64,000 nucleotides of DNA from Verrucomicrobiota bacterium (lineage in GTDB: Bacteria; Verrucomicrobiota; Verrucomicrobiia; Limisphaerales; VHDF01), in contig VHDF01000018.1 of the NCBI GenBank assembly GCA_016871495.1, forward strand, positions 1-64,000. Reading direction: 5' to 3'. The notes below the pieces were generated by a model, which saw only the letters and a program-made list of their open reading frames with translations, was not told where the DNA came from and did no database searches. Within the stretch, counting starts at the first letter, position 1; each line of letters opens with the position of its first letter. This document shows, one piece after another, positions 1-64,000 of this stretch. Made by a program: the position numbers and the translations under genes.

Positions 1-3000
1 CTGGTCAAGTTCACCGACGACCAGATCAACGTCGTCTCGAAGGCGTTCATGGGCCTGACGGTTTCCTGTGCCCGCTGCCACGATCACAAATTCGACCCGA
101 TCAGCCAGGCGGACTTCTACGCGTGGTTCGGCGTGATGGCCTCCGGCCGCCCGGCGATGGTGCGGGTGGATGTGCCGGCAAAGGCCGAGGGAGACACGCG
201 CCGGCAGATGGCGATTCTGCGGAAGAAGATTGGGCGGGCGATGATCGACCGCTGGCTCGCCACGGGTGAATCACTGGGCGAACGCCTACTCCATCCGTCC
301 GAGCCGCTGGCCAAGGCGATCGAACAGGGCGAGAAAAACGAACTGCTCTGGCCGCTCACACTCATGGGCAAGCCGGAGAAGTTTGCCGAGCGATGGCAAA
401 AGTTGAATCCCGCCGCACCGCAGCTCGCAACCCACCCCGGTGTCGCCGCCGCCCAACATTGGCGCTTCGGCGCGGGCGACGACACGAACCAGTGGTTCAG
501 TTCTCCGGCTTCGCGCACCCGGCGCCTCCCCGCAGGTGAGCTGGTCATCAGCGACCGGGAAGACAGGGTGATCGCCAGCGTTTTGCCAGCCGGGGTCTAT
601 TCGCACAGCGATTCCACCAAGGACATCGGGGTGCTTCACTCCGGCCGCATCCAGTTGGATCGCAAGTATGACTTGTGGCTGCGGATAGCCGGCGACAGCA
701 ATGCGATGGCGCGTTACTCCGTGCAAAGCTACCCGCGCGACGGCACGGTGTATCCGGTCGAACGGCTCAGTGGCGGTCAATGGCGATGGAGAAAGTTCCC
801 GCTCGATTACTGGCAAGGCGACCGCATCCACTTCGAACTGACGACCGCGGCCGACCAGGCCTTGCTCGCGGTTGGAGCTGCCGACCGCTCGTGGTTCGGC
901 ATCCGCGACGCCGTGCTGGCGGAGCACGATGCAAAGTCTGCCCCGGCCCAGTCGGATGAAGTCGTGGCGATGCTGGCGAAGGAACTGACGGACGTCCCAA
1001 CCACCCGTGAACAACTTGCCGCCGCCTTCCAGCGTGCCGCCGCAAACGCCCTGCGTTCCCTGCGCGATGGCCAGATCAACGACGCGCAGGCCGTATTCCT
1101 CGATCAACTGCTGCGTCAGGACCTGCTGCCCAATGCAACGCAAGAATTACCAGCCGTTGCCGAAACCCTGGCGGAGTATCGCCGGCTCGAAGCGAGCCTG
1201 CCCGTGCCGCAGCGCGCCCCAGGCATTTTGGAAACCACCGGATTCAATCAGCCGCTGTACGAACGCGGCGACCACCGGCAACCGCGCGATCCAGTGCCGC
1301 GGCGGTTCCTGGAGGCCATCGATGCCGCGCCTTATGAAACCAAGCTAAGCGGCCGGCGCGAACTTGCGGAGGACTTGCTGCGCGCCGACAATCCGCTGAC
1401 CGCTCGCGTGATGGTCAATCACGTCTGGCATCACCTGTTTGGCCGCGGCATCGTGTCGACGCCCGACAATTTCGGCCGACTCGGCCAGCCACCGTCGCAT
1501 CCGGAGTTGCTGGACTATCTGGCCTTCAACTTCCGCAGGGACGGATGGTCATTGAAGCAACTGGTTCGCGAGATGGTGCTGACCCAGACGTGGCGACGCT
1601 CCGGCGAACCGTCACCTGCCGCACTCGCGGCCGATCCGGATGACGTCTACCTCTCGCACTATCCCGTGCGCCGGCTCGAGGCCGAGGCGATTCGGGACGC
1701 GATCCTGTCCGTCAGCGGTCAGCTCGAGCGCGAAGCACGGTTCGGTCCGCCCGTGGCCGGCAGTGTTCCGCGTCGCAGCGTCTACGTGCGGGTGAAGCGG
1801 AATGATCTCGATCCGTTTCTCACCCAGTTCGACGCACCCGTGCCGGCCAGCAGCGTGGGCGTGCGCGACGACACCAACGTGCCCGGCCAGTCGCTGACGT
1901 TACTGAACGACCCGTTCATCATCCGCTCTGCGGAGGCTTGGGCGGGTCGATTCGCCCGCGACTTCGCGGGGTCGGAACTCGTTCGGACCCTGTTTCATCA
2001 GGCCTTGGGCCGACAACCGACCCGGGAGGAATCGACGGCGGCGCTCGCTTTTATGGCGGACATGCAGGCGAAGCAGCAGACCGTCGCCACCAAGCTGTCT
2101 GATTTACAGAACTCCCTGGATCAGGTGCGGACCAACGTTGCCAGCCTCGAGTCGGCTGCCCGTCAGCGCGTGCTGGCTTCCCGCCTGACCCCTGGCGGCA
2201 AACCCGCCTCCGTCCTGCCGCAACCCGCTGCCGCCTGGGATTTTTCCAAAGACCTGGCCGATCAAGTCGGCGGGTTGGCAGGCACGGCGTTCGGCGGGGC
2301 CAAGCTCTCGGACGGGCAATTGGTGCTCGACGGCCAGGGGAGCTTCATCGCCTCCGCAGCGTTGCCGTTTGCCCTGCGAGCCAAGACGCTCGAAGCCTGG
2401 GTCAAGCTGGACGGACTGGATCAACAGGGCGGCGGCGTCATGACCGTGCAAACCCTGGGGGGTGACGTCTTCGATGCCATCGTCTTTGGCGAGCAGGAGC
2501 GGCGACATTGGATCGCGGGCAGCGACAATTTCAACCGTACGAAGGCTCTTGCAGGTCCGGCCGAACAGGCGGCGCAGCAGGAGCTCATTCACGTGGCGGT
2601 GACTTACGCCGACGACGGCACGGTCACGTTTTATCGCAACGGCAAGCCGCACGGAAAATCCTATCGGCTGGGTCCGCCCATCCATTTTGCAGCAGGCCAA
2701 GCGCAGGTGCTGTTCGGCAATCGTCACGGCATTCCGTCAGGCAGCAAGCTGCTCCAGGGCAGAATTGCCCGAGCTCGCCTTTACAATCGCGCCTTGAGCG
2801 AAGCCGAGGTGGCCGCCAGTTGCACGAACGATCCGAACTTTGTTTCAGCGGAAGCGCAGTGGGCCGCATTGACGCCGGAGGAACAAGGGCGGATGCAGGA
2901 CGGGCGCAGAACCATCGAAAGGCTGGAGCACGAAATGAAGGAACGGACCGCCACGCGCGGCCTGTCGTCGCCTGCAGCCAATCTCGCTCATGCCCTGTTC

Positions 3001-3030
3001 AACTTGAAGGAATTCATCTACATTCGCTGA
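1..3030 (+). CDS. PSD1-type protein (DUF1549/DUF1553) with LamG domain, 5' truncated
   Basis: The reading frame is open from base 1, so the N-terminus lies outside the window; 1009 residues are visible. [12 protein letters not shown] motif near residue 23 is the end of the DUF1549 (PSCyt2) domain. The DUF1553 (PSD1) domain follows at about residues 460-640, with motifs such as [18 protein letters not shown] and [13 protein letters not shown] LamG/concanavalin-like insert (about 745-935) precedes a coiled C-terminus. Such proteins are abundant in Planctomycetes and Verrucomicrobiota, are exported and are often paired with DUF1501 proteins. The pair is proposed, not proven, to act in periplasmic polysaccharide breakdown. 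The DUF1501 gene starts 2 bp after this stop codon, so the two are almost certainly co-transcribed. The missing N-terminus may carry a cytochrome c-like PSCyt1 domain. Confidence 0.93.
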
Positions 3031-3032
3031 TC

Positions 3033-4460
3033 ATGCAACCGCGAAGCATGCCCCGATTGTCCCGTCGCGAGATGTTGCGCCGCTGCTCGACCGGCTTCGG
3101 TCTGCTGGCGTTGTCCGGCGTGTTCGCTCGCGAAGGTCGCGCCGCGTTGAACCTTGCGCTGCCCCACCATCCGACCCGCGCCAGAAACGTGATCTTCTGC
3201 TACATGTCCGGCGGGGTGTCGCACCTCGACTCGTTCGATCCGAAGCCTAAGCTCAAGGCCCTCGCTGGCCAGCCGATGCCCGTCGCGGTCGAACGGACGC
3301 AGTTCAACAACAACGGCAATGTCTTCCCCAGTCCTTTCGAATTCCGGCGCAGCGGACGGAGCGGCATCGAGATCAGCTCGATGTTTCCGAGGCTGCGCGA
3401 GTGGTGCGCCGACGACCTCGCGGTGATCCGCTCGATGACCAGCAAGGTCAACGAGCACGCGCAGGGAAATTTCGTCATGCACAGCGGGTTCCCCTTCATT
3501 GGCCACCCGAGCGCCGGCGCGTGGGTCAGCTATGGACTCGGAACGGAGAACCAGGACGTGCCAGCCTTTGTCGTCCTGCAGAGCGGCCAGGCCGTCCCGC
3601 CGCACGGTGGCGTGGGCTTGTTCAGCAACGGTTTTCTGCCCGCCCATCATCAGGCTTCGATCATCCGCATGGACGACGCTGAGCCGGTGGCGAACATCAA
3701 GCCCAGGGAGCCCGACCTCGTGCAGCGCGACCGGCTGCGATTCATCGACGCGCTCGATCAGCGTTTCGCTGGCGCGACGGGTCGGGACGCGCAGGTGGAG
3801 GCGGCGATCCGCAATTACGAAACCGCCTACCGCATGCAGGCCGCGGTGCCGGATCTGGTTGATCTCAAGAGCGAGACCGCGGCCACGAAGAAGCTTTACG
3901 GGTTGGACGATCCGCATCCGCAAAAGGCGGCCTATGCCCGGCAATGTCTGCTGGCGCGGCGGCTGGTCGAGCGGGGTGTGCGCTTCATCGAGCTGAGCTG
4001 CCTGACCGAGGGCATCGGTGGCGGCGGCGCGCCGAATCCGTGGGATCAGCACGGCGATTTGGAACGCGGCCACCGTACCATGGCCAACCAGGTCGATCAA
4101 CCGATCGCCGGTCTCCTGGTCGATCTGAAACAACGCGGTCTGCTGGAAGAAACCATCGTGATCTTCGCCGGCGAATTTGGCCGCACGCCGTTCTCGCAGG
4201 GCAGCAATGGCCGCGATCACAATCCGTTCGGATTTTCCGTCTGGCTGGCAGGCGGCGGCTTCAAGGGCGGAACGATCTACGGCGCGACGGACGACCTCGG
4301 CTATCACGTGGTGGAAAAACCCTGCAACGTCTACGACCTTTGGGCCACCGTCTTGCACCAGTTGGGCCTTGATCACGAAGCCTTGACCTACCTCTACGCC
4401 GGGCGCAATGTCCGGCTTACGGACGTGCATGGCCACGTGCTGCACGACGTGATCGGATAG
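3033..4460 (+). CDS. DUF1501 domain protein, Tat-exported
   Basis: This 475-residue protein belongs to the DUF1501 family, which has a sulfatase/alkaline-phosphatase-like fold. The start was placed at the ATG two bases after the PSD1 stop, although the frame is open further upstream. It gives a twin-arginine leader (SRREMLRR followed by a hydrophobic stretch). Family motifs are visible: [14 protein letters not shown] near the N-terminus, WDQHGD in the middle, [13 protein letters not shown], and a C-terminal [14 protein letters not shown]. Pairing with PSD1 is the classic arrangement in this phylum. The substrate is not known. Tat export suggests that it folds, possibly around a metal, before crossing the membrane. 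Confidence 0.93.
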
Positions 4461-4828
4461 CGCCGCGTCTCGTCCGTCAGCTCGATGACGTCGGGCCGGT
4501 CGCAGAGCACGGTCATCACGTTGATTTCCCTCTCGCCCCGTGAGGCACGAACGGGGAGAGAGGGGAAACCTCAGGCAGCCCCTCTCCCCGCTCATTCTTC
4601 GCAGGGAGAGGAAGGAGACATTCAGTCTCAGGGGTCAGTCCCACATATGGACAGAACACAGCCGCACAACGGCGGGGAGTCGCAGGAGAGCGCGACCGAA
4701 AAGGCGGAGTGGCTGGTGCGCGCAGGACTCGCCAATCTGGGAGGGAGGGAGGCGGAACGGGCCACGCGATTGCATTCGATCGATCCAGGCGTTGCGGAAT
4801 GGGTCAGCTTTTCCTATCAATTCTCGCC
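4461..4828. other. Intergenic region with CCCTCTCCCCG-type inverted repeat
   Basis: About 370 bases lie between the DUF1501 gene and the esterase. Around 4527-4615 there are complementary purine- and pyrimidine-rich arms (CTCTCGCCCCGTGAGG, GGGGAGAGAGGGG, CCCCTCTCCCCGC, GGGAGAGG) that can pair in several ways, which resembles a degenerate dispersed repeat. Open frames cross this stretch but none looks like a protein. No clear promoter was seen. Confidence 0.5.
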
Positions 4829-5773
4829 GTGCCCGAGAAACGATTCACGCCCCTTGTCATCTCCCGATGGATACCCCTGCTTTTCGCCGCCGGTTTGCTT
4901 TGTGTCACCGCGGCCGCCGCTGACAAAACCTCCAGCGCTTCGCCCCTATCATTGTGGAAGAGTGGGACCCATCAGCTGACCTTTAATGGTCGTGATCGCA
5001 CGTTCATGCTCGACGTGCCGGCCAAGCTCAAGCCCGGGGCCGCGCTGGTCATAGTCTTCCACGGATTCACCAGTTCGGCGAAGGAGGTCCGCGACCTGAC
5101 CGGTTTTGCAAAGGTGAGCGATCAGCGTGGATTCGTGGCCGTTTACCCGCAGGGCACGCGGGATTCCAAGGGAAAGTCTTTCTTCAACGTCGGCTACGAG
5201 TTTCATCGGGATCAGTCGATTGATGACGTCCGGTTTGTGCGCGGCCTGGCCGAGCGACTGACACGCGATCTCGGATTGGATCCGCGCGCTGTGTTCGCCA
5301 CCGGTTTCTCCAATGGAGGCGACATGAGCTTCCTGCTCGGCGCCCAGCGGGAACCGTTTGTCGCCGCCATCGCTCCGGTGGGCGGAACGATGATGCAGTC
5401 TTGGGCCAAGGGTTTTCGACCGGCGGCCCGCATTTCCGTGCTGGCCGTGAACAGCCGGGACGACAAGACGACCCTCTGGGAGGGCGACATGGACAACCGC
5501 GATGGCTGGGGAGCCTATCTCAGCACCGAAGCGGTGATGGATCTGTGGGTAACGGGCCTCGCGCTCGAACGCAACAAACGAACGAACCCCGGCAAGACGA
5601 TCCAACTGAGGCATTGGTCGACGCAGATCGATCAGACCGAAGCGCGACTCTATGCTTTGGAAGATGGCGGCCACAACTGGCCACCCACACTCGGTGACCG
5701 ATCCGAAACAACAGCGGAAACCATCTGGCGATTTTTTGATCGCCATCGGCCCAAGCCACACCGACCTCATTGA
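4829..5773 (+). CDS. Secreted alpha/beta hydrolase, PHB depolymerase / feruloyl esterase-like
   Basis: This is a polyhydroxybutyrate depolymerase/LpqC-type esterase of about 314 residues. The GTG at 4829 was chosen because it gives a compact signal peptide (ISRWIPLLFAAGLLCVTAAA). An ATG at 4799 in the same frame is the alternative. Visible motifs are the oxyanion HG in VIVFHGFTSSA, the nucleophile in GFSNGGDMSF (G-x-S-x-G), a DD-containing loop (AVNSRDDKT) and the C-terminal histidine in EDGGHNWPP. The family covers secreted esterases acting on polyester or on feruloyl and acetyl groups of plant polysaccharides. Given the carbohydrate-related neighbours a polysaccharide esterase is the better guess, but the substrate cannot be read from the sequence. 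Confidence 0.85.
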   Translation: MPEKRFTPLVISRWIPLLFAAGLLCVTAAAADKTSSASPLSLWKSGTHQLTFNGRDRTFMLDVPAKLKPGAALVIVFHGFTSSAKEVRDLTGFAKVSDQRGFVAVYPQGTRDSKGKSFFNVGYEFHRDQSIDDVRFVRGLAERLTRDLGLDPRAVFATGFSNGGDMSFLLGAQREPFVAAIAPVGGTMMQSWAKGFRPAARISVLAVNSRDDKTTLWEGDMDNRDGWGAYLSTEAVMDLWVTGLALERNKRTNPGKTIQLRHWSTQIDQTEARLYALEDGGHNWPPTLGDRSETTAETIWRFFDRHRPKPHRPH

Positions 5774-5777
5774 AGTT

Positions 5778-7304
5778 ATGCGAACGACCTGCTCGAAACC
5801 GCTTCTCCATCTACAACTGGGCTTCGGCATTGTGGCCCTGGTGATCAGTTGCCTCTCGTCATCCGTCGCCCACGCGCAATCGACCGAGCCGTTTCCAGCC
5901 ACCTACGCCGATCCGGCCGTGCCGTTGTTGCAACTGCCGACGAACTTCCGTGCCCGGCGCACCACGGTGAACGCGCGCCTGACCGCAGCCCAGCCGGTCG
6001 AGATTTTCAATGCCACCGGGCCGGGCTGCGTGCGCCACATGTGGTTTGTGTTCGGAGAGAAGGACATTCAGGACCTGTCGATCGAGATCACGGTGGATGG
6101 CGCGACCGAACCTCAGGTCCGCATGCCGTTTCGCTCGTTCTTCGGGGCGCTGTTGAGTTTCGAGGACTACGCCATCAACAGCGCCGGACTGGTGAACTTC
6201 CCCAATTTCACCGTGACCAACGACGTTCGCATCCCGACCAACGCGTCGCCCGGATGGAATGTTTACCTGCCGATTCCGTTTTCGAAAGGCTGTCGCATCG
6301 TGCTCCACGCGGGCTCCCCGAAAGACGGCGGAGGCATGATTGACTGGCAGCAGTATCGGGACGGCGTGAAATTGACGCCGCTCCGCTTCCATGCGCAGCG
6401 CAACATCGCCCAGCCGGGCAAGCCAACGGAGCCATTTCCGATCGCCGAGGCCGAGGGCACCGGTTTCCTCGCCGGCTACATCATGGGCTGGCGGCAGCGG
6501 GATCGCAGCGACATGGTGTTTCACAATGGCGGCACGCGGCTGCTCATCGATGGTCAGACGGATCCCCATGTGATCTGCGGACACAATGTCGAGGACGACT
6601 TCGGCTTCTCGTGGGGCTTCAACCAGTATCAGACGCCATGGGTTGGCTGCCCTTACCGCGATAACCGTGGGCGCGTCGATCAGGATGGCGTCTTTTACCG
6701 GTTCTTTGGCCCGGACCCGATCCCGTTCCGCTCCTCCCTGATTTTCACCTCCGCCGCGCGGCCCGATGACTATGAGGCCGTCTCTTACTTCTACAAAGTC
6801 CCCGGATCGAAGGCACCGCCGTTGGTGACGCCCCAAGACTGGCAGGTCGTCGGGCCGTTCCCAGACGGCAAGGACATTGAAACGTTCAAGAAACCCGCGG
6901 ACGATCTGGTCCGTCAACTGTCGCAAGCAAACTGGCCCGATCCACTCTTCATTGGGGGAAAGAAGTTCTCCGTCCACAAGCTCACTCCAAAATTCGGCTG
7001 GGTTCGGCTCGAAGGGGTGTATCAGACGCGTTACCCCTATCCGCGGACGGATCAGTCGGTCTATGTCCGTGGCGTCCTCACCAGCGCCTCCAAACGTCGC
7101 GCGAAGCTTCGTCTCGGGCTGGATAACTGGGCGATGGTTTACCTCAACGGGCAGCCAGTGGCCGCGCTCGATCATGCCGAGGAATTCGACGTCGCTAAGA
7201 TTCCCGTCACGCTCAACAAAGGTGCCAACCAACTCTTGATCAAGACGAACAACCGGATGAATCGCGAACGGCATCTCTGGGCTATCCACTGCGCGGTGGA
7301 GTAG
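5778..7304 (+). CDS. DUF2961 domain protein, secreted
   Basis: This 508-residue protein starts at ATG 5778, four bases after the esterase stop, with a clear signal peptide (GIVALVISCLSSSVAHAQ). DUF2961 features run through the first two thirds: GCVRHMWFVF, the MPFRSFFG strand, the glycine-rich KDGGGMIDWQQYRDG and the FSWGFNQYQTPWVGCPY region. The last about 130 residues form a carbohydrate-binding-like beta domain (VRLEGVYQTRYPY, AKLRLGLDNWAMVYLNGQ). DUF2961 members have a jelly-roll fold, and some are glycan-active hydrolases (fructosidase-like activities have been reported). Co-transcription with the esterase supports a role in extracellular polysaccharide degradation. The substrate is unknown. 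Confidence 0.85.
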   Translation: MRTTCSKPLLHLQLGFGIVALVISCLSSSVAHAQSTEPFPATYADPAVPLLQLPTNFRARRTTVNARLTAAQPVEIFNATGPGCVRHMWFVFGEKDIQDLSIEITVDGATEPQVRMPFRSFFGALLSFEDYAINSAGLVNFPNFTVTNDVRIPTNASPGWNVYLPIPFSKGCRIVLHAGSPKDGGGMIDWQQYRDGVKLTPLRFHAQRNIAQPGKPTEPFPIAEAEGTGFLAGYIMGWRQRDRSDMVFHNGGTRLLIDGQTDPHVICGHNVEDDFGFSWGFNQYQTPWVGCPYRDNRGRVDQDGVFYRFFGPDPIPFRSSLIFTSAARPDDYEAVSYFYKVPGSKAPPLVTPQDWQVVGPFPDGKDIETFKKPADDLVRQLSQANWPDPLFIGGKKFSVHKLTPKFGWVRLEGVYQTRYPYPRTDQSVYVRGVLTSASKRRAKLRLGLDNWAMVYLNGQPVAALDHAEEFDVAKIPVTLNKGANQLLIKTNNRMNRERHLWAIHCAVE

Positions 7305-7484
7305 TTTGAGCGGCTTTCACCTCTCAACGCCGCATTCCTGCGGGACGTCTGGACGACCCCCGAGGGGATGGAAGCATGATTGGGATGGGTGCTGTTCAAT
7401 CCAGGCGGACAACGCCGTGGCGGAAGTGAGCTTTGCGAACAAGACCGGACTCATCTACACCTACGCGTCCGACGGCGGCATCGT

Positions 7485-7766
7485 GACCTCGTCGCGCTCG
7501 TCCGCTTTGCGTTGGGACAACACCCCGTGCTCGAACTCTTCGCCGAATCCGTCACCACGCGCTTCAAAGAACGGCTGTGGCAACACGACGAAGTCGCCAG
7601 ATCGCTTCATCCTTCCTCCTTCATACTTGAGCCTTCGCAACCTGGCTCAATGGCCTTCAATCCTGACCAGCTTTCCTGGTTGCATTTGATCCGCGACGAC
7701 ATCGCCATCAGCCTGAGCATCGAGCCGGACGATTTCGATGATGCCCCGTTCAGCCAGCGCGAAGGC
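7485..7766 (+). pseudogene. 3' remnant of type I restriction subunit R (hsdR)
   Basis: One plus-strand frame reads LVALVRFALGQHPVLELFAE and then FNPDQLSWLHLIRDDIAISL followed by SIEPDDFDDAPFSQREG. This matches the conserved C-terminal end of type I restriction endonuclease HsdR subunits, whose consensus is an LVRFALGQ helix, a WLxxIRDHIAxSLxIExDDFDYAPFxQRGG block and a short tail. The helicase and nuclease domains and a start codon are absent, and the frame cannot be followed upstream. Right after QREG the sequence becomes the 110-bp dispersed repeat, so the tail of HsdR has been replaced. No hsdM or hsdS was seen in the window. I regard it as debris of a former restriction locus. Confidence 0.7.
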
Positions 7767-7868
7767 ATCCACCCAGGGCGGGCTATGGAGCGGGAGGAGA
7801 TCGCCGCGTCCGATTGGCGCGAGCGGAAGCGCCTTGAACGGCGCGCCCCGACAACTTGCGGATGCACC
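7759..7868 (+). repeat. 110-bp dispersed repeat, copy A
   Basis: This segment, from GCGAAGGCATCCACC to ACAACTTGCGGATGCACC, recurs on the opposite strand at 16429-16538 with the same length and only scattered mismatches. Shared landmarks are GGCATCCACC, GAGCGGGAGGAGATCGCCGCG, GCGCGAGCGGAAGCGCC and CCCCGACAACTTGCGGATG. It overlaps the last bases of the hsdR remnant and ends about 63 bases before a pseudopilin-like gene. It has no coding capacity of its own. Confidence 0.85.
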
Positions 7869-7931
7869 GCGGAGGATCTGCGTAGGAAACGAAGCATTGC
7901 CAATTCTCCTGCTCGGGAATAGAAACGCAGC

Positions 7932-8762
7932 ATGAAGGTCCTCGCTGCAGCGCACCCCGTGCGACTTTCTTCGCGGCTCATCGGATTCACCCTGATCGAA
8001 CTCCTGGTCGTCATTGCGATCATCGCGATCCTGGCCGGCATGCTCCTGCCCGCGCTCGCGCGAGCCAAGGACAAGGCGCACGGCATCAAGTGCGTCGCCA
8101 ATCTCAAACAGATCGGATTAGCCTTTCAGCTTTACGCCGACGATAGCAGTGACTTTTTGCCCACGACCGCCGGTTTCAACGGCGCGGGCGGTTGGCGCGG
8201 CGCGCCGAATTACAGCGGCGAAGGCTCCGGCATCCACCCGACCAATCGCCCGCTCAACACCTACGTCGGCTTGACCGGAGCCAATCCGACGAACAGTTCC
8301 TCGTACCATCTCTTCCGCTGCCCGGCAGACAAAGGCGAAGACTCGGCGCCTCCCAAAAAAACCATCTTCGAAATAAACGGCAGCAGCTATCGTGAGATGT
8401 GGGCAGGCCACAGTTGGCGTGTCCAGCGCACCACCGGGCTGCGTTCCGCGGTCGGCAACCCCGCGCTCGTGGCCGGGTCGGAACCCATCAAGATGGCCGA
8501 GGTCGCAAACAGCCCGGCCAACAAAATCATCAGTGGCGACCACAACTGGCACGGCAACCGGCCCGCGGAAAACCCGCGGAACATGTGGCATAACTACAAA
8601 GGCCAACGCCGAAACAATGTCCTATTCGGTGACAGCCACGTGCAGTTCTTTAGGTTTCCCCGCGAGATTCAGAGCGATCCGAACTACGCTAACTACTACG
8701 CGGGTTCACTCACTTCAGTTCCTCAGAAGTACCGCCCGGATTCGAGCTTTCATTATTGGTAG
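7932..8762 (+). CDS. Pseudopilin-like protein with prepilin cleavage/methylation motif
   Basis: This 276-residue protein has the type IV prepilin/type II pseudopilin N-terminus. After a 17-residue leader comes [19 protein letters not shown], with the glycine before the cleavage site and the Glu at mature position 5. The next region ([28 protein letters not shown]) is the usual amphipathic helix. Near the C-terminus [12 protein letters not shown] is close to the H-x9-DG type ending of the DUF1559-like proteins that are hugely amplified in Planctomycetes and Verrucomicrobiota. No secretion or pilus assembly gene lies nearby. It is presumably membrane-anchored and facing the periplasm. Its job is not established. 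Confidence 0.9.
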
Positions 8763-9096
8763 GGGTGGTTCGGCAGCCACCACGAGAAACGCCCAAGGCC
8801 ACCCGCCCTCTCCTGACCCGGCCGTGAGCCCGGCACGATGCGCGGCTGAAGATTGAGTAGCTGAGGAACAGATCGTATTTGGCAAACTCCAATTATCCGT
8901 TCTTCTTTTCCGCGTGCCCGAGTTCTTTCTCTTCGTCTGTCTGGTTGCGCCGAAGTTGGCGGGCGAACGCGGTCTGGCTCCTACGACGCGGGGACCCCTC
9001 CTCTCCCGAGCTTTCTCCTCTATTCCGGATGGAGGAGAGGAAGAAAATGCGAGCGGTGTTCATGGGCGCGCCTACAGGGCCGGCACGGGGCGCTCG
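8763..9096. other. Intergenic region, no gene recognised
   Basis: About 330 bases between the pseudopilin gene and the 214-bp repeat. Short frames are present but none resembles a protein. Around 9013-9039 there is a small purine/pyrimidine hairpin (TTCTCCTC and GGAGGAGAG arms around TATTCCGGAT). No promoter or terminator could be assigned. Confidence 0.4.
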
Positions 9097-9310
9097 GTGC
9101 ATCCAGAGGTTGTTGGTGACCGGGTTGTCGTGGTAACGCAGGCATCCCTGTCTGCTGTGGCGCAGGCTGCCCAGCCTGCGGGGCGACGAGGGGAACAGGC
9201 GCGTGGAGGGCATGGAAGGGCCTCGTTCTTCACCCGCCGGGCCGACTGGCAGTCGGCGATACGGCAGGCTGGGCAGCCTGCGCCACACGACAGACATCCT
9301 CGGGATGCAC
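9097..9310 (+). repeat. 214-bp dispersed repeat, copy 1 (complete)
   Basis: The element runs from GTGCATCC to GGATGCAC, which are perfect 8-bp terminal inverted repeats. Other copies start at 27509 and 42007 in the same orientation. Inside are GTGACCGGGTTGTC, TGGTAACGCAG and TCGTTCTTCACCCGCCGGGC, plus two self-complementary units (GCAGGCTGCCCAGCCTGC and GCAGGCTGGGCAGCCTGC), each able to form a hairpin. There is no open frame of note, so it looks like a non-autonomous element. It lies 59 bp before ygiQ. Confidence 0.9.
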
Positions 9311-9369
9311 GGCGGGGCGCTGGCCGCGGAAGGTTCCGCTTGTAATCCGATCCCTCTCACGGAGACGAT

Positions 9370-11127
9370 ATGCCTCGCATGATGAAAACGATTCCGGCCG
9401 CCCCGGCCTTTCTCCCCATGACCAGGGAGGAAGTGTCGGCGCGCGGCTGGTCTGAGCTCGACGTGCTCCTCATCACGGGAGACGCCTATGTGGACCATCC
9501 CTCCTTCGGCGCCGCCATGATCGGACGCGTGCTCGAGGCGGAAGGTCTTCGCGTCGGCATTATTGCCCAGCCGGATTGGAGGCGAATCGAGTCCATCACC
9601 GGGATGGGCACGCCTCGCCTTTTTACGGGCATCACGGCGGGGAACCTTGACAGCATGCTGTCGAACTACACCGCAGCCCGCCACAAGCGGAAAGAAGACG
9701 TCTATAGCGAGGGTGGCATTCCCGGCAAACGACCGAATCACGCTTCTGCCGTCTATTCGCAGATGGCCCGTCGCGCCTTTCCCGGCGTGCCCATTGTGCT
9801 CGGCGGCATGGAAGTCAGCATGCGGCGCGTGGTCCATTACGATTTCTGGGAGGACAAGCTGCGCCCGTCGGTCATGACGTCCGCGAAGGGGGACATCCTC
9901 GTCTATGGCATGGGTGAAACCGCCGCGAGGGAGATCGTGTCGCGCCTGCGTGCTGGCAACAAGGATCTCGGGGGTATTCGCGGCACGGCGGTGCTGCTCG
10001 GCGAGAAAGCCGCCGCGTCCGCTGATTTTTCGAACTGCATCGTCCTGCCTTCCTGGGAGTCGATTCAGCAGGACAAAAAGCTCCTGATGCCGCTGACCAA
10101 AATCGTAGAAGCGCAACAAACGCCTTACAGCGGCAAGCGTCTCGTGCAGTGGCATGGCAAGCGCGCGCTGGTGATGGAGCCGCCGGCGTTTCCCATCGAC
10201 GGCCCCGATCTCGACGCGCTGTATGAACTTCCTTTCGCGCGGGCCGCGCATCCGTCCTACCAAGAACCCGTGCCCGGATTTGCCACCATCAAAGACTCGA
10301 TCATCGTTTCGCGCGGGTGCCCGGGTGGCTGCACCTTTTGTGGACTTGGCTTTCATCAGGGCAAGTTCCTCTCGAGCCGCAGTGTGGACTCGGTCCTGAA
10401 GGAGATTCGCAAGCTCACCGAGTCGGACACGTTCCGCGGCACGGTGTCGGATCTGGGAGGTCCGACCGCGAATCTTTACGGCGCGAAAAACGGGCATCGC
10501 GAGGAGTGCAAGAGATGCCATCGTCCGAGCTGTCTCTGGCCGACCATTTGTCCTGTGTTCGGGATCGATGAGCAGGCGGGGCTCGACCTCCTGCGCGGGG
10601 CTCGCAGTCAACCGGGGGTCAAGCATGTCTTCGTTCAATCCGGCATTCGCATGGATGTCGCGTTGCGCACCCCGGAATACATGAAGGAACTGGTGCAGAA
10701 TCATGTGTCCGGCCACATGAAGGTCGCGCCCGAGCACGTGCATCCGGAAGTACTGCGCAAGATGCGCAAGCCGGCCACGGATTTTCCGGCGTTTATGGAA
10801 AAGTTCGCCGAACTCAGCGAGGAAGCCGGCAAGGAGCAATATCTTGTGCCCTACTTCATCTCGAGTTTTCCGGGCTGCACGGAGAAGGAGATGGGGGCCG
10901 TGGAAGCCTTCTTGAAAAAGGAAAAATGGAATTTGCAACAGGTGCAGGATTTCATTCCTCTCCCCATGACCGGATCCGCGGCGATGTATGTGACGGGACT
11001 CGACATCAACACCGAGGAACCCATTCCGGTCGTTCGCAACGCCGGCGATCGCGAGCGCCAGAAACGCATGCTCCGGCCCAATCGTCCGTCGCGCACCATG
11101 ACCAAAGGTCACGATACGATTGAGTAG
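9370..11127 (+). CDS. ygiQ: YgiQ family radical SAM protein
   Basis: This is a 585-residue member of the YgiQ/UPF0313 family. The start ATG is preceded by GGAG five bases upstream, a good ribosome-binding site. The N-terminal half is a B12-binding-like Rossmann region (LITGDAYVDHPSFGAAMIGR). The radical SAM cluster motif is SRGCPGGCTFCGLGFHQG (C-x3-C-x2-C) near residue 317, followed by a KVAPEH block and a C-terminal region with VQDFIPLPMT. The protein is widely conserved but its reaction is unknown. Length and motifs match the family well. It stands alone between repeat-rich gaps and is probably transcribed by itself. Confidence 0.95.
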   Translation: MPRMMKTIPAAPAFLPMTREEVSARGWSELDVLLITGDAYVDHPSFGAAMIGRVLEAEGLRVGIIAQPDWRRIESITGMGTPRLFTGITAGNLDSMLSNYTAARHKRKEDVYSEGGIPGKRPNHASAVYSQMARRAFPGVPIVLGGMEVSMRRVVHYDFWEDKLRPSVMTSAKGDILVYGMGETAAREIVSRLRAGNKDLGGIRGTAVLLGEKAAASADFSNCIVLPSWESIQQDKKLLMPLTKIVEAQQTPYSGKRLVQWHGKRALVMEPPAFPIDGPDLDALYELPFARAAHPSYQEPVPGFATIKDSIIVSRGCPGGCTFCGLGFHQGKFLSSRSVDSVLKEIRKLTESDTFRGTVSDLGGPTANLYGAKNGHREECKRCHRPSCLWPTICPVFGIDEQAGLDLLRGARSQPGVKHVFVQSGIRMDVALRTPEYMKELVQNHVSGHMKVAPEHVHPEVLRKMRKPATDFPAFMEKFAELSEEAGKEQYLVPYFISSFPGCTEKEMGAVEAFLKKEKWNLQQVQDFIPLPMTGSAAMYVTGLDINTEEPIPVVRNAGDRERQKRMLRPNRPSRTMTKGHDTIE

Positions 11128-11463
11128 GGGAACTCAGGGGGCTAGAATGCGCTCCTCCCCCGAACGCGCCGCGCACGGCGCTTCCGCATCGAAAATTGGA
11201 GCCAGAACCTCATCCCACCCGCCGGCTTTGCTACGGACCCATCGATCCTTCTCACCGCCATGCGGCACGCCACCATCGCCGTGCGCGGCACTTCGGGACT
11301 TGGTGTCTGAACACGCCGGAGGGCCCGATTTGACAACAGTGCCATCGTTCCCTCCCGCACCAAACCTCCCGCCTCGAAAGTGCCATGCCCATTGGCAAAG
11401 ATACCTTGATGCAGCGTAAACGCCGCGCTCCGACCACTTGAGGTTGTGCCGCCGTGGATTTCC
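11128..11463. other. Intergenic region, no gene recognised
   Basis: About 335 bases after ygiQ, before the 130-bp repeat. Open frames exist on both strands because of the high GC content, but none has a recognisable motif. No clear terminator stem with a T-tract was seen after ygiQ. Confidence 0.4.
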
Positions 11464-11593
11464 GTGTATCCCGATGTTGTTGGTAGGGCGGGCCTGTCCC
11501 AGCCCGCCGCCCACGGGATGCAAAACATCATGCTCCGGCGGCGCGCCGGGACGGACGCGCCCTACCTGCATCACCGGCAACATCGGGATGCAC
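11464..11593 (+). repeat. 130-bp dispersed inverted-terminus repeat, copy 1
   Basis: The element runs from GTGTATCCCGATGTTG to CAACATCGGGATGCAC, which are terminal inverted repeats with one mismatch. A second nested pair (TAGGGCG and CGCCCTA) lies inside. The same 130 bases occur in the opposite orientation at 37523-37652. The outer GTGCATCC/GGATGCAC ends resemble those of the 214-bp family. It has no coding capacity and lies 80 bp upstream of the TIGR04073 lipoprotein gene. Confidence 0.9.
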
Positions 11594-11673
11594 CGCCGTG
11601 GGTTTGGGCGCGCGAAATCCCGCTTTACAACCTGTCGGGCCTCGGTAACCTCACCGGAGTTCAACTCAATCCT

Positions 11674-12138
11674 ATGCGCATTTCTCGCACCTGCTTCTTT
11701 GCCGCGCTCGCGGGCGTGGCATCTTTCTTCGCGACCGGCTGCGTCGGCCCCGAACAAAAACTCGGACGCGGCATGAACAATTTGACCGAGTTCGCGCGCC
11801 TTGGGGAACTGCGGCGCACCATGGAGCAGTCTTCGCTCTACGATCAACCCGAGATCACCTATACCTCCGGTTTTCTCAAGGGCTTTAATCGCAGCATGCT
11901 TCGCACTGCGGTGGGCGCATTCGAAGTCCTCACCTTCCCCATCCCCAGCTATGATCCCTGGCTGAAACCCGGCAACGAGCTGGTGAACGACATCTCCGTC
12001 CATCCGGTCTATCCGGACTCCTATCGTCCAGGACTTCTGTCGGAATCCACGTTCCATCCACAGAACAACTTCGGTTTCGGCACTGGCGATATCGCCCCAT
12101 TCATCCCGGGCAGCCGGTTCCGCATTCACGATTATTGA
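11674..12138 (+). CDS. Exosortase system-associated lipoprotein, TIGR04073 family
   Basis: This 154-residue protein starts at ATG 11674, giving a lipoprotein leader (FFAALAGVASFFATGC) with the lipobox cysteine around residue 22. The mature part has the TIGR04073 pattern: GRGMNNLTEFARLGELRRTM, then a GFLKGFNRSMLRTAVGAFEV helix and VLTFPIPSYDPWLKP. The family occurs in genomes with PEP-CTERM/exosortase protein sorting and its function is unknown. The predicted location is an outer or inner membrane lipoprotein. No exosortase or PEP-CTERM protein is present in this window. A strong terminator follows directly. Confidence 0.8.
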   Translation: MRISRTCFFAALAGVASFFATGCVGPEQKLGRGMNNLTEFARLGELRRTMEQSSLYDQPEITYTSGFLKGFNRSMLRTAVGAFEVLTFPIPSYDPWLKPGNELVNDISVHPVYPDSYRPGLLSESTFHPQNNFGFGTGDIAPFIPGSRFRIHDY

Positions 12139-12156
12139 TCGCCTTTTTCCCCCGCC

Positions 12157-12193
12157 AGCGGCGCCAACAGGACGTTGGCGCCGCTCTTTTTTT
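12157..12193 (+). terminator. Rho-independent terminator abutting the ispE start codon
   Basis: A perfect 12-bp stem (AGCGGCGCCAAC, loop AGGAC, GTTGGCGCCGCT) is followed by C and seven T's (12187-12193). The last T is immediately followed by the ATG of ispE. As a terminator it ends the TIGR04073 transcript. Its position also leaves ispE with no room for a ribosome-binding site. Confidence 0.9.
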
Positions 12194-13072
12194 ATGTCCC
12201 TCGTCCGCCAGTCCCCCTGCAAGATCAACCTCATCTTGAATATCCTGGGGAAACGCCCCGACGGATTCCACGAACTCGAAACCGTCTTTCAACCTGTCCC
12301 TCTCCACGATCTCCTCGAGTTCACTCGCCTCACCGCTCCCGAACTCCGATTCACCTGCAATCACCCCGAACTGCCCACCGACGCTTCCAATCTCGTCGTG
12401 CGTGCCGCCCAACTGTTCTTCACCACCGCCGGATTCGCTCCGTCCACGGCTATTCACCTGGAAAAACGGCTTCCGCTCGCGGCCGGACTCGCGGGCGGCA
12501 GCGCCAATGCCGCCGTCACACTGTCGGCACTCCACGAGCTCTACCATCACCCCTTCCCCCATCTCCAACTCATCAGCCTGGCCGAATCGCTCGGCTCCGA
12601 CGTGCCGTTCTTCCTGCAAGACCGCCCCGCCCTCGCCCTCGGACGCGGAGAACAAGTGCAACCTCTGGATGCCTTCCCCGCGCTGAAAGGGAAAACGTTG
12701 TTCCTCATTCATCCCGGTTTTGGCATCGCCACAGCCTGGGCCTATCGGGAACTTGCTCGATTCCCTACGGCTCTCCATGGCAAACCCGGAAGGGCGGTCG
12801 ACCTCATCCAATCGCTTCAAACGCAACCTCTTCCCGTGGCCGGGACGCACTTCTACAACTCGCTCGAGGCCCCAGCACTACACAAGTATCCCATCCTGGC
12901 ACTCTATCAGGAACATCTCAGGCATGCCGGAGCCGAGGCGGTCCTCATGTCAGGCAGCGGTTCCACCACCTTCGCGATCTTTGACCACTCGCGTACCGCC
13001 GAACAAGCGGTCGAATCCTTTAAGTCTGAATTCGGATCTGACGCGTGGATCCGCCTGGTGCCGTTGGCCTGA
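12194..13072 (+). CDS. ispE: 4-diphosphocytidyl-2-C-methyl-D-erythritol kinase
   Basis: IspE phosphorylates CDP-ME with ATP in the cytoplasmic MEP pathway of isoprenoid precursor synthesis. The 292-residue length is normal. The N-terminus [20 protein letters not shown] is the conserved substrate-binding start, and [18 protein letters not shown] at about residue 93-110 is the GHMP kinase ATP loop. A C-terminal [12 protein letters not shown] carries the third GHMP motif. The start at 12194 is supported by the position of the conserved N-terminus, yet it directly follows a terminator T-tract with no Shine-Dalgarno sequence. Translation may therefore be leaderless or the hairpin may act as an attenuator. 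The downstream SDR gene starts 20 bp after the stop. Confidence 0.95.
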
Positions 13073-13092
13073 ATCATTCCCCATTCCCGCCC

Positions 13093-14658
13093 ATGGCTGA
13101 TTCAACCATCCCTCCGGACCCTTCCCAGCTCGATCCCCTCAAATCCGCGAATTGGGCCGGCGAGTTCAAAAAGGTCACAGCGCTGCTGGAATACCTCGCC
13201 TCCAACCGTGCGCTGCTCGCCACGCTCAGCCTGGAGGAGCGAACCCGGCTGCTCACCGCCGCGGGTGAAGTCTTTTGCCCCGATCCGCGGCAGCGCCGCC
13301 GCCTCGTCAAGGCACGGATCCGCCAACGCAAAGCCGAAAAGACGGCTCAGGACGACGTCAAACTCGCGGACACCGGCATCCGAAAGCTCCGCCGCGAAAA
13401 GGTGTTCAACACTCCCAACGACTACCCCCCCGATTCCTTCACGCAGATTGAAATCGAGGATCAGCCCGACTTCCGGGAACTCGTCGAGCCGCGCAACTGT
13501 TACATCTGCAAAAAGGACTTTTCCGTCCTCCACTCCTTCTACGATCAACTGTGTCCAACTTGCGCGGAACATAACTTCTCCAAACGCTCTGAACTGGCGG
13601 ACTTGAGGGGACGCGTCGCGTTGCTCACCGGCGGCCGCGTCAAGATCGGTTATCAGGCGGGCATCAAGCTTCTGCGCTGCGGCGCGCGCCTCATCGTTAC
13701 GACACGCTTTCCCAAGGACAGCGCGGCCCGTTACGCTCGAGAACCCGATTTCGACCAGTGGAAAGACCGCCTCGAGATCTTCGGACTCGATCTCCGCCAC
13801 ACCCCCAGCGTCGAGGCCTTCTGCCGCCACTTGCTTTCCAAACGAGACCGGCTGGATTTCATCGTCAACAACGCCTGCCAAACCGTCCGCCGACCGCCCG
13901 AGTTTTACCGTCACATGATGGCGCTTGAATCAGCGCCCCCCCAGGAGCTCTCCGCCGAAGCCTGCGCCCTGCTGGGGAACTATCACGGATTGCACGGATA
14001 CCAACTGCTCCCGGAAGGTTCGCCCGCGGAGCCCGCCCCGGCATGGACGCAACTCGCCGATGCCGCCGCGTTATCCCAAGTGCCGCTGCTTCCCGAGGAT
14101 CTCCTGGCCCAACGAGATCTCTTCCCCGAAGGCCGCCTCGATCAGGACCTCCAACAAATCGATCTGCGCGCCCAAAATTCCTGGCGCCTTACGCTGGCCG
14201 AAGTGCCCGCCGTCGAACTCTTGGAAGTTCACCTGGTCAACGCGGTCGCGCCCTTCATTCTCAATGCCCGGCTCAAACCCCTGATGCTCCAAACGCCCCA
14301 GCGGGACAAACACATCGTCAATGTGTCCGCCGTCGAAGGCCAGTTTTACCGCAAATTCAAGACCACCCGCCACCCCCACACCAACATGGCCAAAGCCGCG
14401 CTCAACATGATGACCCGCACCTCGGCGGCGGATTACCAGGCCGATGGCATCCACATGAACAGCGTGGACACCGGATGGGTGACGGACGAGGACCCCGCCG
14501 ACATCGCCCGGCGGAAGACCCGCGATCATCGCTTTCATCCTCCCCTCGATATCGTCGATGGCGCCGCCCGCATCGTCGATCCGATCATTGCCGGCTTCAA
14601 CACCGGCCGCCATGTGTGGGGCAAATTCCTCAAGGATTACGAGCCCACCGACTGGTAA
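13093..14658 (+). CDS. SDR-fold protein with N-terminal C4 zinc ribbon, atypical active site
   Basis: This 521-residue protein has about 135 extra residues before a short-chain dehydrogenase/reductase domain. The extension ends in a zinc-ribbon-like pattern, CYICKKDF then LCPTC (C-x2-C-x15-C-x2-C). The Rossmann start is [12 protein letters not shown], a variant of TGxxxGIG, and IVNNACQT replaces the usual NNAG. The region where YxxxK should lie reads [13 protein letters not shown]: the lysine is present but the tyrosine position is threonine. The end [13 protein letters not shown] is SDR-like. It probably binds a dinucleotide, but classic SDR catalysis is doubtful. It may be co-transcribed with ispE. 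I recall similar proteins only as uncharacterised SDRs. Confidence 0.75.
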
Positions 14659-14681
14659 GAGGTGCAACCTCGATACCTTCT

Positions 14682-15845
14682 CTAACGGGACTCCGTGTGG
14701 GTGGATCTCAACAACCGGGATCGCGCGACGCGAACCCGGTGCATCGCATCCTCAATGGAGGACCCCATGGTGGTCAGATGGCCCATCTTGCGTCCTGGGC
14801 GGGCCTCGGCTTTTCCATAGAGATGAAGCTTCACGCCCGGATCGGTGAGCGCATCCGTCCACCGTGGCAGCCCCTCACTCCAAACCTCTCCCAGAAGATT
14901 CGCCATCGCGGCGGGCGCTCTCAAATCCGTGCTCCCGAGTGGAAGCCCGCAAATCGCGCGAACTTGCTGTTCGAACTGGCTCGTGACACACGCGTCGATC
15001 GTCAAGTGGCCGGAATTGTGGGGCCGGGGCGCGAGTTCGTTCACCAGGAGAGTTCCGTTCCGGCTGACAAACATCTCCACCGTCAGCAGGCCGACCACGT
15101 CCAGCGCGGTCATGATTCCACGGGCAATCTCCACGGCTTGTTCGGCGGCGCCGGGAACCAGTCGGGCGGGCGCAAAAGTCAGATCCAGAATATGACGCGC
15201 ATGCGCGTTCTCGAACACCGGAAACGCCTTGAACTCGCCGCTCAATCCCCTCGCGGCGATGACCGACACCTCCTTCTCGAAATCAACCCAAGCCTCGAAC
15301 ACCGCTTCAACACCCCCGAGCTTGTCCCAGGCGGCGTCCAGGTCACCCCACGCCGCCAGCTTCACCTGGCCCTTGCCGTCGTACCCAAACCCCGCCGTCT
15401 TCAGGACCGCCGGCAAGCCGAGATCCTGCGCCGCCACCCGCAGATCGTCCCGCGAACCGATCCGTCGGAACGGAGTGACCGGGAAGCCATGCTTTTCCAG
15501 GAATGTCTTCTCGCGAAGCCGGTGCTGCGCGATGTGGAGCACGGATCCCGCCGGTCGGACCGGCGCGCAGGAGTCCGCCACTTCCGTGGCGGTGCTCGGC
15601 ACATTCTCGAACTCGAAGGTGACGACGTCCACTCGGGAGGCGAACTCGCGCATGCGATGCGCGTCCTCGTAAGGCGCCACCGTTTCCTCGTCCGCCACCT
15701 GCCCCGCCGGAGCGTCGTACTCCGGCGAAAAAATATGGATGCGGTAGCCCAGTGCTCGCGCGGCGAGGGCAAACATGCGCCCGAGCTGTCCGCCCCCGAG
15801 CACGCCGATGGTGGCGCCGGGAAGAATGGGATCCACCGGTTTCAC
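14682..15845 (-). CDS. purK: N5-carboxyaminoimidazole ribonucleotide synthase
   Basis: PurK is the ATP-grasp enzyme that carboxylates AIR to N5-CAIR in purine synthesis. The 387-residue length is typical. The N-terminal [20 protein letters not shown], the ATP-grasp strand [25 protein letters not shown] and the [12 protein letters not shown] motif are all present. The frame is open further upstream inside purE, but the GTG at 15845-15843 overlaps the purE stop codon (GTGA) and puts the family N-terminus in the right place. Translational coupling with purE is likely. The two act in succession, PurK then PurE. Confidence 0.94.
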
Positions 15846-16357
15846 GCGGTGGTGGGTCCCGCGGAGGGATCCGGCGCAGCCAAAACCTTCTCGGTCTGTG
15901 CCTGGCGGAATTGGGAATAGGTCTCCCGGTATTGCGGGTGCTTCACCCCGAGAATTGCGCACGCGAGGAGGGCCGCGTTCACGGCACCGGCTTTGCCGAT
16001 GGCCAGCGTGCCGACGGGAACGCCACCGGGCATTTGCACGATGGAAAGCAGGGAATCGACACCATGCAACGCCTTGGATTCCACCGGCACGCCCAGGACC
16101 GGCAACAGGGTCTTCGCAGCCACCATGCCCGGCAGATGAGCGGCGCCGCCCGCACCCGCGATGATGACCTCCAATCCCCGTGAAGCGGCGGTGGTGGCGT
16201 ATTCGAACAGCCAATCCGGCGTGCGATGGGCAGAAACCACACGAGTTTCATGCGCAATGCCCAATGCGGTGAGTTGGTCGCTGGTGTGCCGGAGGGTCTC
16301 CCAGTCGGACTGGCTGCCCATGATCACTCCGACCAATGGTGGCGCTTGCTTGGTCAT
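15842..16357 (-). CDS. purE: N5-carboxyaminoimidazole ribonucleotide mutase
   Basis: Class I PurE of 171 residues, which converts N5-CAIR to CAIR in purine biosynthesis. The conserved [14 protein letters not shown] near the start, the VVSAHRTPD active-site loop, [15 protein letters not shown], and the [12 protein letters not shown] stretch are intact. It is the first gene of a two-gene purEK operon and overlaps purK by four bases. A pseudopilin gene and a copy of the 110-bp repeat lie divergently upstream. Confidence 0.96.
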
Positions 16358-16428
16358 ATTTTAGGGAGATGACTCTTTCCATCATGAGCGCGCGGCGCAA
16401 GCGGAATCCCTTCCACCCTGCACCGGAA

Positions 16429-16538
16429 GGTCCATCCGCAAGTTGTCGGGGTGCGGCTTTCACGGCGCTTCCGCTCGCGCTAACCTGCCGCGGCGATCTC
16501 CTCCCGTTCCATGGCCCGCCATCGGTGGATGCCTTCGC
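16429..16538 (-). repeat. 110-bp dispersed repeat, copy B
   Basis: The reverse complement matches copy A at 7759-7868 over the full 110 bases, with shared landmarks GGCATCCACC, GGGAGGAGATCGCCGCG, AGCGCGAGCGGAAGCGCC and CCCCGACAACTTGCGGATG. Like copy A it lies shortly upstream of a pseudopilin-like gene (165 bases), but in the opposite orientation. It occupies most of the purE/pseudopilin divergent gap. Confidence 0.85.
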
Positions 16539-16702
16539 CCTGGCAGCACCCTGGCCCGTTGAACTCTGCCCTGCCCCTTGGAAGACACGCCTTGAGGCGG
16601 CTTGAGCGCCGTGGCCCGGCACTGCCGCGCGCCTGACCGCCGACCGGCGGAAGAATGGCCTTGGCTCCACAACCCTTGCCTTCGCGAAGGAAACGGGTGA
16701 AC

Positions 16703-17551
16703 ATGCTGAAAATCCCAAGCACGATGAGCTCCCCGCTTCTCTCCCGCCGACGCGGTTTCACGCTGATCGAACTTTTGGTGGTGATCGCCATCGTCGCCAT
16801 CCTGGCGAGCCTGCTGCTGCCCGCCGTCAGCAAGGCGAAGCTCAAAGCCACCGGGGCCAACTGCATCAACAGCCAAAAGCAACTGATTCTGGCGAGCTTC
16901 CTCTATACCGATGACAACGAAGACCACCTGATTCCGTCCTCTTTCAGGAATGCGCCCATGGTTGGAGGCGGCTATTGGGCCGGACCCAGCCCGGAATTCA
17001 CGACCGGAATCAACGTGGAAGAAGCCATGCGCAGGGTGCGCAAAGGGCTCACGAACGGCCCGTTGTTCAAATACATCTCCAACGAGAATTCCTATCATTG
17101 CCCCGGTGATCTCCGCACCCGCCGCCTGAAACCCGGACGAGGCTGGGCTTTCGACAGCTATTCCAAGGCCGAAGGGATCAACGGCTTCACCGGATGGAAC
17201 GACGTGGTGCCCTACAAAAAAGCCTCCTCCGTGCATGAACCAGCGAAGTCCATGGTGTTCGTCGAGGAAACCGACCCGCGCGGCTACAACATCGGCACGT
17301 GGGCGATCTGGGTCACTCCACCGCGATGGGTCGATCCCTTCGCGATCTTCCACGGAAATTGGAGCACCTTCTCGTTCGTGGATGGCCACGCGGAAGGACA
17401 TCGCTGGCTGGATCACAGGCTGATCGACGCGGCGCGACGCGCGGGCGAATCTGGGGCCAACACCCTCGATTGGCCCGGAGGCGGCCCGCAAAACCCGGAT
17501 TTCAGGTGGGTTTACGACCGCTTCCGCTTCGTGAATTGGAAGCCCTTGTAA
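16703..17551 (+). CDS. Pseudopilin-like protein with prepilin cleavage/methylation motif
   Basis: This 282-residue protein starts at ATG 16703, preceded by an AAGGAAAC purine stretch. ATG 16724 is a possible alternative. The leader ends in SRRRG and the mature N-terminus is [20 protein letters not shown], with the Glu at mature position 5, followed by [25 protein letters not shown]. The C-terminal part has [20 protein letters not shown], the DGH motif of the H-x9-DG protein group. It resembles the protein at 7932 in plan but has a different central domain. The function is unknown, and the expected location is membrane-anchored with a periplasmic domain. Confidence 0.9.
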
Positions 17552-17625
17552 ATTGGCCTGACCGTTCGCCCCTCCCCCCCCCGACTGGCGCATGCCGCCA
17601 TCCGAAGCACACGCGAGGATTTCCG

Positions 17626-17663
17626 AAGAGTAGGATGCCGCCGGAAAAGGAGTTCCTACTCTT
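17626..17663. other. Inverted repeat in the gap before uxaE
   Basis: AAGAGTAGGA at 17626-17635 is perfectly complementary to TCCTACTCTT at 17654-17663, with an 18-base spacer. It sits 75-112 bases after the pseudopilin stop and about 170 bases before uxaE. There is no T-run, so it may be an operator or a weak structure rather than an intrinsic terminator. Otherwise the 280-base gap shows nothing recognisable. Confidence 0.45.
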
Positions 17664-17831
17664 GATCTGTGCAGGGAGGGACATGGTGGTCGCCGAGCCG
17701 GCAGGGCGCACCGCGTGGAAAGCCATGATCGGATGACGCAATAAACGCCACAGCTCCTGCAATCCAAAACCATCCGTCGCACCGCGAGAAACCGTTTCCA
17801 TTTCCTCCGCTTGATCCCGCCTGCCTGACCC

Positions 17832-19100
17832 GTGCATCCTTGCCACGTGTTGACACTTGCTCCCTACTCTTTCGGCGTTGGCGATCGTTTTGGACATCAA
17901 GCGCGCGCCCAACTGGCTGCCTTTTTGGAACTCGCCCGCCTAGGTGTCCACGTGTCGCCCGTCTGGAACAAGTCAAACCGCGAACACACGTTCATCGGCT
18001 CCCACCCGCAAAGCGTTCGTCAAGCGGCCCAGGCTGCGGTGGAAGCCCTGGGTTGGAACCATCCCTGGCATGTCGATGCCGACCATATCCGCCTCGAAAC
18101 CGTCGATCGCTTCCTTGATTCCTCGGATTTCTTCACCATCGATGTCGCGGATTCCATCGGAAAACCCGCGGCGCCCGAGGCCGTCCAAGCCTTTATGGCG
18201 CGCCATTCCGAATGGTCCCGCCCCGTCGAAGTCGCCGGCATCCCTGATCCCATCATCCTGCAACCCGAACAAATCGAGCGCATTGCGTCCCACTACTTGC
18301 AGGCCACGATCGAGGCAGGCGCCATTTATCGCCGAATCGCGGCGGCCAAGGGCGGCGAGCACGCCTTCATCGCGGAAGTGTCGATGGATGAAACCGATGC
18401 TCCTCAACAGCCTCCGGAGCTTCTCATCATCCTCGCTGCGCTCGCCGACCAAGGCATTCGCGCCCAGACGATCGCGCCCAAATTCACCGGGCGCTTCAAC
18501 AAAGGCGTCGATTATGCCGGAGATCCGAAAGCGTTCGAGCGGGAGTTTCGTGACGACGTCCACGTGGTCCGCCACGCGGTGTCGACCTACGGCCTCCCCT
18601 CCAACCTCAAGCTGAGCATTCACAGCGGCAGCGACAAGTTCTCCCTCTATCCCGTGCTACGCCGGGTCCTGCGCGAGACGGGAGCCGGCATCCATATCAA
18701 GACCGCAGGCACCACCTGGCTGGAGGAATTGATCGGATTGGCGGAAGCCGGCGGCGCCGGACTTGAACTCGCCAAGGAAATCCACGCCCAAGCCATGGAT
18801 CACATCGATGAACTTTGCGCCCCTTATGCCAGTGTGATCGACATCGACCGCGCTCGTTTACCCGCCTTGTCTGAGGTTCGCGCCTGGACGGGCCCGCGCT
18901 TTGCCCGCGCCCTGCGGCATATCCCAAGCGATCCCTGCTTCAATGCGAGCCTGCGCCAACTCTTGCATGTGTCCTTCAAACTGGCCGCCAAAGCCGGCGC
19001 GCGCTACACCGATCTGCTCAAGGCCAACGAAGCCATCGTCTCCCGCCAGGTGACCGAGAACCTCTACCACCGGCATCTCGCCCCGATCTTTCTCGGATAA
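17832..19100 (+). CDS. uxaE: Tagaturonate 3-epimerase family protein
   Basis: This 422-residue protein resembles UxaE, which interconverts D-tagaturonate and D-fructuronate in hexuronate catabolism in the cytoplasm. Family stretches are visible: TLAPYSFGVGDRFGHQARAQ at the start, HVDADHIRLETVDRFLD, FIAEVSMDETD, IAPKFTGRFNKGVDYAGD, LKLSIHSGSDKFSLYP and IHIKTAGTTWLEELIG. Acidic and histidine residues in these blocks are candidate metal ligands. The GTG at 17832 is used here, and a second GTG at 17847 would also fit. It begins a run of co-directional genes for sugar-acid metabolism. Substrate assignment rests on family recall. Confidence 0.85.
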   Translation: MHPCHVLTLAPYSFGVGDRFGHQARAQLAAFLELARLGVHVSPVWNKSNREHTFIGSHPQSVRQAAQAAVEALGWNHPWHVDADHIRLETVDRFLDSSDFFTIDVADSIGKPAAPEAVQAFMARHSEWSRPVEVAGIPDPIILQPEQIERIASHYLQATIEAGAIYRRIAAAKGGEHAFIAEVSMDETDAPQQPPELLIILAALADQGIRAQTIAPKFTGRFNKGVDYAGDPKAFEREFRDDVHVVRHAVSTYGLPSNLKLSIHSGSDKFSLYPVLRRVLRETGAGIHIKTAGTTWLEELIGLAEAGGAGLELAKEIHAQAMDHIDELCAPYASVIDIDRARLPALSEVRAWTGPRFARALRHIPSDPCFNASLRQLLHVSFKLAAKAGARYTDLLKANEAIVSRQVTENLYHRHLAPIFLG

Positions 19101-19150
19101 CGATCCGCCCGTATATCAAGGCCTCTCGCTCCCTCCCTGAACCTCGATTC

Positions 19151-20083
19151 ATGAAAACAAGACCCCTTGGAAACACCGGACTTCAAGTGCCCATCCTCGG
19201 TTTCGGCGCGTCCTCCCTTGGCCAGGAATTCCGCTCCATCAGCCTGGACGAAGCCATGCGAAGCGTCCGCACGGCGCTCGAACACGGTCTCAACTTCATC
19301 GACACCTCTCCTTTCTACGGCCGCGGGATGAGCGAAGTCCTCCTCGGGTTGGCCTTGAGGGAAGTCCCGCGAGAGAGCTACCTGCTCTGCACCAAATTGG
19401 GCCGCTACGATCTGGCTCATTTCGATTTTAGCGCCCGCCGCGTCGCGGAAAGCATCGACGTCAGCTTGCATCGGCTGGGAGCCGCCCACCTGGACATCGT
19501 GCTCTGCCACGACATCGAATTTGTCCCCATGCAGCAGATTGTGGACGAAACCCTGCCGGCGCTGCGCAGGGCTCAACAACAGGGCAAGGTCAGGTTCGTG
19601 GGCTTCAGCGGCTATCCTCAAAAAATCTTCCGCTTCATTTGCGATCAAACATCGGTGGACTGCGTGTTGAGTTACAATCAATACACGCTGCAAAACACGC
19701 GATTCGCCGAGGAGACCGTGCCCTATCTGAAAGCGAAGGGTGTCGGAGTGATGAACGCGGGACCCTTCAGCGCCCGACTGTTGACTCAAGCCCCCCTGCC
19801 CGCTTGGCTCAAAGAGCCCGCGCCGGTCAAAGACGCCGCCCGGCAAGCCGCCGCACTGTGCCAAAGCCGGGGCGTGGACATCGCCCGGCTCGCGCTTCAA
19901 TTCTCGGTGGAGAACCCCGACATCGCCACGACCATCGCCGGCAGCGCCAATCCCGAGAACATCCGCCGATGGGCCCGCTGGATCGAAGAGCCCCTCGACC
20001 AGGATCTTCTGCGTGAAGTTCTCGAAATCTTCCGGCCCGTGAAAAACATCGGCCACCTGGAGGGCTTGCCCGAGAACAACTAG
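19151..20083 (+). CDS. Aldo/keto reductase
   Basis: This 310-residue NAD(P)-dependent oxidoreductase has a TIM-barrel fold. The N-terminus KTRPLGNTGLQVPILGFGAS is typical. The tetrad residues are visible: Asp in FIDTSPFYGRGMSE with its Tyr four residues later, Lys in LLCTKLGRYD and His in IVLCHDIEF. The C-terminal TTIAGSANPENIRR is the cofactor-binding loop. The sequence is closest in plan to bacterial and plant L-galactose or L-fucose dehydrogenase-like members. It follows uxaE by 50 bases and fits a sugar or uronate oxidation operon, but the substrate is not certain. Confidence 0.9.
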   Translation: MKTRPLGNTGLQVPILGFGASSLGQEFRSISLDEAMRSVRTALEHGLNFIDTSPFYGRGMSEVLLGLALREVPRESYLLCTKLGRYDLAHFDFSARRVAESIDVSLHRLGAAHLDIVLCHDIEFVPMQQIVDETLPALRRAQQQGKVRFVGFSGYPQKIFRFICDQTSVDCVLSYNQYTLQNTRFAEETVPYLKAKGVGVMNAGPFSARLLTQAPLPAWLKEPAPVKDAARQAAALCQSRGVDIARLALQFSVENPDIATTIAGSANPENIRRWARWIEEPLDQDLLREVLEIFRPVKNIGHLEGLPENN

Positions 20084-20108
20084 AGGGGTCGACCGCCACG
20101 GAATTCCA

Positions 20109-20732
20109 ATGGAATTGCTCCTCCTCTATTGCGGTTGGTGGCTGCTGCTGGCGGTGACTCCGGGACCTGCAGTGCTGTGCGTTGTCGGTCATGCCCTCCG
20201 TGCCGGTCTTCGCGGTGCCGTCTCCGCCATCCTTGGGATTACGCTTGGCCACGTCTTCTTCTTCGTCTGCATCGCCCTGGGTCTCTCGGCGATTCTTGAA
20301 AGTGCCGCGCATGTTTACGATGCGTTGCGCTGGGCAGGCGCGGGCTACCTCGCCTGCTTGGGTTTGCGCATGATCGCGCGTTCCTTCCGGTCGAACGAAA
20401 CAACGGACTCTAAAACTCCACCCAAAGTCTCGACGAGTTCGATCCTGGAAGCCTGGGCGATCCAGGCAACCAATCCGAAAGCGTTGCTGTTCATGTCCGC
20501 CTTGTTGCCTCAATTCATCGACAAGGATAGGCCCTTGCCTCCCCAGTTGCTCGCATTGTTCATGGCCACCGTGATCATCGATGCCATGGTGCTGCTGAAC
20601 TACGCCTGGATCGCCATCAGGAGCGGACGCATGTTTCGCCGTCCGAAGGTACACGCATGGTTCGACCGCTTGCTGGGCGCGTGCATGCTCGCTTTCGCGG
20701 CCCGCCTGGCCTGGTGGCGTCGTGCTGACTAA
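20109..20732 (+). CDS. LysE family translocator
   Basis: This 207-residue inner-membrane protein has about six hydrophobic segments. The N-terminal VTPGPAVLCVVGHALRAG is the conserved LysE/RhtB motif, followed by the glycine-rich first helix pair GAVSAILGITLGHVFFF. In the middle, EAWAIQATNPKALLFMSALLPQF is the second family signature (the NPKA block). Characterised members export amino acids or related small molecules. It lies 25 bases after the aldo/keto reductase gene and is likely co-transcribed. The exported compound is unknown. Confidence 0.9.
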   Translation: MELLLLYCGWWLLLAVTPGPAVLCVVGHALRAGLRGAVSAILGITLGHVFFFVCIALGLSAILESAAHVYDALRWAGAGYLACLGLRMIARSFRSNETTDSKTPPKVSTSSILEAWAIQATNPKALLFMSALLPQFIDKDRPLPPQLLALFMATVIIDAMVLLNYAWIAIRSGRMFRRPKVHAWFDRLLGACMLAFAARLAWWRRAD

Positions 20733-20783
20733 TTCCGCACCACAAAACTTGAACCCGCCGCTCGGCCTTGCCATGCTTGGCCC

Positions 20784-23354
20784 ATGCATTCCTTCACCCC
20801 CTGGACGAGGTCTCTTGGCAACCTGCTCGTCGCGCTTGTTCTAGCGATTCACGGGTCTTCGGGCGTTCAAAAAATGCGCGCGGCTGCCGATTTTTCGGCT
20901 CAAGCCACGCCTCCAGACCAGCTCAGGACACTCAAGGATTTTCAAATCGAACTCATTCATAACGTTCCCAAAGGCGAGCAAGGATCCTGGGTCGCCCTTT
21001 GCCTTGATCCCCAGTACCGACTCATCGTTTCCGATCAATACGGCAAACTTTACCGCGTCACTCCCCCTCCGCTCCGTTCAACCGCCCCGGCCAAAGTCGA
21101 ACCTCTCGACATCGCCCTGGGCCAGGCCCAAGGACTGCTCTACGCGTTCGACAGCCTCTATGTCATGGTCGCCAACGAATCCTTTCAAGGCCGCGGACTC
21201 TACCGCGTTCGCGATACCAACGGGGACGACCGTTTCGATGAGGTCAAACTGCTGCGCAAAATGGAGGGTGGAGGCGAGCACGGCCCCCACGCGATTCTCA
21301 AATCCCCCGACGGCAAGGGCCTCACCATCATCGTCGGCAACCAAACAAAATTGACCCCTATCGATCAATCCCGCGTCCCCCGCCATTGGAGCGAGGACCA
21401 CCTCCTGCCGCGTCTCTGGGATGGCAACGGTTTCATGAAGGGAGTGCTCGGCCCAGGCGGGTGGATCGCAAAGACCGATCCGGAAGGACGATCATGGGAG
21501 CTTCTTTCCATCGGTTTCCGCAATCAATACGACGCAGCCTACAACCGTGATGGCGAACTGTTCACCTTCGACGCCGACATGGAATGGGATATGAACACGC
21601 CCTGGTACCGGCCGACGCGGATCAATCATGTCACCAGCGGCTCGGAATTCGGCTGGCGATCCGGAGGCGGCAAGTGGCCCGACTACTACCTCGACAGCCT
21701 CGGCTCCGTCGTCAACATCGGTCCCGGCAGCCCCACCGGAGTGACCTTCGGCTATGGCGCCCGATTCCCGGCTCGTTACCAGGAGGCCTTTTTCGTGTGC
21801 GATTGGAGCTACGGAAAGCTCTACGCTGTTCATCTGCGACCTCAAGGATCCGGCTACGTCGGAACCGCCGAAGAATTCATCTCCGGATCGCCCCTCCCGC
21901 TCACCGACCTGGTGGTCAATCCCCAGGACGGCGCGCTCTACTTCGCCATCGGAGGCCGCAAAACTCAATCGGGTCTCTACCGCGTCACCTACACAGGCCG
22001 CGATTCAACGGCCCCCAGCAAATCCACTTCCGCCGGACGGAAGGAACGCGCCCAGCGCGCGCGCCTCGAAACGTTCCACGGACGACAGGACCCCGCGGCG
22101 GTGCGCGAAGCATGGCCGTTCCTCGAGAGCAAGGATCGTCATCTCGCCTACGCGGCCCGAATCGCATTGGAGCATCAGCCCGTCGACGCCTGGCGCGAAC
22201 TCGCCCTGGCCGAACGCAAGCCCGCCAGCTCCATGCGCGCCATTCTCGCCCTCGCCCGAGTTTCTTCCCGCGACGCCTTTCATCGTCCACCCGGCAGCCC
22301 CGCCCCCTCCGCCCACCTCCGCTCGCAAATGATTGCCGCGCTCGGGCGCATCGCCTGGAAGCCACTCTCCAACCAGGAACGATTGGACCTGCTGCGAGCC
22401 TATTCCGTGGTCTTCACGCGCATGGATCGGCCCGAGCCCAGGGAGGTCGAAGCCCTGGCATCGAAATTCGAACCTTTGTTCCCCACGGAATCTCAGGAGA
22501 TCAATGCCGAACTCGCCGCGTTGCTGGTGTACCTGGAAGCTCCGCAGGCGGCTTCGAAAATCATGGCCGCGCTGACCCGGGCGCCCTCGCAAGAGCAACA
22601 GCTCGAATACGCCCGGTCCCTGCGCGTTCTCCGCACCGGCTGGACGCCCTCTTTGCGCGAGTCCTACTTCCGCTGGTTCCACAAGGCCGCCAGCTTCCGC
22701 GGCGGGGCCAGTCTTTCCGGATTCATGCGCGACATCAAGAATGACGCCGTCGCCACGCTGTCTCCCGCGGAAAAACAAGGGCTCCAGACCATCCTCGACA
22801 CCAAGCCCGAGCGCATCGACCCGTTGCAAAACATTTTGGCGGGACGCAGCTTCGTCAAGGAATGGAGCGTGAACGAATTGGCTCCGTTGGCCGCCCGCTC
22901 TCTCAAGGGCCGCAACTTCGAGCGCGGACGTGAACTTTTCGGAGCTGTGGGGTGTTTCGCCTGCCATCGATTCGCCACCGAAGGGGCGGCTGTCGGACCC
23001 GACCTCACCGGGGTTGGCAATCGATTCAGCGCGCGGGACCTGCTGGAATCGATCATCGAACCGAGCAAAGAGATCAGCGACCAGTATCAGCCCATCGTGG
23101 TCAGATTGAAGGATGGCTCGGATGTCAGCGGGCGCGTCGTGAACCTCAGCGAGGAGGTCGTCATGGTCAACCCCAACATGTTCGACCCCAACCAAATGGC
23201 CTCCATCAAACGAAAAGACATTGCGTCCATCGAACCCTCCAAAGTCTCGATGATGCCCGAGGGATTGCTGAGCGTGCTTCGCGAGGACGAAATCCTCGAT
23301 CTGATGGCCTTCCTGATTTCGGGCGGCGACCGCAAGCACCGGGCCTTTCGCTGA
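20784..23354 (+). CDS. PVC-type membrane-bound dehydrogenase with cytochrome c domain
   Basis: This 856-residue exported protein has a hydrophobic leader (LLVALVLAIHGSSG). Residues about 40-410 form a beta-propeller of the PQQ/sugar-dehydrogenase-like type (WVALCLDPQYRLIVSDQYGK, MEWDMNTPWYRPTRINHV, GSEFGWRSGGGKWPDYY). A helical HEAT-like linker follows. The C-terminal domain has the heme-binding motif VGCFACHRF near residue 724 and the planctomycete/verrucomicrobial heme-domain ending (VSMMPEGLLSVLREDEILDL). It is thought to oxidise sugars in the periplasm and feed electrons to cytochrome c. This gene is followed by the uronate-dehydrogenase-like gene. Confidence 0.9.
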   Translation: MHSFTPWTRSLGNLLVALVLAIHGSSGVQKMRAAADFSAQATPPDQLRTLKDFQIELIHNVPKGEQGSWVALCLDPQYRLIVSDQYGKLYRVTPPPLRSTAPAKVEPLDIALGQAQGLLYAFDSLYVMVANESFQGRGLYRVRDTNGDDRFDEVKLLRKMEGGGEHGPHAILKSPDGKGLTIIVGNQTKLTPIDQSRVPRHWSEDHLLPRLWDGNGFMKGVLGPGGWIAKTDPEGRSWELLSIGFRNQYDAAYNRDGELFTFDADMEWDMNTPWYRPTRINHVTSGSEFGWRSGGGKWPDYYLDSLGSVVNIGPGSPTGVTFGYGARFPARYQEAFFVCDWSYGKLYAVHLRPQGSGYVGTAEEFISGSPLPLTDLVVNPQDGALYFAIGGRKTQSGLYRVTYTGRDSTAPSKSTSAGRKERAQRARLETFHGRQDPAAVREAWPFLESKDRHLAYAARIALEHQPVDAWRELALAERKPASSMRAILALARVSSRDAFHRPPGSPAPSAHLRSQMIAALGRIAWKPLSNQERLDLLRAYSVVFTRMDRPEPREVEALASKFEPLFPTESQEINAELAALLVYLEAPQAASKIMAALTRAPSQEQQLEYARSLRVLRTGWTPSLRESYFRWFHKAASFRGGASLSGFMRDIKNDAVATLSPAEKQGLQTILDTKPERIDPLQNILAGRSFVKEWSVNELAPLAARSLKGRNFERGRELFGAVGCFACHRFATEGAAVGPDLTGVGNRFSARDLLESIIEPSKEISDQYQPIVVRLKDGSDVSGRVVNLSEEVVMVNPNMFDPNQMASIKRKDIASIEPSKVSMMPEGLLSVLREDEILDLMAFLISGGDRKHRAFR

Positions 23355-23375
23355 TTGATCCAACCGCCCCACTCC

Positions 23376-24194
23376 ATGGGCCACCACACTCGAGAACGAA
23401 TCCTGCTCACCGGCGCCGCGGGCCGCATCGGCAGCGTCATCGTGCCGCTGCTGCGCCAGTATTACGCGCTCCGTCTGCTGGATCTCGCCCCGCTGACTCC
23501 CGAGCGGGACGACCACATTGTGCGATGCGACTTGCGCAATTTCGTCGCGCTCAAACGAGCCTGCAAAGGTGTCCGCGCCCTCGTTCATCTGGCGGCAGTC
23601 TCCGATGAAGCCGACTTCCACAGCAAACTTCTGCCCATGAATTTGGAGGGCGCTTACAACGCCTTCGAAGCCGCACGCCAGGCGGGCCTCCGCAAAGTCG
23701 TCTTCGCCAGCACCGCGCAAACCGTGCTCAATTACGGCAAAGGACACTGGGTCACACCGGAAATGCCCCCGCGCCCCTTCACCGTTTACGCTTGCACCAA
23801 AGTATTCGGTGAAGCCCTCGCCCGTTACTACGCGGATACCCACGGAATGTCCGTCATCGTGCTTCGCATTTGCTATTTCCGATCCTACGACGACCCGCTC
23901 CTTCGAGTTCCGGGGCATGATGTCCAACGAGAATGGGTCAGCCCCAAAGACCTCACCCACCTTCTGGTCAAATGTTTGAAGAAGGATATTTCCTACGGCT
24001 TGTTCTTCGCCGTCTCAAACAACACCGGGCGCTATTGGGACATTCGCAACGCCCAGGAAATTCTCGGCTATAACCCGCAGGACAACGCCGTCGATATGCT
24101 CAAGGTTCCTCTGCCTGAAGCCGGACCTGCGCCGGAGCCGGAACCTTGCGCAGCCCCTCCCCTTCCTCCGCCATCCTCCCCGGAGCCGGCCTGA
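23376..24194 (+). CDS. NAD-dependent epimerase/dehydratase, uronate dehydrogenase-like
   Basis: This 272-residue extended-SDR protein has a Rossmann motif ILLTGAAGRIGSVIVPLL at the N-terminus, VHLAAVSDEADF, the catalytic serine region VFASTAQTVLNYG and YACTKVFGEALARYYAD with the YxxxK motif. The layout is that of uronate dehydrogenases that oxidise D-galacturonate or D-glucuronate to aldarolactones. Related sugar epimerases are an alternative. The ATG at 23376 is chosen over a TTG at 23355 just after the upstream stop. The C-terminus is a proline-rich tail (PEAGPAPEPEPCAAPPLPPP). Context with uxaE supports uronate metabolism. Confidence 0.85.
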   Translation: MGHHTRERILLTGAAGRIGSVIVPLLRQYYALRLLDLAPLTPERDDHIVRCDLRNFVALKRACKGVRALVHLAAVSDEADFHSKLLPMNLEGAYNAFEAARQAGLRKVVFASTAQTVLNYGKGHWVTPEMPPRPFTVYACTKVFGEALARYYADTHGMSVIVLRICYFRSYDDPLLRVPGHDVQREWVSPKDLTHLLVKCLKKDISYGLFFAVSNNTGRYWDIRNAQEILGYNPQDNAVDMLKVPLPEAGPAPEPEPCAAPPLPPPSSPEPA

Positions 24195-24237
24195 CGCTGC
24201 GCGCCTCCACCCCCTCGCCTTCGCGGCCCCGTGACCA

Positions 24238-25233
24238 TCAACACCCCGCGCGTCGGGGAAGGCGGCGACGCAGGATTCTCACGGGATGGTCAGCATCAGG
24301 ATGAATCTCCATCGCAAGATAACCTCCGTCCTTGGCGCATTCCAGCCCCGCCAGGGACGGACACAATCGCACCCGGAACCGCGGCCAAACACTTGACCTG
24401 CGCAGCGCCCCCGACATGCGGCGAACGCTGTTTCCCATGAATGCGATTTGCGGCATGCCAGCGAGGAGCCGGCTCTTCCAGTAAATCAACTCGGAGTGCA
24501 AGTGCCCGAAAAGGGTGCATTCGAGCTGCCGCAAGCGATTCGACACCGAGTCGCGCTCGGCCAGGAAAGGCAGCGCGCTCGGATCGTGGCAAAACAGAAT
24601 CCAACGCTCGCCTTCCCCCATCGCCGCCAGAACACGATCCAATGCCCGACCTTGCTCCTCTCGAAGTTCTTCCCAAGCCGCGTATTCATCGCTCAACGCA
24701 TCCTGGGCATACACCGGCAGCGCCCATAATGAGGACGTGACCCCAACCAGCCAGTAACGCCCGTATCGGACCGACCAAATGGGAGGAATCGCCAGTTCTC
24801 GCACCGCTCGCGGCCAACTGGCCAGCCTCATGCCGCCCGCGCCGCCAAAGAAACTCTTCTTGCCCAATTCGTGATCCCCCATCGTAACATGAAGCCGTCC
24901 GGCAAACGCGACCCGCAAGCGTTGCAAACATTCACCCGCACTCGCAAACGCGGCATCATCCGCCACGCCAACGAACGCGGTGTCGCAAGAATAATCCCCG
25001 TTGGCCACCGCCAGATCGCAGCCTCGATTGGCGGCGATGAAATCGTCCAGCAATCCGTTGTGCGCAAAGGGATCGGCCAGCCAAACCCAGCGGCGCCAGG
25101 CCGCCAAAAAGATTCGCAAGAGCGGATTGGAAATCGCCCGGGACTCGTGTTGACGGCGGAGCCGCTCGGCCTCGCCCGCGTAATGCACATCGCTGACGAT
25201 CGCCACCCGCAGGGTGCCCGAAGAGTGATTCAC
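24238..25233 (-). CDS. Metallophosphoesterase
   Basis: A calcineurin-like phosphoesterase of about 331 residues. All five metal-binding blocks are visible: SDVHY (DxH), NGDYS (GD), GDHELGKKS (in place of the usual GNHE), FCHDPSA and FGHLHSE. Seven metal ligands are therefore likely. The GTG at 25233 is used because it places the first motif close to the N-terminus, as in the family, but the frame stays open upstream to 25581 and the start is uncertain. It is convergent with the uronate-dehydrogenase-like gene. The natural substrate cannot be told from the sequence. Confidence 0.85.
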   Translation of the reverse strand: MNHSSGTLRVAIVSDVHYAGEAERLRRQHESRAISNPLLRIFLAAWRRWVWLADPFAHNGLLDDFIAANRGCDLAVANGDYSCDTAFVGVADDAAFASAGECLQRLRVAFAGRLHVTMGDHELGKKSFFGGAGGMRLASWPRAVRELAIPPIWSVRYGRYWLVGVTSSLWALPVYAQDALSDEYAAWEELREEQGRALDRVLAAMGEGERWILFCHDPSALPFLAERDSVSNRLRQLECTLFGHLHSELIYWKSRLLAGMPQIAFMGNSVRRMSGALRRSSVWPRFRVRLCPSLAGLECAKDGGYLAMEIHPDADHPVRILRRRLPRRAGC

Positions 25234-25536
25234 GCGCCCGGCAACCTGCCCAATCCACCCCGGCCCGGGCCAGCAGATTCCGCCCCCAGCCGATGGATTC
25301 GACGAGGAGGAGGTCTTGGACTTTTCGGAGACGGCAGGGAGAGGTCGAAACGGGGCATGGATCAAGCGCAATGGTCCATGAACTGGATCAGCATGGAAAC
25401 CGCTGCCTCTGACGCACTTTCTTCCGGCTCTCCATTCCCAGCGCAAGACCGCCGGGCAGAACGGTTTGAGTCCCTTCACGGGCGCGAAAACGGCATTGAA
25501 ATGATCGCTTTGATTCGATAGGCTCTTCGCGAATCT

Positions 25537-26568
25537 ATGCCGAAACCCTGTTTCCACCCGTCTGTCGAGGGCGCCCAGCACGGCGCAAAACCTTTGCCCG
25601 ATTTTCTTGATTTCGCCCGCCGCTCCGGCGCCGCCGGAGCCCAGCCATCAAATTACATGTTGCAAGGGGGCAAGCTTTTCAAATCGGCCAAGGAGATTCG
25701 CGACATCTTCCAACAGGCCGGTCTGAAGCTGGACGGCATTTCGGCGCACTGCCCTTTTTGGGTGCATACCAGCGCGTGGACTTCCACCGCCGGCATTCGG
25801 CCCTTTATTCCTGCCGACGTGGCGAAGAAATCTCCCGCCGACATTGAAAAGTGGGCCGAGAATTACATTTTGAAGCTGCTCGATTTGGCTGCCGAGCTGG
25901 GTCTGAAAGTGGTGCCCATGTTCTGGGGAGTTGCCTACGGTTGGGAACTCGCCAGCGGCTATCCCTGGGGCTTTTGGCAGGGCTCCGATTTCGATCTCAT
26001 CAAGGAAGGATCCGAACGCTTCGTCAAAAAGACGGCCAAGATCCGCAAGCACGCCAAATCCCTTGGCATCAGCCTCGCGCACGAGATTCATCCCGGCACG
26101 GCCGCCATGTGCGCCGACGACTTTAATCTCATCGTGGAAGCCTGCGACGGAGACCCGGTGCTGGCCGTCAATGCGGATCCGTCGCACTGCTGGGAAGGCG
26201 AATCGTGGGAAACGCGCTTCAGCAAAGTCGGCTCCCGCGTCCAAGCCTGCCACGTCAAAAACTTCGTCATCCGCCCCGGCCACCCGCTTCGCAAAATGGA
26301 GCCCAACTGGCAAAAGCGCGCCATGCAGTTCGTGGATATCGGTTCAGGCGATCTGAACATGTCCCGTTACATCGAACTGCTGATTCATGTCGGGTATCCC
26401 CAGCGCTACTGCAAGCTTCACAACACGGAAACCGCCCCGCTCATCGTCGAAGCCGAAAGTGCCTACCGAGACCTGGATGCCACCAGCGCCAACGGCATCG
26501 CCTACGTCCGCGATCACCTCTGCTTCCCTGCCGCCGGTGGATCCTTCGAAGATGGCATGGGAGCTTAG
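25537..26568 (+). CDS. Sugar phosphate isomerase/epimerase family TIM-barrel protein
   Basis: This 343-residue protein is of the xylose-isomerase-like TIM-barrel family (AP endonuclease 2 superfamily). Motifs include SGAAGAQPSNYML near the N-terminus, LKLDGISAHCPFWVHTSA, VVPMFWG, the metal-binding LAHEIHPGTAAM, AVNADPSHCWEG and ACHVKNFVIRPG. The Glu, Asp, His and Glu ligands of the metal site can be matched to these blocks. Members isomerise or epimerise free or phosphorylated sugars and inositols. It is divergent from the phosphoesterase. The substrate is unknown. Confidence 0.88.
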   Translation: MPKPCFHPSVEGAQHGAKPLPDFLDFARRSGAAGAQPSNYMLQGGKLFKSAKEIRDIFQQAGLKLDGISAHCPFWVHTSAWTSTAGIRPFIPADVAKKSPADIEKWAENYILKLLDLAAELGLKVVPMFWGVAYGWELASGYPWGFWQGSDFDLIKEGSERFVKKTAKIRKHAKSLGISLAHEIHPGTAAMCADDFNLIVEACDGDPVLAVNADPSHCWEGESWETRFSKVGSRVQACHVKNFVIRPGHPLRKMEPNWQKRAMQFVDIGSGDLNMSRYIELLIHVGYPQRYCKLHNTETAPLIVEAESAYRDLDATSANGIAYVRDHLCFPAAGGSFEDGMGA

Positions 26569-26658
26569 CGCCGACCATTTCGCACTCGAATGGTGCGGTC
26601 ATGGATCAGAACCGTGCAGCGGTTTAAGAGGTGCATCGTTCCCATGCCGCAGACGCCT

Positions 26659-27405
26659 CTAACGGAAAGGCCCGTTTCTTCCTTTCCCCAAGCCGATAGA
26701 ACGTGCGTTGGCCTCGCGCCAGACTCGCCTGAGCACCGGCTTGACCTTTTTCGCCCATTCCTCGTATCCCAACGCCGATAAATGAAGTCGGTCCTTTCCA
26801 AAAAATTTCGGATCAGGCTCGCCGTCCGCCCCCAACAAGGGTGAGCCCACATCGACAAACGTGATCCCCCATTGCCGGGCAGACCAATCCCGAATCTCGG
26901 CGTTGGCCTTGCGCGCGTTCGGCCAGGACAGAATTCGAGACGGACTGGGTTTGATCGACAAATAAACGATCCGGACTTGCGGCAATTCCTGGCGGACAGC
27001 CGCAACAAAGGCCTTGAACCCATGCACCGCGACCGCTGGGTCCACCTCGGGTTTGCTCAAATCGTTGTCCCCGCAGTAATAAAGAATCACCCGGGGCCGG
27101 TACGGGATGACAAGATGCGGCACGGCTTCCACTGTGTCCCTCGTTTTTGACCCGCCAAAGGCTCGATTCACCATCGGCAAAGGGGCAAGATCCCGCTGGA
27201 GTGTGGACCATAGCCGCAAGGACGAGCTTCCAATCGCTAGAATGGCCCCACTCGGTGGAGGATGGGACTTGTCGCCTTCTTGAAACTTCGTCCACTCCCT
27301 CTGAAAGGCATTCGTTTGGGCGGAGGCTCCTGGGAATGCAGGCATGAGCAAAGCCAGCACCACCGAAAATCGGCAAATGGCTAGGCGGGATAAGGGCCAA
27401 TTCAT
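26659..27405 (-). CDS. SGNH/GDSL-family hydrolase, secreted
   Basis: This 248-residue esterase/lipase-like protein starts at ATG 27405, giving a signal peptide (SVVLALLMPAFPGASAQ). An ATG at 27417 is also possible. SGNH blocks are readable: block I AIGSSSLRLW with the serine nucleophile, block II NRAFGGSKTRD with the glycine, block III YYCGDNDLSK with the asparagine, and block V DRLHLSALGYEEW with the Asp-x-x-His pair. Such secreted enzymes often deacetylate or de-esterify glycans. It is monocistronic, with a 214-bp repeat copy upstream. Confidence 0.9.
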   Translation of the reverse strand: MNWPLSRLAICRFSVVLALLMPAFPGASAQTNAFQREWTKFQEGDKSHPPPSGAILAIGSSSLRLWSTLQRDLAPLPMVNRAFGGSKTRDTVEAVPHLVIPYRPRVILYYCGDNDLSKPEVDPAVAVHGFKAFVAAVRQELPQVRIVYLSIKPSPSRILSWPNARKANAEIRDWSARQWGITFVDVGSPLLGADGEPDPKFFGKDRLHLSALGYEEWAKKVKPVLRRVWREANARSIGLGKGRNGPFR

Positions 27406-27872
27406 GAAATCAACCATCAGGTCCAATTCGCAGCGCGCGGGATAGGCCCGACTTTGTCGTGAAAGACTCAGCGGGGCAAGTCCTCGCACAAAACTCCTTC
27501 AGCGGTCGGTGCATCCAAAGGTTGTCGGTGACCGGGTTGTCTTGGTAACGCAGACAGCCCTGTCTGCTGTTGCGCAGGCTGCCCAGCCTGCGGGGCGACG
27601 AAGGGAACCAGGCGCGTGGAGAGCATGGAAGGGCCTCGTTCTTCACCCGCCGGGCCGACGAGCGGTCGGCGACACAGCGGTCTCGACTGCCTGCGCTCCT
27701 CGGTCCACCCCTGGTGGAGGCAGCGCCTCGACCAGGCCAACTGCCAACACCATCAACCCGAAGAAAGCCCGTGGACGCACCAAGGCCAGTTTTGATCAAA
27801 AATCCGTTGCTCGCCGCGAGGTCATTCTCTAGGCTCCGACGCGTTAAGCCAACCGAAACCTAAACAAGAACT
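27406..27872. other. Divergent intergenic region holding a 214-bp repeat copy
   Basis: The 467 bases between the SGNH hydrolase and the DUF5069 gene hold repeat copy 2 from 27509. After the repeat diverges, about 170 further bases show no recognisable protein or site. Promoters for both flanking genes should lie here but were not identified with confidence. Confidence 0.4.
27509..27700 (+). repeat. 214-bp dispersed repeat, copy 2 (3' end lost)
   Basis: It starts with GTGCATCC and follows copies 1 and 3 closely through GTGACCGGGTTGTC, GGTAACGCAG, the GCAGGCTGCCCAGCCTGC hairpin and TCGTTCTTCACCCGCCGGGC. Near 27676 it departs from the consensus: the second hairpin and the terminal GGATGCAC are replaced by unrelated sequence, so the exact end is uncertain. 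Confidence 0.85.
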
Positions 27873-28316
27873 ATGAGCAAAATTGTTCCATTGATCAGCT
27901 CCGGCACGGCAGGCCCCTTGGGCGTCCTGCACCTTCCGCGCCTGTGGCAGAAAGTGTCACTCGAATCACGCGGCAAACTGGCGGATGGCTACCCCGGAAT
28001 TGGCAAGGGCTACGACATGATGGTTATCAGCGCGCTCGGGTTGAACGCCGACGCGGTGGCAGCCCACATCAAGAACGACCGGCCCACTTACCCTCAATTT
28101 GAAGCATGGGTGAAGCGCCAACCCGGCGCGAAACTCGACAAAGCCACCATCCACAAACTCAACGTCGCCATCGCGGGCTACATCCACGCGGACGACACCC
28201 GCAAGGGCATCCTCTCCAGCAACGGCTTGGCCGATGACGGCTCCATCCTCCCGGACGCCATCAACCTGAACAACCTGGACGACTGGAAGGAATTCTGGGA
28301 AGCGGAATTGAAGTAA
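27873..28316 (+). CDS. DUF5069 family protein
   Basis: This 147-residue cytoplasmic protein has no signal peptide or membrane segment. It resembles DUF5069 proteins, with LHLPRLWQKVSLESRGKLAD near the start, GYDMMVISALGLNADAVAAH in the middle and a FEAWVKRQPGAKLDK helix. The family is common in Verrucomicrobiota, Planctomycetes and Chlamydiae relatives and has no known function. The gene ends 28 bases before a strong intrinsic terminator and looks monocistronic. Confidence 0.75.
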   Translation: MSKIVPLISSGTAGPLGVLHLPRLWQKVSLESRGKLADGYPGIGKGYDMMVISALGLNADAVAAHIKNDRPTYPQFEAWVKRQPGAKLDKATIHKLNVAIAGYIHADDTRKGILSSNGLADDGSILPDAINLNNLDDWKEFWEAELK

Positions 28317-28344
28317 TTCTCCTTTCCAAAAGGATCCCGGTTTC

Positions 28345-28380
28345 AAAGCGCGGCGAGAATATCTCGCCGCGCTTTTTTTC
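28345..28380 (+). terminator. Rho-independent terminator after the DUF5069 gene
   Basis: The stem AAAGCGCGGCGAGA pairs perfectly with TCTCGCCGCGCTTT around the short loop ATA, and the T-run TTTTTTT ends at 28379. It lies 28 bases after the stop codon at 28316 and is a convincing intrinsic terminator. Confidence 0.92.
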
Positions 28381-28487
28381 GAGATTCCGCCCTCTCCCTC
28401 AGCTTCCATGCATCGATGGGAACGATGCCTCGGCCTTGGGGGGACCATTCGCGTTGGCCGAGGCGTGACGACCCTCTTAAAGCAACC

Positions 28488-28629
28488 GAATGAATCGCGG
28501 GAGGGCGGCGTTCCACCGCCGCCCAAACTTTCGAACGAAGAATCGGCTCGGGTGGAACCTCGCCCTCCCTCGATTCATCGGCTCGCCCTCCCACCTTGGT
28601 GGCGGGAGGGTTGCGTTCCACCGCAACCC
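28488..28629. repeat. Palindromic element with two covarying hairpins
   Basis: ATGAATCGCGGGAGGGCG (28490-28507) pairs with CGCCCTCCCTCGATTCAT (28561-28578) in 17 of 18 positions. Inside it is a hairpin, GGGCGGCG-TTCCAC-CGCCGCCC (28503-28524). A second hairpin, GGGTTGCG-TTCCAC-CGCAACCC, lies at 28608-28629. The two hairpins keep the same loop but have different, fully paired stems. This region fills the gap between the DUF5069 terminator and the convergent methyltransferase gene. I saw no coding potential in it. Confidence 0.75.
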
Positions 28630-28646
28630 ATCTCCCCGCTCTCCTC

Positions 28647-29402
28647 TCAACGCTTGATCCAATAAGCCAGGCTCGTGCCGCCGATATTGCGAAGCCCGCA
28701 GCCTTCCCGGCGCTCCAATTCATCCAGCGCTCGCGTCACATCTCCCCAAACGCCATCATCGTGCCAGATCACCACCCCGCCCCTCATGACCATCTTCATG
28801 GCCGCGAGGGTGTCTGAAATCACATAGTCGTAATGGTGAGAACCGTCTACAAAAACGAGGGAACAGGTGTCCGCGTAGAACGAAAAATCAAAGGTCGCCG
28901 AGTCGCCCAGAAGTTGATGAATCTTCCCAACGGCGGCCGGATGCCTCCCCCGGTACTTTTCGTAGCGCGCGCCGGACCTCGGTTTGTCCACCATGTGCCG
29001 CTCACCCTTCGCTAATGCGAATTTGGGCTCAAGGTTGGATGGCAAGTCCAGCGTATGAACGGTGCAGTGAGCCGGTGAACTCAACGCAAGGTTCAGAGTC
29101 GTTCGACCGTCGAAAGTTCCGATCTCAAACAGCCGCGTCCCGTCCCGGCAATCCGAGGCCAGTGCAGACAAAATGGCGAGCTCGCTGTTCCGCACATTCC
29201 CATTCAGCTTCGCATGCTCCCAGATGCGAATGGTACGCGTCCGCGTGCAGTCCTTCCAGGACGCCTCGGGCAAATGCGTCGTCTGAAGAAACGAATCGGA
29301 CTTTCCCCGCATGCGTCTCGAAAATCTCCGCCAACACCGGGACAGCCCCGAGAGTGGCAAGTAGATCCGCGTGGCAAAGTAGCCGTAAAAGAGCTCTTCC
29401 AT
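28647..29402 (-). CDS. Class I SAM-dependent methyltransferase (Methyltransf_24-like)
   Basis: This 251-residue protein starts at ATG 29402 (MEELFYGYFATRIYLP). The SAM-binding motif I is LFEIGTFDGRTTLNLAL, followed by an acidic strand TVHTLDLPSN. The central CSLVFVDGSHHYDYVISD is the DGxHxY motif of the Methyltransf_24 group, and GGVVIWHDDGVWGDV carries the metal-binding Asp typical of catechol-O-methyltransferase-like enzymes. The frame is open upstream and another minus-strand frame overlaps it, so a longer or frameshifted N-terminus cannot be excluded. The substrate is unknown. It lies downstream of uvrA on the same strand. Confidence 0.8.
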   Translation of the reverse strand: MEELFYGYFATRIYLPLSGLSRCWRRFSRRMRGKSDSFLQTTHLPEASWKDCTRTRTIRIWEHAKLNGNVRNSELAILSALASDCRDGTRLFEIGTFDGRTTLNLALSSPAHCTVHTLDLPSNLEPKFALAKGERHMVDKPRSGARYEKYRGRHPAAVGKIHQLLGDSATFDFSFYADTCSLVFVDGSHHYDYVISDTLAAMKMVMRGGVVIWHDDGVWGDVTRALDELERREGCGLRNIGGTSLAYWIKR

Positions 29403-29603
29403 TCGACGTCGATTCCTGTCCGGCCGGACTCGGCCATCCAGCCCGCAAGTGTCTCCAATGTCAACCGGGGCCATCGTCGCACGAGCTGCGGACAAGCAGA
29501 CAGCAAACACCCCTGCCTCATCTCACGAATCATCCACGCGGGCGCAGGACAATCTGCAGCATGCACGGCTGGTAGGGCGGTGCGAGAAACGCGCGCTGGC
29601 AGA

Positions 29604-32490
29604 TCACATTTTTTGCACCTTTGCCTTCCTCAAGCATCCCGCGAGGAATTTTCCCGTGAGCGACCGTTTGTTGGCGGCGACTTCTTCCGGGGTTCCGGCC
29701 GCCAGGAGTTCGCCTCCTTGGTGGCCACCCTCAGGCCCCAAATCGATGATGTGGTCCGCCGTCTTGATCACATCCAGGTTGTGCTCGATCACCACCACCG
29801 AGTGCCCCACATCGACCAGCCGGTTCAAACTCGCAAGCAGCCTGTCGATATCCGCGAAATGCAAGCCGGTCGTCGGTTCGTCGAAAATATAGAAGTTGTG
29901 ATTGCCCCGCTTTAACTTCCCCAATTCGGCCGCCAGCTTGACCCGCTGCGCTTCTCCACCGGAAAGAATCGTCGAGGGATGCCCCAGCTTGAGATACCCG
30001 AGCCCGAGCTCCGCCAGGATGTTGATCTTCCGCGCAATCGCCGGATGATCCTCAAAAAGACGCACCGCCTCTTCGATCGAAAGGTCGAGCACGTCCGCAA
30101 TGCTGTGCTCCCGGTACTTCACTTCCAAAGTGTCGCGATGATAGCGTGCGCCCTTGCAGGCCGGACACGTCACTTCCACGTCCGGCATGAACGACAACGG
30201 CGTCGTGATCGATCCTTCACCGGCACACTCCTCGCACCGCCCGCCCTTCACATTGAAACTGAACGTCGAGGCCGTGAATCCGCGCTTCTTCGCGTCTCCC
30301 GTCTCCGCGAAGAGGGTCCGGATGGAGTCGTAGACGCCAATGTAGGTCGCCGGATTCGACCGGGACGAGCGTCCGATCGGCGATTGATCGATATCGATGA
30401 CATCGGTGATGTGTTCATGGCCGAGCAATTCATCATGGTCACCGGCGAACACACGGCTGTCATGCAGCAGGGAGTAGAGTTTCTTTTGAACGATGCCGTG
30501 AATGAGCGAACTCTTGCCCGAGCCTGAAGCACCGGTCACACAAACCAGCTGCCCGAGGGGAATTTCCACCTCGATGTTCTTCAGATTGTTCAGCCGGGCG
30601 CCTTTGACCCGCAGCGCCTTGCCGGTTTGCGGGCGGCGCTTGCCGGGAACCGCGATGGCTCGTTCGCCACTCAGGTACTGACCGGTCACCGACTTCGGAT
30701 GCTTGAGAATCTCACGCACCTCCCCTTCCGCCACCACCTCGCCGCCATGCACGCCCGGGCCGGGTCCAATTTCCACCACGTGGTCGGCGGCCAGGATGGT
30801 TTCCGCGTCATGTTCGACCACGATCACGGAATTCCCCAGGTCCCGCAGCCGCTTGAGCGTGTCGATCATCTTGACGTTGTCCTTCGGATGAAGGCCGATG
30901 CTCGGCTCGTCGAGCACGTAGAGCATGCCCATCAAACCGGAACCGATCTGGGACGAAAGCCGGATGCGTTGCGACTCGCCGCCCGAGAGCGTCGAGGAAC
31001 CGCGATTCAAATTCAGGTAATCCAGGCCAATGGCGATCAACAACCCCAGCCGCCCGCAGACTTCCTTGAGAATCGAGTCCGCGACAGCGCGATGGGGCGC
31101 GGCCGACTTGAGCTTTTGGAGAAAGGCATGCAACTCGACCAAGGGCCATTGCCCGATCTCGTAGAGACTCCGGTCGTTCACCGTCACCACGCGCCGGACG
31201 CGCTTGAGCCGGGCTCCCCCGCACTCCGGGCAATCGTATTCGATCATGACTTTCTTGAGATACTCATCCATGCCAGGATTGGAAATCCCCTGCTTGCGAT
31301 AGCGCCGGTAATGATGCTCCAACTGGGGAATCACTCCCATAAACTTCATCTTTTTGCCGGCGTGTTGATGGCCGATTTTCGCGCCCGGCGGAATGATGAC
31401 TTCAAACGATTCCCCCTTGGTTCCATAGAGCAGGAGGTTCACATGCTCCGGGGCTAGTTTCTCGAAGGCCGTGTCGAGGCGAAAGCCATAGCGCGCCGAC
31501 AAACTGTGCAGGATGCGTCCGCCCCAACTGTCCCGGCTGTTGCTCAACGCGGCATCCACAAAGGCACCCTCTTCCAGCGACCTCTTCGGATCCGGCACGA
31601 GCAGCGCCGGATGCGCCCGCATCGATGTGCCAATACCGGCGCAGGTGGGACACGCGTCGGCCGGATCGTTGAAGGTGAATTGGGCCGGGTTCATCTCGCC
31701 CGCCACCAACCGATGCTTCGCACAACCGAATCCTTCGTGGAAGGCTTCCACCCCGCGCCCTGCGCTGGAGCGCTTGAGCAAGTGAAAGCTGAGAAATCCA
31801 TCTCCCAGTTTGAGCCCGTGTTCCAAGGAAGTAAGGACCTGCGATTCGATGCCCGGTCCCGCCACGAACGTGTCAACGACCGCCTCGATCGAATGGTCTT
31901 CGTCCTCGTCAATCTCGATCGTTTCGCCCAGGTCAAAGGGCTTTCCATCAATCCGGGCCCGCCGATAACCATTCACACGAATCTGCTCGAATAAATACGC
32001 GTAATCCTCCCCGTAGATCTTGAAGACCGGTGCCCGCACTTCGACCTCAGCTCCCTGGGGAAGGGACAACAACCGTTCCGTCATCTGGCGAAGGGATCGC
32101 ACGGCCACGGCTTCCCCACACCGCGGACAATGAGGAATGCCCAGCGTCGCGTACAACATCCTCAGGTAGTCCGAGATGTCCGTCATCGTGCCGACGGTCG
32201 AGCGAGGATTGGCTCCCACCGTTTTTTTGCTCGATGGAAACGACCGGCGAGAGGCCATGAACAAAATCCACATCGGGCTTCTTGAGCTGCCCGACAAATC
32301 GCTTGGCAAAGGTGGACATCGAAGCCAGCAATCGCCGCTGGCCTTCGGCGTAGATCGTGTCGAAGGCCAGTGAGGACTTGCCGGAACCGCTCACCCCCGT
32401 CACCACGGTGAGCCGGTCGCGCGGAATCTCCACTTGGACGTTCTTGAGATTGTTCTCCCTCGCCCCCTTGACCTCGATCGTCGCTCGCAT
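29604..32490 (-). pseudogene. uvrA: Excinuclease ABC subunit A, apparent frameshift in an A7 tract
   Basis: UvrA is the damage-recognition ATPase of nucleotide excision repair. From ATG 32490, residues 1-88 carry [18 protein letters not shown], Walker [21 protein letters not shown] and [12 protein letters not shown]. The frame must then shift by one base at the seven-T run at 32222-32228 (A7 in the gene) to continue as [17 protein letters not shown]. Dropping one A gives exactly 962 codons and restores the conserved [16 protein letters not shown] block. The rest is intact: zinc sites CPECGGAR and CEECAGEGS...CPACKGARY, signatures LSGGESQRIRL and LSGGEAQRVKL, and a second Walker [15 protein letters not shown] sequencing error is the simplest explanation. 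True inactivation is possible. Confidence 0.88.
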
Positions 32491-32498
32491 GCGCAGAC

Positions 32499-33543
32499 TC
32501 AGCTCCGAAGACCGTAGGCGGGCTCCTCGAAACAATCGGAGCTTCGCTTCGTCAGCTTGAAAGGAGCCGAAAGCTTCTCAACCATTCCCTCTTGTTCCAG
32601 CCATTCACACGCCGATTCCAAATGCCACGGATACAACTGGGAGGACGCGAAGTGGTCGCTGATTTCCGAGAGCGGCACAATCCGGTCTTCCTTCCTCGAA
32701 AAGTCCAGCAATGGTTTAAGGTGTTCGCGGTGATGTTCCTCAAGGTAACGTTGGATGGCCTCTACCGCCTTCGCCAGCACCTTCGAGTTTTTTCCGCTTG
32801 GCCAAGACATCGAGATAAATGACCTGAAACAGGGGCGGATCCAGCTCGATGGCCCGGTCAATGACGTCGTCCTCCCAGACCTGCCCATGCCGGATGATCT
32901 CGGTATGCGCGACACTGTGCGCGGCGCAGAGGACTTCCTGGGACGCGAGTCCCAAGTCACGCTTTATTTCAAGACGCTTGCGGGCGATTCGGAGGGCATG
33001 AATCGTCCAGGTGGAAAAGGCGACGAGTTCACGCTCCCGATCCTTGGTCGCGATGGACTGGGCCTGATCGAACCAGGATGCAATCGACGGATCCTTGCTG
33101 TAGACGAGCTTGCGTTCGGCAAAAAAGTTGCAGGAGAAAGCGGTCCGCGAAGAACCCTCAACCATCCGCTTGAACCGGCTCCGCGGTATTACCTCCGAGT
33201 GGATGTTAATCCCGTCCTCGGCAAAAATCCTGAAAATGCGCTCTTCCTCTCCGTCACTGATCAATCGCCGCGTCACCCCGTCCGCTTCAATGATCCAGAC
33301 CCACAGGACCTCCCGCCGCCAAAGCGTGGCGGCGCATAAACTTCCAACCAACACCACGGCGAGGGCATAGCGATCCTGCGCGACCCGATCGACGAAGCGG
33401 TTCAAAGCGGTTTCAAAACGCGCGAGTTTGGCGGCATCCGTCTCGGATTTCAGTGGGAGTCCCGGGGAATCTGATTCCGCATATTGCGGAAAACAAGGGG
33501 ATTGGATGGGGAGATTTTGGATTGGCGATCCCAAGTCACCCAT
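32499..33543 (-). pseudogene. Nucleotidyltransferase-like protein, apparent frameshift in an A6 tract
   Basis: The upstream frame from ATG 33543 runs through YALAVVLVGSLCAATLWRRE to ELDPPLFQVIYLDVLAKRK. The downstream frame continues as NSKVLAKAVEAIQRYLEEHH and ends in a winged-helix-like segment ([20 protein letters not shown]). The frames join at the six-T run 32788-32793, and removing one base gives an uninterrupted 347-residue protein. VGSL resembles the start of the minimal nucleotidyltransferase motif, but the following aspartates (DxD) are absent (VLWVWIIEADG), so catalysis is doubtful. The gene lies eight bases upstream of uvrA and is probably co-transcribed. The family assignment is tentative. 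Confidence 0.6.
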
Positions 33544-33599
33544 CCACCTCCCGCTCCAAGCTTGATCGATCCGCGCGGTCCAGTAGGGTGTCCACCCGA

Positions 33600-35228
33600 A
33601 TGAACCCTCCTCTGGAATCAGGACGGCAGCTTGTACTCCACGGCTTGCGGTCCTCCATCCCCTTCCTGGCTCGTTTCAAGCGAATTCTCAGCCGCACCTT
33701 TGGGTTACCGGATCATGATGTTTCGCCGGAACGATTCGACCGCACGCCCACACGAGCAGGGCCTTCTGTCACTACCGGCATATCGACACGGTTCTGCCTC
33801 TTCGCATGGACCCTCGGGTTGACGTCCGGAGCCTTGGGCGCCCCATCCTCCCCACCTTCCGCGCCCTGGGAATCGCTGTTCAACGGGCGAAACCTGGAGG
33901 GTTGGGACACCTGGCTTGGCCCCAAGTCTGGCGGTTACCACGACCCCGCCACCACCAAGGAGCCTTCCATCGGACTCAACCAAGACCCGCTCGGCGTCTT
34001 TACCATCGTGTCCAAAGATGGCGCGCCAGCCATTCGCGTCTCCGGCCAGGTCTTTGGGGCCATTACCTCGCATCGCGACTACGGCAATGTCCACATCCGG
34101 GTCGAGTACCGATGGGGCGTCAAGAAGTGGCCGCCCCGCCACGAGCCCAAGCACTATCGCGACAGTGGCATTCTCTACTGGTGCATCGGACCTCACGGGG
34201 CGGGCAGCGCCGCCTGGATGCGCTCCGTCGAATGCAACATCATGGAGAAAGGCGTCGGACAATGGTGGGCCGTGGCCGGCACCTTGGTCGACATCGAAGG
34301 CCGGCGAGTGGTCTTGGAAAAAGATCCGCGCATTCCTTATCGCGGGGAAGGCCCCGGTGAACAATGCATTCTCTGGCAACCCGGCGCTCCTCAATTCACC
34401 ACCGGCGAAGGCATCACCTCCCTGCTCGATCCCGAACGACCGAGTGACTGGAACGTTTGTGAAGTCGTCGCCTGGGGCAACACCGGCATCCACCTGCTCA
34501 ACGATCAAGTGGTCCTGGTCGTCATGAATCCGCGCTACCGAGAGAATGGCCGCGAACACGCCTTCCACCATGGCAAGATCCAATTGCAGTCCGAGGGTGC
34601 CGAACTTTATTTCCGCAAGATCGAAGCGCGGCCAATCCATGAAATTCCCCCCGAACTGCTCATCCACGTTCCGGCCAGCGCTCCCGAGGAAAAGGACTTC
34701 AATCCCCTCTTTGCAGCGCGGGAGTCCGAAGGCTGGGCTCAATGCGGACCCGGAAAGTTTACCCTTGAGAACGGAGTCGCCACCGCTTCCGGCGGGATGG
34801 GACTGTGGTGGTACACAAACCGCGCTTATACCAACTTCGTCCTCCGCGGTTCCTTCAAACAAGAACAGGAACTCGCCGATTCGGGTATCTTCGTCCGCTT
34901 CCCCAACCCCGGCAACGACCCTTGGGTCGCCGTGAAAAATGGGCATGAAATGGAAATCGGCGATCCGAATCCGGAAAACCCAACTTGGCGCACGGGATCG
35001 ATATATCCGTTCAAAGCCTCGACCCGGGCGGGCACTCACCCCGGTCAATGGAACGATTTCGAACTCGTCTGCACCGGCCACAACTACCTGGTCCGCATCA
35101 ACGGCGTGGCGGTGACCAGTTGGACCGATCCGGAACGCCGGTGCGCAAGTGGCTACATCGGTCTGCAGAATTACGACGACGGGAAAACCGTTCGCTTCCG
35201 CAATTTGCGCATCAAGGAACTCCCGTGA
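33600..35228 (+). CDS. Tandem DUF1080 (3-keto-disaccharide hydrolase) protein
   Basis: This protein of about 542 residues has a hydrophobic export segment (TRFCLFAWTLGLTSGALG) roughly 60 residues after the chosen ATG, so the true start may lie further downstream. It holds two LamG-like DUF1080 domains. The first begins WESLFNGRNLEGWDTW and includes YRDSGILYWCIGPHG. The second begins about residue 360 (FNPLFAARESEGWAQCG) and includes ADSGIFVRFPNPGNDPWVA and the ending ASGYIGLQNYDDGKTVRFRN. DUF1080 domains are annotated as 3-keto-disaccharide hydrolases or glycan-binding modules in this phylum. The stop overlaps the start of the Gfo/Idh gene (GTGA), showing coupling. Confidence 0.88.
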   Translation: MNPPLESGRQLVLHGLRSSIPFLARFKRILSRTFGLPDHDVSPERFDRTPTRAGPSVTTGISTRFCLFAWTLGLTSGALGAPSSPPSAPWESLFNGRNLEGWDTWLGPKSGGYHDPATTKEPSIGLNQDPLGVFTIVSKDGAPAIRVSGQVFGAITSHRDYGNVHIRVEYRWGVKKWPPRHEPKHYRDSGILYWCIGPHGAGSAAWMRSVECNIMEKGVGQWWAVAGTLVDIEGRRVVLEKDPRIPYRGEGPGEQCILWQPGAPQFTTGEGITSLLDPERPSDWNVCEVVAWGNTGIHLLNDQVVLVVMNPRYRENGREHAFHHGKIQLQSEGAELYFRKIEARPIHEIPPELLIHVPASAPEEKDFNPLFAARESEGWAQCGPGKFTLENGVATASGGMGLWWYTNRAYTNFVLRGSFKQEQELADSGIFVRFPNPGNDPWVAVKNGHEMEIGDPNPENPTWRTGSIYPFKASTRAGTHPGQWNDFELVCTGHNYLVRINGVAVTSWTDPERRCASGYIGLQNYDDGKTVRFRNLRIKELP

Positions 35229-36328
35229 AACGCGTCCGCGTCGGCGTCATCGGTTGCGGCAACGTCCTCTCCGCTTACCGCGTTCCTCTGCAGTCGCTGT
35301 CTGCCGCCGGCCGCGTGGAAATCGTGGCCGCCTGCGGGCGAGAATCTCAGCGCGAGGAAACCCTGCACGCCATCGGACCCTGCCGCTTCTCTCTGCGCGA
35401 GGAGGATTTACTGGATGCCAACGACATCCACGCGGTGGTCATCTTGACCTCCATGCCCAGTCACGGACGACTCGCGCGCGCCGCCCTGGAATCAGGCAAG
35501 CATGTCCTGGTCGAAAAACCCATGGCCACAGGCCTCGACGAGGCCACTTCACTTGTGGCGCTGGCCGAGTCCAAACGGCTCCAGTTCGCGTGCGCCCCTT
35601 TCACTGTCCTCAGTCCGACCTTCCGATCACTCTCCTCCCGCATTGCCCGGGGAGACATTGGAACGCCAACCTTGGCCCGCTCGCGTTACGGATGGTCGGG
35701 ACCTTGGTGGAATCCGTGGTTCTACGTGGAGGGCGGCGGATGCCTGTTTGACCTCGGAGTCTACGGACTCACCACGTTGACGGGCCTGCTCGGACCTGTG
35801 CGGTCCGTGACGGCGATGACCGGCATCGCGATTCCGCAACGACTGGTGGAAGGCAAGCCTGTGGCCGTCACGGTTGAGGACCACGCCCAGGTCATCGTGG
35901 AATTTGAGCGCGGCGGCCTGGGCAACATCATGACCGGGTTCACCATGCAACAATACCGTTCACCCGCGATCGAGATCTACGGAACCGAGGGAACCCTCCA
36001 AATGCTGGGAGACGATTGGGATCCGGACGGATACGAACTGTGGGCCAATCGGGCCGGCTGTTGGCAGGTGTTCAAGGAGACCGAACCGGACTGGCCTTGG
36101 ACGGCAGGCTTGGCACATTGGATTGACACCATTCAGAACGGCGGAGAGCTCGTCTATTCTTCCCGGCATGCGCTCCATGTGCTCGAGCTGATGATCCGGG
36201 CGCGCGAATCGGCGAGAGAAGGACGCCGCACTGAGATCACCAGCCGATTCATTCCACCTCGAGCCGAGGACGAGGTCCCACCGCCTGAAGCGCATCGGGT
36301 CCATGACCGGACGCGCGGGAAGCACTGA
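35225..36328 (+). CDS. Gfo/Idh/MocA family oxidoreductase
   Basis: This 367-residue NAD(P)-dependent sugar oxidoreductase starts at GTG 35225, overlapping the stop of the DUF1080 gene. The Rossmann motif VRVGVIGCGNVLSAY and the VLVEKPMATGLDEA lysine-proline motif are intact. The C-terminal half is the usual alpha/beta dimerisation domain (GGCLFDLGVYGLTTLTGLLG). Family members oxidise sugars at C1 or C3, and coupling to a 3-keto-disaccharide hydrolase-type protein suggests 3-keto-sugar metabolism. That pairing is known for this phylum. The exact substrate is an inference. Confidence 0.92.
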   Translation: MKRVRVGVIGCGNVLSAYRVPLQSLSAAGRVEIVAACGRESQREETLHAIGPCRFSLREEDLLDANDIHAVVILTSMPSHGRLARAALESGKHVLVEKPMATGLDEATSLVALAESKRLQFACAPFTVLSPTFRSLSSRIARGDIGTPTLARSRYGWSGPWWNPWFYVEGGGCLFDLGVYGLTTLTGLLGPVRSVTAMTGIAIPQRLVEGKPVAVTVEDHAQVIVEFERGGLGNIMTGFTMQQYRSPAIEIYGTEGTLQMLGDDWDPDGYELWANRAGCWQVFKETEPDWPWTAGLAHWIDTIQNGGELVYSSRHALHVLELMIRARESAREGRRTEITSRFIPPRAEDEVPPPEAHRVHDRTRGKH

Positions 36329-36339
36329 AGGACGAACCT

Positions 36340-37215
36340 ATGCAACCCTGGTTTCTCTGGGCGATGGTCGCGGTGCTGTGCTGGGGCGGGTGGGCTGTCA
36401 TGGGCAAGGCCGTGGGCGAAGCGTTCTCCCCTGCGCAGAGTCAGGCCTATTCCACGCTCGGAATGCTTCCCGTCCTCTTGATTCTGCTTCGACGGGCAAA
36501 GCCCGCCGAACGGGCCGCGTCCAAGAAACACGCCGGATGGGCCTTTGGCGCCGGGCTCATGGCCTGCCTGGGCAACATGGCCTACTACGACGCCCTCAGC
36601 CGGGGAGGCAAAGCTGCGACCGTGATGCCCCTGACGGCCATGTATCCACTGGTCACCATTCTGCTCGCTTTGGTCTTTCTCAAGGAACGTTTCAATCGGA
36701 TTCAGTTCCTCGGCATCGGCTGCTCCCTCGTCTCGATCTACTTGTTCAACGTGCCTCAAGATGGGTCAACCCTCCAGGGCGGGTTGCTCTTCGCGCTGGC
36801 TCCCATAGTGTTTTGGGGCTTGGCGGGTCTCATGCAGAAGTTGACGACCGGAGGGCTCTCGGGCGAGGCGGGAGCGTTTTGGTTTTTGGCCGCGTTTGTT
36901 CCGGTCGCAATCCTGCTTGCAGCCAGCCAGCCGTGGCCTCGCGCGGTCGCGGGATCGAGTTGGACCTGGGTTGTCTTGCTGGGACTCACGTTCGCGCTGG
37001 GTAATCTGGCGCTCTTGATTGCCTTCGCCCGGGGAGGCAAGGCGTCCATCCTCACCCCCTTCACCGCACTTTATCCTGTCATCGGGATCCCCGTGGCCAT
37101 CTTCATGTTTGGAGAAAAGATCGGCGGCCGCGAATCGCTCGGCATTGCCCTTTCCCTTCTGGCCGTCGTCGCGCTCTCGCACGAACCGGAACCCCAATCC
37201 TCACCTCCGCCTTGA
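36340..37215 (+). CDS. EamA/DMT family transporter
   Basis: This 291-residue inner-membrane protein has ten hydrophobic segments in two EamA repeats. The first starts WFLWAMVAVLCWGGWAVMGK and the second starts about residue 145 (GGLLFALAPIVFWGLAGLMQ). Each repeat ends in the GGKA...PLTAMYPLVT or GGKASILTPFTALYPVIGI signature. It follows the Gfo/Idh gene by 11 bases, with an AAGGA ribosome-binding site overlapping the upstream stop. In this operon it may export or import a sugar-related metabolite, but DMT substrates cannot be predicted from sequence. Confidence 0.92.
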   Translation: MQPWFLWAMVAVLCWGGWAVMGKAVGEAFSPAQSQAYSTLGMLPVLLILLRRAKPAERAASKKHAGWAFGAGLMACLGNMAYYDALSRGGKAATVMPLTAMYPLVTILLALVFLKERFNRIQFLGIGCSLVSIYLFNVPQDGSTLQGGLLFALAPIVFWGLAGLMQKLTTGGLSGEAGAFWFLAAFVPVAILLAASQPWPRAVAGSSWTWVVLLGLTFALGNLALLIAFARGGKASILTPFTALYPVIGIPVAIFMFGEKIGGRESLGIALSLLAVVALSHEPEPQSSPPP

Positions 37216-37284
37216 CCGCCCTGCTTCAACAAGCAATCCGGCGCGGCCACTTCCGCAGTGGAGCGATGGAGAGGCAACGAAACC

Positions 37285-37336
37285 GGCAATGGGGTCAAAC
37301 AGGCAATGGGGTCAAGACATCATAAATGACACATAA
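37285..37336 (+). repeat. GGGGTCAA direct repeats, possible tnpA-REP remnant
   Basis: GGCAATGGGGTCAA occurs twice, at 37285-37298 and 37302-37315, and runs on into GACATCATAAATGACACATAA. The GGGGTCAAGACAT...ATGACAC pattern is one I associate with flanks of REP-type (Y1) tyrosine transposase insertions. No transposase gene is present. It sits in the unannotated stretch after the EamA operon. Confidence 0.45.
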
Positions 37337-37522
37337 GCAAGGGCGAATTCGTAATCCCAGACATCCTGACCCGGGGTGGAATCAGGAGGAGCCCAGTTGG
37401 CGATCCATGATGCGGAGGATGGGGGTCTCAATATCCGACGGTCTGAGGTGGCGAGAAAAAACAACGCATCGGTCGCAAAACACAAGCCTGCTCGACCACG
37501 GGCATGGGCACCTGCGACGCCG

Positions 37523-37652
37523 GTGCATCCCGATGTTGCCCGTGATGCAGGTAGGGCGCGTCCGTCCCGGCGCGCCGCCGGAGCATGATGTTTTGCATCC
37601 CGTGGGCGGCGGGCTGGGACAGGCCCGCCCTACCAACAACATCGGGATACAC
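37523..37652 (-). repeat. 130-bp dispersed inverted-terminus repeat, copy 2
   Basis: It is the reverse complement of copy 1 at 11464-11593 with the same 130-base length. The ends are GTGCATCCCGATGTTG and CAACATCGGGATACAC. Internally GCAGGTAGGGCGCGTCCG and GGACAGGCCCGCCCTACC match copy 1 in inverted order. It has no coding capacity. It lies between the EamA operon and an RHS remnant. Confidence 0.9.
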
Positions 37653-37820
37653 GGCTGCGACGCTGGCATCCCTCCGGGATGCACATGCTTGGGCGACCCG
37701 GTGGAACGGTGGTATCGTCGCTACGCTCCTCAACCACCGGCTAAAAGCTGGCAAGCCTCCGGCTTGCGATTGAGCCGCATCCAGTCCTTGCCCATCGCCT
37801 CGTCCGCCATCGGATCAACT

Positions 37821-38010
37821 TGCACCCACAACACCGCCCATCAACAAACCTTGAACAACCAGGCCGAGGATTCGTACCGGATCCACCCGTATGACTCGCT
37901 CGGTCAGGTCGTGAGCGGTAAGCGTTAGGGGGCCGAAGGCTCAGCCGTCGCCGGGCAGCGGATTGAGTGCCGCTACGTCGACCTCGGCAACCGCATCCAG
38001 TCTAAAAGGG
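37821..38010 (+). pseudogene. RHS/YD-repeat protein remnant
   Basis: One frame reads CTHNTAHQQTLNNQAEDSYR, IHPYDSLGQVVSGKR, a TAG stop at 37926-37928, then GAEGSAVAGQRIECRYVDLG and NRIQSKRGG without changing frame. This matches a stretch of RHS/YD-repeat proteins (YDxLGQVxSGKRYWxDGTPVAGQQFEYxFDDIGNR), with the stop replacing the tyrosine of the KRYW motif. The fragment has no start and no C-terminal toxin or core domain, so it is decayed debris. The rest of 37653-38348 shows nothing I can name. Confidence 0.6.
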
Positions 38011-38348
38011 GCGGATGGCTTTGGGGCTTCCATAAATTGTGGAGTTTCATGATGAGGAGGCACTCGCGGACCTGAGTTTCGGTCCGAGAGGAAGGATCGG
38101 ACTTCAATTGTTCGTGGAGGAGCCAGACTTGGCGGTAACAGGCATCACGGATGCAGTGGGCTTCGTCATGAAGCGCGAGAGATCCGCGCGCCGCGGCATG
38201 GAATGAAGCGGAGGTTGGTCATCGACCGGAATCTCCTCGTCGCGGGCTGAAGTGCGATGGGAGATTGGAAGGAGATGAAGGGTGAGATGAAGTGTTGGTG
38301 CTTTTCATGCCCCTCGATTCCAGTAAGCTCCAGGCATGCGGCAATGAA

Positions 38349-39191
38349 ATGGTGTCGAACCAATCCGGCATGAGCAGAGACCATCGACTTCTTTCCGAAC
38401 GATTTCCGCGAGCCACCGCTTATCATCCTGAATGGGTGCTGGCCGGAGCGGGAAGCGCCGCCAATGCCTTGTGGCTTGCCGAGTGGCTTGCCGAGGCTCT
38501 CGACCTCCGGCCCGGCATGCGAGTGCTCGACCTGGGCTGCGGACGGGCGATGTCCTCGGTCTTCTTGCGTCGGGAATTCGGCGTGCAAGTTTGGGCCGCT
38601 GACCTGTGGTTCAGTCCCTCGGAAAACTTCCTGCGCATCCGCGATGCCGGGGTCGAAGACGGGGTCTTCCCCATCCACGCCGAGGCCAGAGCACTGCCGT
38701 TCGCCATGGATTTCTTCGATGCGATTGTGTCGATCGATTCCTTCCTCTACTACGGCACGGACGACACCTACCTCAATTGCCTCGCCCGCTTCGTCAAGCC
38801 AGGCGGTCGGATCGGCATCGCTCAGGTGGGTCTGGCGCGCGAGTTGGATGGGGAGGTACCGGCGCACCTTCGTGAATGGTGGGCGCAGGACCAGCCGTGG
38901 AGTTTCCACTCGGCAGACTGGTGGGCGCGGCACTGGGGGCGCACCGGAATCCTGGACATCGAGACTGCCGACGCTCTGGCCGATGGCTGGCGATTTTGGC
39001 TGGACTGGCTTCGTTTGGCCGCCCCCGAGAATGCGACATAATTCCGGGCGGTGGAAGCCGATGCGGGCCGGAATCTCGGTTACGTTCGCGTGGTGGGCCG
39101 TCGCCGGGCCGAGGCGACGCTCTACGATCCGGTGGTGTCCATCCCTGTGCATTACACGAAGCAGTCCCTGCTGCGGAACCCCAAAGATTGA
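38349..39191 (+). pseudogene. Class I SAM-dependent methyltransferase with in-frame stop
   Basis: The frame opens with MVSNQSGMSRDHRLLSERFP and shows SAM motif I in MRVLDLGCGRAMSSVFLRRE followed by an AADLW acidic end, then FFDAIVSIDSFLYYG and a VKPGGRIGIAQVGLARE strand. A TAA at 39039-39041 interrupts it after RLAAPENAT, but the same frame continues with VEADAGRNLGYVRVVGRRRA and ends at TGA 39189-39191. That C-terminal stretch looks like the genuine end of the family. The gene may be a recent nonsense mutant, a sequencing error, or a protein of 230 residues that still works. The ATG at 38370 is an alternative start. Confidence 0.7.
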
Positions 39192-39466
39192 GAGCCAGCC
39201 CGAAGCAAGTTGAGGCTTCCTGACTCCTGCGCGCCGTCTCCCTCTTCGCTGTCTTCGGCAACACATGGCTCAGGATCCTACCGCATATCGCACACATTTA
39301 CCCTGAAAACCGCAATTCGGCGGGATCGAGGTGCGCAAAAGCTTGATCGTGAAAGGCCTGCCGAAAATTGAAGTGGATCCGCAGGGTGATCCATCGGAAC
39401 TTGAGCAATGCCTTTGCCGCCATAATTCAGCGAGAGATCGATGCTGATCAATTGCCGTTTCCGGTT

Positions 39467-41941
39467 TTACCGCTCCCCTTTTGTCCGGCGCAGCACGAAA
39501 GTCATCAAATCCCGAATCTCGCGCTCGTCCAAACCCTGCAACAATCCCGCCGGCATCAGCGATACTTCGCTTGGTCGCATCAGTTTGATTTCTGACCTCG
39601 ACACCGCATGTTCCTTTCCGTCTGCCGTCACCACCGCGAGGATTTCCCCCTCGCGGGCTCGCACGAATCCTTGCCAGACCTCCCCTGCAAGCGTTTCCAC
39701 GTCGTAGGCCACATAATCCGGATGAATCGTCGCGCTTGGATCGAGGATGTCCCGCAACACGGTCCCGGGATCCCGATGCTCAAGATTGCTCAAATCGACC
39801 CCGATCAGGCCGCCCTCCCCCCGGATGCGATGGCAGGTCGCGCATTTCAAACGCTCGCCAAAAAACAACTCTCTGCCCTTCCCAGAATCTCCGCTGGTTA
39901 GATCGGATTCCCCTTCCGGGGCGTGCTCCTCTTTCTTCGGGGCGAACCTCGGAGCCCATGGCAATTGAAACGCCGTCATCGGCACCGGCCTCGGCTCGGG
40001 ATTCTCGTCCGTCCTCATCTGGCCATGAAAATCTCCACCGTCCCACTTCGACCGGATCAATTTGAACGGGATGGCCGGACCCCTCCCGGCCGCCATCAAC
40101 TCGAGTCGATATCGGCCCCCCTCTTTGAAACTCGATTGCCGTTTACCGTTCCATTCAACTTCAAAGGCTTCCCGTGCTGTCCAGGTGAGCCTGTTGGTCG
40201 CCGCTGCCAAACGCAACGCGGTGCTCAATTCCAACCGGCCAGAACCGCGCACTTTGGCTACGCCCGGTTTCAATCCCAAGGCGGGTCCCAGAAACGCACG
40301 ATTCACCGCGTCGTCCAAATGCGGGAACCATCCGCTCCAACTCGGCTCAACTTCCCCCGATCGATACCACTTGGCTTCCACCCCATTCAGCGTGTAGTCC
40401 AAGTCCACCTCGATCGTGCCCGCGCTGCCCGGCCCTGATGTCCAGGGTAATCGCAAGGCGTAATGAACCGGCAGCGCTTGTGGACCCGTGCCCAGCATCA
40501 ACACCCCCCGATCGGGAGAAACAAGTCCGGACAAGACCGGCAAAGTTCCGCGCGAGGTTGATTCCTTGACCCTCACCACGCGATACGGCGGCTTCAACAC
40601 TTCCAAACGATCCGCCGCCCGCGCGTAAGCTCCGAACTCCAGCGCCGCGCGACTCGACCCGTCAGCCTTTCTCGCATCGATCGCACGATCGAAGGCCACC
40701 GAAAGCTCCATCAAACCCGATGCCCAAATCGCCACCGGTTGAGGCTCCTCCCGGCCCCGCCAGATAATCTTAAAGAGCTTGCCGATGCCGTTCGGACCCG
40801 TCCCCCAATCCGGCTCTCCGCTGTGCGCGGAAACATACAACTCACCGCGCGGTGAAATCGCCACGTCGGTCACCAGCATCGATGACCTCGCGAAAATCGT
40901 CTCCTTGCCCACATATCCAGACGCCGTCTTCACCAGCTTCACGCGCCAAATCTTCCCCCTCGATTCCCCCGCCACAAAGGCGTCGCCTTCCCACCACGAC
41001 GGACCAAACCGCTCCTTCCCCTTTGGGGAGTCATTGAAAACCAGTCCGCAGGCGGACTGGTGCTGCGGTCCGAACCCCACCACCGGTTCCTCGCTGGCGA
41101 GTCCCGGCAGCCATCGGTCGTGACGCGGCGGAAATCCATAATTCCGCCCCAATCGAATGTGATTCAACTCGTCCAGCGGGTTCCCCCCCGGACACCACGT
41201 TTCCCCCTCTTGATCCGTCAAAAACAAGTCTCCGGCGCGGTTGAACGCCAGCGCATAAGGAACACGAATCCCGCTCGCCACCAACTCCAACCGCCGCGTG
41301 GACGCATGCCACTTCTGAATCGTGCCGCGGGGACTCTTCAGGTCATAACGCGACACGTTGTCCTGGATCCGATACGGATTCGAGTAATCCGCAGTGAGCA
41401 GGCCGAAGTAGAGGTTTCCATCCCGATCCGCAGTCACGGCGGTCGCGTCTACTCCGCCCGATGCCACGTCCGTCCGAGGCCAACCCGTGGCCAATACCTC
41501 TTCCACATCCGCCTTGCCGTCCGAGTCCTGGTCTCGAAGCAACGACACTTTTCCGTGCGAGGACACCACCAAGCCCTCGCGCGTCCAAGCCATGCCTACC
41601 GGCACACGGAGTGTTGGCGCTTCCCAGAAGGGAATCACCTTGTCTTCTAAACCGTCGCGATTGGAATCCACCAGCCGCCAGATGCGCCCGTTGTAACCCA
41701 ATGCAGTCAGAGATCCATCGGGTGCAAAACGCAAATTGTTGACATTGGGAAGCCGCACGGGAATTTCCCTGACCTCGAATCCCGGCACCAAGACAGTCAG
41801 CTCTGACGGAGTCGGCAAGCCCGCCGCGGCCGACGCCATCTGCACCAAGCCAAGCGCCGCTCCAAAAACCAAGTCTTTCGACAGCCGCCCCCATTGCGTC
41901 CTTTGCCTGAAATCCGATTTCCTCACCCGCTTAGAATCCAC
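39467..41941 (-). CDS. PVC-type membrane-bound dehydrogenase with cytochrome c domain
   Basis: This 824-residue exported protein starts at GTG 41941, with a hydrophobic leader (FGAALGLVQMASAAAG). Residues about 45-400 form a beta-propeller (NVNNLRFAPDGSLTALGYNG, GMAWTREGLVVSSHGK, DQEGETWCPGGNPLDELNHI). A beta-rich linker precedes a C-terminal heme domain with GERLKCATCHRIRGEGG near residue 701 and the typical end SLMPAGLLQGLDEREIRDLM. It is related in plan to the protein at 20784 but diverged. Such proteins are predicted periplasmic sugar dehydrogenases. It is divergent from a PSD1 gene, with a 214-bp repeat copy between them. Confidence 0.9.
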   Translation of the reverse strand: MDSKRVRKSDFRQRTQWGRLSKDLVFGAALGLVQMASAAAGLPTPSELTVLVPGFEVREIPVRLPNVNNLRFAPDGSLTALGYNGRIWRLVDSNRDGLEDKVIPFWEAPTLRVPVGMAWTREGLVVSSHGKVSLLRDQDSDGKADVEEVLATGWPRTDVASGGVDATAVTADRDGNLYFGLLTADYSNPYRIQDNVSRYDLKSPRGTIQKWHASTRRLELVASGIRVPYALAFNRAGDLFLTDQEGETWCPGGNPLDELNHIRLGRNYGFPPRHDRWLPGLASEEPVVGFGPQHQSACGLVFNDSPKGKERFGPSWWEGDAFVAGESRGKIWRVKLVKTASGYVGKETIFARSSMLVTDVAISPRGELYVSAHSGEPDWGTGPNGIGKLFKIIWRGREEPQPVAIWASGLMELSVAFDRAIDARKADGSSRAALEFGAYARAADRLEVLKPPYRVVRVKESTSRGTLPVLSGLVSPDRGVLMLGTGPQALPVHYALRLPWTSGPGSAGTIEVDLDYTLNGVEAKWYRSGEVEPSWSGWFPHLDDAVNRAFLGPALGLKPGVAKVRGSGRLELSTALRLAAATNRLTWTAREAFEVEWNGKRQSSFKEGGRYRLELMAAGRGPAIPFKLIRSKWDGGDFHGQMRTDENPEPRPVPMTAFQLPWAPRFAPKKEEHAPEGESDLTSGDSGKGRELFFGERLKCATCHRIRGEGGLIGVDLSNLEHRDPGTVLRDILDPSATIHPDYVAYDVETLAGEVWQGFVRAREGEILAVVTADGKEHAVSRSEIKLMRPSEVSLMPAGLLQGLDEREIRDLMTFVLRRTKGER

Positions 41942-42324
41942 CCCGTCGATCTAGCTCATTTCAAGCCCCGGCCACAATTTATTTTCCGGCAACTGCAGTC
42001 CGTCCGGTGCATCCAGAAGTTGTCGGTGACCGGGTTGTCTTGGTAACGCAGACAGCCCTGTCTGCTGTATCGCAGGCTGCTCAGCCTGCGGGGCGACGAA
42101 AGAAACCAGGCGCGTGGAGAGCATGGAATGGCCTCGTTCTTCACCCGCCGGGCCGACGGGCCGTCGGCGATACGGCAGGCTGGGCAGCCTGGGCCACACG
42201 ACAGAACGGCTTCGGGATGCACGGCCGGCCGTCCATCCGAGTCCTTCGGTGATGCGATGAATCCTGGCAACCCATAATTACCCTATCCAAAACCACCCTT
42301 CAGACTTAAGATGATCTCAGAATC
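41942..42324. other. Divergent intergenic region holding a 214-bp repeat copy
   Basis: The 383 bases between the cytochrome gene and the PSD1 gene are largely filled by repeat copy 3 (42007-42222). About 65 bases precede it and 100 follow it. Promoters for both divergent genes must lie within or beside the repeat. I could not identify them with confidence. Confidence 0.4.
42007..42222 (+). repeat. 214-bp dispersed repeat, copy 3 (complete)
   Basis: 216 bases bounded by GTGCATCC and GGATGCAC, closely matching copies 1 and 2. Both internal hairpin units are present, as GCAGGCTGCTCAGCCTGC (one mismatch in the stem centre) and GCAGGCTGGGCAGCCTGG. The element sits in the promoter region between two divergent surface/redox genes. 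Confidence 0.9.
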
Positions 42325-44970
42325 ATGGCATTTCGATTCGCGCTCACCAACGCAGCAGACCACAGGCTTCCTGGACTAGGCCTGGTGTGGAGCCTCGTCC
42401 TGGCCTTCGCGGGTGTCGTTCGCGCCAGCAATCCGGCGGCGGCACCGAACACCGCGCCCCCGCCAGCCGCCCACCCTCATTGGGCCTTTCAACCCGCCCA
42501 TGGTGTCGAACCGCCACGCGTCTCAAACTCCCGCTGGGTCCGCACTTCGGTGGATCCCTTCATCCTCGCCGGGCTGGAAAGCGCCGGACTCGAGCCTTCG
42601 ATTGAAGCCGATAAGCGCACACTTCTCCGCCGGATCACGTATGACCTCATCGGGCTTCCACCCACCTGGGAAGAGGTGCGCGCTTTTGAACTCGACCGAT
42701 CGCCCCGCGCATTCGAAAAAGTCGTCGAACGGCTCCTCAATTCTCCTCACTACGGCGAACGCTGGGGGCGTTACTGGCTCGACGTCGCCCGCTACGCCGA
42801 CACCAAAGGATATGTGTTCGAGGAGGAACGCCGTTTCCCCTATTCCTACACCTACCGCGATTATGTGATCCGCGCTTTCAACGAGGACCTTCCCTACGAC
42901 CGGTTCCTCACCGAACAAATCGCCGCCGATTTGCTCGATTTGGGGACGGACCAGCGCCCACTCGCGGCCCTCGGTTTTCTGACGCTTGGACGCCGCTTCC
43001 TCAACAACATGCACGACATCATCGACGACCGGATCGATGTCGTCATGCGGGGAACCCAGGGACTCACGGTCACCTGCGCCCGCTGCCATGACCACAAATA
43101 CGATCCGGTCAGCATCAAGGATTATTACGGGCTGCACGGCATTTTCGCCAGCAGCCAGGAACCCGCGGACAAACCGCTCCTTGGATCCGCCTCGCTTCCT
43201 TCTGAATATCCCGCTTTCAAAAAGGAGCGGGACCGCCGGCAAGAGGAACACGACAGTTTCAAGAAATCAAAAGAGGAGGAGGCTCTCTCCGAGGTTCGCG
43301 CCCGCACCGGCGACTATTGGCTGGCCGCTTTCGACGGACAGCACTTGACGGATTCTGCCCGGTTCGAATCTCTGGTCCGTGAACGCAAGCTCGATCCGGG
43401 CGTCTCCCGACGGTGGCGAGACACTCTTAAAAAGTGGACGAACAACCCGCCCTCCCACCCTCTCGCGAAGCTCTGGCTGCAGGCCATTCAAACCGCGGGA
43501 ACCAATCGTGAAGCGTCCGTCGCCCAACTCGTCCAGGATCAAACCCGCGCTTGGCCCGAGGGCTGGCTCAAATCCGGCCTGATCCAGCCCGCTCCCGCCT
43601 CACTAGCCGACCTGGCGAAACAATGCTCTCAAATCTTCACCCGCCTCGAGCAGGCCTGGAAAAAGGAATCGAACGGCAACCCCAAGAGCCCCACTCTTTC
43701 TGATCCCGAACAGAGCGCTTTGCGTCAACTCCTGACCGGAGACGGATCCCCTGCCGTGGTGCCGCCGGATGAAATCAGGCGTCTTTTCGATGTTCCCAGC
43801 GCCCAAAAAGTTCGACGACTCAAACGTCAAATCGAGGAACTAGAGGCCACTCATCCAGGTTCCCCGCCGAAGGCGATGGCGCTCGTAGACAACCCGTCGC
43901 CGCGCAATTCCAAGGTGCTGCTTCGCGGCAATCCTGGCAATCCCGGTCCCGAAGCCCCGCGCCAGTTTCCCTCACTGCTTCAGCAACCCTCCAGCCAGCC
44001 TTTCTCCCAAGGAAGCGGACGTTTGGAATTGGCGCGATCCATCGCCTCCACGAACAATCCCCTCACCGCGCGTGTGTTCGTCAATCGTGTCTGGAACCAC
44101 CTCTTCGGATTGCCCCTCGTGGAAACCTCAGGAGATTTTGGACTCCGCTCCAGTCCCCCCTCCCACCCCGAGCTCCTGGATCATTTGGCATGGCGATTCA
44201 TGCAGGAAGGCTGGTCCGTCAAAAAACTTCATCGCACCATCGTCCTGTCCAGCGCTTACCGTCAGACCAGCGATGTCAGGAAGGAAGGTCAGCAGGTGGA
44301 TCCCTCCAATCGCCTGCTTTGGCGAGCTCACCGGCGCCGGTTGGATCTTGAAGCCATGCGGGACGGCGTTCTCGCCGTCAGCGGACGTCTGGACCCGAAG
44401 TCAGGCGGGCAATCTGTGGAACTGCTCTCCCAACCCTTTAGTGGGCGCCGTAGCGTCTACGGTTTCATCGAGCGGCAGAACCTGCCGGGATTCTTCCGAA
44501 CCTTCGATTTTGCTTCGCCCGACACCACTTCGGCCAAACGATTCACGACCACGGTTCCCCAGCAAGCGCTCTTTTTGCTCAACAGCCCGTTTATCGCGGA
44601 ACAGGCCCGCGCCCTGGCCCGGCGTTTAGGTGAGGACTGCCGGCTGGCTGGCCCGGCGCAAACGGTCGAGGAGGCCCGGAATCTTCCGAAGGCGCTGAGA
44701 AACGAGAAAGGCTGCACACAAGATGAGGAGCGCGTCCGCCATCTCTATCGCTTGGTTTTCCAGCGCGAGCCCAGCCGAGCTGAAATCGAAATGGGCCAAA
44801 CGTTTTTGGACGAACCTCTGGCCAATGCCAAACCACCTGCCAAACCCGCCGCCAAACAGGGCGGAGGGGAGAAAGACAAGAAAACGATCCCTCCCCCTGA
44901 GCCGCTGGACGCCTGGTCTCGTTACACCCAAGCCCTTCTCGTCTCCAACGAATTCTTCTTCCTGGACTGA
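42325..44970 (+). CDS. PSD1-type protein (DUF1549/DUF1553), exported
   Basis: This complete 881-residue protein has a signal peptide (LGLVWSLVLAFAGVVRAS). The DUF1549 domain (about 65-265) includes LLRRITYDLIGLPPTWEEV, NSPHYGERWGRYWLDVARYA and the diagnostic [15 protein letters not shown] helical and charged middle part follows. DUF1553 starts near residue 570 with NPLTARVFVNRVWNHLFG and includes LDLEAMRDGVLAVSGRLDP and VPQQALFLLNSPF. There is no PSCyt1 heme domain and, unlike the first locus, no DUF1501 gene downstream. It is presumably periplasmic and linked to polysaccharide use, but its reaction is unknown. Confidence 0.93.
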   Translation: MAFRFALTNAADHRLPGLGLVWSLVLAFAGVVRASNPAAAPNTAPPPAAHPHWAFQPAHGVEPPRVSNSRWVRTSVDPFILAGLESAGLEPSIEADKRTLLRRITYDLIGLPPTWEEVRAFELDRSPRAFEKVVERLLNSPHYGERWGRYWLDVARYADTKGYVFEEERRFPYSYTYRDYVIRAFNEDLPYDRFLTEQIAADLLDLGTDQRPLAALGFLTLGRRFLNNMHDIIDDRIDVVMRGTQGLTVTCARCHDHKYDPVSIKDYYGLHGIFASSQEPADKPLLGSASLPSEYPAFKKERDRRQEEHDSFKKSKEEEALSEVRARTGDYWLAAFDGQHLTDSARFESLVRERKLDPGVSRRWRDTLKKWTNNPPSHPLAKLWLQAIQTAGTNREASVAQLVQDQTRAWPEGWLKSGLIQPAPASLADLAKQCSQIFTRLEQAWKKESNGNPKSPTLSDPEQSALRQLLTGDGSPAVVPPDEIRRLFDVPSAQKVRRLKRQIEELEATHPGSPPKAMALVDNPSPRNSKVLLRGNPGNPGPEAPRQFPSLLQQPSSQPFSQGSGRLELARSIASTNNPLTARVFVNRVWNHLFGLPLVETSGDFGLRSSPPSHPELLDHLAWRFMQEGWSVKKLHRTIVLSSAYRQTSDVRKEGQQVDPSNRLLWRAHRRRLDLEAMRDGVLAVSGRLDPKSGGQSVELLSQPFSGRRSVYGFIERQNLPGFFRTFDFASPDTTSAKRFTTTVPQQALFLLNSPFIAEQARALARRLGEDCRLAGPAQTVEEARNLPKALRNEKGCTQDEERVRHLYRLVFQREPSRAEIEMGQTFLDEPLANAKPPAKPAAKQGGGEKDKKTIPPPEPLDAWSRYTQALLVSNEFFFLD

Positions 44971-45062
44971 ACGACCAAGCCGCCGAGGTTTGAAGTCTGA
45001 ATTCAACGAGTTCTCAATTTGCCTTGTGGAGGCACGCCGACGGCGACCATGATTTTCTCAAC

Positions 45063-46088
45063 ATGGCGGAGCGTCCAATCACAGACGTCATGGTTAAACC
45101 CGACGCGGCGTTGGAAATCACGCTGCGCCCGTCCCTCTTTTCCGATTTCACGGGCCAGGCCAAAGTGCGTGAAAGGCTTGAAATCGCCGTCGAAGCCGCC
45201 CGTCAGCGCAAGGAATCCCTCGACCATATTCTGCTGAGCGGTCCGCCCGGACTCGGAAAAACCACCCTCGCCAACATCCTGGCCAAGTCGATGGGCGCGA
45301 CGTTGCGACCCACCAGCGGTCCCACCATCGAAAAAGCCGCGGACCTCGCGGGATTGCTCACCAACCTCGAGGAAGGCGACGTGTTGTTCATCGACGAAAT
45401 CCATCGACTGCAAAAAACCATCGAGGAATACCTCTATCCCGCGATGGAGGACTTCAAACTCGACATTATCATCGATCAGGGCCCCAATGCCCGCAGCGTC
45501 CGCCTCAATCTTCCCCGATTTACGCTGATCGGCGCCACCACCCGCAGCGGCCTGCTTTCCGCTCCCCTGCTCACCCGCTTCGGCATCCGTGAGCGCCTCG
45601 ACTACTATCACGCCGATGAATTGAGGAAAATCGTCTCGCGCGCCGGACGGCTGCTGCAGGTGGAAATGGACGAGCATGGCGCCCACGAAATCGCCCGGCG
45701 CAGCCGGGGCACCCCGCGCATCGCCAACAATTTGCTCCGCCGCGTCAGGGATTACGCCCAAGTTCGCGCCGACGGCAAAGTGACCGGCCCCCTCGCGGAC
45801 CAAGCCCTGGCCATCCTCGAAATTGACCGGCACGGCCTCGATGAAATGGACAAACGCATTCTGGAAACCGTGGCCCTCAAGTTCGGGGGCGGACCCGTCG
45901 GGGTGAGCTCCCTCGCCGTCGCCGTTGGGGAAGAACCGGATACCATCGAGGAAGTGTACGAACCTTACCTCATCATGGAAGGCTATCTCAATCGAACCCC
46001 GCAAGGCCGCGTCGTGACCGAGCTCGCCTACAAAGTTCTAGGTCGCTCAGCCCCCTCCACCGGCCGCCAACCGGGACTTTTTGGCTGA
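45063..46088 (+). CDS. ruvB: Holliday junction branch migration DNA helicase RuvB
   Basis: RuvB is the AAA+ motor of Holliday junction branch migration in recombination and repair, acting with RuvA and RuvC. The 341-residue length is normal from ATG 45063 (a TTG at 45024 is also in frame). Walker A is [15 protein letters not shown], Walker [10 protein letters not shown], sensor [14 protein letters not shown] and the arginine finger region TRFGIRERL. The C-terminal winged helix ends in [17 protein letters not shown]. ruvA and ruvC are not in the window. It is convergent with the TRAP transporter operon. Confidence 0.97.
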
Positions 46089-46111
46089 ATCCGGAACGGC
46101 AGTTCCAACCC

Positions 46112-47992
46112 TCAAGAACCTGGCTTGGCAAACAATCCGGGCAGCCAAGTGGTCAAGGCCGGAACGTACGTGATCAGCAACACGCCCAGGAACAACACCA
46201 CCAGCATTGGCAACACGGCCCGCATCACCTCCACCAGCGGAGTCTTGAATCGATACGACGAGAGCAGAAGATTCAACCCGACCGGCGGCGCCAGGAATCC
46301 CAGTTCCATGTTCGCCAGAAAAATGATGCCGAGGTGAACCGGGTCGATACCGAGCGCCGTTCCCACGGGAACCAGCAAGGGCACTACCACCACGATGGCG
46401 GCGTAAATCTCGATCAATCCCCCCACCAGGATGAGAACCACGTTCAGACCCAGCAAGAACAGCCATTTCGATTGCACATGGGTCGAGGCCCATTCCAGCA
46501 TCCGAGCCGGTATTTGCGCGTCCACCAGGTAGTTCGTAAATCCGTAGGCAACTCCGAGGATCAAGAGCACGCCTCCCATCAGCGAACCGCATTCCACCAT
46601 CACTCTCGGACCGTCCTCCCGGACGCGAAGATCGCGATGAATCCATGCTTGGGAAATGAACGCGTAAAACGCCGTCAACGCCGCCGTTTCCACCGCGGTG
46701 GCAAACCCGCCAAAGAGTCCCACAAACGCCACCACGGGCAACAACAACTCCCACTTCGCGTCCGCCACCGCCGCCTTAGCCTCACTCCAGTCGAATCTCG
46801 GGCGTCGACCCGAGGCTCGAGGGGCCTGCCATATCCCCAACGCCGCCGTCACGATCAACATGAGAATGCCGGGAACAATTCCCCCCAAGAACATCGCCTT
46901 GATGCTCAATCCCGCTTTGGCGCTGTTGTTGGCGATGATGGTGTAAAGAATCAAAGGCAAGCAGGGCGGAAAAAGAAGCCCCAACGATCCCGCGCTGGTG
47001 ATGAGTCCCAGAGAATTGCGCGCCGAATACCCCGCCGCATTCAAAACCGGAAGCAGGATGCCTCCCAGGGCCAAAATGGTCACCCCGCTCGCCCCGGTGA
47101 ACGTCGTGAAAAAAGCGCAGACCAGGCAGGTGACAATCGCCGGTCCTCCGCGCAGATGTCCCGCCAATGCCTTGAACAATCGGAGTAACCGCTTCGAAGC
47201 ACCCCCTTCGGCCAGAAAATATCCCGCCAGAGTGAATAACGGAATGGAGGGCAATGCCGCATCCGTCACCAGCTTGTGATGGCTGATGGAGACGGAAGCG
47301 ATGGGAAGATCGTCACCCCAAAATAAAATCATCGCGGCGCCCCCCAGCATGACGAAAATCGGCGCTCCCAACACCGCGGCGGCGGCCAGGATGCCCAGAC
47401 AAGGCCAGACCAACTTCTCCGCCGCGATGGGCGGGCGCCACGCGAGCCAGATCAAAACCGCCGCGACGGCCAGGACCATGCCTCGCGCACCCCATCCGGG
47501 CGCCGCGCCCAGCACCATCCTCCAGGCGATCAGTCCAAAGCCGCCCACCATGACCAGTTCCAACGGCCACACCGGAATTGCGCCCACGAGCAGGTGGCCG
47601 CTCTCCTTCTCCGTGAGCACGAATTGCCAACTGGCCACACAGAGGAAAACCGTGAGAACCACCGACACCACCGCGTTGAAGATTCCCGCCCCGGATTTCC
47701 AGGCGCCTGTCAATACGGAGGGAAGTGCGGACATCGAGAGCAACCGGTGATCCCTCGCCGCGATCGCGCCGCCGAGCATGCCGATCACCAGCGTCAGGTT
47801 CTGCGTGATGGCGATCGCCCCCGGAATGCCCGTGTTGAAAGCCTTTCGCAAAAGACTCTCAAGCAAAGGCAACGCCATCAGTCCCAGCATCGCCAACGCC
47901 AAAATCCCGTCCTCCGCCTTGAACAGCCACCGGCGCCGATCCGGCCCGGGCTGTTGCCCCGCGACCTCGGATTGAATTCCTTCGAGGTTCAT
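46112..47992 (-). CDS. TRAP transporter fused permease (DctQ-DctM)
   Basis: This 626-residue inner-membrane protein has about 17 hydrophobic segments. Residues 1-190 are a DctQ-like small subunit (LLESLLRKAFNTGIPGAIAI, with four helices). Residues about 195-626 are the DctM large subunit with SIPLFTLAGYFLAEGGASKR, TFTGASGVTILALGGILLP and LITSAGSLGLLFPPCLPLIL. The fusion saves one subunit and is known in some TRAP systems. It is the last gene of a TatT-DctP-DctQM operon and overlaps dctP by four bases (ATGA). The system is Na+-driven. Substrates are typically C4-dicarboxylates, sugar acids or other carboxylates. Confidence 0.95.
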   Translation of the reverse strand: MNLEGIQSEVAGQQPGPDRRRWLFKAEDGILALAMLGLMALPLLESLLRKAFNTGIPGAIAITQNLTLVIGMLGGAIAARDHRLLSMSALPSVLTGAWKSGAGIFNAVVSVVLTVFLCVASWQFVLTEKESGHLLVGAIPVWPLELVMVGGFGLIAWRMVLGAAPGWGARGMVLAVAAVLIWLAWRPPIAAEKLVWPCLGILAAAAVLGAPIFVMLGGAAMILFWGDDLPIASVSISHHKLVTDAALPSIPLFTLAGYFLAEGGASKRLLRLFKALAGHLRGGPAIVTCLVCAFFTTFTGASGVTILALGGILLPVLNAAGYSARNSLGLITSAGSLGLLFPPCLPLILYTIIANNSAKAGLSIKAMFLGGIVPGILMLIVTAALGIWQAPRASGRRPRFDWSEAKAAVADAKWELLLPVVAFVGLFGGFATAVETAALTAFYAFISQAWIHRDLRVREDGPRVMVECGSLMGGVLLILGVAYGFTNYLVDAQIPARMLEWASTHVQSKWLFLLGLNVVLILVGGLIEIYAAIVVVVPLLVPVGTALGIDPVHLGIIFLANMELGFLAPPVGLNLLLSSYRFKTPLVEVMRAVLPMLVVLFLGVLLITYVPALTTWLPGLFAKPGS

Positions 47993-49029
47993 GGGCCCGA
48001 TCGGGCGGACGTGGAACGAAAGTCCTTCAGCAACCTCTGAACCTCATCGAACAATTCCGCGGGCACCACCTTGCCCCGCACTTTGGGATGCACACTTTCC
48101 GCAAAATCCCGCCACTCCTTCAATCCAGCCTCATCGAGCTTGTGCACCTTCAATCCGCGCTTCTCCATCGCTTCAATGGCTTCCTGACTCTCAACCCGCG
48201 AACGTTCCCGGATTTGCTTCCCCGCCTCCTCCGCCGCTTTCAACATTTCGATTCGCACGGCGGCCGGAATGCCACCCCAAACCTTCTTGGAGATCACGGT
48301 GGCTCCCACCAGGGGCACCCACGCCACGTCCAGCATATGCGGCGCGGGCGCGAAAAACTGACCAGCCAGCGCATACACCGGAATGGAGGGGACCACGTCG
48401 ATGAGCCCCGTCTGCAACCCGGTCAGAATATCCGTCTGCTCGAGCGGAATCGCGTTGATCCCAATCCCCCTCATCACTTCGCCGCTGCGGGTGTCGCCGG
48501 ACCATACGAACATCTTCAACTTTGACATCTCGCCGGGTTTCAATGCCGGCTGTTTCGAGAAAAAGCGAACCCAGCCCGCATCCCCCCAAAACAAAGAAAC
48601 AAACCCCTTATCCTCGATCCGCTTTTCGAGCATCGGGCGCAACTTTTCACTGACGAAGTCATACTCTTGAAAACTGTGGAAGGCCATCGGCATCAATTGC
48701 AGCGCCGTGACCGAGTCGTCGATCTGCAAAAGCCCGGCCACCGAAAGCAAAGATGCCTGAATCTGCCCCACCCGCATCCGTCGCACCATATCCGCCTCCC
48801 CCCCCATGGTGCCGTCCGTGTAGAGGGTCAGGGACACGGCACCTCCCGAGGCTTTCTTCCACTTTTCACCCATCGCCAGCAGGCTCTTGTGAAACGATGT
48901 GTCTTTCGGAGCCAGGGTGGCTAACCGGATCTTCACCGTGTCGGCGGACCAAGCTTCCAAGCCGCCAGCCCAAATTCCTCCGGCGGTCAGCGCCAGCCCG
49001 ATCCATCGATTGCAAAAGCTCACATTCAT
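47989..49029 (-). CDS. dctP: TRAP transporter solute-binding protein, DctP family
   Basis: This 346-residue periplasmic protein has a signal peptide (IGLALTAGGIWAGGLEAWSA). The mature start KIRLATLAPKDTSFHKSLLA, TLYTDGTMGGEADMVRRMRV and GQIQASLLSVAGL are typical of DctP proteins. Further on LKMFVWSGDTRSGEVMRGIG and GLIDVVPSIPVYAL line the ligand cleft, where the arginine that clamps the carboxylate usually lies. It overlaps tatT and the permease gene by four bases each. This subgroup is regularly found with TatT. The ligand is an organic acid by family, not determined here. Confidence 0.95.
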   Translation of the reverse strand: MNVSFCNRWIGLALTAGGIWAGGLEAWSADTVKIRLATLAPKDTSFHKSLLAMGEKWKKASGGAVSLTLYTDGTMGGEADMVRRMRVGQIQASLLSVAGLLQIDDSVTALQLMPMAFHSFQEYDFVSEKLRPMLEKRIEDKGFVSLFWGDAGWVRFFSKQPALKPGEMSKLKMFVWSGDTRSGEVMRGIGINAIPLEQTDILTGLQTGLIDVVPSIPVYALAGQFFAPAPHMLDVAWVPLVGATVISKKVWGGIPAAVRIEMLKAAEEAGKQIRERSRVESQEAIEAMEKRGLKVHKLDEAGLKEWRDFAESVHPKVRGKVVPAELFDEVQRLLKDFRSTSARSGP

Positions 49030-49994
49030 GGTTTTTCCGAATTCGGCATCTCTGGGGCGAAAAACTCGTCCATTCGCTTCAACAACCAGCGAGCCCGTCG
49101 CTGCATGACCAGGTTCGCCAGCCGCCAGGGGGGATGCGCTTCGGGATCCACGGCAAGCGCAGCTTCCAATAATCGCTTGAACTCCGCCGCATCCTGCTTC
49201 CGCACGCTCACCGCCTCCGCCAAGCTCACGTAAGGTCCGGCCAGACGCCCGCCGGAGCTTGCCACCGCACGATGAAAATGCTCTCGAGACCGGCCCTCCG
49301 CCGACGATTGTCCGCCGGGCCTCGCGCTTTCGTAACTGATCATGAAGGCATGGATTGCGCCCCCTTCAAAGCTCGAATCCAATTCCAGCGCCCGGTCCAT
49401 CATCGCCTCCACCACCGGCTGCTGGGCGATCAACTCCGGCGAGTTTTTTGAGAGCGAAATAAGCGCCCCCCACGAAGCCGCGGTCCAGTAAAGCAAGGGC
49501 ACGTCCGTCTTTCCGAACGACCGCACGGCGGACTTGGGATCTTCGTTCAGCCTGCGACCCAACCCCGAATGCTTCAACTCGAGCCCTCGCAAACCGTAAT
49601 CACGCGCGCGGCGATAAAGTTTGCCGGCCCGGGCACGTCCAGCCTCCGCCGCGTCCAAACTTTGCTCCTCGGCCTCATCCGCCTCTTGCTGCACAAAAGC
49701 AAACGAGTACTGCGTGAACCCGCTCGCGGCCGCCAGCAACAAACCGCGATGGCGCGGACTCTCCACCAGCAACGATTCAATCAGCTTCAAGCTGAAGGGC
49801 ACCGCCCCTTTCACCAATTCGGGATCATCGTCCGAGGCAAAGCCGCTGCTGCCCGAGGCCAGGGCATCGCCGAGTTTGTTGACCGCCATCCGCCGGACGG
49901 AACACGCCGAACCGAGCATCATCGCCGCCAAGGCCACCATGAAGACTGGCCTCAAGCCGCGATAACCCTTTGAATCTGAAATAGAACCCGCCAT
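49026..49994 (-). CDS. TatT, TRAP-associated TPR-like lipoprotein
   Basis: This 322-residue protein starts at ATG 49994, giving a lipoprotein leader ([14 protein letters not shown]) with the lipobox cysteine near residue 31. The frame is open upstream, but the leader fixes the start. The mature protein is an all-helical TPR-like repeat ([58 protein letters not shown]). TatT (Tp0956-type) proteins form trimers that dock with a DctP-type binding protein. The gene opens the operon and overlaps dctP with ATGA. Confidence 0.9.
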
Positions 49995-50130
49995 GGTCAA
50001 CACGCTTGCGCGAAAACGCGCGCCAGCTTTTACCGCTTCCACCTCCCCCAGGAAAAGCCAATTAATTGCTCGCCGCCCCCGGGGTCCCATGTCAATTTCC
50101 CGCGGTTTTTTGAGTAACGACACGAACAAC

Positions 50131-51585
50131 ATGGAACCTCAAGGCGACATCGCGCTCATCGGCTTGGCCGTCATGGGCCAAAACCTCATTCTCAACATGA
50201 ACGATCACGGCTACACCGTGGTCGCTTACAACCGCACCCTCTCCAAGGTGGACGAATTCCTGGCCCACGAAGCCAAGGGCACCAAAGTCCTTGGCGCCCG
50301 TTCCATCGCGGAAATGGTTTCCCTCCTCAAGAAACCTCGCCGGGTCATGATGCTCGTCAAAGCCGGGGCGGCCGTGGACGAATTCATTGAGCAACTCCTT
50401 CCTCATCTGGAGGCCGGGGATATCATCATCGACGGGGGCAACTCCCTTTTCGACGACACGAATCGCAGGGTCAAACACGTCGAGAGCAAGGGACTGCGCT
50501 ACATCGGCACCGGCGTCTCCGGCGGCGAGGAAGGCGCCCGCCGCGGACCCTCCATCATGCCCGGAGGTTCCCCGTCCGCCTGGCCTTTCGTGAAGGAGAT
50601 CTTTCAGGCGATTTCAGCCAAAGTCGAAGGCGGAGCCCCTTGCTGCGACTGGGTCGGCGAAGCCGGTGCCGGCCATTACGTCAAAATGGTCCACAACGGC
50701 ATCGAATACGGGGACATGCAGCTGATTTGTGAGGCTTACAATCTCATGAGAACCGGGCTCGGCATGAGCAGCCAGGAAATGCACGAGGTGTTCTCCGAGT
50801 GGAACAAAGGGGAACTCGATTCCTACCTCGTCGAAATCAGCCGCGACATCCTCGGTTTCAAGGACGAGGATGGACAGCCGCTGGTGGACAAAATCCTCGA
50901 TACGGCCGGCCAAAAAGGCACCGGAAAATGGACCGTGGTCAACTCGCAAGACCTGGGCATTCCCATTACCCTCATTGCCGAGGCGGTTTATGCGCGGTGC
51001 GTTTCCGCCCTTAAGGATGAACGCGTCAAAGCGGCCCGCAAATTGAAAGGGCCTCGTCCTAAGATTTCAGGGGAGCGAGCCAAATGGGTCGAGGACGTCC
51101 GCCAGGCGCTCTACGCCTCCAAGATTGTGAGCTATGCCCAAGGCTACATGCTCATGAGAGCCGCGGCCACCGAGTACCGATGGCATTTGAACTACGGCGG
51201 CATTGCCCTGATGTGGCGCGGCGGGTGCATCATCCGCAGCCGGTTCCTCGGGAAGATCAAGGAGGCCTTCGAAAAGAACCCCAAGTTGAGCAATCTCATG
51301 CTCGACGACTATTTCCGGGGGGAAATCAAGAAGTGCCAGAAAGGCTGGCGCAATGTGGTGGCCACCGCGGCCAAGAAAGGCATCCCGGTTCCCGCCTTCA
51401 GCACCGCCCTGGCCTTCTACGATAGTTACCGCAGTGCGGTGCTCCCCGCGAATTTACTGCAAGCCCAGCGAGATTACTTCGGCGCTCACACCTACGAGCG
51501 CGTGGACAAACCGCGCGGACAGTTTTTTCATACGAACTGGACCGGCCGGGGCGGCTCCGTCTCGAGCACCACCTACAACGTCTAA
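50131..51585 (+). CDS. gnd: 6-phosphogluconate dehydrogenase, decarboxylating
   Basis: This 484-residue enzyme oxidatively decarboxylates 6-phosphogluconate to ribulose 5-phosphate with NADP+ in the pentose phosphate pathway. Motifs are intact: [17 protein letters not shown] (Rossmann), [40 protein letters not shown] with the catalytic Lys and Asn, and the C-terminal substrate-binding region ending in a tail. Start ATG 50131 is chosen because it lies just before the Rossmann motif. It is divergent from the tatT operon. Together with the uronate genes it fits sugar-acid oxidation. Confidence 0.96.
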
Positions 51586-51606
51586 CCACACCTGCAGGTT
51601 CAAGAC

Positions 51607-53950
51607 TTATTGCTTGGGCAGGAAACTGCGATAGTACCGGTTGGTGGCGACCCCGGTGATGTTGAGGGCGAAGCTAAAGTTCGGCAGTCCGGCACTGTTG
51701 GTCACGAGCGAAACCCAATCGATCAGGTTGGTCGAACTCTGAATCACGTGCCGTTCTCCCGCGTTGCCCTTGATCCGAAGCTGCAGCCGATTGGTGGCTT
51801 CCCGGGAAAGGGCGAGTGAGTGCACCCCGAAAGGCGGAAACACCGCGAATCCCTGCACATTCGCGCCCGTGGCGGTCGTGAAACTCCCGCCCACGTAATA
51901 CGTGCCCCCCTCCACGAGCGCCACGGAAAAAACCTGGTTGTTGAACGCCGGAGCCCAGCCAAAATCCGACGCGTTCGTCAGACTTAAAGCCGCCAACCGG
52001 TTCCGAGCCTGCCCATTCACCGAGCCAAACTGACCGCCCACGAACAAGTATCCGTTCATGATGCGAAGCATTTCCACCGTGCGGTCCGTCGGCGTGACCC
52101 AATCGGTGGCAAGACCCGTGCGGACGTCCAAAGCCGCCAGATTGGTCCGGAACTGAGACCCGATGCTCGCAAACGCGCCCCCCACGAAAATCCGACTTCC
52201 ATCCAGAGCCAAAGCGCGCACCTCTCCCTGCGCGAACGGATTCCACGGCGTCACCGCGCCGGTGGCCAAATTCACCGCGCCCAAATTGAAACGCTGACGA
52301 GCGCTGAGCGAATTGAAATTCCCCCCCACGTAGAGCACTTGCTCGGTCGCGGTCAGCGCAAACACCGTTCCGTTGGGGTTGGGCGCAAGATCTCCCACCG
52401 CGCCCGTGTTCAAATCGAGGGACGCCAAATTGGTTCGAGTCACCCCACCCACCGATTGAAAGGTTCCCCCCACAAAGAGGCGGCCCGCCCCGACATGGAC
52501 CACTTCCACCACCCCATTCGGATTCGGCGACCAAGGCAAAACTTCCCCCGTGTCCGCATGAACCGCGACCAGATTCGTCCGAGCCAATCCTCCTACCTTG
52601 GTGAACTCTCCGCCAACGTAAAGCCGCTGCTCGGAATAAACCGTGGAAAACACGCTCCCAACGGTTTCGTTGGTCCCTTCCAACCTCAAGCTTGGATTCC
52701 AGGGAAGAATTTGCCCTGACAATTCATCCAGCACGGCCAAACCGCTTCTGCGTTCTCCCCCGATCGAGTTGAAGCTGCCCCCGACATAAATCGCATTCGT
52801 GGTCGCGGCCATCGCATTCAAAGCGCCTCCTATCTCGGAAGCCCAATCGGCCGAAAGATTGTCGTTGGACAACTCAATCGCCGCCGCGTTGGAACGCGGG
52901 TTGCCGCCGAAACGTGTGAATTGCCCCCCCCACAAATAACCGGCTCCCATTCGACGCCATCGTCCGCACTTCTCCGTCCACTCCAAAATCAAACCCATTC
53001 TGTCCCGTCGCCGGATCCAAAGAGGCAAATCCACGCCGCGGCTGGGAGGCGATGTTGGTGAATGTGCCTCCCACATAAATCCGCGATCCAGCCCGCAAAA
53101 CTGCATGGACCGGACCATCCGGGTTCGGCGCCCAAGCAGACACGGTGTCGGTAAAAGGATCCACTTTCGCCAAATTCAGCCGGGCCACGCCGGAAATAGC
53201 ACTGAAGCTCCCCCCGACGATCAATTCGTCGTTCGCGTAGGCCATCGCATTGACACGGCCGACCGGACGCGGATCCCAATCCGTCACCGCGCCGGTCACG
53301 GCATCAATCGCCGCCAAGTTCGTCCTGGATTCACTCGAAATCTGGTTGAACGCACCGCCGATAAACAGGCGCGATCCAAAACTGGCCAAAGCATGCACCG
53401 GACCGGTCGGATTCGGCGCCAAGGCCAGGACGGCACCCGAAGCCGGGTTGAGCGCCGCCAGATTCGTCCGCGGCGCCGCCACGGCTCCGACGCCAAAACG
53501 GGTGAATGCGCCACCCGCGTAAAGAACATTACCCGCAAGCAACAGGGTGTGGACGGGTCCGTTGACGTTGGGATTAAACGAAGTCGTGACCGTTCGATCC
53601 GAGCGAATATGAGCCAGATTGTTCCGCGCCGTTCCTCCCACGGCGGTGAACGAGCCCCCGACAAACCATCCGCCCGCGCCATCGCTCACCGCCGCGTTGA
53701 GGGTTCCCGTCACGGTCGGCATCTCCAAGTCCGGAGTCCCCATCTCAGCGCTAAGCGTGGTGCCTCCGGCTGCCCCAAAACCAATGGCGGAGAAACTTCC
53801 CCCCAAATAAATCTTCCCGTTGGTGGCAATCACTGAAAACACGGGGTCATCCGCCGTCCAAAAGTCACGGCGAGGACTATTGGCGGGCTGGGCAAACATG
53901 CCGGTGGAAACCCATAAGAACGCCAGCAACGCAATCAGGATCTTTTTCAT
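51607..53950 (-). pseudogene. Delta-60 repeat secreted protein, apparent frameshift in a G8 tract
   Basis: From ATG 53950 (signal peptide LIALLAFLWVSTGMFAQ) the frame encodes delta-60-type repeats such as GRVNAMAYANDELIVGGSFS and NPDGPVHAVLRAGSRIYVGG up to SRLFVGG. It then shifts at the eight-C run 52924-52931 (G8 in the gene). The other frame continues QFTRFGGNPRSNAAAIELS and further repeats to the end at 51607. Removing one G gives an uninterrupted 780-residue protein with about a dozen beta-propeller-like repeats and a C-terminal beta domain (SSTNLIDWVS). Such proteins are large exported surface proteins of unknown function. The tract may be a sequencing error or a phase-variable switch. 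Confidence 0.85.
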
Positions 53951-54237
53951 GTCATGTGTTCTGAGATCGAATCTTGCCGCATCACGACACGGGTCCATTC
54001 CCGCGTAGCCAATCGGCCCAATGGCACTCCCCGAGCAAGCAACGATGGTTCTCATAACTCGCAACGGAGATTCAAGCCAGTCCAATGTCGGCAGTTTTCA
54101 CAAACGTAAGACTCGCCCCTACAAGCAGTTCATCGGCCAAATCCGAATCTCCCTTAGAATAATGTGGGAAGTGATTTGCCCCCAGCGGGATAGAGGCTGG
54201 AGCTTTGCGTCAAATCGCCGCGCTTCCCAATCCGGTT

Positions 54238-56004
54238 CTAAAGCAAGACCACTTTTCGATCGAGATCGGGTGAACCGGAACCCGTGTCACAATCTAAGGC
54301 CTTGGGCTCAAACTCTTTGCACCACCCTTTGATCTCCGTATCGTTGAAGATCTTACCCATCACCCGACGCAGAAGGCCCTTCAAACTTGGATGCTCCAAA
54401 CTCGCCAGGGAACGGACTGCCTCTTCTTTGTAGGTTTCCAGCAGGGTGCGGACGCGTTCTTCAACTTTGAGTTCGGCGTAAATCGATTCCATGCCCTTGC
54501 AACTTCCCGAGGAGAGATCCCTGCGCCACAGTTTCTCCAGTCGGTCGCGGTGCTCCGCCTGGGAAGCTCGTTCGTAAGCACTCGCTAGGACGACGCTGGG
54601 CCGCATACCCGCCAAATCATTCGACTCGGAAGATCCACCCAAGTCGTCGAGATCGTCTCGAATCTGATAAGCGATGCCCAGGGCCTCCGAGTAAGCATGG
54701 AGCGAGTCCCGGACTTCGTCATGCTGTTGCACCCCGGCACAGAGCGAGCCGAGGCGCAACGCGACCTCGAACGCGGGAGCGGTCTTCCGCCGGAAAATAT
54801 CCAGCACCTGGAGGGTCGTCATCGGCTTCGGCTCCCTGGCCCAAATCAGCTCCGCTCCTTGCCCACGGCAAAGTTCGCGCTGCCCCTCGGTGGCGGCAAG
54901 CACCATCGCCGAGGTTTGCCGGGTGCTGAACTTGCTCGAAGCCAACAAACGATAACCCTCCCCGATCAACAGATCCCCCACATTCAAAGCCACCGCAACT
55001 CCATGCTCCTCGTGGAGCGTTTTCTCCCCATACCGGCTCGCGTCCCCATCCTCGATGTCATCGTGAATCAACGACGCTTTGTGAAAACACTCCACCGCGA
55101 CCGCGACTTTCTTCAAATCCTCCGGCAAGGGCCCGCCCGGGTCATCCCGCAGCGCCTGGAATGCGGACGCGGTCAAGAACGGACGCCACCGCTTGCCCGC
55201 CCGCATAAGCCAGTCCTTGGCAATCTGCTCCGTGCGGGATTCGCTCGGACCGAGGATCAAATCCAGTGAGGCCGGGGAAAACCAAAAATCAATCTCCTCG
55301 CGCAACGCCGCCAAATCCATCCGCCGGGTCTTGTCCTCGCTGGTCAAATGAATGTAGTCCCAGACCCAATCCAAATCGACGTTGGTGTCGATGCAGTCGT
55401 CTTGAAGCAACGGCACCGCCACGCCCGGAACCGCCGCGGCTTCCATGTAGGGAAACGCCCGTTCCAACACGCTGAGACAACTGACACCCACAATGGCCTC
55501 AATCTTGCCGGTCTGAATCAAGGACATGACGATGGCAGAGCCCTCCGCTACCAGAACAGCATATCCCAAACGTTCGGCTTCGACCTGCAAGTCCTGAATC
55601 GAGCACAACCCGCATTGCTTGCACAACAGCCCAAACTCATCAAACGGCGCCGGGCATTTGCTCTCCACGCGCAGGCATTTCGGAAGCAGCAGCAGCCTCC
55701 GCTCGTAAGGAACACTGGCCAGTTGCTCGCGCCAAATCTCGTTGTTGAGAAGCACCCCCACATAATCTCGGTAAATCGGATCGCAACCCAGCGCGGCAAT
55801 CATCCGGTCCGCATGCACCTTCAATTGCGCTAGTGGCAACGGCGGAACAGGGTTGAATTCCGCGACGTAATGACGCACCGCATGAAGGACACGGGTCCTC
55901 TCTTCGGGCGTTTGCGGTATGTTCTTCTTGGGCGGTCTGGCCTTCTGTTGAGGCACCGGGCGCGGCAAGGCGAGAGGCGCGAAAGAAATGGAACTCGTGT
56001 GCAT
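54238..56004 (-). CDS. DUF116-polyprenyl synthetase fusion protein
   Basis: This 588-residue cytoplasmic protein starts at ATG 56004 (TTG 56019 is in frame). The N-terminal half resembles DUF116: cysteines in LLPKCLRVESKCPAPFD and GLLCKQCGLC (near residues 110, 117, 128, 131, 134), then VSCLSVLERAFPYM and LLQDDCIDTN. The C-terminal half is a trans-isoprenyl diphosphate synthase with GKRWRP, the first Asp-rich motif DDIED (315-319), and the second DDLDD (450-454). Chain length cannot be deduced. The conserved cysteines suggest a metal or Fe-S site that could couple redox state to prenyl chain synthesis. It is the last gene of the cluster. Confidence 0.9.
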   Translation of the reverse strand: MHTSSISFAPLALPRPVPQQKARPPKKNIPQTPEERTRVLHAVRHYVAEFNPVPPLPLAQLKVHADRMIAALGCDPIYRDYVGVLLNNEIWREQLASVPYERRLLLLPKCLRVESKCPAPFDEFGLLCKQCGLCSIQDLQVEAERLGYAVLVAEGSAIVMSLIQTGKIEAIVGVSCLSVLERAFPYMEAAAVPGVAVPLLQDDCIDTNVDLDWVWDYIHLTSEDKTRRMDLAALREEIDFWFSPASLDLILGPSESRTEQIAKDWLMRAGKRWRPFLTASAFQALRDDPGGPLPEDLKKVAVAVECFHKASLIHDDIEDGDASRYGEKTLHEEHGVAVALNVGDLLIGEGYRLLASSKFSTRQTSAMVLAATEGQRELCRGQGAELIWAREPKPMTTLQVLDIFRRKTAPAFEVALRLGSLCAGVQQHDEVRDSLHAYSEALGIAYQIRDDLDDLGGSSESNDLAGMRPSVVLASAYERASQAEHRDRLEKLWRRDLSSGSCKGMESIYAELKVEERVRTLLETYKEEAVRSLASLEHPSLKGLLRRVMGKIFNDTEIKGWCKEFEPKALDCDTGSGSPDLDRKVVLL

Positions 56005-56019
56005 AACCTGTGCGAGCAA

Positions 56020-57360
56020 TCAACCGCTGACGCCAGCCTTCTCAGGCGAACCGGCCGCCGAGGCCGTCCTGGGAGAGCTGGGCTGGGACAAAGTTATCCC
56101 TTGGTTTCCAGCCGGGTCGAGCATCGATTTCAAGGCTTTGAGTCGAGTCCCCGGCTCCGGTGGCGTCCGGTCGTAAGCCCGGAAATCATTGAACCAATAC
56201 TTCTTGGCAAGGCGATACATCCAATGACGTTCAGGAATCTCCTCCCCCGGCAGCCATTGACTGAAACGGGGCTTCATGGCGGCCAGTTCAACCATCGCAG
56301 TGCCGCGCAAGGTCGTGTCCCGGGCTTGATGCCGGCGCGCCAGGTCCGCCACCAAATCCGGACGTTCCAGGACGACGCATCCCCGAGTCGCCCCCGCCGT
56401 GGTTTCCCGGAAGTCCTTCAAGAAGGCACTGCTGCGAATGGCCTCAAAGACACCCCGGTCATCGCGAATGTTCTCCGTCGCAAACTGCAGAATCGGACAA
56501 GGCTCGATCCAGCCTCCCGGACCCACATGGTGACTCACCCCCGTCGCCATGGGACACAATGCCTTGCCCACATGATCGTAATACGCGTCCAGCATGCCGA
56601 TGGGCATGCGGCAACGCATTTCGACGATGAACCGCCGAACCCGAACCAGCTGGTCAGGTCGCAATGCAAGTTCGGCACTCATCTTGGGCCCAACCGGACG
56701 GTAAGTGTGGTACCAGACGTAGTGAACACCTCGTCGAATCAACTCGCGCAGCCACGCTTCGGAGAGCAAATCATCGATATTCGACTGGCAAACACTGGTG
56801 GCAACACCGGTGAGGAGTTTCTCGCGCAAGCACGCGTCGAGCCCCCGCAAGGTTCGATTCAAAACGTCCGCCTTGCCCCGGCGCTCGTCGCTCGCCACTT
56901 CCAATCCCTCGATGCTGACCAACGGCGTCGCGTTGCCTATCTGACGCAACTTTCGCGCAACCTTGTCGGTAATGAATTGGCCGTTGGTAAAAACCTGAAA
57001 ATACGCGTCCGGATGGCTGGCCAGTAACTCAAGCAAATCCGGATGCATGAAGGGCTCCCCGCCCAGGATCCCGAAGAACGAATTCCCGTGCGCCTTCGCG
57101 TCGCGGATGGTGCGATTGAGCAGACCCAGGTCAATTTGAGTCCGCTCCGCCTCAACATCCACCCAGCACCCCTGGCACCTCAGATTGCAGGAGTTCAAGA
57201 TGGAGAGATACAGGAACGGGGGAAAATACTCTCCCCGCCGGGCGCGCCGCTTGAAACGTTCCACACTGAGCATGCCCTTCCAACCGAAGTTCCAGGCGAA
57301 CTTCGCCAGCAACCTCGGATCCACGGTCCGCATAATCCGCCATGTCAACGCGGGCAACAT
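56020..57360 (-). CDS. Radical SAM protein with SPASM-like C-terminus
   Basis: This 446-residue protein has the cluster motif SCNLRCQGC (C58, C62, C65 from ATG 57360), followed by GILGGEPFMHPDLLELLA and VFTNGQFITDKVARKL, which are SAM- and cluster-binding strands. The C-terminal half has further cysteines in KALCPMATG, WIEPCPILQF and TRGCVVLE that could hold an auxiliary cluster. A TTG at 57366 is also in frame. The plan is similar to HpnH-like and SPASM enzymes. The stop lies 15 bases before the next start (56004), so it is co-transcribed with the prenyl synthetase gene. The substrate is unknown. Confidence 0.9.
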   Translation of the reverse strand: MLPALTWRIMRTVDPRLLAKFAWNFGWKGMLSVERFKRRARRGEYFPPFLYLSILNSCNLRCQGCWVDVEAERTQIDLGLLNRTIRDAKAHGNSFFGILGGEPFMHPDLLELLASHPDAYFQVFTNGQFITDKVARKLRQIGNATPLVSIEGLEVASDERRGKADVLNRTLRGLDACLREKLLTGVATSVCQSNIDDLLSEAWLRELIRRGVHYVWYHTYRPVGPKMSAELALRPDQLVRVRRFIVEMRCRMPIGMLDAYYDHVGKALCPMATGVSHHVGPGGWIEPCPILQFATENIRDDRGVFEAIRSSAFLKDFRETTAGATRGCVVLERPDLVADLARRHQARDTTLRGTAMVELAAMKPRFSQWLPGEEIPERHWMYRLAKKYWFNDFRAYDRTPPEPGTRLKALKSMLDPAGNQGITLSQPSSPRTASAAGSPEKAGVSG

Positions 57361-57480
57361 ACTCAACTTCGGATTCGGTCACCGAGACCGGCCACGCCTC
57401 GACCAGCGTGCCTGTGGCTTCAAGACCGAAACGGTCCCCATTCGGTTTCGAAAAATCATGGGCAGGACCCGCGGCATGTC

Positions 57481-58335
57481 TCAAGCCTCGGGCATTTGCC
57501 CCAAGTGACGAGCGGCGCGCTGCCTCGCCTCCTCCGCCTTGCGCGCAATTTCCTCGGGCGACGGCAGGCTCATCAGCACTTCCCGAGGAACGTCCGCCGT
57601 CAACTGGGCCAGCTTGGTCAAGCACTTTTGCCGCTCGGCCAGCGCCTTGTCGGAGTCGCGTTCCTTGGAAAACCGGCTCTTGGCCCGCTCGCTCCTCGTG
57701 CGGAGCATGTCATACACGTCGCCCCCCAGCAGAGCGGAAATATCAATCTTCATCTTTTCCCGGTTCAAATCGGCGTCGCTCACCTGGTCGCCATTGATCG
57801 GTCCCGACTTGTATTTCGGGAACATGATCGCCGCCTCTGGGCAGACGCGGGAACACGCGGGACAGTTGGTCTTGCATTGATCCAGGTTCTGCGCCTGGAT
57901 TTTTTGCTGCTCGTCCACACCGTAAACCCCGAAGAGACAAAAACTCAAACACTGCATGCAATTGGTGCAGCGATCATAGTCAATCACCGGAAACCAAGGC
58001 TTCCAAAGCCCATGCTCCACTGCCTTGGCCTCTCCCCGACGAGCCTCCACCTTTTCCGCCACCGCCTCCGCGGGCATCCCGCTCACATCCAGAAAACGTG
58101 CCCGATCGGCGCGGTCCATCGGTTCGGGCACCACCGCCCCTTCAAACTGGCCCAGCCACACCGTCTCTCCTCGATCATGGGGAGACACTCGCCCGCCCGG
58201 CTGGGGCCGTGTCAGGGCATATCCCTTCCCCAACAACACGCTCATGGTCTCGAAAAGCGTTTCCCCCGGCCAATGGGACGCCGTTTCGCCTTCGAAAAAG
58301 ACAATTCGCAACGTCGGTTCCGTCAGGGTGCTCAT
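57481..58335 (-). CDS. Two-[4Fe-4S] ferredoxin-like protein
   Basis: This 284-residue protein has about 115 residues before two cluster motifs: CTNCMQCLSFC (C-x2-C-x2-C-x3-C, residues 123-133) and CKTNCPACSRVC (C-x3-C-x2-C-x3-C, 154-165). The C-terminal third is a charged helical region (KAEEARQRAARHLGQMPEA). It is not a simple 8-Fe ferredoxin but a larger cluster-binding protein of the Fd superfamily, probably passing electrons between partners in this operon. Its start overlaps the stop of the upstream HdrA-N-like gene by four bases (58332-58335). There is a 120-base gap before the radical SAM gene. Confidence 0.88.
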   Translation of the reverse strand: MSTLTEPTLRIVFFEGETASHWPGETLFETMSVLLGKGYALTRPQPGGRVSPHDRGETVWLGQFEGAVVPEPMDRADRARFLDVSGMPAEAVAEKVEARRGEAKAVEHGLWKPWFPVIDYDRCTNCMQCLSFCLFGVYGVDEQQKIQAQNLDQCKTNCPACSRVCPEAAIMFPKYKSGPINGDQVSDADLNREKMKIDISALLGGDVYDMLRTRSERAKSRFSKERDSDKALAERQKCLTKLAQLTADVPREVLMSLPSPEEIARKAEEARQRAARHLGQMPEA

Positions 58336-58718
58336 GAGGGCGAAGATTCCGTCGTTTCTTTCCCGGACGGGAGATTCGGCCGCAATTCCGGCCGGCCCAA
58401 AGCCTCGACGATTTCCTGGGCGGGTTGCACACGCATGTTCAAGACTTCAACACGGTCCGAGGTCAGCGGCGCGCCCGCGGAAGCAAAAAGCCACTTCACG
58501 GCCCTGGGAAAACAGGCGGCAATCCGGACACCCCCGCCATTCGGATCCGCCAGTCTTTGCAGGGCGCCATCCTTGCGCGCCGACATTTCACACAAGTCCG
58601 CCACCGCCTCAAACGCCGCCCCGCCGGAACAAAGGTGCCTCAACACGGCTTCCTTCGTCTCCCGCGGAACCACCTGGGCGTAGTTGCAATGACAGTAGAG
58701 AATGCGCGGCGCACTCAT
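58332..58718 (-). CDS. Small HdrA-N-like cysteine protein
   Basis: This 128-residue protein begins SAPRILYCHCNYAQVVPRET and contains C9, C11, C30, C43 and C69. The CHC start, the ADLCEMSARKD segment and RIAACFPRAVKWLF resemble the N-terminal domain of heterodisulfide reductase HdrA (CHCGxN...C...AACSPR), which binds an Fe-S cluster. Here the domain stands alone without the FAD domain. It overlaps the ferredoxin gene by four bases, which implies a direct partnership. The assignment is from pattern recall and is tentative. It could be a cluster-binding adaptor or electron entry point. Confidence 0.6.
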   Translation of the reverse strand: MSAPRILYCHCNYAQVVPRETKEAVLRHLCSGGAAFEAVADLCEMSARKDGALQRLADPNGGGVRIAACFPRAVKWLFASAGAPLTSDRVEVLNMRVQPAQEIVEALGRPELRPNLPSGKETTESSPS

Positions 58719-58807
58719 GGCGAGTTTCTTCTTAAGACAAGATGGCCACCGGGATCCATGTGCGTCTCAAAGCTCGTGCTGGAATTCATATCGGGCCGGG
58801 TTCTCCC

Positions 58808-60001
58808 CTAATCCTCCAACCCCGCCATCCGATGGGTCGGCGTCGGACGGCCCGGACGGAATCGCTCCAGATGTTCCACCCTCATCACGAGGCCCGCCTC
58901 GCTCGCCTCAACCACCCGTGCTCGCACCGTGCTCTGAAGCGCCTCGGCCAAAAGCTCGGGATCTCCCTCGGCCCGCAAATTGAAGGTCAGCTGGCCCGCC
59001 CTGATGGACTCGGGCAATGCCTGGCCTAACTCCGGCACGAAATCGTTTCGCACCACGTTCACAATGCCGAGATCGCCCAACCCGTCACGCGATTCGAGCG
59101 TGATCTTGCAATGAGCGATCTCCAGCCCTCGAGAGGCCAACCATTGCCTCACCCCCTCCGCCAGCTCCCTCAACAGTTGGTTGCCGTCGAAAACACCTGA
59201 CGCCCCTTGACTCTCCACACTCAACGTCGCATTCAGCCACCCCAGCAACGCCTCCCCCTCCGCGTAAACATCGTAATCCACAGGCATAGCCTTCCACCGT
59301 CCGGCTTCTCCCCGCCGCAGGTGATCGAACCATGCGTCCAGTCCCGAACCTTCCCTCGCCGAGACCTGGAAAACGGTGGATTTGGGATGCCTTTCCTGCA
59401 GCGCGTCGCTTAAACGCCGCAATCGCTCGGGAGACAACAGCTCCCGCTTGTTGATCACAATGAGTTCCGCTTCCTCCAACTGCTTGCGGTAAATGTAGAG
59501 AACTTTCTCCGAAAAACTGGAACCGGATTCCAGTCCCAACACGCGTTCAGCCCGGATGGGGTCCACCACGACACTCAAGGGGGCCACCACGAAACGGTCC
59601 CCATAGATCCGCCGCAACGGATAGCTCACCGTCGCCACCAAATCCGTGCAACTGCCGACCGGTTCGGCGAGAATGAACTCGGGCCGAGTCTCCGCCGTCA
59701 ATTGCCTGGCCGCGTCCGTCAGAGAATCGAATCGGCAACAGAAACATCCGCCGGCAATTTCCGCGGTTGAAAAACCCCGCTGCCGGAACCACGCCGTGTC
59801 GACGAGCTCGCTCGCCTGATCATTCGTGATCAAACCTGTCCTTCGCCCTTCGTCACGCAACCGCTCCCCCAACCGCATCATGCAGGTCGTCTTCCCCGCC
59901 CCGAGAAAACCGCCGATCATTACGTAGCGAGCCATCGAATCGCCCAAGTCGGGGACAGCCGGCGCTCGCGTCGTCGCAGGTGCGGAGGAGGAATCGTTCA
60001 T
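58808..60001 (-). CDS. CobW/G3E family GTPase
   Basis: This 397-residue protein has Walker A GGFLGAGKTTC (lysine 37), the metal-chelation motif AGGCFCCRFD (C-x-C-C type), the Walker B-like ILAEPVGSCTD and VINKREL in place of NKxD. The C-terminal domain is COG0523-like. Such GTPases insert or carry metal ions (zinc, cobalt, nickel, iron) for enzymes. Start ATG 60001 overlaps the stop of the GcvH-like gene (ATGA). In this operon it may metallate or activate one of the Fe-S or lipoyl partners. Its target is not known. Confidence 0.92.
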   Translation of the reverse strand: MNDSSSAPATTRAPAVPDLGDSMARYVMIGGFLGAGKTTCMMRLGERLRDEGRRTGLITNDQASELVDTAWFRQRGFSTAEIAGGCFCCRFDSLTDAARQLTAETRPEFILAEPVGSCTDLVATVSYPLRRIYGDRFVVAPLSVVVDPIRAERVLGLESGSSFSEKVLYIYRKQLEEAELIVINKRELLSPERLRRLSDALQERHPKSTVFQVSAREGSGLDAWFDHLRRGEAGRWKAMPVDYDVYAEGEALLGWLNATLSVESQGASGVFDGNQLLRELAEGVRQWLASRGLEIAHCKITLESRDGLGDLGIVNVVRNDFVPELGQALPESIRAGQLTFNLRAEGDPELLAEALQSTVRARVVEASEAGLVMRVEHLERFRPGRPTPTHRMAGLED

Positions 60002-60474
60002 GCGCTGGGATCGGAGTGCTTTTGCTGGGCAAGGATGCGGTCGATCGTGCTGTCGAGCAAGGCCCGATATGCCATCACGTCCAGACTCTTCTCTCCAGGC
60101 TCGCCCTGCACTTCGTACAACCACCCTTCCGTGTAGTTGCTTTCGTGAACCAGAGCGGACTTCTTCGCCAAGGCGGGGTTCATTCCCAGAAAAAGTCCGG
60201 CCGCCGGACAATACAAATCCGAAATCGCCTTGAATCCCTCGACCCATCCCACGATCTTCCCGGGCTGCACGGGCTCGCCTGCCCCGATTTCCAACCCGAC
60301 ATCCACGGTTTCACCCAGCATCCGCACCGCAAACTTGGTCAATCCAACCCTGACCACGCCCTCCGGCATCCTGGACATCCACGCGTGCGCCGGCGTGTAA
60401 AGGTAATCGACAGGCAAATGCGTGACGAACGTCGACCGCTTGTAAAAAACGGTTTTGAGTGGCGGCCTGGACAT
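59998..60474 (-). CDS. GcvH-like lipoyl carrier protein
   Basis: This 158-residue protein resembles the glycine cleavage H protein: YTPAHAWM, VRVGLTKFAVRMLGETVDV and VGWVEGFKAISDLYCPAAG, where lysine 82 is the expected lipoylation site. An N-terminal extension (VFYKRSTFVTHLPVDYL) and a long C-terminus differ from standard GcvH. No gcvT, gcvP or other glycine-cleavage gene is in the window. It overlaps the stop of the glycosyltransferase gene by one base and the start of the CobW gene by four. Family members outside glycine cleavage include lipoyl proteins of the sulfur-oxidising sHdr system, which makes the HdrA-like neighbour notable. Confidence 0.88.
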   Translation of the reverse strand: MSRPPLKTVFYKRSTFVTHLPVDYLYTPAHAWMSRMPEGVVRVGLTKFAVRMLGETVDVGLEIGAGEPVQPGKIVGWVEGFKAISDLYCPAAGLFLGMNPALAKKSALVHESNYTEGWLYEVQGEPGEKSLDVMAYRALLDSTIDRILAQQKHSDPSA

Positions 60475-63014
60475 CAGCCCTGCCCTCCGGCTTGGGATTT
60501 CTTGTTCTGCGCCACCAGGCTCTCCTCCTCGGCCACCTTGTCGAGGAAGACCGCGAAAATCCGTTGCAATCGCTGGCGTTGCTGGTTGAGCCACCAAACC
60601 AGAAACGGCAGTCCCGCCAGAACCAGCCAAACCCACGGCCAGCGACGCGCCAACACACCGGCCACCACCAAACACCCGCCCGCCGCCACGGCGACGATCA
60701 ACCTCGCCGTCAACGTCGGCACCACCTGCAATCGACATCGCAAGACTCGCCTGTTGCCGTGGCGCGATTCCATCACGGTGGTCAGCCGCAACCGGCCCAA
60801 CCGATCGCCCTGGGCTTCCAGGTCATAATCACTCCACCCGGTGTCCGTGCGAATCCGCCAACCCTCCTGCTCAAGCCTCGACGTCAGCCTCCCAAGAAAA
60901 CCCACCCGGTCAAAATCATTTGCGGAATGATAGCAAACTTCGTCCAACCCCGGCTCCGCCTGCCCGCGCGCCATGCTCTCAAAACTGTCCACCGCGCTCG
61001 GAGGCAGTCTTTGCTGAAGGTCGAGCCGGCCGCGATATCGCGCCCACCCTCGCACGATCGGCTGCAACAGGTAGAGGAGAGCAATGAGTGGACGGGACCA
61101 TAATCGCCTTCGGGAACGAGGGACAGCCGCCTGCGCCCCGGCCACCACACACAACACCCCCACCATCACCAGATTGGTCACCGCCACCGGCCACAGGAAC
61201 GGCAACGGAAATGAAACCACGACGAGCGGCAAGCTCACCAGCGCGTGATACTCGATGCTGGTGAACATCAGGAACAAACCGGACGGCCCAGGCCTGTAAA
61301 TAGCCTGGAACATCCCCGTTCCAAACAGTCCATGATAAATCATGGCCGGTCGAAACAGCAGGCTCAGCTTCGCCGGCGAGTAAATCGTGCCCCGCCACAA
61401 ATGACCCCCGATGGCATTGAAGTATTCCGGATGCCGATGAACGAGCAAGGCCTCCGCCTCTCCATATCCCCGCTGCTGCCGCAAATACTCCCCCACCGTG
61501 GAACGCCGATAATGCCAGACGAAACCGCCGGGACTGAACCCGATGCGGAATCCACGCTGCTGCAAACGCCAGCACAAATCCACGTCATCCCCCGCTTTCC
61601 GAAACACCGGGTCGAAACCTCCCACCTCCAGCAAAGCCCAACGGTAAAAAACCATGTTGCAGCCGGGGATATGCTCCGCCTCCCGATCGGTCAGCATCAC
61701 GTGCGCGGGCCCGCCCGGCGAAACCATGACCGCCGCGGCCACCCACGAATCATCGGGCGGCAGGAAATTATGCCCACCCATGCCGGTAAAATCCCCCCGC
61801 AACAAATCCCCCACCACAAAATGCAGCCAATCCTCATCCGCCCGGCAATCCGCGTCCGTAAAGGCGACAAGCTCACCCTGGGCCGCGGCGATCCCCGTGT
61901 TCCGCGCCGCCGATAATCCGCGATTTTCAGCGTGAGGAACATAACGCACGTCCGGAAACTCTGTGGCAATCCGCGCGGTCTCGTCACGCGATCCGTCATC
62001 GACCAGGATCACCTCGTAATCCGGGTAATGCAGCTTCCGCAGCGACGCCAGACACGCCCTCAGCGTCGCCGCCCCTTGATAACTGGCCACCACGACGGAC
62101 ACCTTCGGGCTGCGCGGCAAAGGAAACCTGGGCGCCAGGCCGAACGACCTCGTCACCGCGCCAAAGGCCGGCTTCAGCTCGCGATTCGACCGGGTCAGCC
62201 CAAAGGCCCAGTCCGCCACTTCCACCCCATCCTTGTGCCATTCATCCGTGAAACTGAAAACAATCACGCCCGCCGTGCCCGCGCGGAACGCGGCCTCCAC
62301 CTGCCAACTCAGGATCTCCGCCTGGGCATCCTCCCCCTCCCGAATGCTGTCGATCCCGATTTCCCCAAGCAACAGAGGACGCGCGTCCGCCAGCATCTGC
62401 AACCGGCCGACATAAGCCTCCCAGGACCGCTGGTGATGGAGATAAAGATTGAAGCAGCGAAAATCCGCGCCGCCCGGCGAAAGAAACTCGGTCGTGGGGA
62501 AATTGCCGAACGTGCAGAGTGCTTCCGGATCCACGCGCTTGATCTCGTCGATCAATTCGTCGATGAACCGCTCCACGGCGCGCTGCCCGCTCCACCGCAC
62601 GATGTCCGCCGGGATTTCGTTCACCACGCTGAAGGCAAACACCGCGTGATGGCGGGCACACTGTTCCGCCGCCCGCCGGGCAGCCTCGCGCGCCTCCCGT
62701 TGCAACCTCGGGTCATCGAGGAAACACGCCTCCTTGTTCCAGGGAATGTCGATGAGCAGCCGAAACCCTTGCGTCTCCGCCAAATCGAGGAACCACCGCG
62801 GCGGCACATGATAAACCCGCAGCACATTCGCTCCCAGCCGCCGCAACCCTTCGAAATCGCGCCGCGCCTCCTCCGGCTCGGGAAAAGGCTGGCCGGATCC
62901 ATTCGGGCGAAAGGGCCCGTAGGTGACCCCCTTGACGAAGAACTTCGCGGGCCCCACGCGGAACCCCTTCCCATCCACCGTCACACGGGGAGGCCGGGCA
63001 GGACCGAAGCTCAT
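60474..63014 (-). CDS. Glycoside hydrolase-like / GT2 glycosyltransferase fusion, membrane-bound
   Basis: This 846-residue protein begins with a TIM-barrel region of the GH2/GH5 type (residues about 15-290): GVTYGPFRPNG, LLIDIPWNKEACF, VVNEIPADIV with a candidate acid/base E133 and LLLGEIGIDS with a candidate nucleophile E218. Residues about 303-560 are a GT2 domain (VSVVVASYQGAATLRACLAS, VILVDDGSRDETA, FTDADCRADEDW, GDDVDLCWRLQQRGF). Hydrophobic helices near 590-630, 640-655 and 765-810 follow. It opens the cluster and overlaps the GcvH-like gene. The enzyme could build or remodel a lipid-linked or surface glycan. The substrate is unknown. Confidence 0.9.
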   Translation of the reverse strand: MSFGPARPPRVTVDGKGFRVGPAKFFVKGVTYGPFRPNGSGQPFPEPEEARRDFEGLRRLGANVLRVYHVPPRWFLDLAETQGFRLLIDIPWNKEACFLDDPRLQREAREAARRAAEQCARHHAVFAFSVVNEIPADIVRWSGQRAVERFIDELIDEIKRVDPEALCTFGNFPTTEFLSPGGADFRCFNLYLHHQRSWEAYVGRLQMLADARPLLLGEIGIDSIREGEDAQAEILSWQVEAAFRAGTAGVIVFSFTDEWHKDGVEVADWAFGLTRSNRELKPAFGAVTRSFGLAPRFPLPRSPKVSVVVASYQGAATLRACLASLRKLHYPDYEVILVDDGSRDETARIATEFPDVRYVPHAENRGLSAARNTGIAAAQGELVAFTDADCRADEDWLHFVVGDLLRGDFTGMGGHNFLPPDDSWVAAAVMVSPGGPAHVMLTDREAEHIPGCNMVFYRWALLEVGGFDPVFRKAGDDVDLCWRLQQRGFRIGFSPGGFVWHYRRSTVGEYLRQQRGYGEAEALLVHRHPEYFNAIGGHLWRGTIYSPAKLSLLFRPAMIYHGLFGTGMFQAIYRPGPSGLFLMFTSIEYHALVSLPLVVVSFPLPFLWPVAVTNLVMVGVLCVVAGAQAAVPRSRRRLWSRPLIALLYLLQPIVRGWARYRGRLDLQQRLPPSAVDSFESMARGQAEPGLDEVCYHSANDFDRVGFLGRLTSRLEQEGWRIRTDTGWSDYDLEAQGDRLGRLRLTTVMESRHGNRRVLRCRLQVVPTLTARLIVAVAAGGCLVVAGVLARRWPWVWLVLAGLPFLVWWLNQQRQRLQRIFAVFLDKVAEEESLVAQNKKSQAGGQG

Positions 63015-63067
63015 GAATTCCTAGACGCCTGAAAGGCGGCGCGTCATCGAGGGTTCCTGAAAGAATT

Positions 63068-64000
63068 TCAAACGTTGAACTTGAACAGCAGCACGTCGCC
63101 GTCACGAACGACGTATTCCTTGCCTTCCATGCGATAAAGCCCCTTCTCGCGCGCCGCCGCCACCGAGCCGCACTGGACCAAGTCCTCGTAAGCTACCGTC
63201 TCGGCTTTGATGAAGCCGCGCTCGAAATCGCTATGAATCACCCCCGCCGCCTTGGGCGCCGTGTCCCCGGCGTGAATGGTCCACGCGCGCACTTCTTTCT
63301 CGCCCGCGGTGAAATAGGTCCGCAGTCCCAACAGATGATACGTGGCGCGAATCAACGCGCCCACCCCCGACTCCGCCACTCCCAGCTCCCGCAGGAAAGC
63401 CTGCGCTTCCTCCTCGGAAAGATCGACCAGGTCGCTCTCGATCTGGGCGCTGATCACGACCGTTTCGCAACTGTGATGCGCGGCCGCGTAAGCTTTGACT
63501 TTCTGGACATGCGCCATGCCATCAGCCTGAGCCAGCTCCGATTCTTTGACATTCGCCGCAAAGATCGTCGGCTTGTCGGTCAACAGGTAAAACCCGCGCG
63601 CGATCGCCTTCTCCTCCGGTGCAAGGTCGAGCGTGATCGCCGGCTTGCCCGCGTCCAGATGCGGCTCGACCTTCTTCAACACCGCCTCCTCCGCCAGAGC
63701 GATTTTGTCCCCCCGTTTCGCGTCCTTCGCCCCTTTCTCAATCCGCTTCTTGACCGCGTCCAGATCGGCCATGACCAACTCGGTGGTGATCGTCTCGATG
63801 TCCCGCACGGGATCCACCGAACCCGCCACGTGATGGATATCGCCGTCCTCGAAGCAACGCACCACCTGCACGATGGCATCGACTTCGCGAATGTGGCTGA
63901 GGAATTTGTTGCCCAAGCCCTCGCCCTGGGAAGCCCCGCGGACCAGCCCGGCAATATCCACGAACTCGACCGCCGCCGGGATGAGGGTGGAGGTCTTGGC
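63068..64000 (-). CDS. ychF: Redox-regulated ATPase YchF, N-terminus outside window
   Basis: The frame is open to base 64000, so the N-terminal G domain start is missing; about 310 residues are visible. The sequence starts [20 protein letters not shown], with the Walker B-like [20 protein letters not shown] after it, then [20 protein letters not shown], typical of YchF/OLA1. The C-terminal TGS-like domain has [40 protein letters not shown] and [13 protein letters not shown], the conserved end. YchF binds ATP rather than GTP, associates with ribosomes and is linked to stress responses. It lies 53 bases downstream of the start of the glycosyltransferase gene, transcribed in the same direction. 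Confidence 0.96.

Follow-up and report, generated by a model that had tools for sequence, protein, structure and literature searches.

A gene cluster around a DUF116-polyprenyl synthetase fusion in Verrucomicrobiota, a candidate pathway to a cyclised polyprenoid

Genes of the locus

Seven reading frames are open at 54238-63014 of the window (the whole stretch of 64,000 nucleotides that was analysed), all on the minus strand and placed where a sequence-only reading had put them, which confirms the one-strand layout. From upstream to downstream they encode a GT2 glycosyltransferase (GT) with a weak GH-like N-terminus (60474-63014), a GcvH-like lipoyl protein of 158 aa (59998-60474), a CobW-family GTPase of 397 aa (58808-60001), an HdrA-N-like cysteine protein of 128 aa, here called Small (58332-58718), a dicluster [4Fe-4S] ferredoxin (57481-58335), a radical SAM enzyme, rSAM (56020-57366), and a fusion of DUF116 with a polyprenyl synthetase (54238-56019). 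The lipoyl protein and CobW start at ATG 60474 and ATG 60001, respectively, corrected from the longest-frame starts. The rSAM is 448 aa long from a TTG, and the fusion protein is 593 aa from a TTG or 588 aa from ATG 56004. The genes had been described as mostly overlapping at their starts and stops; this holds at four of the six junctions (GT/GcvH, GcvH/CobW, Small/ferredoxin and, given the TTG start, rSAM/DUF116), but gaps of 89 and 114 bases separate CobW from Small and the ferredoxin from rSAM. Upstream of the cluster, at 63068-64000, lies the gene of the widely conserved ATPase YchF (TIGR00092, 379 bits). Directly downstream of the DUF116-synthetase gene, two overlapping minus-strand frames (52874-54085 and 51607-53118) each contain propeller-like repeats of the GGSFxxIGG type, and together (51607-54085) they look like a single gene broken by a frameshift. 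Rfam and tRNA scans of the whole window gave no matches.

Most of the family assignments made without database searches are borne out by Pfam: PF00535 for the GT (E 5e-32), GCV_H (PF01597) for the lipoyl protein (4e-18), PF02492 for CobW (3e-22), PF04055 for rSAM (2e-11), and both DUF116 (PF01976, 5e-36) and polyprenyl synthetase (PF00348, 4e-40) for the fusion, along with Fer4 matches in the ferredoxin. Two assignments fare less well: the N-terminus of the GT protein scores 22.1 bits against GH72, under the cut-off of 25.9, and Small has no Pfam or NCBIfam match at E values up to 0.1. The GcvH-like protein reaches 66.9 bits against the GcvH equivalog model TIGR00527, whose cut-off is 115.85. 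Its lipoyl lysine is found in 32 of 33 rows, the remaining row not covering the site, and the GGCFCC motif of CobW in 30 of 30; some rows in both cases are copies of the window.

The catalytic and cysteine residues of the fusion protein are well conserved among 21 homologues. Seven cysteines are invariant in DUF116 (C115, C122, C133, C136, C139, C181 and C209). In the synthetase half the first DDxxD is invariant, as is D456 of the second Asp-rich motif, whose other Asp positions are nearly so. Ala and Ser precede the first DDxxD in every one of the 21 rows. Aromatic residues at this place limit prenyl chain length; with Ala and Ser there instead, the product may plausibly exceed C20. The predicted structure of DUF116 (pLDDT 84.5) is Rossmann-like over 102-228 and has no clear relative. 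Makarova and colleagues, in the part of PMC5898192 that concerns DUF116, propose an electron-transfer role and a flavodoxin-like fold for it, and the model is in keeping with the latter. The model reaches Z 6.4 with the HdrA N-terminal domain, tied with dehydroquinases, and such fold ranks hint that the two might be homologous; a profile comparison of DUF116 with Small gave a probability of 4.1, and PDB sequence searches on the proposed homology returned nothing significant.

In rSAM the CxxxCxxC motif (C60, C64, C67) and three further cysteines (C271, C290, C330) are invariant in 21 homologues. The enzyme falls under the cut-off of all 25 NCBIfam families listed, out of 45 matched. Its profile aligns with the peptide maturase SkfB up to the end of a cysteine-containing region, which we take to be the auxiliary-cluster domain of SkfB. 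The resemblance is to enzymes for peptides, porphyrins and nucleosides rather than for lipids, which counts against a lipid substrate. The idea that rSAM is a selenoprotein, raised by an in-frame TGA in most rSAM matches, was rejected. Where it can be placed, the TGA lies at the natural C-terminus, the same place at which the rSAM frames of other distant genomes end, so that it represents read-through of a true stop rather than selenocysteine.

Small carries the motifs CxC, DLC and AC.PRAV, and its structure is predicted with confidence (pLDDT 93.3). In Foldseek, HdrA chains come second and third (E 0.015 and 0.024), and the first rank in VIA is HdrA 8rvy_A (Z 7.4, 119 aligned, rmsd 4.7), with a designed Rossmann protein at Z 7.0. 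Since none of the 734 Foldseek matches reached E 0.001 and Z stays below 8, the likeness of the modelled protein to the HdrA N-terminal Fe-S-type fold is suggestive only. Small is fused to the ferredoxin in distant genomes, and a profile of Small and its fused relatives matches HdrA chains solely via the ferredoxin half. In a 14-row alignment that includes the fused relatives, the N-terminal domain of the ferredoxin of architecture A (described below) aligns with Small but is without its cysteines. No Pfam match to a flavin domain, such as the central one of HdrA, was found in Small or the ferredoxin.

Conservation of the cluster and its cyclase genes

A contig scan for relatives of the DUF116-synthetase found at least 580 among at least 589 stretches, and the best 80 were analysed by tblastn. 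Being the nearest relatives, these 80 form an uneven sample, and many end at contig edges. By label nearly all are Verrucomicrobiota, mostly metagenome-assembled, and they include Chthoniobacter flavus Ellin428; two are labelled Proteobacteria (L009, L012) and two just 'bacterium' (L024, L035). Plasmid records gave no match to the fusion at 1e-30. The sequence-only reading had proposed a check for joint conservation and order of the genes in Verrucomicrobiota, and six of the seven do recur, together with two cyclase-family genes, SQC300 and SQC600, which that reading had missed and which in relatives often lie downstream of the DUF116-synthetase. Within the best 80 of at least 580 loci, rSAM is present in 44, SQC300 in 39, the ferredoxin in 35, Small in 30, GcvH in 27, CobW in 26, NifS in 17 and SQC600 in 14. 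SQC300 is thus not seen within reach in 41 loci and SQC600 in 66. When only the 44 well-flanked loci (>6.5 kb upstream and >3 kb downstream) are considered, the counts are rSAM 26, SQC300 23, ferredoxin 22, Small 22, GcvH 21, CobW 18, NifS 14 and SQC600 10; in the other 18 of these loci rSAM is not nearby. The order GcvH-CobW-Small-ferredoxin-rSAM-DUF116 is kept in 18 of the best 80, ferredoxin-rSAM-DUF116 in 26, DUF116-SQC300 in 39, and the eight-gene order from GcvH through SQC600 in 7. Such order and co-occurrence are more than chance would give.

The GT gene behaves differently. It is found in none of the best 80 loci (of at least 580), the well-flanked 44 included, nor in L082-L097 or L179-L198, and among the other fetched distant loci the only copy is the window's own. 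The GT was therefore rejected as a pathway member and is regarded as a local neighbour outside the conserved pathway. Of the seven genes first taken as one unit, six are conserved together, and the suggestion that the neighbouring membrane GT glycosylates the product is not upheld.

The loci fall into two main architectures. In architecture A (L188), NifS lies opposite GcvH-CobW-Small-ferredoxin-rSAM-DUF116-SQC300-SQC600; a variant (L189, G204) has SQC600 beyond NifS. Architecture B (L109, L110, L112, L115, L180-L183) consists of a Small-ferredoxin fusion, rSAM, the DUF116-synthetase, SQC300 and SQC600, without GcvH and CobW; in L180-L183 the fused query matched over both halves. Most distant genomes have neither GcvH nor CobW next to the cluster. 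The exceptions seen are intermediates between A and B: G012 and G065 have the fusion together with GcvH and CobW, and G066 keeps GcvH only. The lipoyl protein and CobW (the latter mostly in architecture A) are accessory to the pathway, whereas the synthetase, rSAM, ferredoxin and Small are core. In the locus of Chthoniobacter flavus Ellin428 (L027) the synthetase is accompanied by SQC300 and SQC600, and rSAM is absent from the 21.7-kb piece. In three genomes of one family a DnaJ-type CXXCXGXG protein adjoins SQC300 (L104:5489-6241, L105:7320-8075 and L106:4381-5127; the domain scan covered L104).

SQC600, of about 600 aa, belongs to the class II terpene cyclase family and has its catalytic DXDD motif. 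Two copies score 142.6 and 118.1 bits against the SQHop_cyclase C domain (Pfam cut-off 26.1) and 82.4 and 54.2 bits against the N domain (cut-off 26.2). The PDADDT of the copy from the window's own genome aligns with PDVDDT of squalene-hopene cyclase (SHC), and PDADD is found in 29 of 33 SQC600 reading-frame rows. Of the four exceptions, three are fragments of one disrupted copy (L168), and the fourth is truncated where its contig ends (L041). SQC300, of about 295 aa, is a cyclase-repeat protein that matches the prenyltransferase alpha-alpha toroid domain and has 17 invariant columns across 17 sequences; it is likely to be a partner of SQC600. In the window's genome both cyclases are on other contigs, SQC600 at G000:C40:2158-3786 and SQC300 just as a 113-aa 3' fragment at the edge of contig C142.

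In a phylum sample of 115 genomes at least 90% complete, the DUF116-synthetase (E 1e-60) is present in 17, the carriers, and SQC600 (E 1e-20) is present in exactly these 17. The rSAM (E 1e-60) is found in 16 of the carriers (all but G112) and in none of the other 98 genomes, Small (E 1e-4) in nine genomes, all carriers, and SQC300 (E 1e-10) in 12, namely 11 carriers and the non-carrier G086. In an order sample of 96 genomes, of which 92 have no more than 5% contamination, the synthetase (E 1e-60) occurs in 52 and SQC600 in 53: both are present in 49, neither in 40 and a single one in seven. At the thresholds used, the synthetase is present without SQC600 in G117, G163 and G200, and SQC600 without the synthetase in G116, G123, G136 and G178. 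The SQC600-like proteins of the last three (L194 in G123, L196 in G136, L195 in G178) are 39-44% identical to the query and possibly represent a different cyclase subfamily. Fisher tests on co-occurrence give 1e-20 and 8e-19, values that ignore the kinship of the genomes. The two genes are also jointly present or absent inside families f39, f41, f46, f61 and f67, with exceptions in f43, f50 and f69, which suggests repeated joint changes. Linkage is not always kept. In G066 the synthetase is on contig C17, rSAM, GcvH and SQC600 are on C4, and SQC300, Small and the ferredoxin are on C9, CobW not being seen; in G101 three different contigs carry the synthetase, the ferredoxin-rSAM pair and SQC600, and SQC300 was not found. 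Retention without linkage is good evidence for shared function, and the cluster genes and the cyclases very probably form one pathway.

A candidate pathway and its alternatives

Judged from protein families, catalytic motifs, gene order and co-occurrence, the pathway would make a cyclised polyprenoid, to which we give a probability of about 0.6, and this product is probably a membrane lipid. The synthetase half would join IPP to an allylic diphosphate, giving a polyprenyl diphosphate, and SQC600, with SQC300 as its likely partner, would protonate and cyclise the polyprenyl chain. The rSAM, with one auxiliary cluster, could modify the isoprenoid at a C-H or C-C bond, drawing on electrons that the HdrA-N-like/ferredoxin protein would supply, while DUF116 may be a domain attached to the synthetase for Fe-S-based electron transfer or sensing. 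In the window's form of the cluster, the lipoylated GcvH-like protein and a CobW chaperone would be accessory redox or metal-supply parts; NifS, near the cluster in 17 of the best 80 relatives (of at least 580), is noted with the metal-supply idea. Each of these reactions is our inference, as are substrate and product and which of the cyclase and radical steps comes first. The earlier proposal of an electron-driven, Fe-S-dependent modification of an isoprenoid keeps its centre, in that the genes, which travel together across Verrucomicrobiota, are best read as an isoprenoid pathway that includes a radical SAM step and has Fe-S carriers of its own; its lipoyl protein has become accessory, and its glycosylation step has lost support.

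A function for the product is hinted at by a redox module. A NosR/NapH-like membrane Fe-S protein (query from a distant operon, 1e-20) is found in 16 of the 115 genomes, 15 of them carriers and the other G059, the association being partly unlinked. It is accompanied by a NapG-like protein, an NHL-type propeller and PQQ-like propellers, and some genomes add NuoEF-like and GltD/NuoG-like proteins, as named by reading of their sequences. The NosR/NapG module lies beside the core operon or directly adjoins it in L100, L102, L109 and L112-L115, as do its propellers in L110; the propellers match 'empty quinoprotein' models weakly. With the module in 15 of 17 carriers a redox lipid is possible, namely a cyclised isoprenoid that, analogous to a quinone, would be the electron carrier or anchor for a membrane NosR/NapG-like complex with PQQ-like propellers. 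We consider this specific role unlikely. At 1e-20 a NosR-like match is lacking in two carriers, G066 and the window's own genome (G000), and in G059 a NosR-like protein occurs where the synthetase is missing. The product as a replacement for quinones was rejected for want of support: UbiA-family genes are present in all 17 carriers, so that a quinone substitute is not called for. A redox lipid is speculative and rather unlikely, and it is distinctly unlikely that a new class of polycyclic isoprenoid lipids, made from a polyprenyl diphosphate through a class II cyclase and an rSAM of its own and redox-active with the NosR/NapG-like complex, acts as a membrane electron carrier in the distant lineages. 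As side observations, no DUF116-synthetase reaches the threshold in G059, whose locus L161 carries a module of NosR/NapG-like and PQQ-propeller proteins, and the 21 of 115 genomes without a UbiA-family match include no carrier, a weak and unexplained trend.

Alternatively, the synthetase might make side chains of quinones or undecaprenyl, with the Fe-S, lipoyl and rSAM genes serving some other process, such as Hdr-like sulfur or lipoate metabolism, that merely shares the operon. GcvH-like proteins do work with Hdr-like complexes in sulfur oxidation, as the available part of PMC6067878 describes, and NifS in 17 of the best 80 loci would fit such a process. However, the seven proteins include no HdrB/HdrC-type domain, most distant genomes retain rSAM, the ferredoxin and the synthetase but have no GcvH or CobW at the cluster, and the distribution of the synthetase over the 115 genomes is exactly that of the class II cyclase, all of which makes this explanation improbable. 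A cofactor of the mycofactocin type, with rSAM maturing a peptide and an MftF-like GT glycosylating it, is barely credible: the alignment of rSAM with SkfB and scores of 177.7 bits (GT to MftF) and 37.8 bits (rSAM to MftC) point that way, but the scores are far under the cut-offs of 280 and 265, and the GT is not conserved with the cluster.

If the cyclised polyprenoid is indeed the product, about half of the sampled order (52 of 96 genomes, by the synthetase) and distant lineages of the phylum would make an uncharacterised cyclic isoprenoid, by a route needing, in general, neither squalene synthase nor SHC. DUF116 would gain its first pathway, and the lipid-acting radical SAM enzymes one more family. 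The product might also account for unassigned sedimentary polycyclic terpenoids. With this gene set known, the question can be put to the test in a named strain, Chthoniobacter flavus Ellin428.

Comparison with known systems

Hopanoid synthesis (SHC/HpnF with HpnH) shares with the candidate pathway a DXDD class II cyclase and a radical SAM enzyme able to modify a cyclised isoprenoid. The proteins themselves are different. Two copies of SQC600 score 107.1 and 92.8 bits against TIGR01507, whose cut-off is 431.1, and are not SHC, and rSAM, at 30.8 bits against 225.05 for TIGR03470, is not HpnH. Squalene/phytoene synthase (PF00494, 1e-5) is matched in 30 of the 115 genomes and in five of the 17 carriers (G000, G066, G007, G020 and G053), leaving 12 carriers without a match at that threshold. 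A cyclase C domain at SHC strength (E <1e-130) belongs to a separate gene, found in seven of the 115 genomes, among which G000 is the sole carrier. These distributions indicate that the pathway is not hopanoid synthesis, and the substrate of SQC600 would, in general, not be squalene. In the window's genome hopanoid-type genes and SQC600 coexist: L177 (G000:C46:8000-27000) has an SHC-strength match (PF13243, E 2e-138), and two squalene/phytoene synthase matches are on other contigs.

Sesquarterpene synthesis, in which a polyprenyl synthase is followed by a class II cyclase, has in common with the proposed route a long linear prenyl chain cyclised without squalene; to our knowledge it has no radical SAM, DUF116 or lipoyl parts.

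The cluster had been put forward as an undescribed system, and the open literature, with subscription papers and preprints largely outside its coverage, yielded no account of the pathway; nor do the available parts of PMC8692599 describe it. The DUF116-synthetase fusion alone is in print. PMC5898192, the one paper found to mention DUF116 (COG1852), reports in the relevant section its fusion to a polyprenyl synthetase in Pirellula staleyi (Psta_0175), the same architecture as that of the window; a radical SAM gene, a cyclase or an isoprenoid pathway does not come up there. The other published likeness is to the sHdr-LbpA system, as far as the available part of PMC6067878 covers it, where lipoate-binding GcvH-like proteins (LbpA) work with the Hdr-like complexes. 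It shares with the window a GcvH-like lipoyl protein adjoining an HdrA-N-like/ferredoxin protein. Unlike that system, the cluster encodes no HdrB/HdrC-type or flavin domain in its seven proteins and is centred on a synthetase and a cyclase.

Follow-up and report, generated by a model that had tools for sequence, protein, structure and literature searches.

A GcvH-like lipoyl-type protein encoded in a conserved operon with isoprenoid genes in Verrucomicrobiota and Planctomycetota

To our knowledge, the use of lipoate is confined to a few carbon-metabolising complexes, glycine cleavage, and sHdr sulfur oxidation. For LbpA, the lipoyl-type protein of the sHdr system, conserved N- and C-terminal cysteines are described (PMC6067878). 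A fusion of DUF116 to a polyprenyl synthetase has been noted in Psta_0175 of Pirellula staleyi, and electron transfer has been proposed for DUF116 (PMC5898192). This fusion is the only part of the operon treated here that was previously noted; a literature search, with most subscription papers and all preprints outside its range, found no description of the operon itself.

The window (the whole analysed stretch of 64,000 nucleotides of contig VHDF01000018.1 from a Verrucomicrobiota bacterium) contains on its minus strand a run of six open reading frames (54238-60474), which are transcribed in the order GcvHL (the GcvH-like lipoyl-type carrier), CobW, HdrA-N-like protein, ferredoxin, radical SAM enzyme, and DUF116::polyprenyl synthase. 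The ATG of CobW at 60001 overlaps the GcvHL stop codon (ATGA), and the start of the ferredoxin gene overlaps the HdrA-N-like gene in the same way. A sequence-only reading of this DNA had grouped the HdrA-N-like, CobW, and GcvH-like genes, and all three are indeed present, with a ferredoxin gene adjoining; they do not stand alone, however, but make up the leading half of a conserved operon that also includes isoprenoid genes. That reading had overlooked the prenyl synthase and radical SAM genes next to them and the conservation of the operon as a whole.

At its start, GcvHL shares one base with the preceding gene (60474-63014, minus strand), in whose product a glycoside-hydrolase-like TIM barrel is joined to a family 2 glycosyltransferase. 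This protein scores 177.7 bits against the mycofactocin MftF model (cut-off 280), and a homologue of its gene adjoining the operon was not found in the other loci examined. At the other end (51607-54085, minus strand), two overlapping ORFs of 503 and 403 aa share a repeated VGG..FT..GG..R.NLA motif in different frames and look like one repeat-propeller gene broken by a frameshift.

GcvHL (158 aa; 59998-60474, minus strand) contains the stretch VEGFKAISDLY, such that the putative lipoyl lysine is kept, as had been claimed. This residue, K82 in the motif EGFKA (codon at 60229-60231, minus strand), is invariant in the GcvHL alignment and is present in 108 of 108 GcvHL proteins, whereas the canonical copies exhibit ESVK. 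Lipoylation of GcvHL is possible, since three PF03099 proteins (LipB/LplA/BirA-type) are encoded elsewhere in the genome. The protein passes the Pfam GCV_H model (67.4 bits, cut-off 22) and fails the NCBIfam gcvH equivalog (68.6 bits, cut-off 115.85). Across 58 genomes of the order, nearly all of which possess canonical gcvH copies, the scores of the GcvHL profile fall into two separate classes: 30 genomes reach 119-268 bits, whereas the canonical copies do not exceed 85 bits. The tree, which has 59 rows, places GcvHL on one side of a branch (99/94) that was recovered in 100% of 200 bootstrap trees, and the canonical gcvH of the same genome falls outside this clade.

No glycine-cleavage gene is situated near GcvHL, again as previously read, and the gcvT-gcvH genes of this genome are found on contig C33. 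That GcvHL might be a redundant H protein of glycine cleavage, or a lipoyl relay, situated in the operon by chance, would agree with the common fold family (67 bits to GCV_H) and with PDB matches that are all GcvH; it is nevertheless very unlikely in view of the separate clade, the bimodal scores, the change from ESVK to EGFK, the canonical gcvT-gcvH elsewhere, and neighbours that are fixed in two phyla. Firm grouping with glycine-cleavage GcvH, combined with gcvT/gcvP elsewhere and no other gcvH in the genome, had been named as the outcome that would speak for glycine cleavage; the analysis instead returned a clade of its own and a gcvH elsewhere. The separateness from glycine cleavage thus holds, and GcvHL is, judged by its sequence, not a glycine-cleavage H protein.

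Concerning the HdrA-N-like protein (128 aa; 58332-58718, minus strand), no family of Pfam, NCBIfam, or PHROG was matched, and PDB searches with its sequence or profile returned nothing useful. Its invariant cysteines C9, C11, C43, and C69 correspond to positions 10, 12, 45, and 70 in the N-terminal domains of HdrA homologues. A global profile comparison with these homologues scores 20.5, whereas 60 column shuffles reach no more than 5.6. Local hhalign gives a probability of 17% over 37 columns, and Foldseek with the AlphaFold model (pLDDT 92) returns HdrA chains as its two top-ranked matches, albeit with weak E-values (0.015 and 0.026). Cysteine spacing, profile score, and Foldseek ranks therefore bear out the name given to this small protein, the gene of which is conserved in 34 of the 58 genomes of the order. 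Its partner, a 2x[4Fe-4S] ferredoxin-type protein (284 aa; 57481-58335, minus strand) with matches to Fer4 families and conserved cysteines, forms one fused protein with the HdrA-N-like domain at distant loci. The FAD/thioredoxin-reductase-like domain of HdrA is absent from both proteins.

The operon contains an HdrA-N-like domain only, without any HdrB or HdrC homologue, which agrees with the earlier statement, and a genome-wide search for an HdrB/HdrC cluster did not find one; the CCG proteins of the genome are two GlcF-like proteins (by eye) and one fragment. The only cysteine in GcvHL of the window follows the lysine by 7 residues. Among its relatives, 82% have a C-terminal cysteine, and no N-terminal cysteine exceeds 30%. 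Since the GcvHL tree holds no LbpA sequences, the comparison with LbpA rests on the cysteine rule of PMC6067878. An sHdr/LbpA-like system for sulfur oxidation that has lost HdrB and HdrC, or never had them, would explain why a lipoyl-type protein adjoins an HdrA-N-like Fe-S protein, but we regard it as extremely unlikely: the HdrA FAD domain and an HdrB/HdrC cluster are missing, the N- and C-terminal cysteines of LbpA (PMC6067878) are absent from the window protein, and the linked genes are isoprenoid genes, not sulfurtransferases. A system distinct from sHdr, as had been proposed, is likewise indicated by the missing HdrB/HdrC and by the isoprenoid gene linkage.

The remaining two genes of the run encode a radical SAM enzyme (448 aa; 56020-57366, minus strand; PF04055, 45.1 bits) and the DUF116::polyprenyl synthase fusion (593 aa; 54238-56019, minus strand; PF01976, 124 bits; PF00348, 138 bits). 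In the former, C60, C64, and C67 as well as the extra C-terminal cysteines C271, C290, and C330 are invariant in 39 of 39 sequences. In the latter, which is a fusion in nearly all loci, the DUF116 cysteines C115, C122, C133, C136, C139, C181, and C209 are kept in 52-53 of 53 sequences; the same applies, per residue, to the aspartate-rich motif DDIED of the synthase, and DD455/456 is kept as well. The residues preceding DDIED are small (A315, S316), which, by known chain-length rules, suggests a prenyl diphosphate of C20 or longer as the putative product. The two domain fusions (HdrA-N-like/ferredoxin and DUF116/synthase) indicate a joint function of the fused parts.

The core of the operon is made up of the HdrA-N-like protein, the ferredoxin, the radical SAM enzyme, the DUF116::polyprenyl synthase, a toroid, and a DXDD class II cyclase. 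The toroid is of the prenyltransferase type without the conserved zinc cysteine, and its profile matches the beta subunits of Rab GGTase and FTase (E 1.5e-5). The terpene-cyclase-like protein possesses DXDD in 19 of 19 full-length copies and scores 93.9 bits against TIGR01507 (squalene-hopene cyclase), far under the cut-off of 431. In the genome of the window, neither is part of the operon: the cyclase is encoded on contig C40, and contig C142 has a toroid fragment at its edge. Directly beside this cyclase gene, a DCC1-like thiol-disulfide oxidoreductase (PF04134, 66 bits) is encoded (L146:3828-4319, minus strand).

The operon set recurs across Verrucomicrobiota and in genomes of the second phylum sampled (loci L241, L246, L249-L251, L253-L255, and L258), which is defined by L224, a Rhodopirellula-titled MAG that falls in Planctomycetota. 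Among 54 GcvHL loci, each with at least 6 kb downstream, CobW was counted in 49, the HdrA-N-like protein in 45, the ferredoxin in 43, DUF116 with synthase in 36, the radical SAM enzyme in 35, cysteine desulfurase and the prenyltransferase-type toroid in 34 each, and a squalene-cyclase-like protein in 18, the locus collections overlapping (e.g., L046 = L216), such that not all locus counts are independent. The gene spacing is typical of an operon: GcvHL and CobW are separated by a median gap of 33 bp and lie within 300 bp on the same strand in 83 of the 88 loci with both; the same distance and orientation are found for the HdrA-N-like and ferredoxin genes in 109 of 112 loci. GcvHL and the HdrA-N-like protein occur together in 29 of the 58 genomes of the order and are both missing in 23, with the HdrA-N-like protein alone in 5 and GcvHL alone in 1 (Fisher p 3e-10, uncorrected for phylogeny). 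Chance adjacency of GcvHL and its neighbours was rejected.

Since the operon recurs usually with the toroid and often with the DXDD cyclase, the lipoyl/HdrA-N pair is assigned to an isoprenoid pathway, and GcvHL is very probably a member of this conserved pathway and operon. Exceptions exist: one genome that is 95% complete (G026) has the HdrA-N-like gene without GcvHL, and deep Verrucomicrobiota relatives (L102-L110) contain the core but have neither GcvHL nor CobW within about 9 kb of it, so that the carrier is either dispensable in places or encoded elsewhere there. In L102-L139, the core adjoins PQQ-type beta-propellers, an NHL protein, NapG/NapH-like Fe-S proteins, and a LolCDE-like ABC transporter, and these neighbours hint that the product serves redox reactions in the membrane or periplasm. 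In four loci (L038, L041, L044, L047), unrelated genes, e.g., a DUF820/Uma2-looking and a GIY-YIG-looking ORF (by eye), are situated between ferredoxin and radical SAM gene, suggesting a frequent insertion spot. A second kind of GcvH-like protein, with the motif ESSKALS or ESTKASS, was seen in the phylum of L224 (L240, L244, L245, L247, L252, L256, L257); it adjoins ferredoxin, cyclase and, in some loci, CobW genes, and forms a branch distinct from both GcvHL and canonical GcvH. In the cultured Chthoniobacter flavus Ellin428, gcvHL, desulfurase, HdrA-N-like, ferredoxin, and a radical SAM homologue are found at one locus (L174), and a DUF116 protein whose reading frame has room for the synthase fusion is encoded elsewhere (L230), so the proposed pathway may be testable in a cultured organism.

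The CobW-family metallochaperone-type GTPase (58808-60001, minus strand; PF02492, 79.6 bits) possesses the P-loop GGFLGAGKTT and the CxCC metal site GCFCC (within GGCFCC), both invariant in 17 of 17 copies. According to the main rival explanation, the cysteine desulfurase acts with GcvHL and CobW as a module for Fe-S/metal cofactor maturation or sulfur supply, in which lipoyl-GcvHL carries sulfur or shields clusters, whereas the terpenoid chemistry is performed by the downstream Fe-S proteins only. Such a module would fit a desulfurase that is divergently adjacent in 34 of the 54 GcvHL loci, or situated inside the run (L114, L255), and a CobW that retains GCFCC; its absence beside the core in deep lineages is as expected of an accessory. 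Desulfurases closely similar to IscS/NifS are common genes, however, no scaffold or carrier gene such as IscU or SufBCD was noticed in the operon, and we know of no case in which lipoate supplies the sulfur for Fe-S assembly; we consider this explanation unlikely.

Beyond the gene identities, operon structure, recurrence in two phyla, co-inheritance, separation from GcvH, and intact synthase and cyclase motifs established here, the best overall explanation, to which we assign a probability of about 0.55, is that GcvHL is a lipoyl-type carrier dedicated to the pathway of this conserved isoprenoid operon, with a CobW metallochaperone of its own. In this pathway, the DUF116::synthase would make a prenyl diphosphate of C20 or longer, and the HdrA-N-like/ferredoxin pair, together with the radical SAM enzyme and DUF116, would modify the prenyl chain by a reductive or radical reaction, the kind of chemistry being a guess. 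The putative lipoyl dithiol of GcvHL would act as a swinging arm that moves electrons or a sulfur atom between the Fe-S proteins, a redox or sulfur role that we propose tentatively. CobW would load metal, the cysteine desulfurase beside GcvHL in many relatives would supply sulfur, and the cyclase would complete the product. It is possible, although somewhat less likely than not, that lipoyl-GcvHL cooperates with the ferredoxin, the HdrA-N-like protein, DUF116, and the radical SAM enzyme in reducing or sulfurating the prenyl chain before cyclisation, leading to an undescribed terpenoid cofactor or membrane lipid in Verrucomicrobiota and Planctomycetota. Of the separate lipoyl-linked redox reaction put forward in the sequence-only reading, the separation from glycine cleavage and sHdr stands and a redox role appears plausible, but the isoprenoid operon context was missing. 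If the carrier reading is true, a lipoyl-type carrier of a terpenoid operon in two phyla would constitute a new use of lipoate, would provide first functional leads for DUF116 and the stand-alone HdrA-N-like domain, and would point to an undescribed terpenoid of PVC bacteria.

Compared with described systems, the operon is similar to sHdr-LbpA (PMC6067878, PMC10332631) in that a single GcvH-like lipoyl-type protein, distinct from GcvH, is encoded with Hdr-type Fe-S and radical SAM proteins. It differs in lacking HdrB/HdrC, the FAD part of HdrA, and the cysteine pair of LbpA, and in possessing isoprenoid genes. For LbpA of sHdr, modification solely by its own lipoate ligase, with the gene in the vicinity, is expected; no lipoate ligase or LipS1/LipS2 genes were identified in the run. 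With GcvH of glycine cleavage, GcvHL has the fold family and the lipoyl lysine in common, but it differs in clade and motif (EGFKA versus ESVK) and has no gcvT or gcvP nearby. Psta_0175 exhibits the same domain fusion as the window protein, whereas the consulted passages of its description (PMC5898192) make no mention of an operon, a lipoyl-type carrier, an HdrA-N-like protein, or cyclases. Class II terpene cyclases, including squalene-hopene cyclases, share DXDD(T) with the operon cyclase; the latter differs from squalene-hopene cyclases in its sub-cut-off score and in being paired with a polyprenyl synthase and a GGTase-beta-related toroid.
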